From: Gammaproteobacteria bacterium
GTDB lineage: Bacteria > Pseudomonadota > Gammaproteobacteria > SZUA-229
Direction of reading: 5' to 3'
Length of the DNA: 49,847 nucleotides
Assembly: GCA_026195895.1 (NCBI GenBank)
Contig: JAPHRO010000054.1
Span: forward strand, 1-49,847
The position numbers were made by a program, and so were the translations under genes. This document shows positions 1 through 49,847 of the stretch, piece by piece; position 1 is the first letter of the stretch, and every line of letters begins with the position of its first letter. The notes beneath the pieces are model-generated. The model was not told where the DNA came from and made no database searches. It saw only the letters and a list, made by a program, of their open reading frames with translations.

Positions 1-2
1 AA

Positions 3-698
3 AGTTTTGTAATCGTCACGGAATACAATCGTTTTACCCAGGGCTTTCTGGTGCATTCAGTCGATCGTATTGCCAATATGACCTGGAAAGAAATATTACC
101 CCCACCGAAAGGCAGTGGTGCATCCAGTTATCTGACAGCAGTGACTCATCTGGATAAAGAGCTGGTTGAGATTATTGATGTGGAACGCGTGTTTGCCGAT
201 ATCATGGGACTCAATGAGGAAGTTGATCAGCGGGTTCTTGATGATGCGGGCGCGCTGGAAACCGATAAACCGAAGCATGTGCTGGTAGTGGATGATTCAT
301 CGGTAGCGCGAAATCAGGTGAAACGCGTGCTAACAAAAGTGGGTATTGAATGCACCCTGGCAAACGATGGGCAGGAAGGTCTTGAAATATTGCAGGGATG
401 GGCAGATGAGGGTACGCCAATCGAAGAAAAAATTGCACTGGTCATATCCGATATCGAAATGCCGCGGATGGATGGTTATACTCTGACCACTAAAATTCGT
501 AAGGATCCTCGACTGGAAAACCTTTATGTTATGTTGCATACCTCATTGAGTGGTGTGTTTAATAATAGTATGGTGGAAAAAGTTGGGGCCAATCATTTCA
601 TTCCCAAATTTAAGCCCAATGAACTGGCCAATAGTGTGATGAATATTATTAATAATAAAGATATCAATGCGGGCATGGAAAACCTCTCGGACGATTGA
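3..698 (+). CDS. cheV: CheV-type chemotaxis coupling protein (5' partial)
   Basis: CheV couples chemoreceptors to the CheA kinase and carries its own phosphorylatable receiver domain. The reading frame is open to the left window edge, so the start lies outside; about 231 residues are visible against roughly 300 for the family. The first ~60 visible residues are the end of a CheW-like domain (FVIVTEYNRFTQGF followed by HSVDRI). A receiver domain follows, beginning HVLVVDDS, with the likely phosphoacceptor Asp in VISDIEMPRMDGY (codon at 450-452) and the conserved Lys in FIPKF near the end. cheR lies just downstream, and the cheV-cheR-flgB order is the one known from Pseudomonas. Upstream flgA/flgM cannot be seen. 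The GTG at 51 is internal to the CheW fold and is not a credible start. Confidence 0.93.
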   Translation, partial: SFVIVTEYNRFTQGFLVHSVDRIANMTWKEILPPPKGSGASSYLTAVTHLDKELVEIIDVERVFADIMGLNEEVDQRVLDDAGALETDKPKHVLVVDDSSVARNQVKRVLTKVGIECTLANDGQEGLEILQGWADEGTPIEEKIALVISDIEMPRMDGYTLTTKIRKDPRLENLYVMLHTSLSGVFNNSMVEKVGANHFIPKFKPNELANSVMNIINNKDINAGMENLSDD

Positions 699-748
699 AC
701 CCGCCTGGATAAAACAATAAACTCCCAGATCTGTTTTGGGCTGATAAA

Positions 749-764
749 ATGAATGAATGAATGA
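749..764 (+). repeat. (ATGA)4 tetranucleotide repeat at the cheR start
   Basis: Four tandem ATGA units (749-764) give ATGs at 749, 753, 757 and 761. The first three lead to stops within nine codons (M-N-E-stop for 749 and 753), and the fourth opens cheR. This is seen directly; any effect on translation or phase variation is conjecture. Confidence 0.6.
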
Positions 765-1585
765 CCACCAGTTTTACACCTGACGAATATAAAAATTTCC
801 AGAATTTTCTGGAGCAGGCATGTGGCATTGTGCTGGGTGATAACAAACACTATCTGGTGTCCAGTCGCCTGAGCAGATTGATGCGTGAAAATAGTATCGC
901 CTCGCTGCAGGATCTGGTGACCCAGCTCAATCGATCCATATCCGCACCCCTACGCACACAAGTCATTGAGGCCATGACGACAAATGAGACCCTCTGGTTT
1001 CGCGATACCTATCCATTCGAAGTGCTGACAAAAACAATATTTGACGAATATAAGAAAGACAGAAAACAGAATGTTCGTATCTGGTCTGCCGCCTGTTCCA
1101 GTGGCCAGGAACCCTATTCAATCAGTATGGCGGCTGATGAATATGCGATGCATAACCCGGGTTTTAGAATTGACGTTACGGCCACCGATATTTCGCAGGC
1201 CATTTTGTCAGAGGCCAGGGAAGCCAAATATGATGCCCTGGCCCTGGCCAGAGGATTATCGGAAGAACGCAAACGGCGTTATTTTTCAGCCATTGGCAAT
1301 CAGTGGCAGGTTAATGCCAACATTCGTTCACGGGTAAAATTCAGGGAACTTAATCTACTGCAAAGTTATACTGCCCTGAGTAAGTTTGATGTGATCTTTT
1401 GTCGTAATGTACTGATCTATTTTTCTGCAGCATCCAAAACCGATATTCTGAATCGGATGGCGGATGCACTGAATTCCCGTGGCTTTCTCATGTTAGGCGC
1501 TTCTGAATCTATAGCACAATATTGTGATCGATTTGAGATGGTGCGTGCCAGTACCGGTGTTGTGTATCGTCTTAAAGCGTATTAA
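761..1585 (+). CDS. cheR: Chemotaxis protein methyltransferase CheR
   Basis: CheR methylates glutamates on chemoreceptors using S-adenosylmethionine, setting receptor sensitivity. The 274 residues match the family length. An N-terminal helical domain (about residues 1-75) precedes the Rossmann-type methyltransferase domain, with the SAM-binding stretch IWSAACSSGQEPYSI (near residue 108), the acidic ATDIS motif and the late motif FDVIFCRNVLIYF. No TPR extension is present. The start is uncertain: the ATG at 761 is the last of four ATGs in a short ATGA repeat, no Shine-Dalgarno sequence is obvious, and the three earlier ATGs open frames that stop within a few codons. It follows cheV after 62 nt and precedes the flgB promoter, so it is probably cotranscribed with cheV. 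Confidence 0.95.
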   Translation: MTTSFTPDEYKNFQNFLEQACGIVLGDNKHYLVSSRLSRLMRENSIASLQDLVTQLNRSISAPLRTQVIEAMTTNETLWFRDTYPFEVLTKTIFDEYKKDRKQNVRIWSAACSSGQEPYSISMAADEYAMHNPGFRIDVTATDISQAILSEAREAKYDALALARGLSEERKRRYFSAIGNQWQVNANIRSRVKFRELNLLQSYTALSKFDVIFCRNVLIYFSAASKTDILNRMADALNSRGFLMLGASESIAQYCDRFEMVRASTGVVYRLKAY

Positions 1586-1710
1586 TCCAGTCTTAAACCG
1601 GTTTCAGACTGTTCCCCGATCTTTGCCGCAGGCGGCAATTCTTGCCGCTAACATCCTTTGTTTAATATCACCATTCAACTAAGTTGTTGAAAATCATTAA
1701 AAATTAATTT

Positions 1711-1726
1711 TGGCATTTCCTTTGCA
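1711..1726 (+). promoter_or_regulatory. Sigma-54 promoter for flgB operon
   Basis: TGGCATTTCCTTTGCA has GG at 1712-1713 and GC at 1724-1725 separated by exactly 10 bases, the -24/-12 signature of sigma-54. It lies 26 nt upstream of the flgB ATG in A/T-rich DNA. FleR-type activators are expected to work here. Confidence 0.88.
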
Positions 1727-1751
1727 TTGATACTTGCAAGAGGAAAATTGA

Positions 1752-2144
1752 ATGCCGATTAATTTTGACAAATACCTGGGTGCCCACGATAACGCGTTAT
1801 TGCTGTTTGAGCGTCGCAATCAGTTGCTGGCCGAAAATATGGCCAATGCTGATACGCCGAATTACAAGGCGCGCGACATCGATTTTAACAAGGTGTTACA
1901 GGGTGCTGAATCGGATCAGTTATCCATGACTACGACACAGCAAGGCCATATTAATTTATCTTCGAATGATCTGGATCACCGCATCAAGTACCGCATACCC
2001 ACTCAAAGTTCTGCCGATGGCAATACCGTTGATGTGCAAATGGAAAAAGCGGCGTATGCGGAAAACACCGTGCGTTATCAGACAACGATGACGATTTTGT
2101 CGCGCAGGTTATCTGGCCTGACGAATGCCTTTAAAGGCGAGTGA
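1752..2144 (+). CDS. flgB: Flagellar proximal rod protein FlgB
   Basis: FlgB is a proximal rod subunit in the periplasmic drive shaft, exported by the flagellar type III apparatus without a cleaved signal peptide. The 130 residues match the family. The N-terminus shows the rod/hook signature (LLAENMANADTPNYKARDIDF, in two pieces LLAENMANADTP and NYKARDIDF) and the C-terminus has the helical segment with NTVRYQTTMTILS. It is the first gene of the flgBCDEFGH operon, behind the sigma-54 promoter at 1711. The ATG at 1752 follows AAGAGGAAAATTGA, which holds a good ribosome binding site (AGAGGA). flgC follows after 7 nt. Confidence 0.96.
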   Translation: MPINFDKYLGAHDNALLLFERRNQLLAENMANADTPNYKARDIDFNKVLQGAESDQLSMTTTQQGHINLSSNDLDHRIKYRIPTQSSADGNTVDVQMEKAAYAENTVRYQTTMTILSRRLSGLTNAFKGE

Positions 2145-2151
2145 GGAATAA

Positions 2152-2571
2152 ATGTCAGTCTTCAAAGTTTTTGATGTAGCGGGTTCTGGTATGAGCGCAC
2201 AAATGCTGCGGCTTAATACGGTTGCCAGTAACCTTGCCAATGCAGAAACCATGGCGGGGAGTGCTGAAGAAGTTTACAAGGCACGCCACCCGGTTTTTGA
2301 AAGTGTATTGAATACCGAATTAGGCAGTAACCAGAGCATGGCTACCGTCAAAGTCGGTGAAATTGTCGAAAGCGATACAGCAGCCATACCCCATTATTTA
2401 CCCAATCATCCGCTGGCTAATGAAGAAGGTTATGTTTTCAGCCCCGGTATCAGTGCCATAGAAGAAATGGCCGATATGATTTCTGCTTCGCGTAGCTATC
2501 AGAATAATGTGGAAGTTTTGTCGACCACAAAAGAATTGTTAATACGTACCCTGCAACTAGGTCGCACCTAA
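2152..2571 (+). CDS. flgC: Flagellar proximal rod protein FlgC
   Basis: FlgC is a second proximal rod subunit that stacks with FlgB and FlgF between the MS ring and the distal rod. The 139 residues are typical. The N-terminal motif SAQMLRLNTVASNLANAET is the conserved rod-protein helix, and the C-terminus (SASRSYQNNVEVLSTTKEL) is the partner helix of the axial coiled coil. The start follows GTGAGGAATAA, giving a GAGGA ribosome binding site. It lies between flgB and flgD with short gaps, so it is in the same operon. Confidence 0.96.
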   Translation: MSVFKVFDVAGSGMSAQMLRLNTVASNLANAETMAGSAEEVYKARHPVFESVLNTELGSNQSMATVKVGEIVESDTAAIPHYLPNHPLANEEGYVFSPGISAIEEMADMISASRSYQNNVEVLSTTKELLIRTLQLGRT

Positions 2572-2582
2572 GAGGTTAAGTC

Positions 2583-3257
2583 ATGGAAATAAATCCATAT
2601 GAAAATATTCCAGGTTTAAGTAGCCGCGTAGATACCAGTGAAAATCGACTTGGTAGCAGTGAGCTTGGACAGACAGAGTTTTTAGAATTAATGACCACTG
2701 AACTGGCCAATCAGGATCCCTTGGAACCTATGGATAATAATGAGTTTATGAGCCAGATTGCACAGTTTAGCGCTGTCGAAGGTATTAATGATCTGGTTGC
2801 TGCTTCCCTGGACCTGGCAACGAATTTGCAATCCAGTCAGGCCTTACAGGCCACCAACATAATTGGTCGCGACGTGCTGGTTAGTCATAACCAGGGTTAC
2901 TTGCCTGATACAGGTTCACTCAATGGTGCGGTTGAACTAAGTTCAAGTGCTTCAGATGTTGCCGTAAATATTTATGATGCCAGTGGTGAAGTGATGGGCC
3001 GTGTTGAATTAGGTCCACAACCCGCCGGATTGCTCGGGTTTAACTGGGATGGTGTAACTCTGAATGGTCAAAGAGCACCGCAGGGACGCTATCAGGTTGA
3101 AGTGGAAGCGACTTATGGTAGTCAAACAGAATCTTTAACGCCATTGGTTTCGGCCAATGTCGTTAGCCTGACGCTGGGTGGCATCGGGCAAGAAATGCAA
3201 GTGGAACTGGAGCACCTTGGACAGGTGGGTTTCAATCAAGTTAATCAAATCCTGTAA
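2583..3257 (+). CDS. flgD: Hook assembly scaffold protein FlgD
   Basis: FlgD caps the growing hook and is discarded once the hook is complete. The 224 residues fit the family. The N-terminal region carries the FlgD signature (FLELMTTELANQDPLEPMDN, then EFMSQIAQFSAVEGIN) at about residues 31-70. The C-terminal half is the Ig/Tudor-like part, including the ANIYDASGEVMGR-like stretch (VNIYDASGEVMGRVELG) and FNWDGVTLNGQRAPQG. The ATG follows AAGAGGTTAAGTC, a good ribosome binding site. It is placed directly before flgE, the hook gene whose product it helps polymerise. Confidence 0.95.
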   Translation: MEINPYENIPGLSSRVDTSENRLGSSELGQTEFLELMTTELANQDPLEPMDNNEFMSQIAQFSAVEGINDLVAASLDLATNLQSSQALQATNIIGRDVLVSHNQGYLPDTGSLNGAVELSSSASDVAVNIYDASGEVMGRVELGPQPAGLLGFNWDGVTLNGQRAPQGRYQVEVEATYGSQTESLTPLVSANVVSLTLGGIGQEMQVELEHLGQVGFNQVNQIL

Positions 3258-3272
3258 GGTGGGGGACAAAAA

Positions 3273-4568
3273 ATGTCATTTAATATTTCACTCAGTGGAT
3301 TAAACGCAGCATCATCTGATCTGGATGTGACCAGTAATAATATTGCTAATGTAGCAACAACAGGTTTTAAGGAATCACGAGCAGAGTTTGCTGATGTTTT
3401 TGCGGCATCACCTTTGGGCACTGCATCTAATGCCATAGGTGCAGGTGTGCAACTGGCCAGTGTGTCGCAACAGTTTGGTCAGGGGAATCTTGAATTTACT
3501 GAAAATACGCTGGACATGTCGGTGAGTGGTGAAGGTTTTTTTGTTATGCGCCCCAATCAGACCAGTAGTGAACTGATTTATACACGAGCAGGCGCTTTTC
3601 AGGTAGATCAAAATGGTCTGGTGGCAAATAGTAGCGGTGAGATTTTACAGGTATTTCCTGTCGACGCGACAACCGGTGTATCAAGCACTACCAGTTTGTC
3701 AGGAACTGTACCTTTGCAGGTGCCTAATACTGTTGGCACACCACAGGCGACCAGTACAGTGAATATGAATTTAAATTTACCGGCGGGCGTTAGCCCTGCA
3801 TTAACCACGGTGGCTATCGATGCGGCCCTGGGTGCGGGTACTGCACCGCCTGCAAATTCGTATCATCATTCAACATCAGCTACGGTGTTTGATTCACAGG
3901 GTACATCCCACATCATGACCTACTATTTCATCATGACCAATGATGCAAATAACACCTGGGAAGTTCGCTCAACCGTTGATGGTGCAGTTGCAACGCCAAC
4001 CACGACAGAAATTCTCGATTTTGATGCGTCTGGTGTACTCGACCCGGCAACATCAACCGGTGGCGGTGCAATTGCATATAATGCTTTTGCACTGACCAAT
4101 GGTGCTGCGCCACTTGCACTAACAGTGGATTTTCGGAATCAGGGTAATACGGTAACCCAGGAAGCCCAGGGTGCATTTTCCGTGCAGTCATTAAGTCAGG
4201 ACGGGTTTTCTACCGGTCGTTTAAGTGGCATTGAAGTCGGCGATGATGGACTGGTGCGTGCAAACTTTACCAATGGACAAACCACCTCGTTAGGACGAGT
4301 TGCGCTAACCCGTTTTGATAATCCCCAGGGATTGCGCCAGAACGGTAATACATCCTGGTCGGAAACTGTTGATTCTGGTCCGGCCGCTGCAGGTGAAGCG
4401 GGTTCCGGTAACTTTGGCTTGATTCAGTCCGGTGCACTGGAAACCTCTAACGTGGATCTAACCGCTGAGCTGGTTAATCTGATCACTGCACAGCGCAATT
4501 TTCAGGCGAATTCAAAAGCCATTGAAACGGCAAATACCATTACTCAAACCATTATTAATATTCGTTAA
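3273..4568 (+). CDS. flgE: Flagellar hook protein FlgE
   Basis: FlgE polymerises into the flexible hook joining rod and filament. The 431 residues are within the usual range. The N-terminus shows the hook/basal-body signature (FNISLSGLNAASSDLDVTSN, then NIANVATTGFKESRAEF). The central variable region (about residues 80-340) is rich in Thr, Ala and Gly. The C-terminal axial helix is ETSNVDLTAELVNLITAQRN and ends TITQTIINIR. The ribosome binding site is GGTGGGG, 8 nt ahead. The gene is followed after 16 nt by flgF in the same operon. Confidence 0.96.
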   Translation: MSFNISLSGLNAASSDLDVTSNNIANVATTGFKESRAEFADVFAASPLGTASNAIGAGVQLASVSQQFGQGNLEFTENTLDMSVSGEGFFVMRPNQTSSELIYTRAGAFQVDQNGLVANSSGEILQVFPVDATTGVSSTTSLSGTVPLQVPNTVGTPQATSTVNMNLNLPAGVSPALTTVAIDAALGAGTAPPANSYHHSTSATVFDSQGTSHIMTYYFIMTNDANNTWEVRSTVDGAVATPTTTEILDFDASGVLDPATSTGGGAIAYNAFALTNGAAPLALTVDFRNQGNTVTQEAQGAFSVQSLSQDGFSTGRLSGIEVGDDGLVRANFTNGQTTSLGRVALTRFDNPQGLRQNGNTSWSETVDSGPAAAGEAGSGNFGLIQSGALETSNVDLTAELVNLITAQRNFQANSKAIETANTITQTIINIR

Positions 4569-4584
4569 GTTGAAGGTGTAACTG

Positions 4585-5325
4585 ATGGATAAAATGTTAT
4601 TTATCGCCATGAATGGAGCCAGGCAATCAATGCAGGCTCAAACCAATATTAGCCATAATCTGGCGAATGCAAATACAGTTGGCTTTAAATCGCATTTCAA
4701 TACTTTTGCTAACTGGCATGTGGAAGGCCCGGGTTTTAATACCCGGGTGTACAACCAGCAGATTGGCAAAGAAGTTAATTTACAGTCCGGTAGTTTTATA
4801 ACCACCAAACGGGATCTTGATGTTGCCGTTCAGGGTGATGGCTGGATTGCCGTGCAGGATAATAATGGTAAAGAAGCCTATACCAAAGCCGGTGATTTGA
4901 GACTGGATCAAAATGGTTTTTTAACCACGGGTACTGGATATTCTGTAATTGGTAATTCAGGACCTATTGTTATTCCGCCTGCACAAAAAATTGAAATTGG
5001 AGCCGATGGTTCAATTAGTGTTATTCCTGTTGGCCAGAGTGCCGACTCGATGGCAATAACCGACCGCATAAAACTGGTGAGGTTAGATGCGGATGACATC
5101 GAAAAAAATGCAGATGGTTTAATGCAGTCAAAAACCGGTGAGCCGGCACAATTAGCTGCTGATGTAACACTGGCTTCAGGTGTTATTGAAACCAGCAATG
5201 TTAATCCGGTGGCCGAATTAATTGAACTTATTCAAAATGCAAGACAGTTCGAAGCGAACGTTAAATTAATGAAAACGGCACAGGAAAACGATGAAGTTTC
5301 TTCACGTTTATTAAGAAATAGTTAA
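4585..5325 (+). CDS. flgF: Flagellar rod protein FlgF
   Basis: FlgF is a proximal rod component, related to FlgG and FlgE. The 246 residues match the family. The conserved N-terminus is seen as [20 protein letters not shown] and [13 protein letters not shown], and the C-terminal axial motif as [20 protein letters not shown]. The internal FlgE/F/G core motif ([20 protein letters not shown]) lies around residues 80-100. It lies between flgE and flgG, as in most proteobacteria. Confidence 0.95.
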
Positions 5326-5351
5326 CTAAGGTATTAAGCAGGAGATACAAC

Positions 5352-6137
5352 ATGAATCCCGCACTCTGGATTTCGAAAACAGGTTTAGATGCACAGCAAA
5401 CACGTTTGTCAGTTATCTCCAATAACCTGGCTAATGTGAATACCACCGGTTTCAAAAGAGATCAGGCAGTATTTCAGGATTTAATTTATCAAAATATTAA
5501 ACAGTCGGGTGGTCAGACATCGGAAGATACACAATCACCTTCTGGTCTGTCTATCGGTACGGGCGTGCGGGTAGTGGCGACTGAAAAACTACATACCCAG
5601 GGTAATCTGGTGCAAACGGGAAACCCGCTGGATATGGCGGTACAGGGGCGTGGCTTTTTCCAGATATTAAAGCCTGATGGTACGCTGTCTTATACTCGTG
5701 ATGGTTCTTTTCAGATTGATGCCGATGGTCAGGTGGTCACGGCGAAAGGTTATCAGTTGCAGCCTGCAATCAGTATTCCGTCAAATGCGCAAAGTATTAC
5801 TATTGGTGATGATGGTATTGTTAGTGTGGTGGTAGGTACCAATGCAACACCTACCCAGGTGGGCAATATTCAAACTGCTGACTTTATTAATCCCACCGGC
5901 CTGCAACCTGTCGGCGATAATTTATTTCTTGAAACTGCATCCAGTGGTTCACCTCAAACCGGTACGCCAGGTCTCAATGGACTCGGTGCCATTACCAGTG
6001 GCGCAGTAGAAACATCCAACGTCAATGTGGTTGAAGAACTGGTGAATATGATTGAAACACAACGTGCTTATGAAATGAATTCAAAAGTAATTTCGACAAC
6101 GGATCAAATGTTGCAGTTTGTAAGTAATAACCTGTAG
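5352..6137 (+). CDS. flgG: Flagellar distal rod protein FlgG
   Basis: FlgG builds the distal rod that passes through the L and P rings. The 261 residues are the near-universal length for FlgG. Hallmarks are the N-terminus [20 protein letters not shown] with [17 protein letters not shown], the core [13 protein letters not shown] and the C-terminal [20 protein letters not shown]. The ATG is preceded by GCAGGAGATACAAC, a strong AGGAG site. flgH follows after 33 nt. Confidence 0.96.
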
Positions 6138-6170
6138 TAGCAAGCACATAGAGAATTAGGCAAGGTGTAG

Positions 6171-6857
6171 ATGATGCATTTGTTCAAAACAGTTTTTAAG
6201 TGTCTTGGTGTAATGATGGTTGTTGTGGCGGCTGGCTGTGCAACAACACCGCCTGAACTATCGGATTTTGAACCGATAGTAAGGCCGGTTGCACCCCCCA
6301 AGCCAAACTACAATAATGGCTCTTTATTTCAGCCGCGAAGCATCTCTTTATTTGAAGATCCCAAGCCGTACCGTATTGGCGATGTGTTAACCATTCTGCT
6401 GGATGAAAGCACCAGCGCCAGTAAAAATGCTGCAACGACAACAAGTAAAGAAGATGAAGTCACCATGGCTGCACCCACCATATTTGGTCGGCCAGTGACG
6501 CGTAATGGCGACAATCTTTTCGAAATGAATCTGGCTCCTGAACGTGAATTTTCCGGTGAAGGAGACAGTAGTCAAAGCAATAGCCTGAAAGGTGAAATCA
6601 CCGTAACCGTGGTCGATATTTTGCCCAATGGTAATTTAGTCGTGCAGGGGGAAAAGTGGTTTACTTTAAATCAGGGTAAAGAATATATCCGCATTGCCGG
6701 CGTCATCAGGCCACAGGATGTGAAATCTGATAATACCCTGAAGTCTTCCAAACTGGCGGATGCGCAGATTGCCTATAGTGGCGAAGGTTTTATTGCTGAC
6801 AGCAATACCCAGGGCTGGTTTACACAATTCCTGAATAGCAAGTGGTGGCCGTTCTAA
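6171..6857 (+). CDS. flgH: Flagellar L-ring lipoprotein FlgH
   Basis: FlgH forms the L ring, a bushing in the outer membrane. The 228 residues include a lipoprotein signal peptide with lipobox VVAAGC, so the mature protein should start at a lipidated Cys near residue 23. Family motifs are SLFEDPKPYRIGDVLTILLD, then GEITVTVVDILPNGNLVVQG and the GVIRPQDV stretch. Two tandem ATGs (6171 and 6174) are possible starts; the AAGGTG at 6162-6167 is better spaced for 6174. It is the last gene of the flgB operon, closed by the terminator at 6885. Confidence 0.95.
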   Translation: MMHLFKTVFKCLGVMMVVVAAGCATTPPELSDFEPIVRPVAPPKPNYNNGSLFQPRSISLFEDPKPYRIGDVLTILLDESTSASKNAATTTSKEDEVTMAAPTIFGRPVTRNGDNLFEMNLAPEREFSGEGDSSQSNSLKGEITVTVVDILPNGNLVVQGEKWFTLNQGKEYIRIAGVIRPQDVKSDNTLKSSKLADAQIAYSGEGFIADSNTQGWFTQFLNSKWWPF

Positions 6858-6884
6858 TATTTCTCTCAACCACTTGTTTTTTTT

Positions 6885-6907
6885 AAGCCCGCATAGCGGG
6901 CTTTTTT
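6885..6907 (+). terminator. Rho-independent terminator after flgH
   Basis: AAGCCCGC-ATA-GCGGGCTT is a perfect 8-bp stem with a 3-nt loop, followed by a T run to 6907. It separates flgBCDEFGH from flgI, which has its own promoter. A T run on the left side means it could also act on the minus strand. Confidence 0.92.
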
Positions 6908-6917
6908 GTAGAAAGTT

Positions 6918-6983
6918 ATTAATTATAAGTCGTTCGTCATAAGTCATTAATTACTTTGTCATCCTTCGGCTTCGCTCAGGATA
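6918..6983. repeat. Short repeats and REP-like sequence in the flgH-flgI spacer
   Basis: Two copies each of ATTAATTA and ATAAGTC lie in 6918-6953. They are followed by ATCCTTCGGCTTCGCTCAGG at 6961-6980, which has a partly palindromic look (ATCCT...AGGAT). The second piece resembles short dispersed intergenic repeats seen in many genomes, but this is its only copy I noticed in the window. Confidence 0.3.
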
Positions 6984-7025
6984 AATAAAAAAATTTGAAA
7001 TACTTTCAAACGTCAAACAACAAAC

Positions 7026-7041
7026 TGGCCCCCGAATTGCA
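7026..7041 (+). promoter_or_regulatory. Sigma-54 promoter for flgI
   Basis: TGGCCCCCGAATTGCA has GG at 7027-7028 and GC at 7039-7040 with 10 bases between, the sigma-54 -24/-12 layout. It is 41 nt before the flgI ATG and just beyond the flgH terminator, so flgIJ (and possibly flgKL) form a separate unit. Confidence 0.85.
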
Positions 7042-7081
7042 TTTATCCTGTTAAGGCCAATTAGATAACTGGAGAGAAGCG

Positions 7082-8191
7082 ATGTTTTGGCGCGGTAGTT
7101 ACCAGGCAATCATTTTATTTTTACTGTTCAGCAGTACCGTTGAAGCACAGCGTATTAAGGATATTGCTTCGGTAGCGGGGGTGCGTAGTAACTATCTGAG
7201 CGGTTATGGTCTGATAGTGGGGCTTGATGGTACCGGTGACCAGACTTCACAAACGCCATTTACGGTACAGAGCTTCAAGAATATGTTGTTGCAGTACGGC
7301 ATCAACTTGCCGGCCAATATGAATCCACAACTGAAAAATGTTGCCGCTGTCTCCATTCACGCGGAATTGCCCGCCTTCATTAAACCGGGGCAGACCATCG
7401 ATATTACGGTTTCATCCCTGGGTAATGCCAAAAGTTTACGCGGTGGCAGTTTATTGATGACGCCACTTAAAGGCGCCGATGGACAGATTTATGCCGTTGC
7501 ACAGGGTAATCTGGTGGTTGGTGGATTTGGTGTTGCCGGCAGCGATGGCTCAAAAGTCACGGTGAATGTGCCCAGCGTCGGTCGCATTCCAAACGGCGCC
7601 ACCGTCGAGCGGGCAGTGCCCAATCCCTTCGCGGATATGAAAAAGCTGGTACTCAATCTACATCGCAGCGATTTCACCACGGCAAAACGGGTGGTCGCGG
7701 CGATTAATCAGGTGCTGGGGCCAGATAGCGCACAGGCCATTGATGCGGTATCGGTACAGGTATTAACGCCACCGACAACATCGCAAAAAGTTGAGTTTGT
7801 TTCTTTTGTTGAAAACCTGCAGGTTGATCCGGATAACGGGCCGGCCCGAATCATTATTAATTCACGTACCGGCACCATTGTGATCACCGCAGATGTGCGG
7901 GTGAAAAAAGCCGCCGTCGCCCATGGCAATTTAGTGGTTAGCATTACTGCTGATCCACTGGTTAGTCAGCCGGCGCCCTTTTCTCGCGGGGGTACTACCG
8001 AAGTGGTTGCACGTGACCAGATTGATATCGAGCAGGAGGCGGCGCGCATGTTTCTGTTCCAGCCGGGGGTTTCATTACAGAAACTGGTGGATGCGGTTAA
8101 TCGGGTCGGTGCGGCGCCGGGTGACCTGGTGGCCATGTTAGAAGCACTGAAGCAGGCCGGTGCCTTAACCGCCGAGTTGATAGTGATTTAG
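7082..8191 (+). CDS. flgI: Flagellar P-ring protein FlgI
   Basis: FlgI forms the P ring around the distal rod in the periplasm, next to peptidoglycan. The 369 residues match the family. A Sec signal peptide covers about residues 1-22 (hydrophobic [10 protein letters not shown] ending VEAQR). Conserved stretches include [33 protein letters not shown] and the C-terminal [20 protein letters not shown] ending [15 protein letters not shown]. The start follows TGGAGAGAAGCG, containing a GGAGAG ribosome binding site. flgJ starts 2 nt after the stop, indicating tight coupling. Confidence 0.96.
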
Positions 8192-8193
8192 TC

Positions 8194-9138
8194 ATGACCA
8201 CGCCAACATCAACGCCTCTGTACACTGATTTTCATAGTTTTACCGAGATGCGTCGCGGTGCCCGTGAGCAAAATTCGGCCACTACCAGACAGGTTGCGGA
8301 ACAGTTTGAATCGATGTTTGTACAGATGATGATGAAAAGCATGCGGGATGCGATGCCTGAGGGTGGTTTGTTCGGCAGCAATCAGGAACGCATGTATCAG
8401 GATATGTATGACAAGCAGTTGAGTATGAATATTTCATCTGGCAGGGGCATAGGTCTGGCGGCGGTTATCGAGCGACAGTTAAGCCCACCGCAGGCCGCCG
8501 ATGGAAAAGCCTCCACAGAGCTGGCTGAATATTTTAAAAATCCGATCGCTGTAACCCGGCCGGTAGCACAGACTTCAGCCATTGAGCACCCCTACCAGGA
8601 AAAGGGGATTGCTACCAGTCAGTCGGATAGCTGGCAGCAGCCGGAAGAATTTATCCAGGACATCTGGCCTCATGCCGTGCAGGCTGCGGATGAGCTGGGA
8701 ATCGACCCCGAAGTCCTGATCGCTCAGTCAGCACTGGAAACCGGCTGGGGCAGGTATATGCGCAGCCTGGAAAATGGTCAGAACAGCTATAGCCTGTTTG
8801 GCATCAAGGCGGATGGTCGCTGGCAGGGTAAGACCGTTTCGGTCTCTACACTGGAATTCAGGCAGGGTGCCATGCAGCGGGAACAGGCGAATTTTCGCGC
8901 CTATGATTCCGTCGGCGATGCTTTTCGCGACTATGTGGAGTTTATTCAATCCAGTCCCCGTTATCAGCAGGCGCTGGAGCAAGGGTATAATCCGGATGCT
9001 TATGCCAGGGGCCTGCAGCAGGCAGGGTATGCAACCGATCCCTATTATGCCGCCAAAATTGATCGGATTCGAAATAGCGAGTTGCTGCAAATGCGAACTA
9101 CAGCACTCAAGAATGAGGCAGATGTGCCGCTAACTTAA
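8194..9138 (+). CDS. flgJ: FlgJ, rod cap and peptidoglycan hydrolase
   Basis: FlgJ caps the growing rod and bores through peptidoglycan. The 314 residues form the two-domain version. The N-terminal rod-binding domain (about 30-110) holds FESMFVQMMMKSMRDAMPEG and GLFGSNQERMYQDMYDKQLS. A linker leads to the C-terminal glucosaminidase domain (about 150-300), with the catalytic-region motif LIAQSALETGWGRYM and the later NLFGIKA-like SLFGIKADGRWQGK. There is no signal peptide, as expected for type III export. flgK follows after a 50-nt spacer in which I found no clear sigma-54 site. Confidence 0.95.
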   Translation: MTTPTSTPLYTDFHSFTEMRRGAREQNSATTRQVAEQFESMFVQMMMKSMRDAMPEGGLFGSNQERMYQDMYDKQLSMNISSGRGIGLAAVIERQLSPPQAADGKASTELAEYFKNPIAVTRPVAQTSAIEHPYQEKGIATSQSDSWQQPEEFIQDIWPHAVQAADELGIDPEVLIAQSALETGWGRYMRSLENGQNSYSLFGIKADGRWQGKTVSVSTLEFRQGAMQREQANFRAYDSVGDAFRDYVEFIQSSPRYQQALEQGYNPDAYARGLQQAGYATDPYYAAKIDRIRNSELLQMRTTALKNEADVPLT

Positions 9139-9188
9139 GTAATAAGCGGGTTAGCCGTGTTTGGGGTTAACCTCAGGAATAAAGTCTT

Positions 9189-11099
9189 ATGGCTGATTTA
9201 TTAAACACTACTGTTAGTGGTCTGACTGCTTATCAGACAGCACTGACCACCACTTCTCACAATATTTCTAACGTGGGCACCGAAGGTTATAGTCGCCAGC
9301 GAGTGGAGTTGAATTCTCGCTTGCCACAGTCTTTTGGTAATATCCATGTGGGACAGGGTGTAAATCTTACGGATATTAGCCGCGTTATTGACGAATTCAC
9401 CACCGGAAATATCCGTGAATTTAGTTCCAGTTTTCATCGTCTTGATATGTTCGGCTCTTTTGCATCCCGAGTTGAAAACCTGATTGCTGACGATCAGGGC
9501 AGTCTAATGCCGGCGCTGGATGAATTTTTTAATGCCATGAATGATGTGGCCAATGATCCGTCGGCTAATGCGCCGAGAGTTGCCCTGCTGGGTGCGGCCG
9601 AAAATCTGGATCAACGCTTTCAGTCACTGGCGACAGAAATGCAAAAAATGGAGCAGGAAATTGATGATCGGATCACCTATGAAGTGGGTGATATTAATGC
9701 GCTGACGACTGAAATCGCCCGCATCAATGATAGCATCGCCCGCATCGGTGCGTCGGATAATCAGCCCAGTGATTTGCTCGATCAGCGTGAACAGTTGCTC
9801 AAGCAGTTATCAGAAAAAATCACCGTATCAGTGGTGGAGCAAACCGACGGTACGCTGAATGTGCTGGTGGGCTCAGGGCAGTTGCTAGTCACCGGGTCGC
9901 ATTCGGTTAATTTAACCACAATGGCAGATGCTGAACAGCCAGATCGACTGGCTGTGGCCGTGCAAAGCTCCAGTGGAAATATTGATATCACTAATAATTT
10001 AACTGGTGGTGAAATAGGCGGCTTGCTGGATTTCAGGGATAACCTGCTGGATTCCGCGCAAAATCGTCTTGGTAGAACCGCCATTGCCATGGCGGAATCA
10101 TTCAATAACCAGAATGTCCAGGGTTATGATCTTAACGGTAATCTGGGTGGTAACATGTTCAGTTCGGGCAATCCCGAAGTACTACCCAATATAAACAATA
10201 ACGTCGCCACAGGTGTGCCCACGGTTACCGTGAGTGATGCAACCGCATTGACGGTTTCAGATTATCGCGCAAGTTTTGCGGCAGGTGCTTATACCATTAC
10301 ACGGGAATCAGATAATACGGTGGTTGCCGGTCCCGCAGCAGGCCCGGTGTTTGCTAATGTGGATGGACTGGATTTTGATTTCTCCGGTGTCGGTGCTGTT
10401 GCTGGGGATTCATTTTACATTCGGCCAACTCGCAATGGCGCTCTGGGATTTCAAGCGCAGATTACTGATCCCAATGCTATAGCAGCCGCCTCGCCAATAC
10501 GTACTACCAGTAATGTCGCGAATATCGGCGATAGTTCGATTTCCACCGGCACAATAACTGATGTTACCGATGCTAACTTGCTGGATACTGTCGATATCTT
10601 TTTTGATCCTGCTAACCCCGCCGGCACCTTTGATGTGGTTGATCGAGCCACGGCTACTGTATTACAGAACAATGTTGCGTACACAGCAGGTATGACTGTC
10701 AGCCAGAATGGCTGGCAGGTTCAGTTAACGGGCGCAGCAGTTGCGGGTGATGTATTAACAGTCGAAGAAAACGTAGGCGCAGCAACGGATAACCAGAATG
10801 CTTTACTGCTGGCTGATTTGAGAACCCAGCAAATTCTTGATAATGGCACCACTACATTTGAGCAGTCTTATAGCGCGTTAACCTCTGAGGTAGGTGTTGT
10901 TACGCAACAGGTAAATATTAATCGTGATGTTGAAGAAAGCCTGTTGAATAGTGCTATTGCCGAACGTGAAAGTATCTCCGGTGTAAACCTGGATGAAGAA
11001 GCCGCTGATTTGATCCGTTTCCAGCAGGCATATCAGGCGCTGGCCAGGGTTATAGAAACGGCTAATACTATTTTCCAGACATTGATTGATGTAACCTAG
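9189..11099 (+). CDS. flgK: Flagellar hook-filament junction protein FlgK (HAP1)
   Basis: FlgK is the first junction protein between hook and filament. The 636 residues fall in the common range (~550-680). The N-terminal signature is TTVSGLTAYQTALTTTSHNI with SNVGTEGYSRQRVEL; the C-terminal axial helix is SGVNLDEEAADLIRFQQAYQ and ends with IETANTIFQTLIDVT. The region around residues 340-520 is a variable, Ala/Thr/Asp-rich beta domain exposed on the surface. The start follows CAGGAATAAAGTCTT, giving a GGAA site. flgL follows after 8 nt. Confidence 0.95.
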   Translation: MADLLNTTVSGLTAYQTALTTTSHNISNVGTEGYSRQRVELNSRLPQSFGNIHVGQGVNLTDISRVIDEFTTGNIREFSSSFHRLDMFGSFASRVENLIADDQGSLMPALDEFFNAMNDVANDPSANAPRVALLGAAENLDQRFQSLATEMQKMEQEIDDRITYEVGDINALTTEIARINDSIARIGASDNQPSDLLDQREQLLKQLSEKITVSVVEQTDGTLNVLVGSGQLLVTGSHSVNLTTMADAEQPDRLAVAVQSSSGNIDITNNLTGGEIGGLLDFRDNLLDSAQNRLGRTAIAMAESFNNQNVQGYDLNGNLGGNMFSSGNPEVLPNINNNVATGVPTVTVSDATALTVSDYRASFAAGAYTITRESDNTVVAGPAAGPVFANVDGLDFDFSGVGAVAGDSFYIRPTRNGALGFQAQITDPNAIAAASPIRTTSNVANIGDSSISTGTITDVTDANLLDTVDIFFDPANPAGTFDVVDRATATVLQNNVAYTAGMTVSQNGWQVQLTGAAVAGDVLTVEENVGAATDNQNALLLADLRTQQILDNGTTTFEQSYSALTSEVGVVTQQVNINRDVEESLLNSAIAERESISGVNLDEEAADLIRFQQAYQALARVIETANTIFQTLIDVT

Positions 11100-11107
11100 G
11101 TAAGATT

Positions 11108-12772
11108 ATGCGAGTATCCACAACATATATGCATATCAAGGGTGTTCAAAATATGCTTGATCAGCAGGAAAAGCTGATGCGAACGCAGGAACAACTATCT
11201 CTGGGTAAAAAAAATCTGGTGCCGTCTGATGACCCCAGTGCGGCATCGCGTGTGCTTGATCTCAATGATGCAATAACCACGATGGATCAGTATCAGGAAA
11301 ATGCTGATTTTGCCAAACAACGTTTAAACCTTGAAGAAACTACTCTGGATGGAACGAAAAATGTACTGCAGAGAATTCGTGAGTTAACGATACAGGCTGC
11401 CAACACTGGGCTAAATGATTTACAGTCAGAGAGAATTATTGCGCAGGAGATTCGAGAAAATCTCGACGAAATTTATGGTTATGCTAATACGCGAGATGCC
11501 AGTGGTGAATATTTATTTTCTGGATTTCAATCTGGCACCCAGGCATTTACCAAAGATAGTTTGGGTAACTATCAATACAATGGTGATCAGGGCCAACTGG
11601 CATTACAAATTGGTAGCAATCGTCAGGTCGTGAGCAATAACACCGGTGCGGAAATATTCCAGCATATACGCACTGGCAATGGCACGTTCAGTGTAGATTC
11701 TGATCGAACCAATTCCGGCTCAGGTATTATTTCGACGGGATCACTACGAGATCCCGGTGCTTATCAGCCCCATGACTTCACTATACAGTTTACTGCCACA
11801 GACACCTATGACGTTGTCAATAATACCACTGGCGCCACGGTACTTGCAGGTCAGACCTATTCTGATGGTGGTGTCATCGCTTTTAATGGCATTGAAGTGG
11901 ATATCAAAGGCGCGCCGGATATTAATGATTCGTTTAGCGTACAGGCAAGCCGAAATCAGGATGTTTTTACCAGTGTAAGTAATCTGATAAGAGATATGGA
12001 AACCCCGGCCTCGGGAAATGTTCGAGGTAGTTTTGGTGGCGCTTACACCACCAATGGTTTTGATGTTGGCGACACTGTTAGTTTTGATATGGTGTTCGAT
12101 GGGCGAACTGTTGGTGCTTCCCATACCGTTGTGGGTGGCGATACAGATCTCAGTATTGCTACCGCACTGTTAACGGATCCCGCGAATGGTATTAATGCCG
12201 ACGCTAATGTTACCGATAATGGGGATGGGACCTATACTCTGGCAGGCACTTCACCGGGTATGAATATTACGTTTCAGTTGAATGGTAGTGATATTTCTTT
12301 TGTGAGCCGCGGCGGCGATGGCACAAGTAGTAATAGTCTGGTAATCAACAATGTTGCTGATGATGATGGTAGTACCTTGGGTAACAATGCCAGCATGACA
12401 TTAACCAATAGTGGCAGCAGTTTAGTATCAGCCGCAACCATTACTGTTGGTGGTAATGAGACATTTTTACCTGGCGCATCGAATGATGCCTTTCTGTCGC
12501 AACAGTTTGCTAATGCATTGAACAATATTGATCGTGCAATAGAAAATATTATCGATGTACAAACCAGTATAGGCGGAAGGATTAATTCAATTGATAGCCA
12601 GATGAATGATAATGAAGCAAAAGTAATACAGTTACAGGCGGTGCGTTCTGACATCGAGGATATTGATTATGCAGAAGCAACCAGTAATCTGACATTTCAG
12701 ACAACGGCTTTGCAGATTGCACAGCAAACTTTTGTTACAGTTCAGAATTTAAGCTTATTTAACTTTATTTAA
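11108..12772 (+). CDS. flgL: Flagellar hook-filament junction protein FlgL (HAP3)
   Basis: FlgL is the second junction protein, adjoining the flagellin filament. The N-terminus is diagnostic (QNMLDQQEKLMRTQEQLSLG, then PSDDPSAASRVLDLN), as is the C-terminus (LTFQTTALQIAQQTFVTVQN ending LSLFNFI). At 554 residues it is clearly longer than the ~300-400 of enteric or Pseudomonas FlgL. The extra length lies in the middle (about residues 200-450), a Gly/Thr/Asp-rich beta domain with repeated NGDGTYTL-like turns. The start follows AGGTAAGATT. The gene runs toward the fliT-like gene on the other strand. Confidence 0.95.
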   Translation: MRVSTTYMHIKGVQNMLDQQEKLMRTQEQLSLGKKNLVPSDDPSAASRVLDLNDAITTMDQYQENADFAKQRLNLEETTLDGTKNVLQRIRELTIQAANTGLNDLQSERIIAQEIRENLDEIYGYANTRDASGEYLFSGFQSGTQAFTKDSLGNYQYNGDQGQLALQIGSNRQVVSNNTGAEIFQHIRTGNGTFSVDSDRTNSGSGIISTGSLRDPGAYQPHDFTIQFTATDTYDVVNNTTGATVLAGQTYSDGGVIAFNGIEVDIKGAPDINDSFSVQASRNQDVFTSVSNLIRDMETPASGNVRGSFGGAYTTNGFDVGDTVSFDMVFDGRTVGASHTVVGGDTDLSIATALLTDPANGINADANVTDNGDGTYTLAGTSPGMNITFQLNGSDISFVSRGGDGTSSNSLVINNVADDDGSTLGNNASMTLTNSGSSLVSAATITVGGNETFLPGASNDAFLSQQFANALNNIDRAIENIIDVQTSIGGRINSIDSQMNDNEAKVIQLQAVRSDIEDIDYAEATSNLTFQTTALQIAQQTFVTVQNLSLFNFI

Positions 12773-12790
12773 ATCTAGCCAGAGTTTATA

Positions 12791-12807
12791 TGGATATTTG
12801 ATATCCA
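12791..12807. terminator. Weak hairpin between convergent flgL and fliT
   Basis: TGGATAT-TTG-ATATCCA is a 7-bp stem with a 3-nt loop in the 75-nt space between two converging operons. It is A/T-rich and has no clear T run on either side, so terminator function is only a guess from its position. Confidence 0.35.
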
Positions 12808-12847
12808 GAGTATTAAATATAAACGACGAAATACATTAAACTTCTGG

Positions 12848-13168
12848 TCAGGGACAGTTCTGGTAAGCAGTTGCTGCTTTATTTGCTTTACGGAACTCAT
12901 TGAATTCATCAGATAAATCAATACGTGCTGCCTGCTGTAGCTGGGCAATTTGTTGATCAATTTTTATTAGCTGATTGATCCGATTCTGATATTGTCTGGC
13001 AGAATCATCATTGACTGGATTGTGTTCAAAATACCGGCGAATGACCTGGTCTCGCTGTTGTGCAATTTCAACCATGTCATTCCATAGAGACTCTTTAGCC
13101 ATACGTAGCAGTTTTTCACTGCTTGCGATAATGTCTTGCCAGTCAGAATTTATATGTTGTTTGATCAT
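12848..13168 (-). CDS. fliT: FliT-like flagellar export chaperone
   Basis: FliT proteins hold the filament cap FliD in a soluble state and, in enterics, modulate the master regulator. This 106-residue protein has the family length and an all-helical, charged composition with predicted coiled-coil stretches (IAQQRDQVIRRYFEH and QNRINQLIKIDQQIAQLQQA). Sequence conservation in FliT is low, so the assignment rests mainly on size, helix pattern and position: 18 nt after fliS, last in the flagellin-flaG-fliD-fliS series. The start ATG at 13168 is preceded by TACAATATG with only a weak ribosome binding site. Confidence 0.75.
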   Translation of the reverse strand: MIKQHINSDWQDIIASSEKLLRMAKESLWNDMVEIAQQRDQVIRRYFEHNPVNDDSARQYQNRINQLIKIDQQIAQLQQAARIDLSDEFNEFRKANKAATAYQNCP

Positions 13169-13186
13169 ATTGTAATCAAGTGCAGA

Positions 13187-13603
13187 TTACCTGCTGGCTG
13201 TTTTTTGTGTGGCATGGTGAAACTCTGCAGGTATGCTATCCCATGCATCTTTAATTTCTCGTAACAGGCCGCTGATTTCATCAAGAATTGCAGGATCATT
13301 TTTTACATTGGCATCAAGTAATTTCCTGACCATGTAATCATAAAGGGCATCAAGGTTTTCCGATATATCACCTTCAGCATTCATATCTAATGAACCCTGT
13401 AAGCCACCAATAATTGAAATAGCTTTACCTATCTGTACACTTTTATCAGCCATGGCATCATGTGCAATACAGCTTTTTGCCTGAGCTATGCGGGTAAGTG
13501 CGCCTTCCATAAGTAAATGGATTAACTGGTGAGGACTGGCATCTTCTATTTTCCCCTGGCTATTGGCTGTCTGGTATTGTTTAACTGCATTTTGTGTATT
13601 CAT
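13187..13603 (-). CDS. fliS: Flagellin export chaperone FliS
   Basis: FliS binds the flagellin C-terminus in the cytoplasm and prevents premature polymerisation. The 138 residues match the family. Motifs include the N-terminal VKQYQTANSQGKIEDASPHQ, LIHLLMEGALTRIAQAK and the later NLDALYDYMVRKLLDANVKN. The C-terminal tail is short and charged. Its ribosome binding site (AGGTGAA) overlaps the fliD stop region, and the fliD-fliS gap is 10 nt, so the two are likely translationally linked. Confidence 0.94.
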   Translation of the reverse strand: MNTQNAVKQYQTANSQGKIEDASPHQLIHLLMEGALTRIAQAKSCIAHDAMADKSVQIGKAISIIGGLQGSLDMNAEGDISENLDALYDYMVRKLLDANVKNDPAILDEISGLLREIKDAWDSIPAEFHHATQKTASR

Positions 13604-13613
13604 GGTTCACCTG

Positions 13614-15041
13614 TTAATTGTTGCCAAAGTCTTTCACAATGTTATTGGTAATATCGAGTTGCTGGGTAAGAAAAGTACCCGTTGAATTGAGTTGGGCGAC
13701 CAGTAAATCCATGGCGATAAACTGTGAGCGGATTCTTCTTTCTACCGATTCCAGACGCAACTCAAGGTCGGATCGTTTAATAGCAATTTCATCCAGTTCA
13801 CGATCCAGTCCATCGGTACGGGTAGAAAGAATACCGCTGTTATCCAGATACTGGCTGAGCAGGTCATCCAGTTGCTGGGCTATGCCATCGTCGCCAGAAA
13901 ATACTTTGCCAACATCATCGAAATTATTATCTATGGCGGCCGAAAGAACATCGTTATCAATGGTTAAACTGCCGTCTTTTTCAGTGCGAACACCGAGTTC
14001 TGCCAGGTTAGTAAGCTGGCTGTTTATACCGGTTACCGAATTGCCGAGAATTCTACGTATCTGGTTTTCAATGGCGCTGGCAGTGGCATCGCCGGTTAAT
14101 AAACCAGAGGTATTGGTCGCTGAATCATAATCAGTAAGTTCGTTTAGAACATCTATCAAACTATTGAATTTTTCAACAAAATTTTCAATTTTGGTTTGAG
14201 TACCCAGTTTATCCAGACTAACCTGCAGCGTTTCTTCAACACCGGGATCAGCTTCCACCGCAGTGATGGTGACGCCCTGAATGGCATTTTCAAATACATT
14301 GGTATTACTGCTGACCTGGAAGCCATCGACCAGAATTTGCGCATCCTGGGCTGGATCCACCTCAGTCATTTGATTGTTGATATCACCCGCGACGAAAAAC
14401 AGGCGAGATAATCCACTGTTGTTAGTATCGCTACCATCATCGTCATCAACTACGATGCTAATTTCGTTGTCCGTGCCGGTGGTATCGGCCGTTAATATAA
14501 GTTTGGATACCGTGCCACCAGAACCGTCATCTACAGTGAGGATACTGGCGCTAACGCCCACATTATTAGTTGCATCATTAATGCTGTCCCGGATGCCTTC
14601 CAGTGTCTGATTGGAAGAGGATACATTGATCTGAAAAGATTCGTTATTCGATGTGATGACCAGTGAGCCCGTGCCAACAATCGTGGAACTGGTAGCAAAA
14701 TCATCCGAGGCCAGTTTATGGGCTTTCGCTAATTGGCTAACTTCAATGCTGGTGTTAATCGTAGCGGCTTCGTTAGTGCCGGTCGCGATAAATGTGTCAG
14801 TGTTGCTGGATATTACCGTCCTGGTCTGAAAATCGGCAAGATCTTGCAGCCCCTGGGCCGTTTTCTGGAAATCGGCAAGAGCGCCTTTTAGTGAACCAAA
14901 GGCGGTGATAGTTGCCTGTGCTTTTGCTTCCTGCAAATTGAGGCGGTTTTCTACTGGAGCCCTTTCAGCCTCAACCAACGAGGTCACGATACCTTCAATA
15001 TCGAGACCGGAGCCTGAACCTGCTGCAGTGATGGTTGTCAT
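13614..15041 (-). CDS. fliD: Flagellar filament cap protein FliD (HAP2)
   Basis: FliD forms the pentameric cap that folds flagellin subunits at the filament tip. The product has 475 residues. The N-terminus has the FliD signature (GSGLDIEGIVTSLVEAERAP with LNLQEAKAQATITAFGSLKG). The variable middle holds surface domains, and the C-terminal coiled-coil region is seen in LDRELDEIAIKRSDLELRLE with ESVERRIRSQFIAMDLLVAQ. I chose the ATG at 15041 because GAGAGG sits 7 nt ahead of it; the upstream TTG at 15056 would overlap that site. It follows a strong terminator after flaG, so it may need its own promoter, which I could not identify with confidence. Confidence 0.94.
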   Translation of the reverse strand: MTTITAAGSGSGLDIEGIVTSLVEAERAPVENRLNLQEAKAQATITAFGSLKGALADFQKTAQGLQDLADFQTRTVISSNTDTFIATGTNEAATINTSIEVSQLAKAHKLASDDFATSSTIVGTGSLVITSNNESFQINVSSSNQTLEGIRDSINDATNNVGVSASILTVDDGSGGTVSKLILTADTTGTDNEISIVVDDDDGSDTNNSGLSRLFFVAGDINNQMTEVDPAQDAQILVDGFQVSSNTNVFENAIQGVTITAVEADPGVEETLQVSLDKLGTQTKIENFVEKFNSLIDVLNELTDYDSATNTSGLLTGDATASAIENQIRRILGNSVTGINSQLTNLAELGVRTEKDGSLTIDNDVLSAAIDNNFDDVGKVFSGDDGIAQQLDDLLSQYLDNSGILSTRTDGLDRELDEIAIKRSDLELRLESVERRIRSQFIAMDLLVAQLNSTGTFLTQQLDITNNIVKDFGNN

Positions 15042-15067
15042 GTGTGTACCTCTCAAAAGGGATCGGC

Positions 15068-15114
15068 AAAAATAGTGTTACGGTTGGTACAGCAAAAGCT
15101 ATACCAACCGTAAC
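15068..15114 (-). terminator. Strong hairpin terminator after flaG
   Basis: GTTACGGTTGGTA at 15077-15089 pairs perfectly with TACCAACCGTAAC at 15102-15114. After one mismatch the stem continues for 3 bp to an AAAA loop. On the minus strand the hairpin is followed within 4 nt by TTTTT (plus 15068-15072), a good intrinsic terminator for the flagellin-flaG transcript. A T run also follows on the plus strand. Confidence 0.85.
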
Positions 15115-15121
15115 ATTTTTG

Positions 15122-15553
15122 TCAGACCTTCGCCTGAAACAACAGTCCCCCGTTACCCGCAGATCCCAGTCGCTCAGAAATGCTCAGCACCTCTTCGGGA
15201 GGAATCTGACGTACTATTTCATTGGTTTCAGAATCTATAACCTTGATGATAGTACGTCCGTCAGTATCTGATATGCTAAATTGCAGCGAACGCTCAATAT
15301 TTTGTGCATATTCATTTATGTTACTGACAGCTTCTTCGAGTCTCTCCTGAAATTCCTGTAATTCTTCCGCTGAATTTTCCACCTTTTCTGTAATTTTACT
15401 AGCGACTTCTTTGGTTTCTACAGAAACGGCTTTTTCCACAGTCGGCTGTGCCGGTGCGGAATTACTCTGGGTATTATTCTGGCGCGTAGAAATACTAGCC
15501 GGGGTCTGTGCCGGGCGAGAGGAAGGTACAGTGATATTTATATCTGTAGCCAT
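15122..15553 (-). CDS. flaG: FlaG family protein
   Basis: FlaG proteins influence filament length; loss in Pseudomonas- and Vibrio-type flagella gives longer filaments. The 143-residue product has a low-complexity N-terminal half (Ala/Ser/Thr/Gln) and the conserved FlaG core in the C-terminal ~70 residues, with SLQFSISDTDGRTIIKVIDS and EIVRQIPPEEVLSISERL. I took the ATG at 15553 because AGGTG stands 6 nt before it; a GTG at 15562 lies inside that site. It sits between flagellin and fliD, the standard position. Confidence 0.92.
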   Translation of the reverse strand: MATDINITVPSSRPAQTPASISTRQNNTQSNSAPAQPTVEKAVSVETKEVASKITEKVENSAEELQEFQERLEEAVSNINEYAQNIERSLQFSISDTDGRTIIKVIDSETNEIVRQIPPEEVLSISERLGSAGNGGLLFQAKV

Positions 15554-15582
15554 AATCTTCACCTGTTCAAACTGGAAGAATC

Positions 15583-15601
15583 CCAGGGGGAAGTCCCCTG
15601 G
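15583..15601 (-). terminator. Hairpin between flagellin and flaG
   Basis: CCAGGGG at 15583-15589 pairs with CCCCTGG at 15595-15601 across a 5-nt loop, with further weak pairing outside. The downstream side on the minus strand is only mildly T-rich (ATTCTT). It could partly terminate or stabilise the flagellin mRNA so that flagellin exceeds FlaG. Confidence 0.55.
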
Positions 15602-15651
15602 AATAATTCGATCGACTTGTCATTATGGATATTAATGACCTATCTCCACGA

Positions 15652-17790
15652 TTACTGTAACAGTGCCAGAACCTGCTGAGGCAGTGCATTGGCCTGGGAC
15701 AATACTGAAATACCCGCCTGTTGCAAGATTTGAGACTTGGTCAGGCTAGCTGTTTCAGCAGCGAAGTCAGCATCCAGGATTCGTGAACGTGCCGCTGACA
15801 GGTTCTCGATAGTATTGGATTGGCTGGCGATGGTTGAGTCGAGACGATTCTGAATCGCACCCAGTTCCGCACGGATGGTGGAGATCTGTGACAGGGCGCC
15901 ATCAATGACCGCAATGGCTGAGTTAGAACCGGCTACAGTGGATATATCAACTGCGTTCAGGCCGTTCAACTGTGGGCTTGCAGCAGCAAAACCTGCTTTA
16001 GCCAGTGCGTTACCCGCCAGACTGAATACTGAGGCCGAGTTTAGTTCTATTATGCCGCGACCGGTCAGGTTGGTTGTTACGCCATCTGTACCCGCTGCAG
16101 GTGCTGCACCGACCACTGCGGCTGCGGTACCTGTTGATACTTCGGTAACCGTCAGGTTGCTTGTGCCGGAACCGAGTAAATCAGAAGTCAGGGTAATGAC
16201 ACCGGCACCACCATCGGTTGACTGGATATTGGTGTTGCCGGCTAGGTATTGTGCATTAATGGCATTGTGCATCTGAGTGCCTGCATCCGTTTCACTGGTA
16301 CCCAGGAACACCGCAACATTACCTGCAGAGGCAGTACCACCGGAGGGCATGACGAATTCATAGGTCACACCGCCCACGTTCAGGGTATCGCCTACGGCTG
16401 CACCGACTCCCGGTGTTGCGTTATTGGCTACTGTACCTGCATCAGCAGAAATATCTGTATGCGTAGTAGTGGCAGTTTGTACGTCTGAAGTAATTTGTAC
16501 AACACCTGCACCGCCAGTAGCAATAGTAGTGTTATCCGAAGCTGAAGATGCCTCACCCTGAGTTATTATGGCTGTTGCATTGGTGGCGCCGCTACCCACA
16601 CCTGTGGCTACGGCACCTAATGAAATAAAACCGCCGACACTGGTGGTGCCTGCAGCATTACCACTATCAAACTGGAAGGTGACACCACCCATGGTAACAG
16701 TTTGCAGATTGGCGAAGTTATCATCGGCAACAGTCAGTGTAGATACACCTGCAGCACCAACCGCACCACTGGCAAAGTCAACCGTAGTAGTAGAGGCAGT
16801 TGCTGTGGCGTCACGGACTTCAAGGCCGGTCGCATTTTCTACTCGATTTAAACCGGCTGTGCCATTTGCTGAGGTAATGGCAATGTCTTTACCGGTGGCA
16901 GAACTTAAAGTTAATTCACCCGTGTTCAGGTCAGATACTGCAGTTACGCCGGTTTGGCTGGTTGTCGCATTAATCGCGGCAGCTATGTTGGCGCCCTGTG
17001 TTGCGATAGTATTTGAACCACCGACAGCACCGATATTGATGCCATTGATTAACAGGTCACCAGAACTCAGGCTCTGGTTTCTTAACAGTGTGTTGGCGCC
17101 CGATAGTGAAGTCGAAGCCGTTGCTGTTACACCTGTCTGGTCAGTAACATTATTGATAGATGCTGCTTTGGCTTCTGCGGAGCTATCGGTAGAGACACCA
17201 ACATCAACACCGTTGATAGTCACATCACCCGCAACAAAGGCTGTGCCGGTTACGGCTACTGCGCCGTTTGCCTGATATGAGCCCAAGCTTGTTAGTGAGG
17301 CATTACCAACAGTAACGGAAATAGTTTCATTGGCATTTGCACCGACCTGGAATTGCTGTGCGGCGAAATTACCATTTAGAATTTTCTGGCCGTTGAATGA
17401 TGTGGTTGTAGCTACACGATCCAGTTCCTGCAGCAACTGTTGTGCTTCAAGGTTCAGTGCGGAACGGTCAGAAGATGAATTTGAAGCATTCGCTGACTGT
17501 AAACTCAGTTCACGAATACGTTGCATAATGTTACTGAATTCACTCAATGAGCCTTCAGCCGTCTGGGTCAGGGATATAGCATCGTTCGCATTACGAACGG
17601 CCTGAGTAAGACCACGAATCTGTGTGGTGAAACGATCAGAAATCGCCAGACCCGCAGCATCGTCCTTTGCACGGTTGATGCGCAGACCAGAAGACAAACG
17701 TTCAAGTGAAGTCTGCAGGGAGTTTTGTGATTTGTTCAGGTTACGTTGTGCGTTGATCGACGCGACATTGGTGTTAACAACTTGTGGCAT
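15652..17790 (-). CDS. fliC: Flagellin
   Basis: This is the filament subunit and the only flagellin in the window. The 712 residues are much longer than the common 280-500. The conserved N-terminal D0/D1 helix ([40 protein letters not shown]) and C-terminal helix ([27 protein letters not shown]) flank a variable centre of about 430 residues. That centre shows two Flagellin_IN-like modules ([11 protein letters not shown] and [11 protein letters not shown], each followed by QTGVTA) and two other similar modules ([11 protein letters not shown] and [11 protein letters not shown], each later followed by GGAGV). It is transcribed from the sigma-28 promoter at 17890, with GGAAGGGAGGAAAAAGTC ahead of the ATG providing the ribosome binding site. 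Confidence 0.95.
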
Positions 17791-17889
17791 GACTTTTTCC
17801 TCCCTTCCTTTAAATGTTTCTGTTTTAAAGGAAGCTTTGGTTAGCGCTTGGTAGCGTTATATCGAGCATTTATGCTTCGTTCAGTAAGC

Positions 17890-17916
17890 TTAGCGGCCCG
17901 ACTGGAGAAAACTTTA
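17890..17916 (-). promoter_or_regulatory. Sigma-28 (FliA) promoter of flagellin
   Basis: On the minus strand TAAAGTTT (17916-17909) is followed after 11 nt by GCCGCTAA (17897-17890). The enteric consensus is TAAAGTTT-N11-GCCGATAA, so only one position differs. The predicted leader is about 90 nt. Confidence 0.92.
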
Positions 17917-18142
17917 GAAAATTCTTTATGTTTTTTTAGATTACTTAAGTCATTGAAATTATTCGCTTATTCAGTACATATATTAATGAATAGATGGAAA
18001 AAGTCATTAACTGGTAGGAATAAAATGATGGCCGGTGGACTGGTTCGGTGGATTTCAACCAGGCTTATGATTAATCTGGTGTGGTTATCCAGGATAAGTA
18101 GTTAAGCTTTTGAATTAAAAGAAAAAAAGAAAAGTCGGGTTT

Positions 18143-18171
18143 TTGACATATAGATAAATACCTGCTTTACT
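18143..18171 (+). promoter_or_regulatory. Sigma-70-like promoter for fleQ
   Basis: TTGACA at 18143-18148 is followed after 17 nt by TTTACT at 18166-18171, a perfect -35 with a 4/6 -10. It lies 34 nt ahead of the fleQ start, consistent with the sigma-70 control known for fleQ. Confidence 0.55.
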
Positions 18172-18205
18172 CAGTACAGTATCCACCTAAAGCCCAGTTC
18201 TTAAT

Positions 18206-19729
18206 ATGACAACAGCAGCGCCGCATTCAAAAATTCTCCTGGTTGAAGACGATACACAAATATTCAATGAAATCAAAAGTTTAATGTCCTTTCTGGGACA
18301 TGAAACGGCCTATGCATCAACGCTTGATGAATTAAAAGCCAATCTGAACCAGCATGATTTCACCGCCATTTTGCTGGGGAGGTTTCACGACCTGTCAGCA
18401 CAGAAACAGGCGGTGTCGGTGATTGACGAATATAAAGACCGCTACCAGGTTGTATTATTTAATCAGCCCGCTGAAAACTTTGAAAAATACCATTCACAAA
18501 ATCCCAGTGTCATCGCCCACCTTGACATGCCGTTGACACACCAGCCGGTGGTTGATGCGCTGGCCAGGGCAAAAGAATTCCACGATAAAACCCGTGAAGA
18601 AGGCAGCGCTGCCTGCCGTGAAATGCTCGATAACATTCCCAAGCTGGTGGGTCAAAGTGCCGCCATGCAATATGTCAGAACCATGATCGAACAGGTGGCC
18701 AGAACCGATGCCAGTGTGCTGATTCTGGGGGAGTCGGGAACCGGTAAGGAAGTAGTTGCGCGCAATGTGCATGCCTTATCTAATCGCTGCAAACACAGTT
18801 TTGTGCCGGTGAACTGTGGTGCGATTCCCGGTGATTTACTGGAAAGCGAACTGTTTGGCCATGAAAAAGGGGCGTTTACCGGCGCGATCAGTTCGCGTCA
18901 GGGGCGCTTTGAACTGGCAGAAGAGGGTACGCTGTTTCTCGACGAAATTGGTGATATGAGTTTGCCGATGCAGGTGAAATTATTGCGCGTACTACAGGAG
19001 CGTACTTTTGAACGGGTGGGCAGTAATAAAAGTATTAATGCCGATGTGCGTATTCTGGCGGCCACCCACCGGAATCTTGAGCAGCAGATTGGTGACGGCA
19101 AGTTTCGAGAAGACCTGTTTTATCGGTTAAATGTATTTCCCATTGAATTGCCCGCGCTACGCGAGCGGCTGGATGATGTGCCTTATCTGCTGCAGAATCA
19201 AATTGAAAAACTGGAGCGGGAAAAACGCGGCAGTGTTCGGTTAACGGCTGCGGCAACCGAAGCCTTATGCCAGTATCGCTGGCCCGGCAATGTCCGCGAG
19301 CTGGCGAATCTGGTCGAGCGGCTGACGATTCTGTTCCCCGGTGGTGTGGTGGATATTAAAAATCTGCCGCCGAAGTATTTGCCGGCAACGGTAAAAGGCA
19401 GCAAGGCAGCCTTTAACCCCTCGTTAATGTTTGGCAATTGTGATGAAGACGACGAGGACGAGGAAATTATCGCGGCACAGCCTTCTGTCGCCACTGCCGC
19501 AGCGACCGAATCGCCTTTACCCATGGTTGCTGTGACAGAATCAGCGACTGAGCTGGAAATCACAGCGGATGGTCTGAATTTAAAAGAGCATCTGGCGCAA
19601 ATGGAAATAAAATTAATCAAACAGGCACTGGATAATACCGATGGAGTGGTTGCCCATGCCGCCAAATTACTTCAAATGCGTCGTACGACCCTGGTTGAAA
19701 AACTCAAAAAATACGGCATCAATAATTAG
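18206..19729 (+). CDS. fleQ: Sigma-54-dependent flagellar master regulator FleQ
   Basis: FleQ sits at the top of the polar flagellar cascade. The 507 residues comprise a FleQ-type N-terminal receiver-like domain (about 8-125) in which the phosphoacceptor position reads AILLGRF, so no Asp is available, as in Pseudomonas FleQ. An AAA+ domain follows (about 145-385) with Walker A GESGTGKE, the sigma-54 contact loop GAFTGA and Walker [13 protein letters not shown]-terminal Fis-type helix-turn-helix ends in [20 protein letters not shown]. The c-di-GMP contact motif LFRS before LVG in Pseudomonas is NIPK here, while KEVVARN after Walker A is kept. An acidic run (DEDDEDEE) lies near residue 415. Confidence 0.95.
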
Positions 19730-19827
19730 CAGCCGGTACTCTTTCCTGTCGTGAAAAATAAGCCATAAATTTGACTTTGATCGATTGCGTAATCTATAAG
19801 TGATTGAAAATATTGAGTATTTAAATC

Positions 19828-19843
19828 TGGCACATTAAATGCT
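19828..19843 (+). promoter_or_regulatory. Sigma-54 promoter for fleSR
   Basis: TGGCACATTAAATGCT has GG at 19829-19830 and GC at 19841-19842 with 10 bases between. TGGCAC is the full -24 consensus. It lies 40 nt upstream of fleS, matching the known FleQ/sigma-54 dependence of fleSR. Confidence 0.87.
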
Positions 19844-19882
19844 CGAGTCTTTGTAACATCAATCAGGTGACACAAAGACGTC

Positions 19883-21139
19883 ATGAGCCAAAACGCCCGC
19901 TTCCAGCAACAGTCAGTCGTTATTCAGGATCAGCAGAGCCTGGTCAACGCATTCGAGCGCTTCAGTCAATTGTCTGAACAGTTACAGAAATCCTACCAGG
20001 ATCTCGATCGGCGTTCGGCAGAACTGACCGCAGAACTGGCCAGCTCGCGTAATGAGCGCAGCAATCAACTGGCCGAAAAAGAGCAGCTGGCGGATCGTCT
20101 GGCAAAACTGCTCACCGCATTGCCGGCAGGTGTGGTGGTGGTTGACGAGCATGATCGTATTCATACCAGCAATGAAGCAGCAGAAGCTTTTTTTGAAATG
20201 AGTCTGCAGGGCAGGCGCTGGAATCACATATTGCAAACCAGTATAGAGTCCATGGATGCTGAAGATGTGGTGCTAAAAAATGGCCGAATACTCAGTATTA
20301 GCAAGCAGGCGCTGGATGATGCAGGCGAAATTATTTTAATGAATGATGTGAGTAATACTCGCCTGTTGCAAAATCTGGCTTCCCGGCAGAATCGCCTGGC
20401 ATCCATGGGACAAATGGCCGCCGGGCTGGCCCATCAATTGCGAACACCATTATCTTCCGCCGTTCTTTATGCGTCTCAGCTAGATAAGCTGGATATTCAC
20501 CCCGGACAACAGCAAAAAGCAGTCGAAAAAATTCGTACCAGTTTGCGTTATTTAGAAAAATTGATAAATGACATGCTGATGTATGCAAAAGGCGGTGAGT
20601 TCAATGATGTTTCTTTTAGTTTAAATAAACTGCTGGTCACCTTTAATGCGCGTATTGAATCCCGCTTACAAATGAGTAATACACAATTAAAAATTATTTC
20701 TTCCATGGACGAAATAATTTTAAAAGGCAGTAACGATGCGCTGGTCAGCGTGTTATGCAATCTGGCAGAAAATGCCATAGAAGCCTGCCATGCAGAAGAT
20801 AGTGACAAACAATGTCTGATAGAGCTGGAAGTGTATCAGCAAATGGATCATCTCATTCTGGCGATGCGGGACAATGGACCGGGACTGACAGCCGAACAGC
20901 AAAAACATATTTTTGAACCTTTCTACTCGGAACGCACCGGCGGCACAGGTCTGGGGCTGGCGGTAGCCCAATCAATTGTGCAGGCCCATCATGGTGATTT
21001 ACTGGTTCGTTCCAGTTTAGAGCGTGGCAGTAGCTTTTATTTATGTTTGCCTTTGAATAACGGCGAGCAATTTCTTCCCAGCGGACAAATGACAACGCCT
21101 TTAAACATGGCTGGGCAGAAAAGCGGAGAAATTAAATGA
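19883..21139 (+). CDS. fleS: Flagellar sensor histidine kinase FleS/FlrB
   Basis: FleS is the cytoplasmic kinase that phosphorylates FleR for middle flagellar genes. The 418 residues show an N-terminal coiled coil (about 15-75), a PAS-like domain (LTALPAGVVVVDEHDRIHTS, residues 78-155), a HisKA domain with phosphorylation site His184 in GLAHQLRTPLSS, and a HATPase domain with the N box NLAENAIEAC, DNGPGL and GGTGLGLAVAQSIVQ. No membrane segment is seen. The stop overlaps the fleR start by 4 nt. A possible AGGTGA ribosome binding site is rather far (12 nt) from the ATG. Confidence 0.94.
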   Translation: MSQNARFQQQSVVIQDQQSLVNAFERFSQLSEQLQKSYQDLDRRSAELTAELASSRNERSNQLAEKEQLADRLAKLLTALPAGVVVVDEHDRIHTSNEAAEAFFEMSLQGRRWNHILQTSIESMDAEDVVLKNGRILSISKQALDDAGEIILMNDVSNTRLLQNLASRQNRLASMGQMAAGLAHQLRTPLSSAVLYASQLDKLDIHPGQQQKAVEKIRTSLRYLEKLINDMLMYAKGGEFNDVSFSLNKLLVTFNARIESRLQMSNTQLKIISSMDEIILKGSNDALVSVLCNLAENAIEACHAEDSDKQCLIELEVYQQMDHLILAMRDNGPGLTAEQQKHIFEPFYSERTGGTGLGLAVAQSIVQAHHGDLLVRSSLERGSSFYLCLPLNNGEQFLPSGQMTTPLNMAGQKSGEIK

Positions 21140-22479
21140 GTCATACCGATGTATTAATCGTTGAAGATGATATTAATTTGCGCGAAGCCTTGAGCGACAC
21201 CCTGCAATTTTCTGGCTATTCCATATCCGTTGCCCAGCATGGTCAGGAGGCACTAACAAAATTAAATGATCAGGCCTTTCGAATGATCGTGACGGATGTG
21301 CAGATGCAACCGATGGATGGCATGGATCTGTTAAACAGTATTCGTCAACAGGATCAGGAAACCCCGGTTGTTGTGATGACGGCTTATGGCACTATCGAAA
21401 AAGCAGTCGATGCGATGCGTATGGGCGCTTCGGATTATCTGGTCAAACCCTTTGAAGCGGATGATTTTCTGGCGGTTGTTAAACGTTTGTTGCCAAACAA
21501 TGAGCATAAACGCCACGAACAGGATGACCTGGTAGCAACAGATGAAAAAATGCAGTCACTAAAATTGCTGGCTGCACGCGTTGCGCAAAGTGAAGCGACG
21601 GTGCTTCTGTGTGGCGAGAGTGGCGTTGGTAAAGAGATTTTTTCACAGTATGTTCATGATCAGTCAAAGCGTTCGCAGGGGCCGTTTGTCGCGATTAATT
21701 GTGCGGCGATTCCGGAAAATATGCTGGAATCTGTTTTATTCGGTTATGAAAAAGGCGCTTTCACTGGCGCCTATCAGGCACATGCCGGAAAATTTGAGCA
21801 GGCCCAGGGCGGCACCTTGTTGCTGGACGAAATTTCAGAAATGGATGCGGCACTGCAGGCTAAATTACTGCGTGTATTACAGGAAAAAGAAGTGGAACGC
21901 CTCGGTGGTCGAAAAACAATTCCACTGGATGTACGGGTGCTGGCGACAACCAATCGTAACCTGCGAGATGAGGTTTCAGCAGGGCGTTTTCGAGAAGATC
22001 TATTTTATCGACTCAGTGTCTTTCCTATCCAGATTCCTCCATTAAGAGAGCGTATCGGCGATATTATTCCCATTGCAGAGCGACTGTTAAATAAACATAA
22101 CCCGGGGAGTAACAATACGCTTACCTTAATGCCAGACGCACAACAGAAACTGGTGAGCTATCAATGGATGGGGAATGTGCGTGAACTGGATAATGTCATT
22201 CAGCGTGCATTGATATTAAAAACGTCCAATGAAATTCATGCAGAGCATATTCATTTTGAATCCGCTGAATATATGTCACTGGATGACAATGAAAAAATAC
22301 AGGTAGAACCGGACTCGGTACTGGTGAGTGATTTAAAAGACAGGGAACAGCAACTGATCCTTGAAGCACTCAAAGCAGGCAATGGTAGTCGTAAATATGC
22401 GGCAGAACGCTTAGGCATAAGCCCAAGAACATTACGTTATAAACTGGCGCGCATGCGCGATGCTGGAATTACGGTATAG
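21136..22479 (+). CDS. fleR: Sigma-54-dependent response regulator FleR/FlrC
   Basis: FleR activates sigma-54 promoters of hook, basal body and other middle genes when phosphorylated by FleS. The 447 residues include a true receiver domain with Asp54 in [12 protein letters not shown] and Lys in YLVKPFE. The AAA+ domain has Walker [17 protein letters not shown] and [13 protein letters not shown]-terminal Fis-type helix-turn-helix follows ([20 protein letters not shown]). It overlaps fleS by 4 nt (ATGA), and fliE begins 10 nt after its stop, so fliE is either read through or has a promoter inside fleR that I could not see. Confidence 0.95.
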
Positions 22480-22489
22480 AGGTGACATG

Positions 22490-22819
22490 ATGAGTGACAT
22501 GAATGTGCAACAGTTACTGGCTCAAATGCGAGTCATGGAATCGCAGGCTAAAGCGCAACCTATGGGTGTTGGCGGGTTGGAAACATCAACGCAGAAAGTG
22601 GATTTTTCTACAGCGTTACAAAATTCTATTGATGCAGTTAATGAAACCAGTCAGCACGCAAGCAAACTGGCTGCGGCATTTGAGAAAGGAGATCCCAATG
22701 TCAGCATGGCGCAAATGATGATTGCGATGGAAAAATCCAGCGTGTCATTTCAGGCGATGACCCAGGTGAGAAATCGATTATTATCCGCTTACCAGGATAT
22801 TATGAATATGCCGGTGTAG
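22490..22819 (+). CDS. fliE: Flagellar hook-basal body protein FliE
   Basis: FliE links the MS ring to the rod and opens the export gate. The product is 109 residues, the normal size, and starts MSDMNVQQLLAQ. The C-terminal half has the conserved pattern FEKGDPNVSMAQMMIAMEKS and SVSFQAMTQVRNRLLSAYQD, ending IMNMPV. I chose the ATG at 22490 because GAGGTG at 22479-22484 is well spaced; ATG 22487 is only 2 nt from it. Unusually, fliF is not next: a small gene intervenes. Confidence 0.94.
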   Translation: MSDMNVQQLLAQMRVMESQAKAQPMGVGGLETSTQKVDFSTALQNSIDAVNETSQHASKLAAAFEKGDPNVSMAQMMIAMEKSSVSFQAMTQVRNRLLSAYQDIMNMPV

Positions 22820-22858
22820 TAAAAAAATAAAACCAGCTAAAAAATGGTGAGACTAAAA

Positions 22859-23203
22859 ATGACCCTAAAAGACAGTTTTCTAGAAGCAGTTGCTGCAGGT
22901 AAACTCGGTGTTACAGATGATTTTGGTACGGTGGTTACTTTGCAGGAATTTAAGCGTTATTTTAAAAATATTGAAACCGGTTACATCACATCGTTTATGC
23001 CGGCTTCGGTAATTGAAACCGGTCAGTACAGTGCGACCCATACCCGGTTTCTGTTTCGAATTAAAAAAGGTGTTTATCGAGTGCATCCTGAGGCAATCGA
23101 AGAATATTGTTTAAAGCACGACAAGTTAAATAATCATACGGCAGTTTATTCTGCTACCGAAAAACAGATAAAAAGTTTTAGATTAAATGGTTCGCTAATG
23201 TGA
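22859..23203 (+). CDS. Unrecognised small protein between fliE and fliF
   Basis: I do not recognise this 114-residue protein. It has no signal peptide, membrane helix or cysteine-rich motif apart from one Cys. The N-terminal part is helical (LKDSFLEAVAAGKLGVTDDF). The middle reads THTRFLFRIKKGVYRVHPEA, a pattern that resembles the beta-wing of small winged-helix domains with a Gly-Val-Tyr turn (such as HARE-HTH or AbiEi N-termini). That likeness is inference from a short stretch. The start at 22859 has GGTGAG 7 nt ahead; an alternative ATG at 22844 has none. It is in the same direction and apparently the same operon as fliE and fliF, which suggests a flagellar or regulatory role, not shown by the sequence. 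Confidence 0.75.
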   Translation: MTLKDSFLEAVAAGKLGVTDDFGTVVTLQEFKRYFKNIETGYITSFMPASVIETGQYSATHTRFLFRIKKGVYRVHPEAIEEYCLKHDKLNNHTAVYSATEKQIKSFRLNGSLM

Positions 23204-23246
23204 TTGCAGGTTAAACAGCAAACCGAAAAATTATAGAGGTTGAGTA

Positions 23247-24854
23247 ATGGCTGAAGCAGCAGTACCGGTGAGTAGTTCGATGCCCTTTTCCAAACTATTA
23301 AGTTTTATAGTAGGACTTGCGGTTAGCATCGCTATAGGCGTTGGTGTTTTTTACTGGGCGGCGGCACCCAGTTATGATGCTTTATATAATGGACTGGAAC
23401 CACGTGATGCCAGTGAAGTGGTAGCTGCATTACAGGGTGCTGCTATTTCCTATAAATTAGATGGGGCTACCGGCACGGTTCTGGTCGAGTCGGGCCGGGT
23501 ACATGAAGCACGGCTTAAACTCGCGGCCCAGGGCTTGCCCAAGGGTACCTCGATCGGCATCGAAATGTTGTCGGAAGAACAGAGTTTTGGCACTTCGCAA
23601 TTTGTCGAAAGTGCGCGCTATCATCATGCCATGGAAACGGAGCTGGCAAGAACTATCAGCACCATGCGCAATGTCAAATCGGCACGGGTGCATCTGGCGA
23701 TTCCAAAAAAATCTGTATTTGTACGCAAACAGGAAACATCAAGCGCCTCGGTTGCAATTAATCTATATGGCGGACGCACTATTGATCAGGGGCAGGTCAA
23801 TGCAATCGTGCATTTAGTGGCATCCAGTGTGTCTAATTTGTCACCCTCAAATATTACTGTGGTGGATCAAACAGGCCGGCTGTTATCTTCCGGTGATTTA
23901 TCCAGCAATGTTGCCCTGACGGCGAAACAATATGATTACACGCGCCAGGTGGAAATGGATTACGCACGTCGCATCGAGCATTTGCTTGAACCTATCATTG
24001 GTGTTGGCAAGGTGCGCGCCACGGTCAATGCAGAAATCGATTTTACCCAGGAAGAAAGTACTGAAGAAATATTTAATCCTGAACGAACCGCAGTACGCAG
24101 TGAACAGTCCAGTGAGACAGCTACCTTCGATCAGGCGCAGGGTGCCGGCGTACCCGGTGCGCTGGCTAATCAGCCGCCAGAGGGCGGTGTACTGGTTGAA
24201 GGTGCCGGTGCGCTAGATGCACCGGGTGCAGCAGGCACGCCTTTAAACAGTAGCAAAAAAGCCGTTCGGAATTATGAGCTGGATCGTACTATTCGACACA
24301 AACGCCAGAGCGTGGGATTAATTAAGCGTTTAACTGTGGCGGTACTGGTCGATGATCATGTCAAAGGTACTGGCGGTAATGCCGAACGTACGCCACTGAC
24401 CGATGAAGAAATTGCCCGCATCAATACACTGGTGCAGCAGACTATCGGTTTTGATCAGCAGCGCGGTGATCTGGTGAATGTCATTAACGCATCGTTTACG
24501 CCAGTGGAAGCTGCAGAAGCATTGCCGGAGCCATCGCTGCTGGATAACCCGCTGCTGAAGAATATCACCAAGCAGGTTCTGGCTGGTATTATAATATTGA
24601 TACTACTATTTAAAGTGGTAATTCCAACCTTTAGGAATCTGTCAGAATATACGCCACCCGCACCCGTGCTGCCATCACCAGAAGGAGGTGGCGAAGCTGG
24701 CGGCGAGGGTGAAATGGCTCGACTCGAGCACAAGCAGGGACTGGCGTTACCTTCTGATCATGATGAAAAAGTGGAATTTGCCAAGGCGATGGTAGGGCAG
24801 GATCCAGGTAAAGTAGCCAATGTAGTTAAAGGCTGGATTGGCAATGAATCATAG
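23247..24854 (+). CDS. fliF: Flagellar MS-ring protein FliF
   Basis: FliF forms the MS ring in the inner membrane, the first assembled part of the basal body. The 535 residues show two membrane helices (about residues 18-42 and 450-468, the latter QVLAGIIILILLFKVVIPTF). Between them lies the YscJ/FliF periplasmic domain (LYNGLEPRDASEVVAALQGA, then EEQSFGTSQFVESARYHHAM) and the FliF-specific C-terminal part. The cytoplasmic C-terminus (HDEKVEFAKAMVGQDPGKVA with NVVKGWIGNES) is the FliG-binding tail. The start follows AGAGGTTGAGTA. fliG begins 19 nt after the stop. Confidence 0.96.
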   Translation: MAEAAVPVSSSMPFSKLLSFIVGLAVSIAIGVGVFYWAAAPSYDALYNGLEPRDASEVVAALQGAAISYKLDGATGTVLVESGRVHEARLKLAAQGLPKGTSIGIEMLSEEQSFGTSQFVESARYHHAMETELARTISTMRNVKSARVHLAIPKKSVFVRKQETSSASVAINLYGGRTIDQGQVNAIVHLVASSVSNLSPSNITVVDQTGRLLSSGDLSSNVALTAKQYDYTRQVEMDYARRIEHLLEPIIGVGKVRATVNAEIDFTQEESTEEIFNPERTAVRSEQSSETATFDQAQGAGVPGALANQPPEGGVLVEGAGALDAPGAAGTPLNSSKKAVRNYELDRTIRHKRQSVGLIKRLTVAVLVDDHVKGTGGNAERTPLTDEEIARINTLVQQTIGFDQQRGDLVNVINASFTPVEAAEALPEPSLLDNPLLKNITKQVLAGIIILILLFKVVIPTFRNLSEYTPPAPVLPSPEGGGEAGGEGEMARLEHKQGLALPSDHDEKVEFAKAMVGQDPGKVANVVKGWIGNES

Positions 24855-24873
24855 GCGTTGTTTAGGTTAAGTT

Positions 24874-25887
24874 ATGGCGGAGAATCTTCCTGCAAATTCC
24901 ATGAACGGTGTAGAACGGGCGGCTGTTTTATTAATGGCCATGGGTTCAGAAAACGCCGCTGAAGTACTCAAGTTACTGAACCCGAAAGAAGTTCAGGCAC
25001 TGGGTGTGGCCATGTCCAAATTACAAAGTGTGAACAAGGTGACCATGGAAGGGGTGATGGATGAGTTCATTGGCGAAGTCAGCAACCAGACCGGTGTCGG
25101 CATCGGCTCGGAAGATTATATTCGTACCATGATGGTCAATGCGTTGGGCGAAGACAAAGCCAATAACATGATCGACCGCATTTTACTGGGTAGTGGCAAT
25201 AAGGGTCTGGAAGCCCTGAAATGGATGGACCCACGTTCAGTGGCTGAAGTTATCCGGCTGGAACATCCGCAGATTATTGCCATTGTGCTGTCTTATCTCG
25301 ATCCTGATCAGTCGGCGGAAGTTTTGAAAATGCTGCCGGAACGGGCGCGTGCCGATATTATGATGCGCGTCGCCTCTCTTGAAGGCATACCGCCGTCTGC
25401 GTTACAGGAACTGGATGGCATCATGGAAAAACAGTTCTCCGGCCAGCAAAATGTTAGTCAGTCAACCATGGGTGGATTCAAGACGGCAGCGAATATTCTT
25501 AACTTTATGGAAGCGTCTATTGAAGGCGCTATTATGGACACCATCAATGAGCATGATCAGGAAATGGGTGATAGCATATCGGAACTGATGTTTGTATTCG
25601 AAAACCTGAATGATGTGGATGATCGCGGTATTCAGGCGCTATTGCGTGAAATTTCATCGGATACCCTGACCCTGGCGCTGAAAGGTGCCGACGAAGGGAT
25701 CAAGGAAAAAATCCTCAAGAATATGTCCAAACGTGCGGCAGAAATGCTGCGTGAAGACATGGAGGCCCGTGGCCCAGTGCGTCTGAGTGAAGTCGAGGCG
25801 GCACAGAAAGAAATTCTAACTACAGCACGTCGTCTGGCGGAAGAAGGCGATATTGTCCTCGGCGGCGGAGGCGAAGAATTTGTCTAA
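24874..25887 (+). CDS. fliG: Flagellar motor switch protein FliG
   Basis: FliG is the rotor part that receives torque from the stator and switches direction. The 337 residues match. Conserved features are the N-terminal NGVERAAVLLMAMGSENAAE, the middle EHPQIIAIVLSYLDPDQSAE with PERARADIMMRVASLEGIPP, and the C-terminal torque helix region MFVFENLNDVDDRGIQALLR with ALKGADEGIKEKILKNMSKR containing the charged residues used in torque generation. The stop overlaps the start of fliH by 8 nt. The ribosome binding site is AGGTTAAG. Confidence 0.97.
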   Translation: MAENLPANSMNGVERAAVLLMAMGSENAAEVLKLLNPKEVQALGVAMSKLQSVNKVTMEGVMDEFIGEVSNQTGVGIGSEDYIRTMMVNALGEDKANNMIDRILLGSGNKGLEALKWMDPRSVAEVIRLEHPQIIAIVLSYLDPDQSAEVLKMLPERARADIMMRVASLEGIPPSALQELDGIMEKQFSGQQNVSQSTMGGFKTAANILNFMEASIEGAIMDTINEHDQEMGDSISELMFVFENLNDVDDRGIQALLREISSDTLTLALKGADEGIKEKILKNMSKRAAEMLREDMEARGPVRLSEVEAAQKEILTTARRLAEEGDIVLGGGGEEFV

Positions 25888-26524
25888 GATCTTCAATGTA
25901 GATGAAGATGAAATTAAGCATTGGGTGTTGCCCGAGGTACAGGGCAATATTGTCGGTCTTAAAAAACAGCTTAAATACCAGACGGTTGAAGATATCGAGG
26001 CTTTGCAAAAGCAGGCCTACGAAGAAGCGCGCCAGCAGGGTTATCAGGCAGGGAAACAGGAAGGTCTGCTGGAAATGCAGGCAAAAGCCCAGCAGTTACA
26101 GAACCTGATTACATTTTTAGAACATCCTCTGGAAAATCTCGACGAAGACGTTGAAAAACAGCTAACCGAGCTGGCTTTTACCGTCGCCCGGCTGTTACTG
26201 AAAAAGGAATGTTGTACCGATATCGATCACGTACAGGCGGTGATTCACGAAGCGCTGGAATTTCTACCCATGACATCACGCAATGTGCGGGTGCGCCTCA
26301 ATCGGGCCGATGTTCAGTTGCTGCAGCAGGGTGGCGTCGATACCAGTGCCCAGGACTGGGTCTGCGTGGAAGATAATACAGTCACTCAGGGTGGCTGTCT
26401 GGTGGAATCGGATCAGTCTCACATCGACGCCAGTGTGGAAACCCGAATTGCCCAACTGGTGGATCAGTTGACTGAACATCGTCCCCATTACGATGAAGAT
26501 AACGATCATGCACCAGAACCGTAA
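25880..26524 (+). CDS. fliH: Flagellar export ATPase regulator FliH
   Basis: FliH dimerises, binds the FliI ATPase and docks it at the export gate. The product from TTG 25880 has 214 residues. It shows a Gln/Glu-rich helix with the family's A/GxxxG-type repeats ([20 protein letters not shown], about residues 42-61) and the C-terminal FliI-binding domain ([13 protein letters not shown], then [20 protein letters not shown]). I chose TTG at 25880 because GGAGG at 25867-25871 lies 8 nt upstream; an earlier TTG at 25853 has no such site. Stop codon overlap with fliI indicates coupling. Confidence 0.9.
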
Positions 26525-27878
26525 CAGTCGCTGGTCCCGCGCGCTGTTACAGAAGCAGCAGCATTTACAAAATCCCGAACCGGTGGTCGAAGGTCGGCTG
26601 ACGCGCATGGTCGGATTGACCCTGGAAGCAGTTGGTTGCCAGGCCGCTGTCGGCACCAGTTGCGATATCGTGGCACCGGGTAATCATCATATTGAAGCGG
26701 AAGTGGTTGGCTTTTCCGGCGACAAAACCTATCTCATGGCCATGGGCGATAGCCGCGGTCTGGTGCCCGACGCCCGGGTGATTCCGGTCGGGCATTCCAG
26801 CGAAGTAAAAATATCCGAAGCCTTTCTGGGGCGGGTGATTGATGGCCGTGGCAGGCCGCTGGATGGTAAGGGCCCGCTGGTCGCCGAGACGGCCATGCCA
26901 CTGGCGGGTATACCGGTGAACCCGCTCAATCGACAACCCATTACAGAGCCGCTGGATGTCGGGGTGCGGGCCATCAATTCCATGCTCACCGTTGGTCGTG
27001 GCCAGCGCATGGGACTATTTGCCGGCACCGGCGTGGGCAAAAGTATTTTACTCGGCATGATGACCCGGTTTACCGATGCCGATGTGACCGTGGTCGGGCT
27101 GATCGGTGAGCGTGGTCGTGAAGTCAAAGAATTTGTGCAGGATATTCTCGGCCCCGAAGGCTTAAAGCGCGCCGTTGTGGTTGCCGCGCCGGCAGATGCC
27201 TCACCCCTGGTGCGTATTCACGGCGCCATGCTGGCGACCAGCGTGGCCGAGTATTTTCGAGATCAGGGTAAAAAAGTGCTGCTGTTGATGGATTCCCTGT
27301 CCCGTTTTGCGCAGGCACAGCGGGAAATCGGTTTATCGATTTCTGAGCCACCAGCGACCAAGGGCTACCCACCCTCGGTGTTTGCCCGTATTCCACAACT
27401 GGTGGAACGTGCCGGTAATGGTAGTGTCGGCCAGGGCTCTATCACCGCCTTCTATACCGTGCTCACCGAGGGTGATGATGCCAATGACCCCATTGCCGAC
27501 GCTGCTCGTGGCATACTTGATGGTCATATTGTATTGTCACGACAACTTGCGGATATGGGCCATTATCCCGCCATTGATCTTGAGTCATCCGTCAGCCGTG
27601 TGATGCCGATGGTGGTGAGTCCGGATCATTTGCAGGCCACGCACCGTATCAAGCAGCTATACTCATTATATGAACAGAACCGTGACCTGATTAATGTGGG
27701 CGCCTATCAGCAGGGTAGTAATCCCGCGATTGACGAGGCCATTGCGATGCAGTCACAGATTGCCGGATTTATGCGGCAGGGAATCAACGAACCGGTTAAT
27801 CTGCAGATCAGTCAACAGCAGTTAACACAGCTTGCCGCAGCGAGAATGGAAACTGCTACGGTAAACGAAGCCGTTTAA
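26508..27878 (+). CDS. fliI: Flagellum-specific ATP synthase FliI
   Basis: FliI is the F1-like ATPase that energises and unfolds export substrates. About 456 residues, as expected. Visible motifs are [18 protein letters not shown], the Walker [16 protein letters not shown] (near residues 170-182), [14 protein letters not shown], Walker [21 protein letters not shown] and the [12 protein letters not shown] stretch. The start is uncertain: ATG 26508 and ATG 26493 are both in frame and both overlap fliH (by 17 and 32 nt), and neither has a strong ribosome binding site. fliJ follows closely. Confidence 0.95.
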
Positions 27879-27940
27879 TAGTTTTATAAGTGCTGGGCCA
27901 GCCTGGCCAAAGCCTGGAACTCGATACCAGAAATTTCACT

Positions 27941-28378
27941 ATGCGCTCAAAAAGAATGCAACCGGTTGCCCACCATGCCGAACGAATCGAGCAGGATGCC
28001 GTACGGTTTTTTATCGAGGCCCAGAAAGCATTGCAGGCAGCAGAGCAGCAGTTGCAGCAACTACTCTCTTATCGGGAAGAATATAGCCAGAAACTGGTCG
28101 TCGGGCAGTCCGGCAGATTGACCATTCAACGGTTGCGCGATTATCAGTTATTCGTTGATAAGCTGAGCAAGGCTATAGAGCAGGCTCGGATCGATATCAC
28201 GACCAGTCAACAGGTCTGTGAGCAGAAAAAAGTCGACTGGTTGAAATGCCGTTCTCGCAGTCAGGCACTGGGTATGGTGGTGGAAAAATACAAACTGGAA
28301 GAATTCAAAGCACAGGAAAAAGTGGAGCAGAAAGAGCAGGATGAACATGGCGCCAGAATTGTCAGTCGCAAGCCTTAA
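27941..28378 (+). CDS. fliJ: Flagellar export chaperone FliJ
   Basis: FliJ is the coiled-coil stalk that inserts into the FliI hexamer and links it to the export gate. From the ATG at 27941 the product has 145 residues, close to the family's ~147. It is helical throughout, with heptad-like stretches (AQKALQAAEQQLQQLLSYRE and LFVDKLSKAIEQARIDITTS) and a charged C-terminus (EKVEQKEQDEHGARIVSRKP). The frame is open upstream to 27890, but that extension does not look like FliJ. It follows fliI after 62 nt. Confidence 0.9.
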   Translation: MRSKRMQPVAHHAERIEQDAVRFFIEAQKALQAAEQQLQQLLSYREEYSQKLVVGQSGRLTIQRLRDYQLFVDKLSKAIEQARIDITTSQQVCEQKKVDWLKCRSRSQALGMVVEKYKLEEFKAQEKVEQKEQDEHGARIVSRKP

Positions 28379-28441
28379 TTTCCATATCAATACTCCAGAT
28401 AATTTCGTCAGCTCATGGTGTCAGCCTCATCATTCAATAAT

Positions 28442-28457
28442 TGGCCTGTGATTTGCA
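28442..28457 (+). promoter_or_regulatory. Sigma-54 promoter for fliK
   Basis: TGGCCTGTGATTTGCA has GG at 28443-28444 and GC at 28455-28456 separated by 10 bases. It is 46 nt upstream of the fliK ATG in the fliJ-fliK spacer. Confidence 0.82.
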
Positions 28458-28502
28458 CCTGCATAGTTGTACAGAAACCATGGCAACACAGGTGCAATAA
28501 CG

Positions 28503-29735
28503 ATGGAAATGACTCAACCGCTCCGTTTGCAGGCTACGGCAACGCAACAATTAGCAACAACCGGTGATAATAATCAGCAGCAGGCCTCCGCGGGTGCTGG
28601 ATTTGATGAGCATTTATCTGAGCAGATCGATCGCGCTGAATCTGCAAACACCAGCGAAGAAGCAAAAAATACCGAATTAAATCAGGAAGATAACGAAACC
28701 ATTGTGGCCCGGGAAGGCGAATCGGTGGAACCGGAAGTCACGCCGGAGGAGCTGGCCGATGCAGCTATACTGCAGCAATCAGATACGCATTTGCTGGCGC
28801 TGCAGCCCGATGAATCGGCAGCAGATAACCCTGATGAAACAAACGATTCACAGCACCAGTTGATGCCGCCCGCTGGCAATGGCTTGCCGCCTGTAGCCAG
28901 TCAGCCTGGTCAGCCGTTACCGGCTCAGCCAGCTGTTGCCATTGTTGCAAATCAGTTACCGCAGTCGGTGGCTGCTGAGCAGACTGGCGCTGGCGCTATT
29001 TCGCTACAGCAGCCGGATGCAGGTAAACTGACGCAAACTAATCTGAATCAGACCCAGGCTGTCGCGGAAGAAATTAGCAAATTTGATAATACTGAAAAAT
29101 TTGTGCCGCCCGAATTTAGATTGCAAATGAAAAACGAAGTGCAAAATACTGCCCAGAATACGCAGCATAATGTGGCCTCAACCGTTGCCTCAGCAGCGGC
29201 GCTTGCCAGCAGTTTGCAGCAGGTGCCGGTTAGTACCGCTATTGCTTCTATTAATGCGCCGTCTGCCACAGCGATGGGTGATGTGTCTTTTACCAGTCTG
29301 TCTGGCTTAAATTCGAGCATCGCGACGCCGCTACAAAACCCGGGCTGGTCGAACAGTATTGCTGAACGGATTAGCTGGATGATTAACGGTAATTTTCAGC
29401 ATGCAGAACTCAAATTAAATCCCGCGCATCTGGGGCCGCTGGAGATCAAACTGGCGATAAACGATGATCAGGCATCGGTGAGTTTTGTCACCGCACATGC
29501 GCCAGTGCGTGAAGCACTGGATGTGGCCATGCCCCGCTTACGAGAAATGCTGGAACAGCAGGGACTGAATCTCGCTGATGTCGATGTATCGCAATATTCA
29601 GATGCAGAAAGCGAGCAGGCAGACCAGTCAACAGATCAGGATATGAGGGGCGATGCCGAGCTTGCTGCAGCCGATCAAATGAAAGAAACGATGATTTCTA
29701 TTGATGTGAATTCGGGTGTGAGTATTTATGCCTGA
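28503..29735 (+). CDS. fliK: Flagellar hook-length control protein FliK
   Basis: FliK measures the hook and triggers the switch to filament export. The product has 410 residues. The first ~290 form a low-complexity Gln/Ala/Glu/Thr-rich ruler region. The C-terminal switch domain (about 290-375) carries WSNSIAERISWMINGNFQHA with ELKLNPAHLGPLEIKLAIND and the REMLEQQGLNLADVDVS ending typical of the Flg_hook domain. The ATG at 28503 has AGGTG 8 nt ahead; the upstream GTG-type start at 28467 overlaps the promoter area. The genes normally next (fliLMNOPQR) are not present. Confidence 0.93.
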   Translation: MEMTQPLRLQATATQQLATTGDNNQQQASAGAGFDEHLSEQIDRAESANTSEEAKNTELNQEDNETIVAREGESVEPEVTPEELADAAILQQSDTHLLALQPDESAADNPDETNDSQHQLMPPAGNGLPPVASQPGQPLPAQPAVAIVANQLPQSVAAEQTGAGAISLQQPDAGKLTQTNLNQTQAVAEEISKFDNTEKFVPPEFRLQMKNEVQNTAQNTQHNVASTVASAAALASSLQQVPVSTAIASINAPSATAMGDVSFTSLSGLNSSIATPLQNPGWSNSIAERISWMINGNFQHAELKLNPAHLGPLEIKLAINDDQASVSFVTAHAPVREALDVAMPRLREMLEQQGLNLADVDVSQYSDAESEQADQSTDQDMRGDAELAAADQMKETMISIDVNSGVSIYA

Positions 29736-30059
29736 TTTTTTATAAACAGTTACTGCTTTTTTTATCCAGTGAATCGTAAACTTATTTTAATATTGAGTAA
29801 TCGGTAGATATTGATTAAAGAACTCGCAAGCTACAGAGCACGTCTACTATAGGCAACAGATGAAGAGGGAAGTAGTAATACAGGAATTATTGTTGTCAGG
29901 AATATTATAAACATCGGTGGGCTGGTAATAACAAAAGATTTTAATTTCATAGCTTTTTCAAATAGTCAGACCCTATATCCGTAATAGACACTCAATGAAA
30001 CGAGTATAAGAATAGTTCGGGTGGATTTAGCGTTTGCAGCGGTTTTATTCGACAATGTC
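29736..30059. other. 324-nt spacer between fliK and a convergent gene
   Basis: This A/T-rich stretch between converging genes has short T runs at 29736-29762 that could aid termination of fliK, but no convincing hairpin. I see no gene, repeat or promoter in it. It marks the point where the flagellar cluster stops. Confidence 0.5.
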
Positions 30060-31211
30060 TTAATAGTTTTCCGGGCTAAACGCGGGTTTTATTGCGATAC
30101 CCCAGGCTTCGTTACAGTCCAGTTGATTGGCCAGTAGAATTTCCTCCGGGTATTCAATATCCGCAGCGATCAGTGATATTTGTTGTTTCTTATAGGGTGT
30201 CAGTAGTCGCTTAAACCATTCAATATCAACGCTATCATCCGATATATTGGCCAGGGCATGGTGAATCATGGGTATGTTCAGCTCGATTGAATTGCAGCGA
30301 TTTTTCAATAGATAATTCAATGAGTGCAGCGAAAAACTGAACTGAGAAATAGTGATGCTTACCGGCAGCTCGGCCAGGCGGCTATAAAGCTGGCGGCTAA
30401 CAGGGTCATGTAAGTAATTTTCATTAATGATGAGTTCCAGTGATTTAATATCTATTCCTGTTTCAGGAACTATATTTCTGATCATGTCGACATAATATTG
30501 GGGGTTATCAATAAAAGGAAACACCGGCAATATCAGCCTGTCGGTAATCAGTCCTTTATTTTTAAGCTGTTTGAAGTTGAGGCAGGCGCCTAGCATCAGA
30601 TTCTTGATGGCTTTTAATGATAAGGGTGTGGCACATTGTGGATTAATCAGCGGACGAGCTTCGGAGCCGAAATGAATAAACTGTGCTTCAACAGCAACGA
30701 TGCTTTCATCACTTAGTTTAATTCGAGGTCGGAAAAGCAGCCGGTATTTATTCTGCTCGATTTGCGATTCGAGTGAGTTTTCAGCCTGCCGCTGGGCAGA
30801 CTGGTTAAATTGTAATGTTCTGCCGATGCGGTGTTTCAGCACAGACCAGTTGATGGGCTTGGTGATATAGTCATCGGCACCAAAGCGAAACGCCTGTTCC
30901 ACTGACGGATCGTCATCCAGGGAGGTGATCATGATAACGGGAATTTCAGGGTATTTTTGCTTGATGATATTACAGGTAACGAAACCATCCTGTTCCGGCA
31001 TGATAGCGTCCAGTAAAACAAGATTGGGTTTGTGTTTTTCAACCAGGTCCAGGGCTTCCCGTCCATCTGAGGCTTCAAGCGCCTGATAGCGTTCCTTGAC
31101 GATGATATGGTGCAGCATCAACCGTATAGAAGGGTCATCGTCAGCAATAATGATGAGTGGTACATCGGGATCGATGGAGGGGGTATCACGTTGAGATCCG
31201 TGGATTGGCAT
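30060..31211 (-). CDS. Response regulator with degenerate EAL domain
   Basis: The 383-residue protein has an N-terminal receiver domain (about 18-135) with phosphoacceptor Asp68 in LVLLDAIMPEQDG and Lys in YITKPIN. It is followed by a C-terminal domain with the outline of an EAL phosphodiesterase: the opening position reads SIVAVEAQFIHFG in place of the EAL-L-R-W stretch, the next metal-binding region reads ELIINENYLHD, and the end reads AWGIAIKPAF where active enzymes have QGY. The catalytic residues therefore look lost and it is probably a c-di-GMP-binding or purely protein-interacting module. AGGA lies 7 nt before the ATG. It is transcribed away from the cheA relic and the STAS gene. Confidence 0.8.
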   Translation of the reverse strand: MPIHGSQRDTPSIDPDVPLIIIADDDPSIRLMLHHIIVKERYQALEASDGREALDLVEKHKPNLVLLDAIMPEQDGFVTCNIIKQKYPEIPVIMITSLDDDPSVEQAFRFGADDYITKPINWSVLKHRIGRTLQFNQSAQRQAENSLESQIEQNKYRLLFRPRIKLSDESIVAVEAQFIHFGSEARPLINPQCATPLSLKAIKNLMLGACLNFKQLKNKGLITDRLILPVFPFIDNPQYYVDMIRNIVPETGIDIKSLELIINENYLHDPVSRQLYSRLAELPVSITISQFSFSLHSLNYLLKNRCNSIELNIPMIHHALANISDDSVDIEWFKRLLTPYKKQQISLIAADIEYPEEILLANQLDCNEAWGIAIKPAFSPENY

Positions 31212-31368
31212 GCCTGCATCCTGTGCAACGTTATTTGAATTTAAAGTGTAGTTGGTTAATTCTGGATATCAATGCCGTTGATCATATCTGCTGAGGCTGT
31301 TTTTTAGATCAGGATTTAAAAAAATTAATGCATACTAGGCAGGATTTTTCTGAGTGATACTTTATCTG

Positions 31369-31686
31369 CATGGTGATATCTCGAAGATGTGCCGGCTGAT
31401 CGTATCACAGCAGGTAAAGATGAAACTGCTATTATTAGTTTAAATACCTGCTACAAAGTCGGCAATATCGTCATTGAAACAATCGATGAGGGCAAAGGTA
31501 CTGATCCAGGTGCGGTGTTAGGAAAAACGATTATAAAAGGTCTGGTGTCTGCAGGTGACAATCTAACTAACTGGCCAGCAAATCAATGATCTTATTTTTC
31601 AGCCTGGATTTTCAACCGTTAAGGTGATTGCTGATGTTGCTGGTCAAGGCGTTGATATGGATGCAGGTGAAATTGAATTGTTTTAA
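31369..31686 (+). pseudogene. cheA: Remnant of chemotaxis kinase CheA (ATP-binding domain)
   Basis: Two frames together spell out part of the CheA ATPase domain. The first (31377-31570) reads LEDVPADRITAGKDETAII, GNIVIETIDEGKG (N-box partner and a damaged G1 box, normally DDGAG) and KTIIKGLVSAGDN. After a frameshift near 31570-31576 the other frame reads QQINDLIFQPGFSTVKVIAD and VAGQGVDMDAGEIELF then stops, equivalent to the LIFAPGFST and GRGVGMDVV motifs of CheA. A further shift lies near 31375, where His-Gly of the DHGIE motif is out of frame. The rest of CheA is absent on both sides. No protein should be made. A 66-codon open frame here is part of this relic. Confidence 0.85.
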
Positions 31687-31706
31687 TCAGAGCAGGAGTT
31701 AGGCTA

Positions 31707-32012
31707 ATGAGTATTTCAGTGGATGTGTCAGGTGACAAAAAACAGGTAAGGTTAAAAATAAGTGGACGGTTTGATTTTAGTTTACATAATGAATTCCGGA
31801 AAGCTTATAAAGATATAGGTATAACGGGTGGGGAATATATTGTTGATCTTGGAACGACAGAATATCTCGATAGTTCAGCCCTGGGTATGCTGTTATTATT
31901 AAAAGAACATGCGGAGTCGGAATCGTCAAAGGTTAGGATAATTAACAGCAGTGGGGAAATACTGGAAATATTGCATATAGCCAGTTTTGATAAATTATTC
32001 ACACTGGCTTAA
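31707..32012 (+). CDS. STAS-domain anti-sigma factor antagonist, HsbA-like
   Basis: This 101-residue protein is a single STAS domain of the SpoIIAA type. The phosphorylation site region TEYLDSSALGMLLLLKEHA (Ser56 or Ser57) is intact. In Pseudomonas aeruginosa HsbA, encoded beside cheR-cheV and the response regulator HsbR, binds the anti-sigma factor FlgM and modulates motility and biofilm. Its position 20 nt before an HsbR-like gene supports the same pairing here. A strong AGGAG ribosome binding site lies 8 nt before the ATG. No flgM gene is in the window, so the target is not shown. Confidence 0.85.
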   Translation: MSISVDVSGDKKQVRLKISGRFDFSLHNEFRKAYKDIGITGGEYIVDLGTTEYLDSSALGMLLLLKEHAESESSKVRIINSSGEILEILHIASFDKLFTLA

Positions 32013-32031
32013 TTCAAGATTTTAGATATAT

Positions 32032-33717
32032 ATGTCTGCAAAAGTAACGGTTTTAATTGTTGATGATGATCTCACTAATCGCCTGGTGTTGCGCGCTATT
32101 TTAAAAGAAACGGGTTTTGAAATGCTGGAAGCTGAAAATGGTGAACAGGCAATCGAAATTTTTGATCGAGTCCGTATTGATATTGTATTGCTCGATGTGA
32201 TGATGCCGGTAATGGATGGCTATCAGGCGGCAAAATTAATAAAAACACGATCTACGCGTTTTATACCCATTATTTTTCTTACGGCATTAACAGATGAAAA
32301 AGCACTAGCCAGATGTATTGAGGCCGGCGGCGATGATTTTTTAACTAAACCATATAATCACATTATTTTGCGTGCCAAAATCGATGCCTTGTTACGCATC
32401 AATGATTTATACAAAAAAATTAGCATACAAAATGAAGAGCTTAATAAACACAATATTCGCATCCAGCAGGAAATCAATGTTGCTAAAAAAGTTTTTGGCA
32501 ATGTGTTGAATCCAGATATTAAAGATTCTGTTACTGGATTACGCTATTCAATGTCATCAATGTCGATATTTAATGGCGATATGATTTTAGCCGACAGAAA
32601 TAAAACAGATGGCATGGATGTTTTGATTAGTGATTTTACCGGGCATGGCTTATCAGCCGCTATTGGTTCGATTCCTGTCGCAGATATATTTTATACTATG
32701 ACCCGTAAAGGGTTTTCATTTACAGAAACCCTGGCCGAGATAAATAATAAACTTTATAAGTTATTGCCGACTCAGATGTTTATGGCGGCAGCGTTGATAA
32801 GTATTGATCGAGAAAATAACGTAGTATCTGTTGTTAACTGTGGCCTGCCTGATTTACATATGATCCGGGGCACAGAAATAATCAAAGAACTTAAATCTCA
32901 GAATATTCCATTAGGCATAGTTAAACAAACGCCTGATAAGTTTGATGTGGAAATGCAGTCAATCCAGTATGAGGATCGAATATTAGCTGCAACTGACGGC
33001 ATTATGGAAGCCGAGAACCGTCAGGGAGAACTGTATGGCAAAGAGCGGATATTAGACAGCGTTCGGTTTGCTAAAAAACCCGATCATCTATTCGATAAAA
33101 TACTCAATGATTGCCTTGAATTTTCTAAAGAGACTGAGCAAAGTGATGATATTACCCTGCTGGAATTGTGCCATCTTAAACATGTAAAGTATCAAATAAA
33201 AAATGATGTGCAGCAAATGATGAAGCCGGCAGAATGGTCGATGCAATTTAGCCTGGATATAGATAGCCTGCGTAATTTTGATATATTACCGTACATTATG
33301 CAGGGCGTGAATGGCTTGCAATCTATTCCCAATGGACGTTCAACAGTGCATACCATTCTTACCGAAATTTTTGCCAATGCACTGGATCATGGTGTGTTAG
33401 GGCTCGATTCAAATATGAAAACTACCCCTGATGGATATATGAACTTTTATATGGAAAAAAATCAGCGACTTGAAACCATAGAAGAAGGCAATATTCAGAT
33501 AATTTTAAATCACGAAACCAAAGAGACCGGTGGCGGCCGGTTGACTATTTATGTGTGTGATAGCGGTCCAGGGTTCGATTTTTCTAAATCACAGGTATCG
33601 ATGGAAAATAATGAAGGCTTCTCCGGGCGCGGTCTTGCAATGATTAAACATCTCTGTACCGAGGTAAAGTTTCTGGGTAAAGGCAACGCTATAATGGCTA
33701 CTTATGAATGGGGCTAG
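32032..33717 (+). CDS. HsbR-like receiver/PP2C phosphatase/kinase protein
   Basis: The 561 residues hold three domains: a receiver (1-125, Asp55 in IVLLDVMMPVMDG, Lys in FLTKPY), a SpoIIE/PP2C phosphatase (about 165-385; GDMILADRNKTDGMDVLISD and DFTGHGLSAAIG with metal-binding Asp residues, later AATDGIMEAEN and SDDITLLEL) and a C-terminal HATPase of the anti-sigma kinase type (TEIFANALDHGVLG, CDSGPGFDFS, GRGLAMIKHL). This architecture is that of P. aeruginosa HsbR, which phosphorylates and dephosphorylates HsbA. It would set the phosphorylation state of the adjacent STAS protein. The two genes are 19 nt apart. Confidence 0.87.
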   Translation: MSAKVTVLIVDDDLTNRLVLRAILKETGFEMLEAENGEQAIEIFDRVRIDIVLLDVMMPVMDGYQAAKLIKTRSTRFIPIIFLTALTDEKALARCIEAGGDDFLTKPYNHIILRAKIDALLRINDLYKKISIQNEELNKHNIRIQQEINVAKKVFGNVLNPDIKDSVTGLRYSMSSMSIFNGDMILADRNKTDGMDVLISDFTGHGLSAAIGSIPVADIFYTMTRKGFSFTETLAEINNKLYKLLPTQMFMAAALISIDRENNVVSVVNCGLPDLHMIRGTEIIKELKSQNIPLGIVKQTPDKFDVEMQSIQYEDRILAATDGIMEAENRQGELYGKERILDSVRFAKKPDHLFDKILNDCLEFSKETEQSDDITLLELCHLKHVKYQIKNDVQQMMKPAEWSMQFSLDIDSLRNFDILPYIMQGVNGLQSIPNGRSTVHTILTEIFANALDHGVLGLDSNMKTTPDGYMNFYMEKNQRLETIEEGNIQIILNHETKETGGGRLTIYVCDSGPGFDFSKSQVSMENNEGFSGRGLAMIKHLCTEVKFLGKGNAIMATYEWG

Positions 33718-33815
33718 TCATTATTTTTTTAAATAACCATTCATCCGTATAATACTTGACTAAAATACTAGGTTATTATATACATGTAATTGTTAATAAC
33801 CAGGAGGATCTAGTC

Positions 33816-34031
33816 ATGATAATCCGAGTCACTACAGATCCCATGACCCAGCAAGAAGTTATCAATCCTGAAGCACATCCCTGTGTTTATGATGGCGATG
33901 GTGAAAATGGTCTGGAAATCTATTTCGAATCTGAACAATCCAAACAGGAATACCTGAACTGGGACAGGGACGACGACCACAAAATTGTACTGAAGGGAAG
34001 CAGCAGTGCCGATTACGTCGCTGAAGGTTAA
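33816..34031 (+). CDS. Small acidic protein of unknown function
   Basis: I do not recognise this 71-residue protein. It begins MIIRVTTDPMTQQEV and is strongly acidic with no signal peptide or membrane helix. It has one Cys (HPCVYDGDGENG). The start at 33816 is supported by a strong AGGAGG site 8 nt upstream; longer frame extensions to 33756 lack one. It lies alone between hsbR and a small membrane protein. The excellent ribosome binding site and clean frame suggest a real, well-translated gene. Confidence 0.7.
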   Translation: MIIRVTTDPMTQQEVINPEAHPCVYDGDGENGLEIYFESEQSKQEYLNWDRDDDHKIVLKGSSSADYVAEG

Positions 34032-34125
34032 AGCTTATCTCTAAATATTAAAACTCCCGTGGTCTTCACCGGCCTTCGGGTTTAATGATGATGTATCGCT
34101 GTATAACCTGTTGAGGAGTTATCAA

Positions 34126-34632
34126 ATGTTTCATCGTCTTTATTTTCTGCTTCCAAATGAAGCGCTCACACAAAATATTGTTACCGAATGCTACCAGTCC
34201 GGCGTATCGAGGCGGCATATACACGTCCATGGCAGGAATGGTATTCAGCTAAAAAGTTTACCTAAAGCGACTATGCGACAGCGGCTTGATGTCAGTCGTA
34301 TTATCGAAAAAATCGCCTGGAACACTGATCTGGTAATATTTTTTGCAGCATTGATTGGCGCGGTTATTACGGCCATGTTCGGTGCTTTCCAGTGGAGTGC
34401 GCTGTTAGTTGGCATCATGCTGGTGGCGTTTATTTTAGGTTATTTATTTGCCGGGCATGTTCCTCGAGTGCATTTAGATGAATTTAATGACGCGCTGCAT
34501 CATGGTGAAATTCTACTTATGATTGATGTGCCTGCAAAAAAAGTTGCCGAGATTGAACGTCTGGTTGAACGACATCACCCCGCAGCTATACCAGGGGGAG
34601 CTAGCTGGACGCTGGATGCACTGGGGATTTGA
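34126..34632 (+). CDS. Putative membrane protein with two helices
   Basis: The 168-residue product has a soluble N-terminal part (MFHRLYFLLPNEALTQNIVT, about 1-60), two adjacent membrane helices (DLVIFFAALIGAVITAMFGA and ALLVGIMLVAFILGYLFAG, about 66-112) and a soluble C-terminal part resembling the N-terminal one (HGEILLMIDVPAKKVAEIER). The layout, with two small ferredoxin-like halves around a membrane hairpin, resembles uncharacterised stress-related membrane proteins, but I cannot name a family. GAGGAG lies 7 nt before the ATG at 34126; an earlier GTG-type start at 34111 overlaps it. Confidence 0.75.
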   Translation: MFHRLYFLLPNEALTQNIVTECYQSGVSRRHIHVHGRNGIQLKSLPKATMRQRLDVSRIIEKIAWNTDLVIFFAALIGAVITAMFGAFQWSALLVGIMLVAFILGYLFAGHVPRVHLDEFNDALHHGEILLMIDVPAKKVAEIERLVERHHPAAIPGGASWTLDALGI

Positions 34633-34638
34633 AACTGA

Positions 34639-36102
34639 TTAAAGAACAGGCGGCAGGATAGAAAAAGCGTCATGTGCGGGTTCTTCTTGCTGAACGTTTT
34701 TGGCTAACTGATAATTTAACAGGTCGTAGTAGCGTCGAATGCCTTCAACATAGCGCACCGGCTCCCAGCCCCTGGCATAACCGAATTTGGTTTTTTTGTA
34801 CCATTTTTTTTGTGACAGCAAGGGCAGGGTGGTTTTCAGGTCTATCCATTTGTTCGGATCTTTGCCCTGTTGAATAGCGATTTTCCTGGCATCTAATACG
34901 TGATAGTAGCCCACATTATAAGCAGCCATGGCAAACCAGGTTCGGTCAGGCTCTTTGATATCTTCAGGGAAACGGGCACTAATCTGGGCCAGGTATTTCG
35001 CACCGCCAAAAATACTGCTTTTGGGATCCAGGCGATTTTTTATGCCGAGCTGGCCTGCGGTTTTTCGAGTCAGCATCATGATGCCGCGCACACCCGTGGG
35101 AGAAACGGCGCGGGGATTCCAGTGGGATTCCTGGTAGCCCATCGCGGCCAGTAATTTCCAGTCCAGCTTATATTTTTTTGCAGCTTGCTGGTATAAGTCC
35201 TGGTATTTGCTGAGTCGTGTTGCAATGTGACGCACGTAGATGCGATTGCCAACATAATCGAATTTGGATACATGGCCATAATGGCGTTCGATTAATTGTG
35301 TGATGTCACCGTTATTCAGGCTGCGCCAGAAGAAGCTCATTGCTTTGTCGTAGAGGCTGGAATCCTTAGTGATGGGGAATGCCCAGGCCAGTTGCCTGGG
35401 TTCTGATATATCGAAGGCAGCCCGCAGTTCCAGCATGAATCGCTGGTTCATCTTAAGCTCATTCGAATCCGCGATGGTGTAATCAATGATTTTATTTTCG
35501 ACTAGCTGCAATAGCTCTTCGCTTTCCATGTCATTGTGTTCTTTCCAGCTCAGGCCCGGATATTTCTTTTTCAGTTTTTTCAGACTTTCCACATGACTGG
35601 AACCGGCAACCACTTCCAGGTTGCCCAATGCCAGATCTTCAATGGATTCTGGCTTTTTATCCTGATTGTGATAAATCAGTTTTTCAGTGATTTCCTGGTA
35701 ACTTGCGGTGAAACGTACCCGCTGTTTGCGCGATTCGGTAATGGTTAATCCGGCAGCGGCAAAGTGGGCTTTGCCATTGTCCAGCATGTCAAAAATATCC
35801 TGCAGGTTGTCGGGAGTGATAATTTTTAATTTGACGCCCAGAGAGTCCGCAAATTTTTTGACCAGCTCATATTCGAAACCGGTCGGGCCCTGCGCGCCTT
35901 CATAGTAGGTGGTGGGGCTGTTGCGGCTGATAACCACCAGTTCACCACTTTGCTGCACCTGCTTCAACAGGTTCGGTTTGAATAGCAGCGGGACGCCCTC
36001 AAAAATCAGCACGATGATGGCGGCTAGCGTAATGAGGGACGATGCCATGGTGCGGCAGCGTGGATTGGTCAGTGGATTGGGCAACTCAGAGGTCTTTCTC
36101 AA
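34639..36102 (-). CDS. mltF: Membrane-bound lytic murein transglycosylase F
   Basis: MltF cleaves peptidoglycan glycan strands and is anchored at the envelope. The 487 residues comprise an N-terminal hydrophobic segment (about 19-40), a periplasmic solute-binding (SBP_bac_3-like) domain from GELVVISRNSPTTYYEGAQG to about residue 290, and a C-terminal SLT domain with the catalytic Glu in AAMGYQESHWNPRAVSPTG, then GIMMLT and AMAAYNVGYYH. The start may be at the codon given or at the Met at residue 19 (MASSLITLAAIIVL). The gene ends 6 nt from the end of the convergent membrane-protein gene. Confidence 0.93.
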   Translation of the reverse strand: MRKTSELPNPLTNPRCRTMASSLITLAAIIVLIFEGVPLLFKPNLLKQVQQSGELVVISRNSPTTYYEGAQGPTGFEYELVKKFADSLGVKLKIITPDNLQDIFDMLDNGKAHFAAAGLTITESRKQRVRFTASYQEITEKLIYHNQDKKPESIEDLALGNLEVVAGSSHVESLKKLKKKYPGLSWKEHNDMESEELLQLVENKIIDYTIADSNELKMNQRFMLELRAAFDISEPRQLAWAFPITKDSSLYDKAMSFFWRSLNNGDITQLIERHYGHVSKFDYVGNRIYVRHIATRLSKYQDLYQQAAKKYKLDWKLLAAMGYQESHWNPRAVSPTGVRGIMMLTRKTAGQLGIKNRLDPKSSIFGGAKYLAQISARFPEDIKEPDRTWFAMAAYNVGYYHVLDARKIAIQQGKDPNKWIDLKTTLPLLSQKKWYKKTKFGYARGWEPVRYVEGIRRYYDLLNYQLAKNVQQEEPAHDAFSILPPVL

Positions 36103-36172
36103 TTATCATAATTATATTATAACTGCTACACAGACTCTTGCCCTTCTCCGTTTGGGGGAGATTAGAATCCGT

Positions 36173-36985
36173 TTATAGATTAAATTCGGCCCAGACGGGG
36201 CAATGATCGGAAGGTTTTTCCATCGCCCGGATAGCATAATCAATGCCGGTATTGCTGCATTGCTCCAGCATGGGCTGGCTGGCCAGAATCAGGTCAATTC
36301 GCAGGCCACGTTTCGGTTCGCGGTCAAAGCCCTTGCTGCGATAATCAAACCAGCTAAAGCGATCATCTACCTCGGGATGCTGCTGGCGGAAGGTGTCATA
36401 GAGGCCCCAGCCAGAGAGCTTTTGTAGCCATTCCCGTTCTTCCGGCAGGAAGCTGCATTTGCCCGTCTTCAGCCAGCGTTTGGCATTGTCAGAACCAATA
36501 CCGATATCATAATCGACCGGTGCGATATTCATATCACCCATGACAATCAGATGCTCGTCCGGTTTATATTGCTGTTCAATCAACTGGCTCAGATCAGCAT
36601 AAAACTTTTTCTTTGCCGGATATTTCGTAGGGTGCGCATTGCTTTCACCCTGGGGAAAATAGCCATTCATTACGGTCAGTGTTTTACCATTCACTTCAAA
36701 CGAGGCGGCGATAAATCGGCGTTGCGCATCCTCGGCATCAGCCGGAAAGCCCTTGTGGATAGTGATTGGCGTCTGTTTGTATAACAGGGCGACGCCATAA
36801 TGGGTTTTCTGGCCATGGAAAGTCGCCTGATAGCCCAGCTGTTCGATCATTTCGATGGGGAAATCCTCGTCCTGTACTTTGGTTTCCTGAATGCCAATGA
36901 CATCCGGTTGATGGCTGTCGATGAGGGCCTGTAGCTGGTGTTGCCGGGTGCGAATACTGTTGGTATTGAATGAAACGATTTTCAT
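36173..36985 (-). CDS. xthA: Exodeoxyribonuclease III
   Basis: XthA is a Mg-dependent AP endonuclease and 3' exonuclease in base excision repair. The 270 residues match. Active-site motifs are VSFNTNSIR (Asn7), GIQETKV (metal-binding Glu34), VMGDMNIAP and the terminal [12 protein letters not shown] with the catalytic Asp-His pair. The substrate-binding [12 protein letters not shown] is also visible. It is monocistronic-looking and divergent from gloB across a 135-nt spacer. Confidence 0.95.
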
Positions 36986-37120
36986 AGTGCGAACTTAAAT
37001 CCTGCTGTTTTTGCTTATGACGATAGCGCGGCATACACTATCATTATTCGGCGCCAATGTCTGCGCAGCCAGGGCCGGCATCATTCGACTATACAAGCTT
37101 AAATAGCAAGGCTTTACAAC

Positions 37121-37933
37121 ATGTTGCAAATAATTCCCATCCCTGCTTTTGCCGACAACTATATCTGGATGTTGCAGAATGACGATAGTCAACAGGTGGT
37201 CCTTGTTGATCCCGGCGATGAGCGCAAAATCATGCGGTTTCTCGAGCAGGAATCGCTACAGCCAGTTGCCATCATGATTACTCATCAGCATTATGATCAC
37301 ACCGGCGGGGTGGCCGCGCTGGTAAAAAAGTATCCCGGTATGAAGGTTATTTCTCCGGATAGTATTGTTTCAGAAAAACCGCTGTCGATAGATTTGCCCA
37401 TCGCTGAATTTATTACGCAGCCGGTGAGCGATGGCGACCAGGTCGAAATTGCTGAACTGGGATTACAGTTTACAGTGCTGGCAATTCCCGGGCATACCCT
37501 TGATCACGTTGCTTACTACGGACAGGGTATGGTGTTCTGTGGCGACACGGTATTTGGCTGCGGTTGTGGGCGCCTGTTTAGCGGTAGCGCAGAACAGATG
37601 TCTGCATCAATGGATCGTCTATCGGCATTGCCAGCGGAAACCCGAATGTATTGTGCCCACGAATATACACTGGATAACATAGGCTTTGCCAGATGGGTAG
37701 AGCCGGATAATCAGGATATTGTAGCGCGGGATAATGTAGAGCTGGCGAAACAGGAAAAGGGTATTCCCACTATACCGTCTACCCTGGAGCTGGAGTTAAA
37801 AACCAATCCCTTTATGCGCTTTGGTAAGCCAGAAGTTAAAAAGGCGGCAGAAAAATATATGGGTAAAGCATTGTTCACCGATGCGGAAGTGTTTGCAGCT
37901 ATTCGTGCCTGGAAGGACCAGGAATACGACTAG
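37121..37933 (+). CDS. gloB: Hydroxyacylglutathione hydrolase (glyoxalase II)
   Basis: GloB hydrolyses S-lactoylglutathione to lactate and glutathione in methylglyoxal detoxification. The 270 residues hold the metallo-beta-lactamase motif THQHYDHTGG (His55, His57, Asp59, His60), PGHTLDHVAY, the family signature FCGDTVFGCGCGRLFSGS and YCAHEYTLDN. The C-terminus has the substrate-binding helix region TNPFMRFGKPEVKKAAEK. A strong terminator follows at 37952. Confidence 0.96.
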   Translation: MLQIIPIPAFADNYIWMLQNDDSQQVVLVDPGDERKIMRFLEQESLQPVAIMITHQHYDHTGGVAALVKKYPGMKVISPDSIVSEKPLSIDLPIAEFITQPVSDGDQVEIAELGLQFTVLAIPGHTLDHVAYYGQGMVFCGDTVFGCGCGRLFSGSAEQMSASMDRLSALPAETRMYCAHEYTLDNIGFARWVEPDNQDIVARDNVELAKQEKGIPTIPSTLELELKTNPFMRFGKPEVKKAAEKYMGKALFTDAEVFAAIRAWKDQEYD

Positions 37934-37951
37934 AATAAAACAGCATCGAAA

Positions 37952-37981
37952 AAAAACGGCGCCCATTGAGCGCCGTTTTTT
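37952..37981 (+). terminator. Rho-independent terminator after gloB
   Basis: AAAAACGGCGC (37952-37962) pairs perfectly with GCGCCGTTTTT (37970-37980) across a 7-nt loop and ends in a T run to 37981. The A run on the left makes it usable in both directions, so it can also end sat. Confidence 0.93.
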
Positions 37982-37995
37982 ATGTTCACGAAGAA

Positions 37996-38037
37996 CGGTT
38001 TGCCGCGGTGCCAGGGATGGCGAGGAGCGGCAAACCG
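37996..38037. repeat. Perfect 11-bp inverted repeat beside sat 3' end
   Basis: CGGTTTGCCGC (37996-38006) and GCGGCAAACCG (38027-38037) form an 11-bp stem around a 20-nt loop. The loop itself contains GCCAGGGATGGC, a second small palindrome. It sits 12 nt from the sat stop, before the shared terminator. It could be mRNA-stabilising or a REP-like element; it has no T run of its own. Confidence 0.6.
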
Positions 38038-38048
38038 AAACTAATCGA

Positions 38049-39242
38049 TTACTTGTTCAGGCTTTTGTAGTAATCCATCAGAATCTGAGCCACTTCAGGA
38101 CGTGAGAATTCTTTAGGTGGTGCAATACCGTTACCTAACATTTCACGCACTTTGGTGCCTGACAGCAGAACGAAGTCATCTTTTTCATGATCAGGTGCTT
38201 CGCACATCATGACAACTTTGTTCAGTTTCTTCGAGTATGCAGTGTGGTCTGCTTTGAAAATTTCAATTTCCAGAGCGCCCGCTGGTACTTCGTCGTCGAA
38301 GATAGTCTGTGCGTCGAAGGCACCGTAGTGGTCGCCAACACCGGCATGGTCACGACCGATGATGAAGTGAGTGGCACCCATGTTCTGACGGAACACTGCG
38401 TGCAGTACACCTTCGCGAGGGCCGGCATAGAGCATGTCGAAACCGTAACCTGTCACCATGGCGCTGTTTTCCGGGAAGTACAGCTCAACCATTTTACGGA
38501 TCGCCGCATCACGAACTGGTGCCGGGATATCGCCAGGCTTCAGCTTGCCTAACAGCATGTGGATAACCAGGCCATCACAACCTAAACGATCCATTGCCAT
38601 GTGGCACAGTTCTTCGTGGGCCAGATGCATTGGGTTACGCGTCTGGAAAGCAACAACTTTCTTCCAGCCGCGCTCCGCGATTTCGTTGCGAATTTCAACC
38701 GCAGTACGGAAAGTATCCGGGAATTCAGTCTGGAAGTAAGAGAAGTTCAGTACCTTGATGGGGCCTGACAGGCAAACTTTACCCTGAGAGTTGAATGCTT
38801 CAACACCGGGATGTGCTTCGTCTGGACTGGGGCGGTAAACTTTTTCAGATATCAGCGCCATGTCAGCATCGCTGAATTCTTCAACGGCTTCAACGTCCAT
38901 AACCGCCAGTACAGGATGGCCTTCAACGTTGGGATCTTTAAGTGCGATACGATCACCGGCTTTAATAGAACCCGCATCTTCAACCAGGTTCAGTACAGGG
39001 GTGGGCCAGAACAGACCAGACGTTGTTTTCATGTCTGTAGCAACAGATAAAGCGTCGGCTTTGTTCATGTAGCCAGTCAGTGGGTTGAAGTAACCTGCAC
39101 CTAGCATAACGGCATTGGCAGCAGAAGCAGAGCTTACCAGTATAGAAGCCAGGCCTTCAGCTTCTTTTTGTAGCGCATCGTTTTCTGCTGAATCGTATAC
39201 AAATAACGGATTCAGTTTGTCTGAACCATGAGGTTTAATCAT
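38049..39242 (-). CDS. sat: Sulfate adenylyltransferase (ATP sulfurylase)
   Basis: Sat interconverts ATP plus sulfate with APS plus pyrophosphate; in sulfur oxidisers the homologous enzyme can run toward ATP. The product from the ATG at 39242 has 397 residues, the single-chain prokaryotic type rather than CysDN. Motifs are the nucleotide-binding AFQTRNPMHLAHEELCHMAM and GRDHAGVGDHYG, plus PLTGYMNKADAL near the N-terminus. GAGGAG lies 7 nt ahead of 39242, so the longer start at 39263 is rejected. No apr, cys or dsr genes are near, so the direction of use is not shown. Confidence 0.95.
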   Translation of the reverse strand: MIKPHGSDKLNPLFVYDSAENDALQKEAEGLASILVSSASAANAVMLGAGYFNPLTGYMNKADALSVATDMKTTSGLFWPTPVLNLVEDAGSIKAGDRIALKDPNVEGHPVLAVMDVEAVEEFSDADMALISEKVYRPSPDEAHPGVEAFNSQGKVCLSGPIKVLNFSYFQTEFPDTFRTAVEIRNEIAERGWKKVVAFQTRNPMHLAHEELCHMAMDRLGCDGLVIHMLLGKLKPGDIPAPVRDAAIRKMVELYFPENSAMVTGYGFDMLYAGPREGVLHAVFRQNMGATHFIIGRDHAGVGDHYGAFDAQTIFDDEVPAGALEIEIFKADHTAYSKKLNKVVMMCEAPDHEKDDFVLLSGTKVREMLGNGIAPPKEFSRPEVAQILMDYYKSLNK

Positions 39243-39333
39243 GTAGTGTCTCCTCGTTGACAATCACGCTGACGGCTAGGCCAGCACCATTTTAAAAATC
39301 TGAAATCGCCGTAGACTAGCGGTAATCCTGATC

Positions 39334-39352
39334 GATTGATTTGACATCAATC
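39334..39352. promoter_or_regulatory. Palindromic candidate operator upstream of sat
   Basis: GATTGAT-TTGAC-ATCAATC is a perfect 7-bp inverted repeat with a 5-nt spacer, about 92 nt upstream of the sat start. The half-sites resemble FNR/CRP-family half-sites (TTGAT/ATCAA), but the spacer is 5 nt instead of 4. The regulator is unknown. Confidence 0.35.
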
Positions 39353-39541
39353 ATTTATTCACGGGTTAGGCGGATCTGGCTATTAAAAATTGTGGAGCGG
39401 TATTTTACTCGATTTTTCTCCCTGTTGGGCAGGATATCGGGCCTGATCAATTCATATCCTTATTGCATGGATGAATTAATTTTATTAGTAGAAAAGCTAA
39501 TATGGTGTGTTTTTATGCCAGAGCGAATAGCTGCAAGGCCA

Positions 39542-39568
39542 ACCCCTCTCTCGTGATGAAAGAGGGGT
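39542..39568 (-). terminator. Hairpin after the DUF3570-type gene
   Basis: ACCCCTCT (39542-39549) pairs with AGAGGGGT (39561-39568), an 8-bp stem with an 11-nt loop, 16 nt beyond the stop codon. The T run on the minus strand is poor, so efficiency is uncertain. Confidence 0.5.
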
Positions 39569-39583
39569 GAAGACAATCGTCTG

Positions 39584-40918
39584 TTACCAGCGGAAGGAGT
39601 ATCCTACCTGCAAAACCATCGAGTCCAGATCAGGTGTCAGATCATTGCTGAGCTGATCGCCGACCCGTGTACCCACATCATTTTGCGTCTGGTTGATCAT
39701 CTCGGCACGCATGCTGAGTTCGCTGTTTCTACCCATGGGCATGGCATATTTCAGGCCCAGCGTGGTAGTGGTCAGCTCTCCCAGACGATAATCCGCACTG
39801 GCATATTCGTTAATCGAGGTGGGCACCGCACCGGCATTGATGCTGGTGGTGTAAAAATCCGCCGCACTTTGCGAGTAGTAGCGCACATGGGGTTGCAGGT
39901 AGGCGCCGCCATCGAGTTCATAACGATAATGGAAGTCGATGGTGTGTGAATCTATGCCCCAGTCATCGGTATGGTAACGGTAGGCCACATTAATCACGTC
40001 TTCGGTCAGATGGTATGCCGTTTTCCAGAAGAAGGTCGTACGCGAGCGGGAATCGGGACGATTCTCATACACGTAAGGCAAATCATTTGCATCCGGGAAA
40101 CTGGTGGTGGGTGTACCATCCGGATCAATCACCGTGATCACCTTATAGGGGTCGTTCATGTAACCGGAGGAGTTACTCAGCCCCAGATTGAACTGCATCA
40201 GGGTTTTGCGGTTAATGACCTGGGTCACACCGAACATAATATCGGCAATCGTTTTGTCATCACTGTCACCATTACGATTAGTTCCAGACCCTGCCACACG
40301 CATGTTAGCGAAGGGGATCGGAATATTGCCCGAAGGACTAATGGTATCCGCATTAAAACCCAGTGCTGCTGTCAGCGTGGTGTTGCGATTATTGTAGTCG
40401 CGCAGGAAGGTGGCTGAAGCCCCCAGACTCTGGTAGTCGTATTCCTTGGAGATATTGGCCCCCCAGATGACGCGGCTGCGCTCATCATAAATCGGCATGG
40501 TGTAATCGCCGCTCAACGCAACGCGGCTATCCAGGAAGGTATCATCCAGCGGATTTTCACCGGGATTCACGCTATAGGCCTTATTGCCCGAGGGATTGGT
40601 AAAGGTCTGTACATCGGACGAGGCATGGGCGCCATTGGGTGTGGCACCGGTTAATGAATCCAGTACCAGTTTGATGCTAATGCTTTCCTCATCATTGAGT
40701 TCTTTTTCACCGCTGATAATGGGTTCGATGGCGGTGACACGGCTGTCGCTTTCCGAATAGACCATCAGTGCCGTATCAATTTGCCACTCGCTTTCTTCGG
40801 CAGCCGCAGTCTGGCCGGTGACCTGCAGCAGGGTGCAGGTGGCCAGGGTGAGTTTTCCACGAATCGATTTCACAGGTTTGTTAGCCAAAGTAGAATGTGC
40901 TGATTTTTTTAGTTGCAT
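39584..40918 (-). CDS. DUF3570-type outer-membrane beta-barrel protein
   Basis: The 444 residues start with a long basic N-region and a signal peptide (LTLATCTLLQVTGQTAAAEE, cleavage near 41). The rest is rich in alternating aromatic/polar strands and Asp/Asn-rich turns, with a C-terminal aromatic residue (LQVGYSFRW) typical of outer-membrane barrels. Conserved-looking stretches are ISIKLVLDSLTGATPNGAHA and FLDSRVALSGDYTMPI, which I associate with DUF3570. The function of that family is not established. Its ATG lies inside the last codons of the upstream lipoprotein gene (10-nt overlap), and GGAGG from that gene's glycine codons can serve as ribosome binding site. Confidence 0.85.
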   Translation of the reverse strand: MQLKKSAHSTLANKPVKSIRGKLTLATCTLLQVTGQTAAAEESEWQIDTALMVYSESDSRVTAIEPIISGEKELNDEESISIKLVLDSLTGATPNGAHASSDVQTFTNPSGNKAYSVNPGENPLDDTFLDSRVALSGDYTMPIYDERSRVIWGANISKEYDYQSLGASATFLRDYNNRNTTLTAALGFNADTISPSGNIPIPFANMRVAGSGTNRNGDSDDKTIADIMFGVTQVINRKTLMQFNLGLSNSSGYMNDPYKVITVIDPDGTPTTSFPDANDLPYVYENRPDSRSRTTFFWKTAYHLTEDVINVAYRYHTDDWGIDSHTIDFHYRYELDGGAYLQPHVRYYSQSAADFYTTSINAGAVPTSINEYASADYRLGELTTTTLGLKYAMPMGRNSELSMRAEMINQTQNDVGTRVGDQLSNDLTPDLDSMVLQVGYSFRW

Positions 40919-41118
40919 CCGCAGCCACCTCCGCCTACACCCTGGCCCCCGAGAGAGGCTTCTTTACTGAAATAAATATGTTCGTCCAGTGCGTTGTCCA
41001 GTTTATCTGGCACCAGTTGCATGGAGGGTTTGGCCAGCAGGTCTTTTTCCCAGGGTTGTACTGTGCTACAGGCTGATAGCAATAGCGCTATTAGTAGCAG
41101 AGAAAATATTTGAGACAT
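40909..41118 (-). CDS. DUF4266-type small lipoprotein, Cys-rich tail
   Basis: From the ATG at 41118 the product is 69 residues. A lipoprotein signal peptide ends in LLSAC (Cys near residue 17). The mature part has PWEKDLLAKPSMQ and a conserved C-terminus GGQGVGGGGCGCN with two cysteines. These are the features I know of DUF4266. Function is not established. AGGTG lies 6 nt before 41118; a GTG at 41127 overlaps it. It lies between the thioredoxin-like gene and the DUF3570-type gene on one apparent transcript, which suggests that its tail cysteines meet a redox partner. Confidence 0.85.
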   Translation of the reverse strand: MSQIFSLLLIALLLSACSTVQPWEKDLLAKPSMQLVPDKLDNALDEHIYFSKEASLGGQGVGGGGCGCN

Positions 41119-41166
41119 AGATAACACCTATTATGAATAATCCGAGGCAGCTCAGATTTTGTCCGG

Positions 41167-41655
41167 TCAAAGTTTTTCAGCCAACAGTTTTTCTATGGCC
41201 TGTTCTTTTTTGCGAATGTCTTTAACTCGAAAGCCAATATGACGTTCGCGGATAAAACCCTTTCGATCAATTAAATAGCTACTGGGCATACCGGTTACCT
41301 GAAAACTGGCAGCAGATTTGCCATTGGCGTCAAAAGCCACGGGGAAATTTGCGGGCATTTGTTGCAGGAATTTATTTGCTGCGGCACGATCTTTATCAAG
41401 GTTAATCGCCAGCACTTCAAGACCCTGATCTTTATATAGATACTTGATTTCGTTTAACCAGGGGAAGGATTTCTTGCAGGGTTTGCACCAGGAAGCCCAG
41501 AAATCGAGGTAGACTATTTTGCCTTTCAGGCTGGACAACTGAATGCTGCCGTCAGTGGTTTCCAGCAGCAGATCAGGTGCTTTGGGAAATTCGGCATAAG
41601 CCATGTTAAAACTTAATAGAAAAAAACTGACTATGATAATTAGCAATCGTTTCAC
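41167..41655 (-). CDS. TlpA-like periplasmic thioredoxin
   Basis: The 162-residue protein has a signal peptide (LLIIIVSFFLLSFNMAYA, cleavage near 21) and a TlpA/ResA-type thioredoxin fold with active site FWASWCKPCKK (Cys57 and Cys60) and cis-Pro region GMPSSYLIDRKGFI. Such proteins reduce disulfides or maintain cysteines in exported proteins. The start is GTG at 41655 with a weak ribosome binding site. It is first in an operon with the DUF4266- and DUF3570-type genes, which implies that it acts on them; this is inference. A candidate regulator box lies 55 nt upstream. Confidence 0.9.
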   Translation of the reverse strand: MKRLLIIIVSFFLLSFNMAYAEFPKAPDLLLETTDGSIQLSSLKGKIVYLDFWASWCKPCKKSFPWLNEIKYLYKDQGLEVLAINLDKDRAAANKFLQQMPANFPVAFDANGKSAASFQVTGMPSSYLIDRKGFIRERHIGFRVKDIRKKEQAIEKLLAEKL

Positions 41656-41681
41656 TATGAAATAATCCGGTTTTGTTGAAA

Positions 41682-41687
41682 ATTATG
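41682..41687 (-). promoter_or_regulatory. Possible -10 element for the tlpA-like operon
   Basis: CATAAT on the minus strand (41687-41682) matches 5 of 6 bases of TATAAT and lies 22 nt downstream of the CTTAAG repeat, a plausible spacing for an activator occupying the -35 region. Confidence 0.4.
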
Positions 41688-41709
41688 GGACAGATGGTAG
41701 GTCGCGTTT

Positions 41710-41726
41710 CTTAAGTCATTCTTAAG
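41710..41726. promoter_or_regulatory. CTTAAG-N5-CTTAAG box (PmrA/QseB type)
   Basis: Two exact CTTAAG hexamers (41710-41715 and 41721-41726) are separated by TCATT. The known PmrA/QseB box is YTTAAK-N5-YTTAAK, so this is a perfect match. The hexamer is its own reverse complement, so the site reads the same on both strands. It is 55 nt from the tlpA-like start and 60 nt from the response regulator start, between divergent units. Confidence 0.85.
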
Positions 41727-41750
41727 GCAAAACAAATAATCTGTAAAAAA

Positions 41751-41786
41751 TGCAATTAATGCAATTAATGCGATGGATGCAGTATA
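41751..41786 (+). repeat. Period-9 repeat with in-frame ATGs at the regulator start
   Basis: TGCAATTAA occurs twice in tandem (41751-41768), followed by two diverged 9-nt units, giving ATGs every 9 nt at 41750, 41759, 41768, 41777 and 41786 in the response regulator frame. Only the last precedes the conserved domain directly. Confidence 0.75.
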
Positions 41787-42451
41787 TGCGAGTGTTACTG
41801 GTAGAAGATGATAATTTACTGGGGGATGGTATCAAAACCGGCCTGCAGCAGCAGGATTATATTGTTGAATGGTTGCAGGATGGACAGGCGGCAGTGCTGG
41901 CCATTGGTCATGAAGACTATGACGTAGTGGTGCTGGATCTGGGGCTGCCAAAGCTACCCGGGATAGAGGTATTAAAGCAGATGCGCACCCTGGGCAAAAC
42001 TGTGCCGGTTCTGATTTTAACGGCACAGGACAGCATCGACGACCGGGTCAACGGGCTGGATGCGGGGGCGGATGATTACCTGACCAAACCCTTTGATCTG
42101 GATGAATTGTATGCCCGTTTACGCGCCCTGATCAGGCGTTCCAGCGGTCGAGCCGAAGTGGTTATCAGGCATGGTGATATCGAATTGAACCCCGCGTCAC
42201 ACCAGGTATATCAGGCGGGTCAGTTGGTCGATCTGTCGCGCAGGGAATTTGCCGTATTGCAGGAGCTGATGGAAAACAGCGGCCGGGTCATGTCGCGGGT
42301 ACGCCTGGAACAGGGGCTGTACGGCCTGGGCGAAGAAGTCGAGAGCAATGCGTTGGAGGTTTATGTGCATCATTTACGCAAAAAGCTGGGTTCCAAATTG
42401 ATCCGAACCATCCGAGGTGTCGGCTACATGGTTGACAAGGCGGTTTACTGA
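41786..42451 (+). CDS. OmpR-family response regulator (QseB/PmrA-like)
   Basis: This 221-residue regulator starts MRVLLVEDDNLLGDG. Its receiver domain has Asp51 in VVVLDLGLPKLPG and Lys in YLTKPFDLDE. Its winged-helix DNA-binding domain (about 125-218) has LSRREFAVLQELMENSGRVM, the recognition region LEVYVHHLRKKLG and RTIRGVGYMV. It is closest in motif pattern to the QseB/PmrA/TctD group. Earlier in-frame ATGs back to 41750 would add MQLMQLMRWMQY, which is outside the fold. The kinase gene follows after 2 nt. The CTTAAG box upstream suggests autoregulation and control of the divergent operon. Confidence 0.93.
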   Translation: MRVLLVEDDNLLGDGIKTGLQQQDYIVEWLQDGQAAVLAIGHEDYDVVVLDLGLPKLPGIEVLKQMRTLGKTVPVLILTAQDSIDDRVNGLDAGADDYLTKPFDLDELYARLRALIRRSSGRAEVVIRHGDIELNPASHQVYQAGQLVDLSRREFAVLQELMENSGRVMSRVRLEQGLYGLGEEVESNALEVYVHHLRKKLGSKLIRTIRGVGYMVDKAVY

Positions 42452-42453
42452 TT

Positions 42454-43884
42454 ATGTCCTTACGCAAATACCTGCTAATTTCCATATTGCTGATTATTTC
42501 CACGGTCGGCGGCCTTACCATCTGGAGCAGCTACCGAGAGAGTATTTACGAAGTCGAAGAAGTGTTCGATGCACAATTGGCCAGTTCAGCCCGCATGATG
42601 CTGGGGCTGACCCTGACGGAACTGGGGCTGGGCAATATCCAGTCACTGCAATCCAGCCTGATGGAAAATCGATTTATTCTGAATATGGATGGTGAAGAAG
42701 CTGGCAGTGATCATAAAACTAAAAATGAGCAGGAGAAGGATGAAGAGCTCTATGAGGCAGGGCATTATTACGAATCGAAACTGACTTTTCAGGTCTGGGA
42801 TCGCCATGGCAATATGGTGCTGCGCTCAGCGAATGCACCACTGCAACCCCTGTCGGATATCGAACAGGGCTATAGCAATCAACTCATTAATAATGTGAGC
42901 TGGCGCGTATTCGGCTTATGGAACAGTGATCGCCATTATCGAGTGCAAACTGCCGAACGCTATGACGTGCGCCTGGAACTGGTGGAAAAAATCACCCAAC
43001 GACTTATTTTGCCCTTTTTACTATTATTGCCAATTCTGGCCTGGCTGCTCTGGATTGCCGTTGGCAGAGGGTTGCAGCCGCTAAATCGCATTGCTGATGA
43101 AGTTAAGTCCCGGGATGAAAATTATCTGGATGAGATTGACGAGTCTCGCGTACCCACTGAAGTGCAGCCCATGGTGCGGGCATTGAATCGATTATTTGAA
43201 AAAATTAAATATTCTTTTGAAAAGGAACGGCGATTTACCTCCGATGCGGCCCATGAACTGCGTACCCCATTGGCGGCGCTGAAAACCCATGCCCAGTTGG
43301 CGCAGTCGGCGAGCAATGATGAAGATCGAAAACATGCTCTGAGTCAGTTGAACGCAGGTGTCGATCGAGCCAGTCATGTGGTGGATCAACTGCTGGCGCT
43401 GACGCGTCTGGAACCCGGCGCCAATCATCAGCAGGCCCAGCAGATGCTGGATTTGCATCAGCTCTGTGTGGCTGTTGTAGCCGAGCTGATACCCATGGCG
43501 CAGGAAAAAAATATCGAAGTGATGGTCGATGATGCAGGTGAGCTGTTGATGAAGGGTAATATTGCCAGCCTGTCCATGCTGGTGCGCAATCTGGTCGATA
43601 ATGCGATTCGCTATAGTCACGAAAATGGTGAGGTCAGGCTCAGCTTTCAGTTGCTAGCCCATTATATTCAACTACGGGTCATTGATGATGGGCCGGGTAT
43701 TGCTGAAAACGAGCGGGACAAGGTCTTCCAGCGTTTTTATCGGGGTGAAGGTCTGCAGCAGAGTGGTTGTGGCATTGGCCTGTCTATTGTGCGCCAGATC
43801 GCTGAGCTGCACGGTGCAGATATTCAGATATCTGAATCCGAGCAGGGTGGACTACAGGTGGCCGTATCATTCCCAAAGTCGTGA
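42454..43884 (+). CDS. Sensor histidine kinase (QseC/PmrB-like)
   Basis: The 476-residue kinase has two membrane helices (about 7-26 and 184-203) around a ~155-residue periplasmic sensor domain. That domain contains an acidic/charged stretch near residues 80-100 (GEEAGSDHKTKNEQEKDEEL). A HAMP-like linker leads to HisKA with His267 in FTSDAAHELRTPLAALKTHA and a HATPase domain with LVRNLVDNAIRYSHENG, DDGPGI and GCGIGLSIVRQIAELH. The general pattern is QseC/PmrB. The signal sensed is not visible; acidic periplasmic loops in PmrB-type kinases bind metals, so metal or envelope stress is possible. Confidence 0.93.
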   Translation: MSLRKYLLISILLIISTVGGLTIWSSYRESIYEVEEVFDAQLASSARMMLGLTLTELGLGNIQSLQSSLMENRFILNMDGEEAGSDHKTKNEQEKDEELYEAGHYYESKLTFQVWDRHGNMVLRSANAPLQPLSDIEQGYSNQLINNVSWRVFGLWNSDRHYRVQTAERYDVRLELVEKITQRLILPFLLLLPILAWLLWIAVGRGLQPLNRIADEVKSRDENYLDEIDESRVPTEVQPMVRALNRLFEKIKYSFEKERRFTSDAAHELRTPLAALKTHAQLAQSASNDEDRKHALSQLNAGVDRASHVVDQLLALTRLEPGANHQQAQQMLDLHQLCVAVVAELIPMAQEKNIEVMVDDAGELLMKGNIASLSMLVRNLVDNAIRYSHENGEVRLSFQLLAHYIQLRVIDDGPGIAENERDKVFQRFYRGEGLQQSGCGIGLSIVRQIAELHGADIQISESEQGGLQVAVSFPKS

Positions 43885-43968
43885 AATGAGTCGCAATAAA
43901 ATTTCTTTATCTCATATAATCTCATGTGATTGATTTTACAGGTTTTTTTTAAGGAAGCCGCAGAGCAA

Positions 43969-44499
43969 ATGCCTAAATTATTTAAATCGCTGTTGCTATT
44001 ATTGCTGGTTGTTTCTGCTGCCTTACGTGCAGAATCGCCGGGAGAGAGTGTAGCCACCCAATACCGCGGACTGGATTCCGGATTGCAGCTACTCAAGCAG
44101 CAATCGCTGGAGCTGGAGCGAGACTTGCTGATTCTGGAAGAACAGGTGGCCAATCCGCTGGTGATTTATTTTTCCATGGATACTGATCGTAAATTCAGGC
44201 TGGATACACTCAATGTGTTGCTTGATGGTGAGAAGCTGGTAAATCAGCAATTCAGTCGTGAAGATTTAAAGCCGCTGCGTCAGGGCGGTGCCCAGTTGAT
44301 TTACAAAGGCGGCATCAAGCCCGGGAAACACGAGCTCATTGCTTATTATATTAGCGACCGGGATTATCAGCGTGGTGCAAAATTTATTATCGAAAAAACT
44401 CTACAGCCTGCCTTTCTGGAAGTCATTATTCAAAAACAGGAAAGTAAAGAATCTCGCCTGCAGCCAGCAATGATCATCCATGAATGGAAGCAGCGTTAA
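43969..44499 (+). CDS. Exported coiled-coil protein of unknown function
   Basis: I do not recognise this 176-residue protein. It has a signal peptide (LFKSLLLLLLVVSAALRAE) followed by a Leu/Glu-rich helix (GLQLLKQQSLELERDLLILE) and a beta-rich C-terminal domain (RLDTLNVLLDGEKLV and KPGKHELIAYYISDRD). That suggests a periplasmic protein with a small Ig-like domain. The start at 43969 has AAGGAAG 12 nt upstream. A perfect TATAAT at 43915-43920 lies in the spacer after the kinase gene but with no good -35, so it could begin a separate transcript. The stop overlaps the next gene's start (TAATG). Confidence 0.75.
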   Translation: MPKLFKSLLLLLLVVSAALRAESPGESVATQYRGLDSGLQLLKQQSLELERDLLILEEQVANPLVIYFSMDTDRKFRLDTLNVLLDGEKLVNQQFSREDLKPLRQGGAQLIYKGGIKPGKHELIAYYISDRDYQRGAKFIIEKTLQPAFLEVIIQKQESKESRLQPAMIIHEWKQR

Positions 44500-46022
44500 T
44501 GCGGGCGGTTAAAAGCTTCTTGCCGTATTTACTGGTGCTCGGTTTATTCGGGCAGGCATTGCCAGTGTCGGCAGAATTAGCACAGTTTCAGTCATCGCCA
44601 TTTTATCGTCATCTGCAATACCTGGAAAATACTGGCCAGCAGAATGCGGTAATCAGTGAAATCATGAAAGATGAAAAACTGGGGCGGCTGAAAAAAAATA
44701 AACAACATGTACAGCTTATGCTGGGACGTTTATATCTGTCGCTGGGTCTGCATTTTCAGGCCGGAAAAATATTTCAGCAGTTGGTTAAACTGGATGAACT
44801 GAATCCGACGATTAAAAACGAAGTCTGGTTCTATCTGGCCAAAAGCTATTATCACCTGGGATATCTGGAACAGTCTGATTCTGCACTGGCTAAAGTAGTT
44901 GATTCAATAGCACCCGAGCTGCGGGCAGAAAAACGGCATTTACAGGCGTTGATTCTGATGTCCCGGCAACGCTTTCGGGAGGCGGCGGATTTAATACAAA
45001 AAAACTGGTGGCAGGCGCCGGGTAACTGGGATTTGTATGCACGCTTCAATCTTGCCGTTGCTCTGATCAACAGTGGCCAGAATCAGCAGGGTATGGAGCT
45101 GTTGAAACAGATTGGATTGCGAGAAGTTGAACCGGCATCCGATGATAGCGAGGAAGCGCTGGCACTAAGTGATAAAGCGAATCAGGCACTGGGTTACCTG
45201 TTATTGAATGCCAACAAAGCTGACCAGGCAAGACCTTATCTGGAAAAGGTGCGTTTAAAAGGTCCTTATTCTAATCTGGCCCTGCTAGGTGCGGGTTGGG
45301 CCAGTGCCCGCTTACAGCAGTATAAACAGGCGCTGGTTCCCTGGCATGAACTAAGCAAAAGAGATGTACGGGATACTGCCGTGCAGGAAGCTTTTTTGAC
45401 TGTGCCCTATGCCTACGAGCAACTGGGCATGGGAGAACTATCGGTTAAATTTTATCAGCTTGCGATAGATAATTTTATTGAGGAATCTAAACAAATAGAT
45501 ATTTCCATAAATGATTTAAAACAGAATCAACTGCAGCAGGTACTGGAGACACTGGATGTTAGCTCTGAGAAAAACTGGCTGGCCAGTATTCAGCAGATCG
45601 ATAACCGGTCTGCGGCGCGCTATCTACAACAGTCGATAGAAAGTGATGAGTTTTTTAATGTATTAATAAATTATCGAGAAGCCAGTTATCTGCTGGCAAA
45701 TTCAGAAAAAAAACTGAGCAGAATAAATCAACTGGTTGATGAACTATTAGTTAAAGTGCGTAGCGATAAAAACTATTCTGATAAAACCACCCAGGAGCAG
45801 ATTGAATTTATTCAGTTGATGGCATCCAGTTTATTAACAAGAACCAATTCGCACATTTTTAAAGCCGGGCAACAACGCGATAAATATGCCGATAAACTGA
45901 AGGAATTATCACTGCAATTGTTGCAACAACGCAAACAACGACTGGACGTCTATCTGGTGCAGGCAAGACTGGCGTTGGCACAGGCATACGATAAACTGGA
46001 GGCGCAGCGTGTTACCGAATAA
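44499..46022 (+). CDS. Exported tetratricopeptide-repeat protein
   Basis: The 507 residues start with a signal peptide (FLPYLLVLGLFGQALPVSA). The rest is helical with several TPR-like units, for example LMLGRLYLSLGLHFQAGKIF, VWFYLAKSYYHLGYLEQSDS and FLTVPYAYEQLGMGELSVKF. The last third is helical and charged. TPR arrays bind other proteins, so a scaffold in an envelope complex is likely. I chose ATG 44499, overlapping the previous stop as TAATG, with GGAAG 8 nt ahead; ATG 44484 is the alternative. The end overlaps the following gene by 14 nt, showing a compact operon. Confidence 0.82.
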   Translation: MRAVKSFLPYLLVLGLFGQALPVSAELAQFQSSPFYRHLQYLENTGQQNAVISEIMKDEKLGRLKKNKQHVQLMLGRLYLSLGLHFQAGKIFQQLVKLDELNPTIKNEVWFYLAKSYYHLGYLEQSDSALAKVVDSIAPELRAEKRHLQALILMSRQRFREAADLIQKNWWQAPGNWDLYARFNLAVALINSGQNQQGMELLKQIGLREVEPASDDSEEALALSDKANQALGYLLLNANKADQARPYLEKVRLKGPYSNLALLGAGWASARLQQYKQALVPWHELSKRDVRDTAVQEAFLTVPYAYEQLGMGELSVKFYQLAIDNFIEESKQIDISINDLKQNQLQQVLETLDVSSEKNWLASIQQIDNRSAARYLQQSIESDEFFNVLINYREASYLLANSEKKLSRINQLVDELLVKVRSDKNYSDKTTQEQIEFIQLMASSLLTRTNSHIFKAGQQRDKYADKLKELSLQLLQQRKQRLDVYLVQARLALAQAYDKLEAQRVTE

Positions 46023-48786
46023 AACAGGCTTACTGGTGATTGCGTCAGCACTATTTTTAGTTGCCTGCGCCAGTGGGCCGCGCACCGATAGCATTGGCAG
46101 CCTGGGCCATGAAATAGATCAGTCGGATAGAAAAAATATAACGCCAGCTTCGGTGCAGAAATCCCGGGTTATTGTGCAATACAGTCGGTTTATTCGACTA
46201 TTTGAAACAGTGCCCGATGAAACAATGCGCCGAGAGGGGATGCGCCGCCTGGCAGCTTTGCAGTTGCAGGCCGATCGGGATGATTCAATCGAAAAAGGAC
46301 AGATAGCCCTGCCGCAGGTGATTAGTCTGTTTGAATCATTGCTTGAAGAGTATCCGCATCGTCAGAATGATCGCCTGTTATATCAATTGTCACGCGAGTA
46401 CGAAGAAAGCGGTCAGCAGGATGCGGCGCTAAATAGTCTGGATCGACTGGTCCAAAAATATCCGGAAACCCGTTATTTTGATGAGGCTCAATTTCGACGG
46501 GGTGAAATTCTTTTTGTTAAGCGAGCCTATGCAGATGCAGAACAGGCGTATCACGCAGTGGTTGAATTTGGCAGTCGTTCCAGTTTTTACGAGCAGGCGG
46601 TTTATAAAAAAGGCTGGTCGCAATTCAAGCAGAGTCAATATGATCAGTCGGTAGATTCTTTTATGCATTTACTGGATAGAAAGGTGATGGAAGATAAGCT
46701 CGATATTTCCTCGCTGAGTAAATCGCAGCAGGAATTTCTACAGGATGCTTTGCATGCGATAAGTTTAAGTTTTTCATATCAGGCAGGCCCCTTTACTGCA
46801 GATGAGTTTTTATCAACTCGGCCGAAACGTGTTTATGAACATTTGATTTTTGAAGAACTGGCAAAATTTTATCTGGATAAAAAATATTATGCTGATTCGG
46901 TGAAATCCTATCAGACATTTGTGGCACGGAACGAACTGCATAAAAGGTCGCCGGAATTTTTAATTCGGGTGATCGATATTTATAAACAGGGTGGTTTTTC
47001 CGATTTATATATCGCGGCTACAAAAGATTATGTACAGCGCTACGGGATGAAAACAAAATTCTGGAAACTGTATGCGAAACAGGATTTCAAATCAGAAATT
47101 GATGCGTTGAATAAGCATCTGAAGGAACTGGCACAGCATTATCATAGTCTGGCACAAAAGAATCACGCGAAGCTGGATTACCGTGAAGCACAACGCTGGT
47201 ATCGCACCTGGCTGGCTGCGTTTCCGTATGCGTCTGAAGCAGCACAGGTACGTTTTCTGCTGGCTGAAATTCTCTATGAAGACAGGCAGTATGCTGCTGC
47301 AGTATTGCAATATGAGCGTACTGCCTATGATTATAAAAAACATCCAGAATCTGCCGAGGCCGGTTATGCAGCATTACTCGCCTATGATTTGCAGGAAAAG
47401 TTGTTGACAGGTCTGGAGCAGCATCAATGGCACCGACAGGCAATTGACGCCGCTATTCGGTTTGCCAATGAGTTTCCTGAGCATCCACAGGCCAGCAAAG
47501 TGTTAACCCGGGCAACTGAAAAACTGTTCAATCTGGGTGAGTTTGAAAAGGCGCATCAAATAGCCAGTCAGATTGTTCTAAATCCCGAAGATGACGCACT
47601 TAAATTATCAGCCTGGGTTGTGATTGCACACATAGAGTTTGAATGGGGTGCGTTTAATAGTGCAGAAGAATCCTACCGTAATGCCCTGGCTTTAATGCCG
47701 GCATCTAATCCGGCGCGGAAAGCATTAGTAGACAAACAGGCCGTGGCCGTATACCGGCAGGGTGAAATAAGTCGCGAAAAAGGTGATCTTGAATCGGCCG
47801 TCAAACATTTTAGTCGGGTAAAACAGTTTCAGGCGGGTACAGGCATTGTTGCCAGTGCTGAATATGATGCCGCCGCTGCGCTGATTACTTTACGAGATTG
47901 GGGTAAAGCGGCCGTTGTTCTGGAAGCTTTCAGGAAGTCGAATCCCGAGCATCAGTTACAGGAAGAGGTGACTCGTAAACTGGCGGTGGTGTATATGGAA
48001 AATGGACAGCATGCCAGGGCGGCAGAAGAATTTGCCCGCATTTCCCATCTGCCCGGTACAGAAGAATATAAACTGGAAGCATTGTGGCAGTCGGCGGATT
48101 TATATGAGCAGGTGAATGCTAAGCAGCAGGCGAAAAAAATCTATAAAGAATTTATCAAACGGTTTCCCCAGTCACTGGAACGTGCGATCGAAGCCAGACA
48201 GCGTCTGGTTGAATTGTATCAGCGTGAAGACGATGAGAAATCGTCACGCTACTGGCGAAAGGAAATCGTCAGAGCCGATAAAAAGGCCGGTAAGGCCGCC
48301 ACTGAACGCACTCGCTATCTCGCAGCTAAAGCCAGTTTCGCACTGGCAGAACCGGTATTTGAAAGTTATCGAAAAGTGCAGTTGACGGTGCCCTTAAAGA
48401 ACAGCCTGAAAATAAAAAAACAGAAAATGGATCAGGCGCTTAAAGCCTACGGTGAAACTGCCGCCTACCAGGTGCCCGAGGTGTTAACCGCAGCAACATT
48501 TAGAATTGCAGAAATATACCAGGATCTCGGGCTGGCAATTTACAATTCCGAACGCCCCCCAAAACTGAATGAAGAAGAACTGGAACAGTACGATATTTTG
48601 CTGGAAGAACAGGCTTATCCCTTTGAAGAAAAAGCTATCGAGTTCCATGAAATTAATGTCAAACGTATAGCCGAAGGTTATTACGGTGTCTGGGTCAGGA
48701 AGAGTCTGGAACAATTAAAAGAATTATTACCCGTCCGCTATGCGAAAAAAGAGCGAAATGATGAGATTGTTGAAACAATATTCTAA
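46009..48786 (+). CDS. Large TPR lipoprotein
   Basis: The 925-residue product starts at GTG with an excellent GGAGG site 6 nt before it. A lipoprotein signal peptide has lipobox FLVAC (Cys near residue 20). The rest is a long series of TPR/BamD-like units: LIYQLSREYEESGQQDAALN-like (LLYQLSREYEESGQQDAALN), EAQFRRGEILFVKRAYADAE, VRFLLAEILYEDRQYAAAVL, ALWQSADLYEQVNAKQQAKK and others through residue ~870. Such outer-membrane lipoproteins occur with TonB/ExbB- or Tol-like machines. No such motor genes are in this window. It overlaps both neighbours. Confidence 0.85.
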   Translation: MLPNKTGLLVIASALFLVACASGPRTDSIGSLGHEIDQSDRKNITPASVQKSRVIVQYSRFIRLFETVPDETMRREGMRRLAALQLQADRDDSIEKGQIALPQVISLFESLLEEYPHRQNDRLLYQLSREYEESGQQDAALNSLDRLVQKYPETRYFDEAQFRRGEILFVKRAYADAEQAYHAVVEFGSRSSFYEQAVYKKGWSQFKQSQYDQSVDSFMHLLDRKVMEDKLDISSLSKSQQEFLQDALHAISLSFSYQAGPFTADEFLSTRPKRVYEHLIFEELAKFYLDKKYYADSVKSYQTFVARNELHKRSPEFLIRVIDIYKQGGFSDLYIAATKDYVQRYGMKTKFWKLYAKQDFKSEIDALNKHLKELAQHYHSLAQKNHAKLDYREAQRWYRTWLAAFPYASEAAQVRFLLAEILYEDRQYAAAVLQYERTAYDYKKHPESAEAGYAALLAYDLQEKLLTGLEQHQWHRQAIDAAIRFANEFPEHPQASKVLTRATEKLFNLGEFEKAHQIASQIVLNPEDDALKLSAWVVIAHIEFEWGAFNSAEESYRNALALMPASNPARKALVDKQAVAVYRQGEISREKGDLESAVKHFSRVKQFQAGTGIVASAEYDAAAALITLRDWGKAAVVLEAFRKSNPEHQLQEEVTRKLAVVYMENGQHARAAEEFARISHLPGTEEYKLEALWQSADLYEQVNAKQQAKKIYKEFIKRFPQSLERAIEARQRLVELYQREDDEKSSRYWRKEIVRADKKAGKAATERTRYLAAKASFALAEPVFESYRKVQLTVPLKNSLKIKKQKMDQALKAYGETAAYQVPEVLTAATFRIAEIYQDLGLAIYNSERPPKLNEEELEQYDILLEEQAYPFEEKAIEFHEINVKRIAEGYYGVWVRKSLEQLKELLPVRYAKKERNDEIVETIF

Positions 48787-49339
48787 ATTGCTACTGATTT
48801 CTATGTCGCTGATTTTGTCCGCCTGTCAAATGACGCCGGTACAGCAGGAAGTAGAAACACAGCAGCAGACTGTTGATCCGGTTATTATGAAAAATTATCT
48901 GGGCGCACTGGATTTGATGCGCACGGGTTACGATGATGCTGCAATAAAAATATTGCAGGACATAGTGGGTAAAGATGATCGTTTGTCTGGCCCTTATGCC
49001 AATCTGGGGTTGTTATATTTAAAACAGGATAAACCTGAACAGGCCAAAACGGCTTTTGAAGAAGCGTTAAAGCGAAACCCGGTAAATGTAACCGCGCTTA
49101 ATCAAACTGCGATTTTTCAACGCAAGGCCGGTGAGTTCAGGCAGGCCAGGGTCAGTTATGAAGCGGCGCTGGCGGAAGATCCAGGACATGCAAATGCACA
49201 CTTAAATCTGGCTATTGTCTGCGACACCTATCTACAGGATCTGCACTGTGCGTTGCAACACTTTGAACAGTATCAACAGTTGCAGGGCGAAGATGATGAA
49301 GTCAAAAACTGGATCATTGATTTAAAGGAAAGAATGTGA
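48758..49339 (+). CDS. Small TPR lipoprotein
   Basis: From ATG 48758 the product is about 193 residues. The signal peptide ends in LILSAC (Cys near residue 23). The mature part has at least three TPR units (NYLGALDLMRTGYDDAAIKI, PYANLGLLYLKQDKPEQAKT, ALNQTAIFQRKAGEFRQARV, HANAHLNLAIVCDTYLQDLH), similar in layout to PilF/NlpI-type lipoproteins. The start could be 48740, 48758 or 48761; all overlap the previous gene. The stop overlaps the next ATG. Confidence 0.82.
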   Translation: MMRLLKQYSKLLLISMSLILSACQMTPVQQEVETQQQTVDPVIMKNYLGALDLMRTGYDDAAIKILQDIVGKDDRLSGPYANLGLLYLKQDKPEQAKTAFEEALKRNPVNVTALNQTAIFQRKAGEFRQARVSYEAALAEDPGHANAHLNLAIVCDTYLQDLHCALQHFEQYQQLQGEDDEVKNWIIDLKERM

Positions 49340-49605
49340 TGTCTTTTTTTAAAAAATTCGCTGTTGCCGGTTTGCTGTTAACTATTGCAACTTATGTGCA
49401 GGGGGAAGATCGCCTGGACATGGAAGGTATTTCCATCGTCGGAAATAGCGAATTACCTAAAGCGCTTTATATCGTGCCCTGGAAAAATCCAGATGATCGC
49501 GCCTCTACTGGAAAACCCGTAAACAGTCTGATTGATGGTATGTTAGTGCCGCTGGAACGAGAAAAATTTCTGCGGCGCTTAAAGTATTTTAACGGGGCAG
49601 ATTAG
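49339..49605 (+). CDS. Small exported protein of unknown function
   Basis: I cannot name this 88-residue protein. It has a signal peptide (FFKKFAVAGLLLTIATYVQG) and a short mature part (MEGISIVGNSELPKALYIVP, then WKNPDDRASTGKPVNSLIDG). No Cys is present. The ATG at 49339 overlaps the previous stop (TGATG) with AGGA 9 nt upstream, so it is the last member of the five-gene envelope operon. It converges on a receiver-domain gene. Confidence 0.75.
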   Translation: MSFFKKFAVAGLLLTIATYVQGEDRLDMEGISIVGNSELPKALYIVPWKNPDDRASTGKPVNSLIDGMLVPLEREKFLRRLKYFNGAD

Positions 49606-49618
49606 TTTACCTATGTTA

Positions 49619-49846
49619 TCAGGCAGTATGCTGCTGGCAGATGTCCTGCACGATGTGCCTGAGTTCATCGTTGCTCCAGGGCTTAAGTAAAAATCGATGT
49701 ACCGTGCCCCGATTAATCGCCGTAACAATGTATTCCCGTGGCAGGCGATCGGAAAAGGCAATTCGAATTACTTCAGGATATAGATCTTTGACCCGATCAA
49801 GTAAGTTTTTGCCGTCAATATCGGCAAGGTGGTAGTCGGTGATAAT
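49619..49846 (-). CDS. Response regulator receiver domain (5' partial)
   Basis: The minus-strand frame is open from the right window edge to a TGA at 49619-49621, giving 75 visible residues. They read IITDYHLADIDGKNLLDRVK (phosphoacceptor Asp region), then PEVIRIAFSDRLPREYIVTA and FLLKPWSNDELRHIVQDICQ. This is the second half of a receiver domain with the conserved Lys in LLKPW. That KPW pattern is common in receivers attached to HD-GYP or other output domains, but here the receiver is at the C-terminus, so it may follow another domain or stand alone. The start lies outside the window. Confidence 0.85.
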   Translation of the reverse strand: MITDYHLADIDGKNLLDRVKDLYPEVIRIAFSDRLPREYIVTAINRGTVHRFLLKPWSNDELRHIVQDICQQHTA

Positions 49847-49847
49847 G

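Follow-up and report, generated by a model that had tools for sequence, protein, structure and literature searches.

The sequence between fliK and a pair of genes for a STAS protein and an HsbR-like protein in a gammaproteobacterium is almost certainly the scar left by the loss of a stage 1 F7 chemosensory cluster. The stretch analysed, here called the window, comprises 49,847 nucleotides of the forward strand of contig JAPHRO010000054.1 (assembly GCA_026195895.1, Gammaproteobacteria bacterium, SZUA-229) and belongs to a draft genome of 84 contigs that is 99% complete. The stage 1 F7 cluster is known from gamma-proteobacteria (Vibrio cholerae, Methylomicrobium alcaliphilum) and, in the study describing it, always co-occurs with an F6 system (Ortega et al. 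2020, PMC7184735). In contrast to this published cluster, the window keeps only a scrap of cheA, the tail of an mcpA-like gene and the last two genes. The loss is of an ordinary kind and concerns a known system, and its breakpoints are unusually readable.

The left flank of the lost cluster is fliK (28467..29735, forward strand), a neighbour that is conserved in the related genomes G014, G002, G011 and G061. It is followed by a reversed gene for a response regulator with an EAL-like domain (30060..31211, reverse strand), the cheA remnant, the STAS gene (31707..32012, forward strand), the HsbR gene (32032..33717, forward strand), two small genes, a gene for an MltF-like transglycosylase (34639..36102, reverse strand), which forms the right flank conserved in G014, G022, G002 and G011, and XthA. 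The STAS gene is intact and encodes an anti-sigma-factor antagonist resembling HsbA and CrsA (Pfam STAS, 6e-10). The adjoining intact HsbR/CrsR-like protein combines a response regulator, a PP2C phosphatase and an HATPase (Response_reg, SpoIIE and HATPase_c_2 in Pfam) in one chain. Judged by its make-up, this pair is an HsbR/CrsR – HsbA/CrsA partner switch. The response regulator – EAL-like gene occupies the place where cheY and most of cheA would be expected; the most similar family gene lies at a contig end of G009 and is only 40% identical, and no close copy was found at the same place in the family. Inspection of its translation by eye shows a degenerate EAL-like domain with neither an EAL nor a DDFG motif. 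At the other end of the map, positions 1-698 of the window hold one part of a CheV gene whose other part ends contig C16 (L059 13666-14028); the two parts overlap by 32 identical residues, and the contigs probably join there.

What once stood at this place can be read from relatives. The same locus was located in other genomes of the family by means of HsbR-like proteins and was read together with its flanks. The locus of G014 reads fliJ, fliK, cheY, cheA, cheW, a PAS/HAMP receptor of 1054 aa, a further cheW, parA, a STAS-containing gene, cheR, cheD, cheB, a receptor of 401 aa with a hydrophobic stretch at its N-terminus, STAS, HsbR, MltF and XthA. G002 and G011 share this order from fliK to STAS, with the phosphatase HsbR missing there in G011, and G004 and G015 carry an insertion of three genes that separates fliK from cheY, while the remainder is broadly alike and the cluster again lies upstream of STAS/HsbR. 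The comparison of synteny proposed earlier thus bore out an intact cluster between fliK and STAS in G014, G002 and G011. In genes and order (cheY, cheA, two cheW, an aer2-like gene, cheR, cheD, cheB, an mcpA-like gene, STAS, serine phosphatase), these clusters agree with the published stage 1 F7 system (PMC7184735), in G011 minus the phosphatase. They differ from it by two additional central genes, parA and one that is ParC/STAS-like, and by their position directly after fliK. Because the intact cluster together with the pair corresponds to published stage 1 F7, the HsbA/HsbR-like genes of the window are the last two genes of an F7 cluster. As in the published case, an F6 system is present elsewhere in the window genome, on contig C45. 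An initial reading of the window from its letters alone (the sequence-only reading) had connected the loss of the operon with the point after fliK at which the flagellar genes break off. This link does not hold: relatives with an intact F7 cluster share the order of fliK followed by che genes, apart from the three-gene insertion in G004 and G015, and the stop of the flagellar cluster after fliK is, on the evidence of gene order, ancestral and older than the loss.

The remnant of cheA lies at 31386..31662 on the forward strand, where a three-frame translation contains CheA-like text spread over two frames. It corresponds approximately to residues 404-494 of the CheA of G014 and thus to a part of the ATP-binding domain. 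The ten best matches of the remnant among PDB chains (phmmer) are all CheA, with E-values of 6e-14 to 1e-10, and a frameshift-aware alignment with the cheA gene of G014 reached a score of 271 compared with at most 36 in 15 shuffles. A decayed CheA ATP-binding domain beside HsbA/HsbR-like genes, as first proposed, is therefore confirmed (best E-value 6e-14 over 31386-31662). Identity is 63% to the F7 CheA of G014 (666 aa) and ranges from 62 to 67% for G014 and G002. In a tree of CheA cores, the remnant groups with G014, G002 and G022 of the F7 operon (support 100/99; 91 residues, long end branch); by this placement it lies among F7 CheA, while with 91 residues its position inside the G014/G002/G022 group is loose.

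The damage to this gene is extensive. No N-box can be recognised, the G1 box has the sequence DEGKG where DDGKG is expected, and the G2 box (GQGVDMD) is truncated at the deletion point, in agreement with the nucleotide-binding motifs having been described as damaged from the outset. The Hpt (P1), dimerisation and CheW-like domains of a working CheA are missing, and the ATP-binding domain is only partial. At least two frameshifts had been claimed; one of them is certain, a tandem CTAACTAAC at ~31563-31571 that shifts the frame by +1. Near 31370-31385 a second frameshift is plausible, but its signal is weak, the score having been reached by 8 of 500 shuffles against G014 and by 67 of 500 against G022. 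A weak anchored signal at 31300..31385 (forward strand) may represent further decayed cheA from the N-box region and is not relied on here. Upstream, nothing recognisable is left in the window of the first 380-400 codons of cheA or of the whole of cheY, and when 29736-30059 and 31212-31385 were searched for traces of cheY or of the initial two thirds of cheA, no signal rose clearly above that of shuffles. At codon positions 1 and 2, the ratio between the remnant and its nearest intact relatives is 0.35-0.43, compared with 0.11-0.17 among the intact relatives at similar third-position divergence. This excess of change indicates relaxed constraint, as expected of a dead gene. Going by these features, the remnant is a pseudogene of an F7-class CheA without function and not a working kinase. 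A Pfam scan of the remnant gave no detection, and due to this the remnant would escape normal annotation.

Not all of the stretch from 31369 to 31686 that was originally assigned to cheA belongs to this gene: the assignment stands for 31386-31662, and 31663-31686 are the end of an mcpA-like gene. The homology to cheA stops on the 3' side at ATGGATG, past which only 5-6 of 21 bases match. From the word TTGATATGGATG at 31652..31663 (forward strand) on, the window corresponds to the end of the gene for the 401-aa, mcpA-like receptor, with 34 of 39 bases identical to G002 compared with 26 in the best of 200 shuffles, and positions 31663..31686 of the forward strand match its last seven codons and stop (AGEIELF-stop). 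The junction thus joins cheA near codon 493 to the final seven codons of the mcpA-like gene. The shorter word TATGGATG is identical in the cheA and mcpA-like genes of G014, G002 and G022. Measured against the intact clusters, the missing piece amounts to 10,171 bp with G014 and 10,119 bp with G002 as the ruler. The simplest account is one deletion between short words common to both genes, in which we infer that it happened in one step and by what mechanism; the same scar would be expected from a series of smaller deletions, or from a frameshift that preceded the big deletion. The ancestral junction sequence is that which we infer from the relatives. As another source of the scar tail, cheD, which also ends in xxIELF, was considered and rejected, since mcpA matches at 34 of 39 bases and cheD at 28, and since the GATATGGATG portion is specific to mcpA. 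Similar tails (GEIELF, DIELF, KIDLF, TELF) are found in CheD, in the mcpA-like receptor and, in other genera, in a protein of 184-194 aa after cheB (L046, L047, L048, L120, L123, L124, L125), which suggests a shared C-terminal docking motif.

The rest of the genome bears on whether the operon was lost or merely changed its place. CheD and the N-terminus (P1) of an F7 CheA are absent from the whole window genome (99% complete), which also holds no copy of the 401-aa mcpA-like receptor at 1e-25. Because these three are missing genome-wide, the F7 operon was lost and not moved. A relocation of the che operon within the genome, or the loss at this locus of a duplicate of the flagellar che operon, could draw on the presence of four other cheA-like genes, one of F6 type on C45 and three large ones on C54, C65 and C33 (gene names at these loci were assigned by order and similarity). 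However, none of the four is of F7 type, the best identity to the remnant being 38% compared with 62-67% for the F7 CheA of relatives. The operon on C45 (cheY-cheZ-cheA-cheB-mot-parA-cheW) is intact and of the F6 flagellar type, and F6-like CheA accompany F7 in relatives as well, so that we consider relocation or loss of a duplicate very unlikely. Searching the genome for an intact cheA, as had been proposed, thus yielded the F6 operon, but no N-terminus of an F7 CheA. Of the proposal that an ancestral or duplicate che operon was lost or moved from here, what stands is that a che operon was once present and was lost; it was F7 and not F6, neither moved nor a duplicate.

Three further explanations have, in our judgement, scarcely any probability. 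The genome is an 84-contig draft, and an assembly or sequencing error might hide a longer intact kinase; but the damage exceeds a stray base, comprising a 10-kb deletion with a clean junction and the disappearance of the whole N-terminus, with another gene in its place, and neither the genome-wide absence of cheD nor the excess of changes at codon positions 1 and 2 fits such an error. That a cheA core and an mcpA tail are all that is left could point to arrival of the remnant by horizontal transfer at a locus that never held a complete cluster. Against this, fliK on the left, STAS, HsbR, MltF and XthA on the right and both ends of the scar are arranged as in relatives that have the cluster intact, and the tree fits vertical descent. 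Finally, the open frame of 66 codons at 31389-31589, which retains ~60% identity to intact CheA, could be imagined to encode a working small protein, for example a peptide competing with CheA. It contains neither the N-box nor the G2 box, however, its sole start is a GTG inside the old domain, and the codon-position ratio of 0.35-0.43, compared with 0.11-0.17 among intact relatives, again speaks for relaxed constraint.

For the loss of the F7 cluster, we propose the following course. In an ancestor, a deletion of ~10 kb probably arose through pairing of the word TATGGATG present in both cheA and the mcpA-like gene. It would have eliminated the remainder of cheA, the two cheW genes, the aer2-like receptor, parA, the STAS gene beside it, cheR, cheD and cheB, along with almost the whole mcpA-like gene. 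With its CheW-binding domain gone and its G2 box cut, the kinase would have been dead at the moment of the deletion, and the remaining cheA sequence and cheY may later have decayed or been replaced. The STAS/HsbR partner switch would have been spared because the deletion ended within mcpA.

A second loss is visible in G023, whose congeners G004 and G015 retain the cluster. In G023, fliK is followed by ~1.2 kb of broken sequence, STAS and HsbR, and the broken stretch contains three pieces of an mcpA-like receptor in several frames (L049 reverse strand, ~4889-6121). CheD and the F7 CheA N-terminus are likewise absent from the G023 genome. Since remnants and breakpoints differ between G023 and the window genome, the F7 cluster was lost at least twice, and STAS/HsbR were retained both times. 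The two independent losses suggest that the STAS/HsbR switch is useful without the array.

The switch probably now receives its phosphoryl input from elsewhere. The window genome encodes a stand-alone HptB-like phosphotransfer protein on C27 (G000:C27, L206 reverse strand 6361-6792) with 31-32% identity to HptB-like proteins of hsbR loci, and, as a guess from its presence only, we hypothesize that this protein is a candidate for the input now driving HsbR. G015 and G023 encode it as well, next to the same genes; since G015 retains the F7 cluster, the HptB-like protein may already have provided a second input before the cluster disappeared. In Pseudomonas aeruginosa, HsbR is fed by HptB rather than by CheA (PMC6482189). 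The domain layout of HsbR and HsbA is the same in the window, and an HptB-like protein is present, but the window pair ends a deleted che cluster, hptB is not adjacent and the link to C27 is hypothetical. The Che1 locus of Shewanella oneidensis, with cheD and two receptors, encodes CrsR (receiver, phosphatase and anti-sigma) and CrsA (STAS), which control RpoS (PMC9855816). The make-up of this pair is that of the window pair; whereas the Shewanella locus is complete, the che part in the window is gone and the CrsA/CrsR-like pair alone is left. The che2 locus of S. oneidensis MR-1, which is interrupted by transposases (PMC9855816), is likewise a known case of an accessory chemosensory locus that decays in one lineage and has stayed intact in relatives; there transposases are involved, in contrast to the large deletion between short shared words in the window.

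The scar illustrates a way in which an accessory chemosensory system can vanish: a single large deletion at a short word that occurs twice can take the kinase array and leave the sigma-factor switch. Use of the switch without the array is relevant to how switches of the CrsR/HsbR type came apart from che genes in Pseudomonas. We tentatively speculate, while leaning slightly towards doubt, that repeated loss of the F7 array in this family, with the STAS/HsbR output module kept and rewired, for example to an HptB-like protein, represents a natural route from the che-linked Shewanella type to the HptB-fed Pseudomonas type.

A search of genome contigs with HsbR gave matches on a contig of the MAG G003 and in distant relatives, among them Oleispira, Oceanobacter, Chromatiaceae, Vibrio and Pseudomonas; the plasmid collection searched gave no match. 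Related clusters lie upstream of STAS/HsbR in Oleispira, Oceanobacter, Chromatiaceae, Ectothiorhodospira, a Thiotrichaceae MAG and Vibrio aestuarianus, and in Pseudomonas, Marinobacter and Gilvimarinus STAS, HsbR and an HptB-like gene, the last not in every case, are found between fliJ and fliK without che genes. Within the family, inspection by eye of G015 and G004 points to globin-like stretches (ETSFNLLAPRGEELVRRFYDELF) both in the receptor in the aer2 position (1068 and 948 aa, respectively) and in the ParC-like protein (L047 4665-7871 and 3624-4571), which suggests a globin-coupled F7 receptor in these two genomes.
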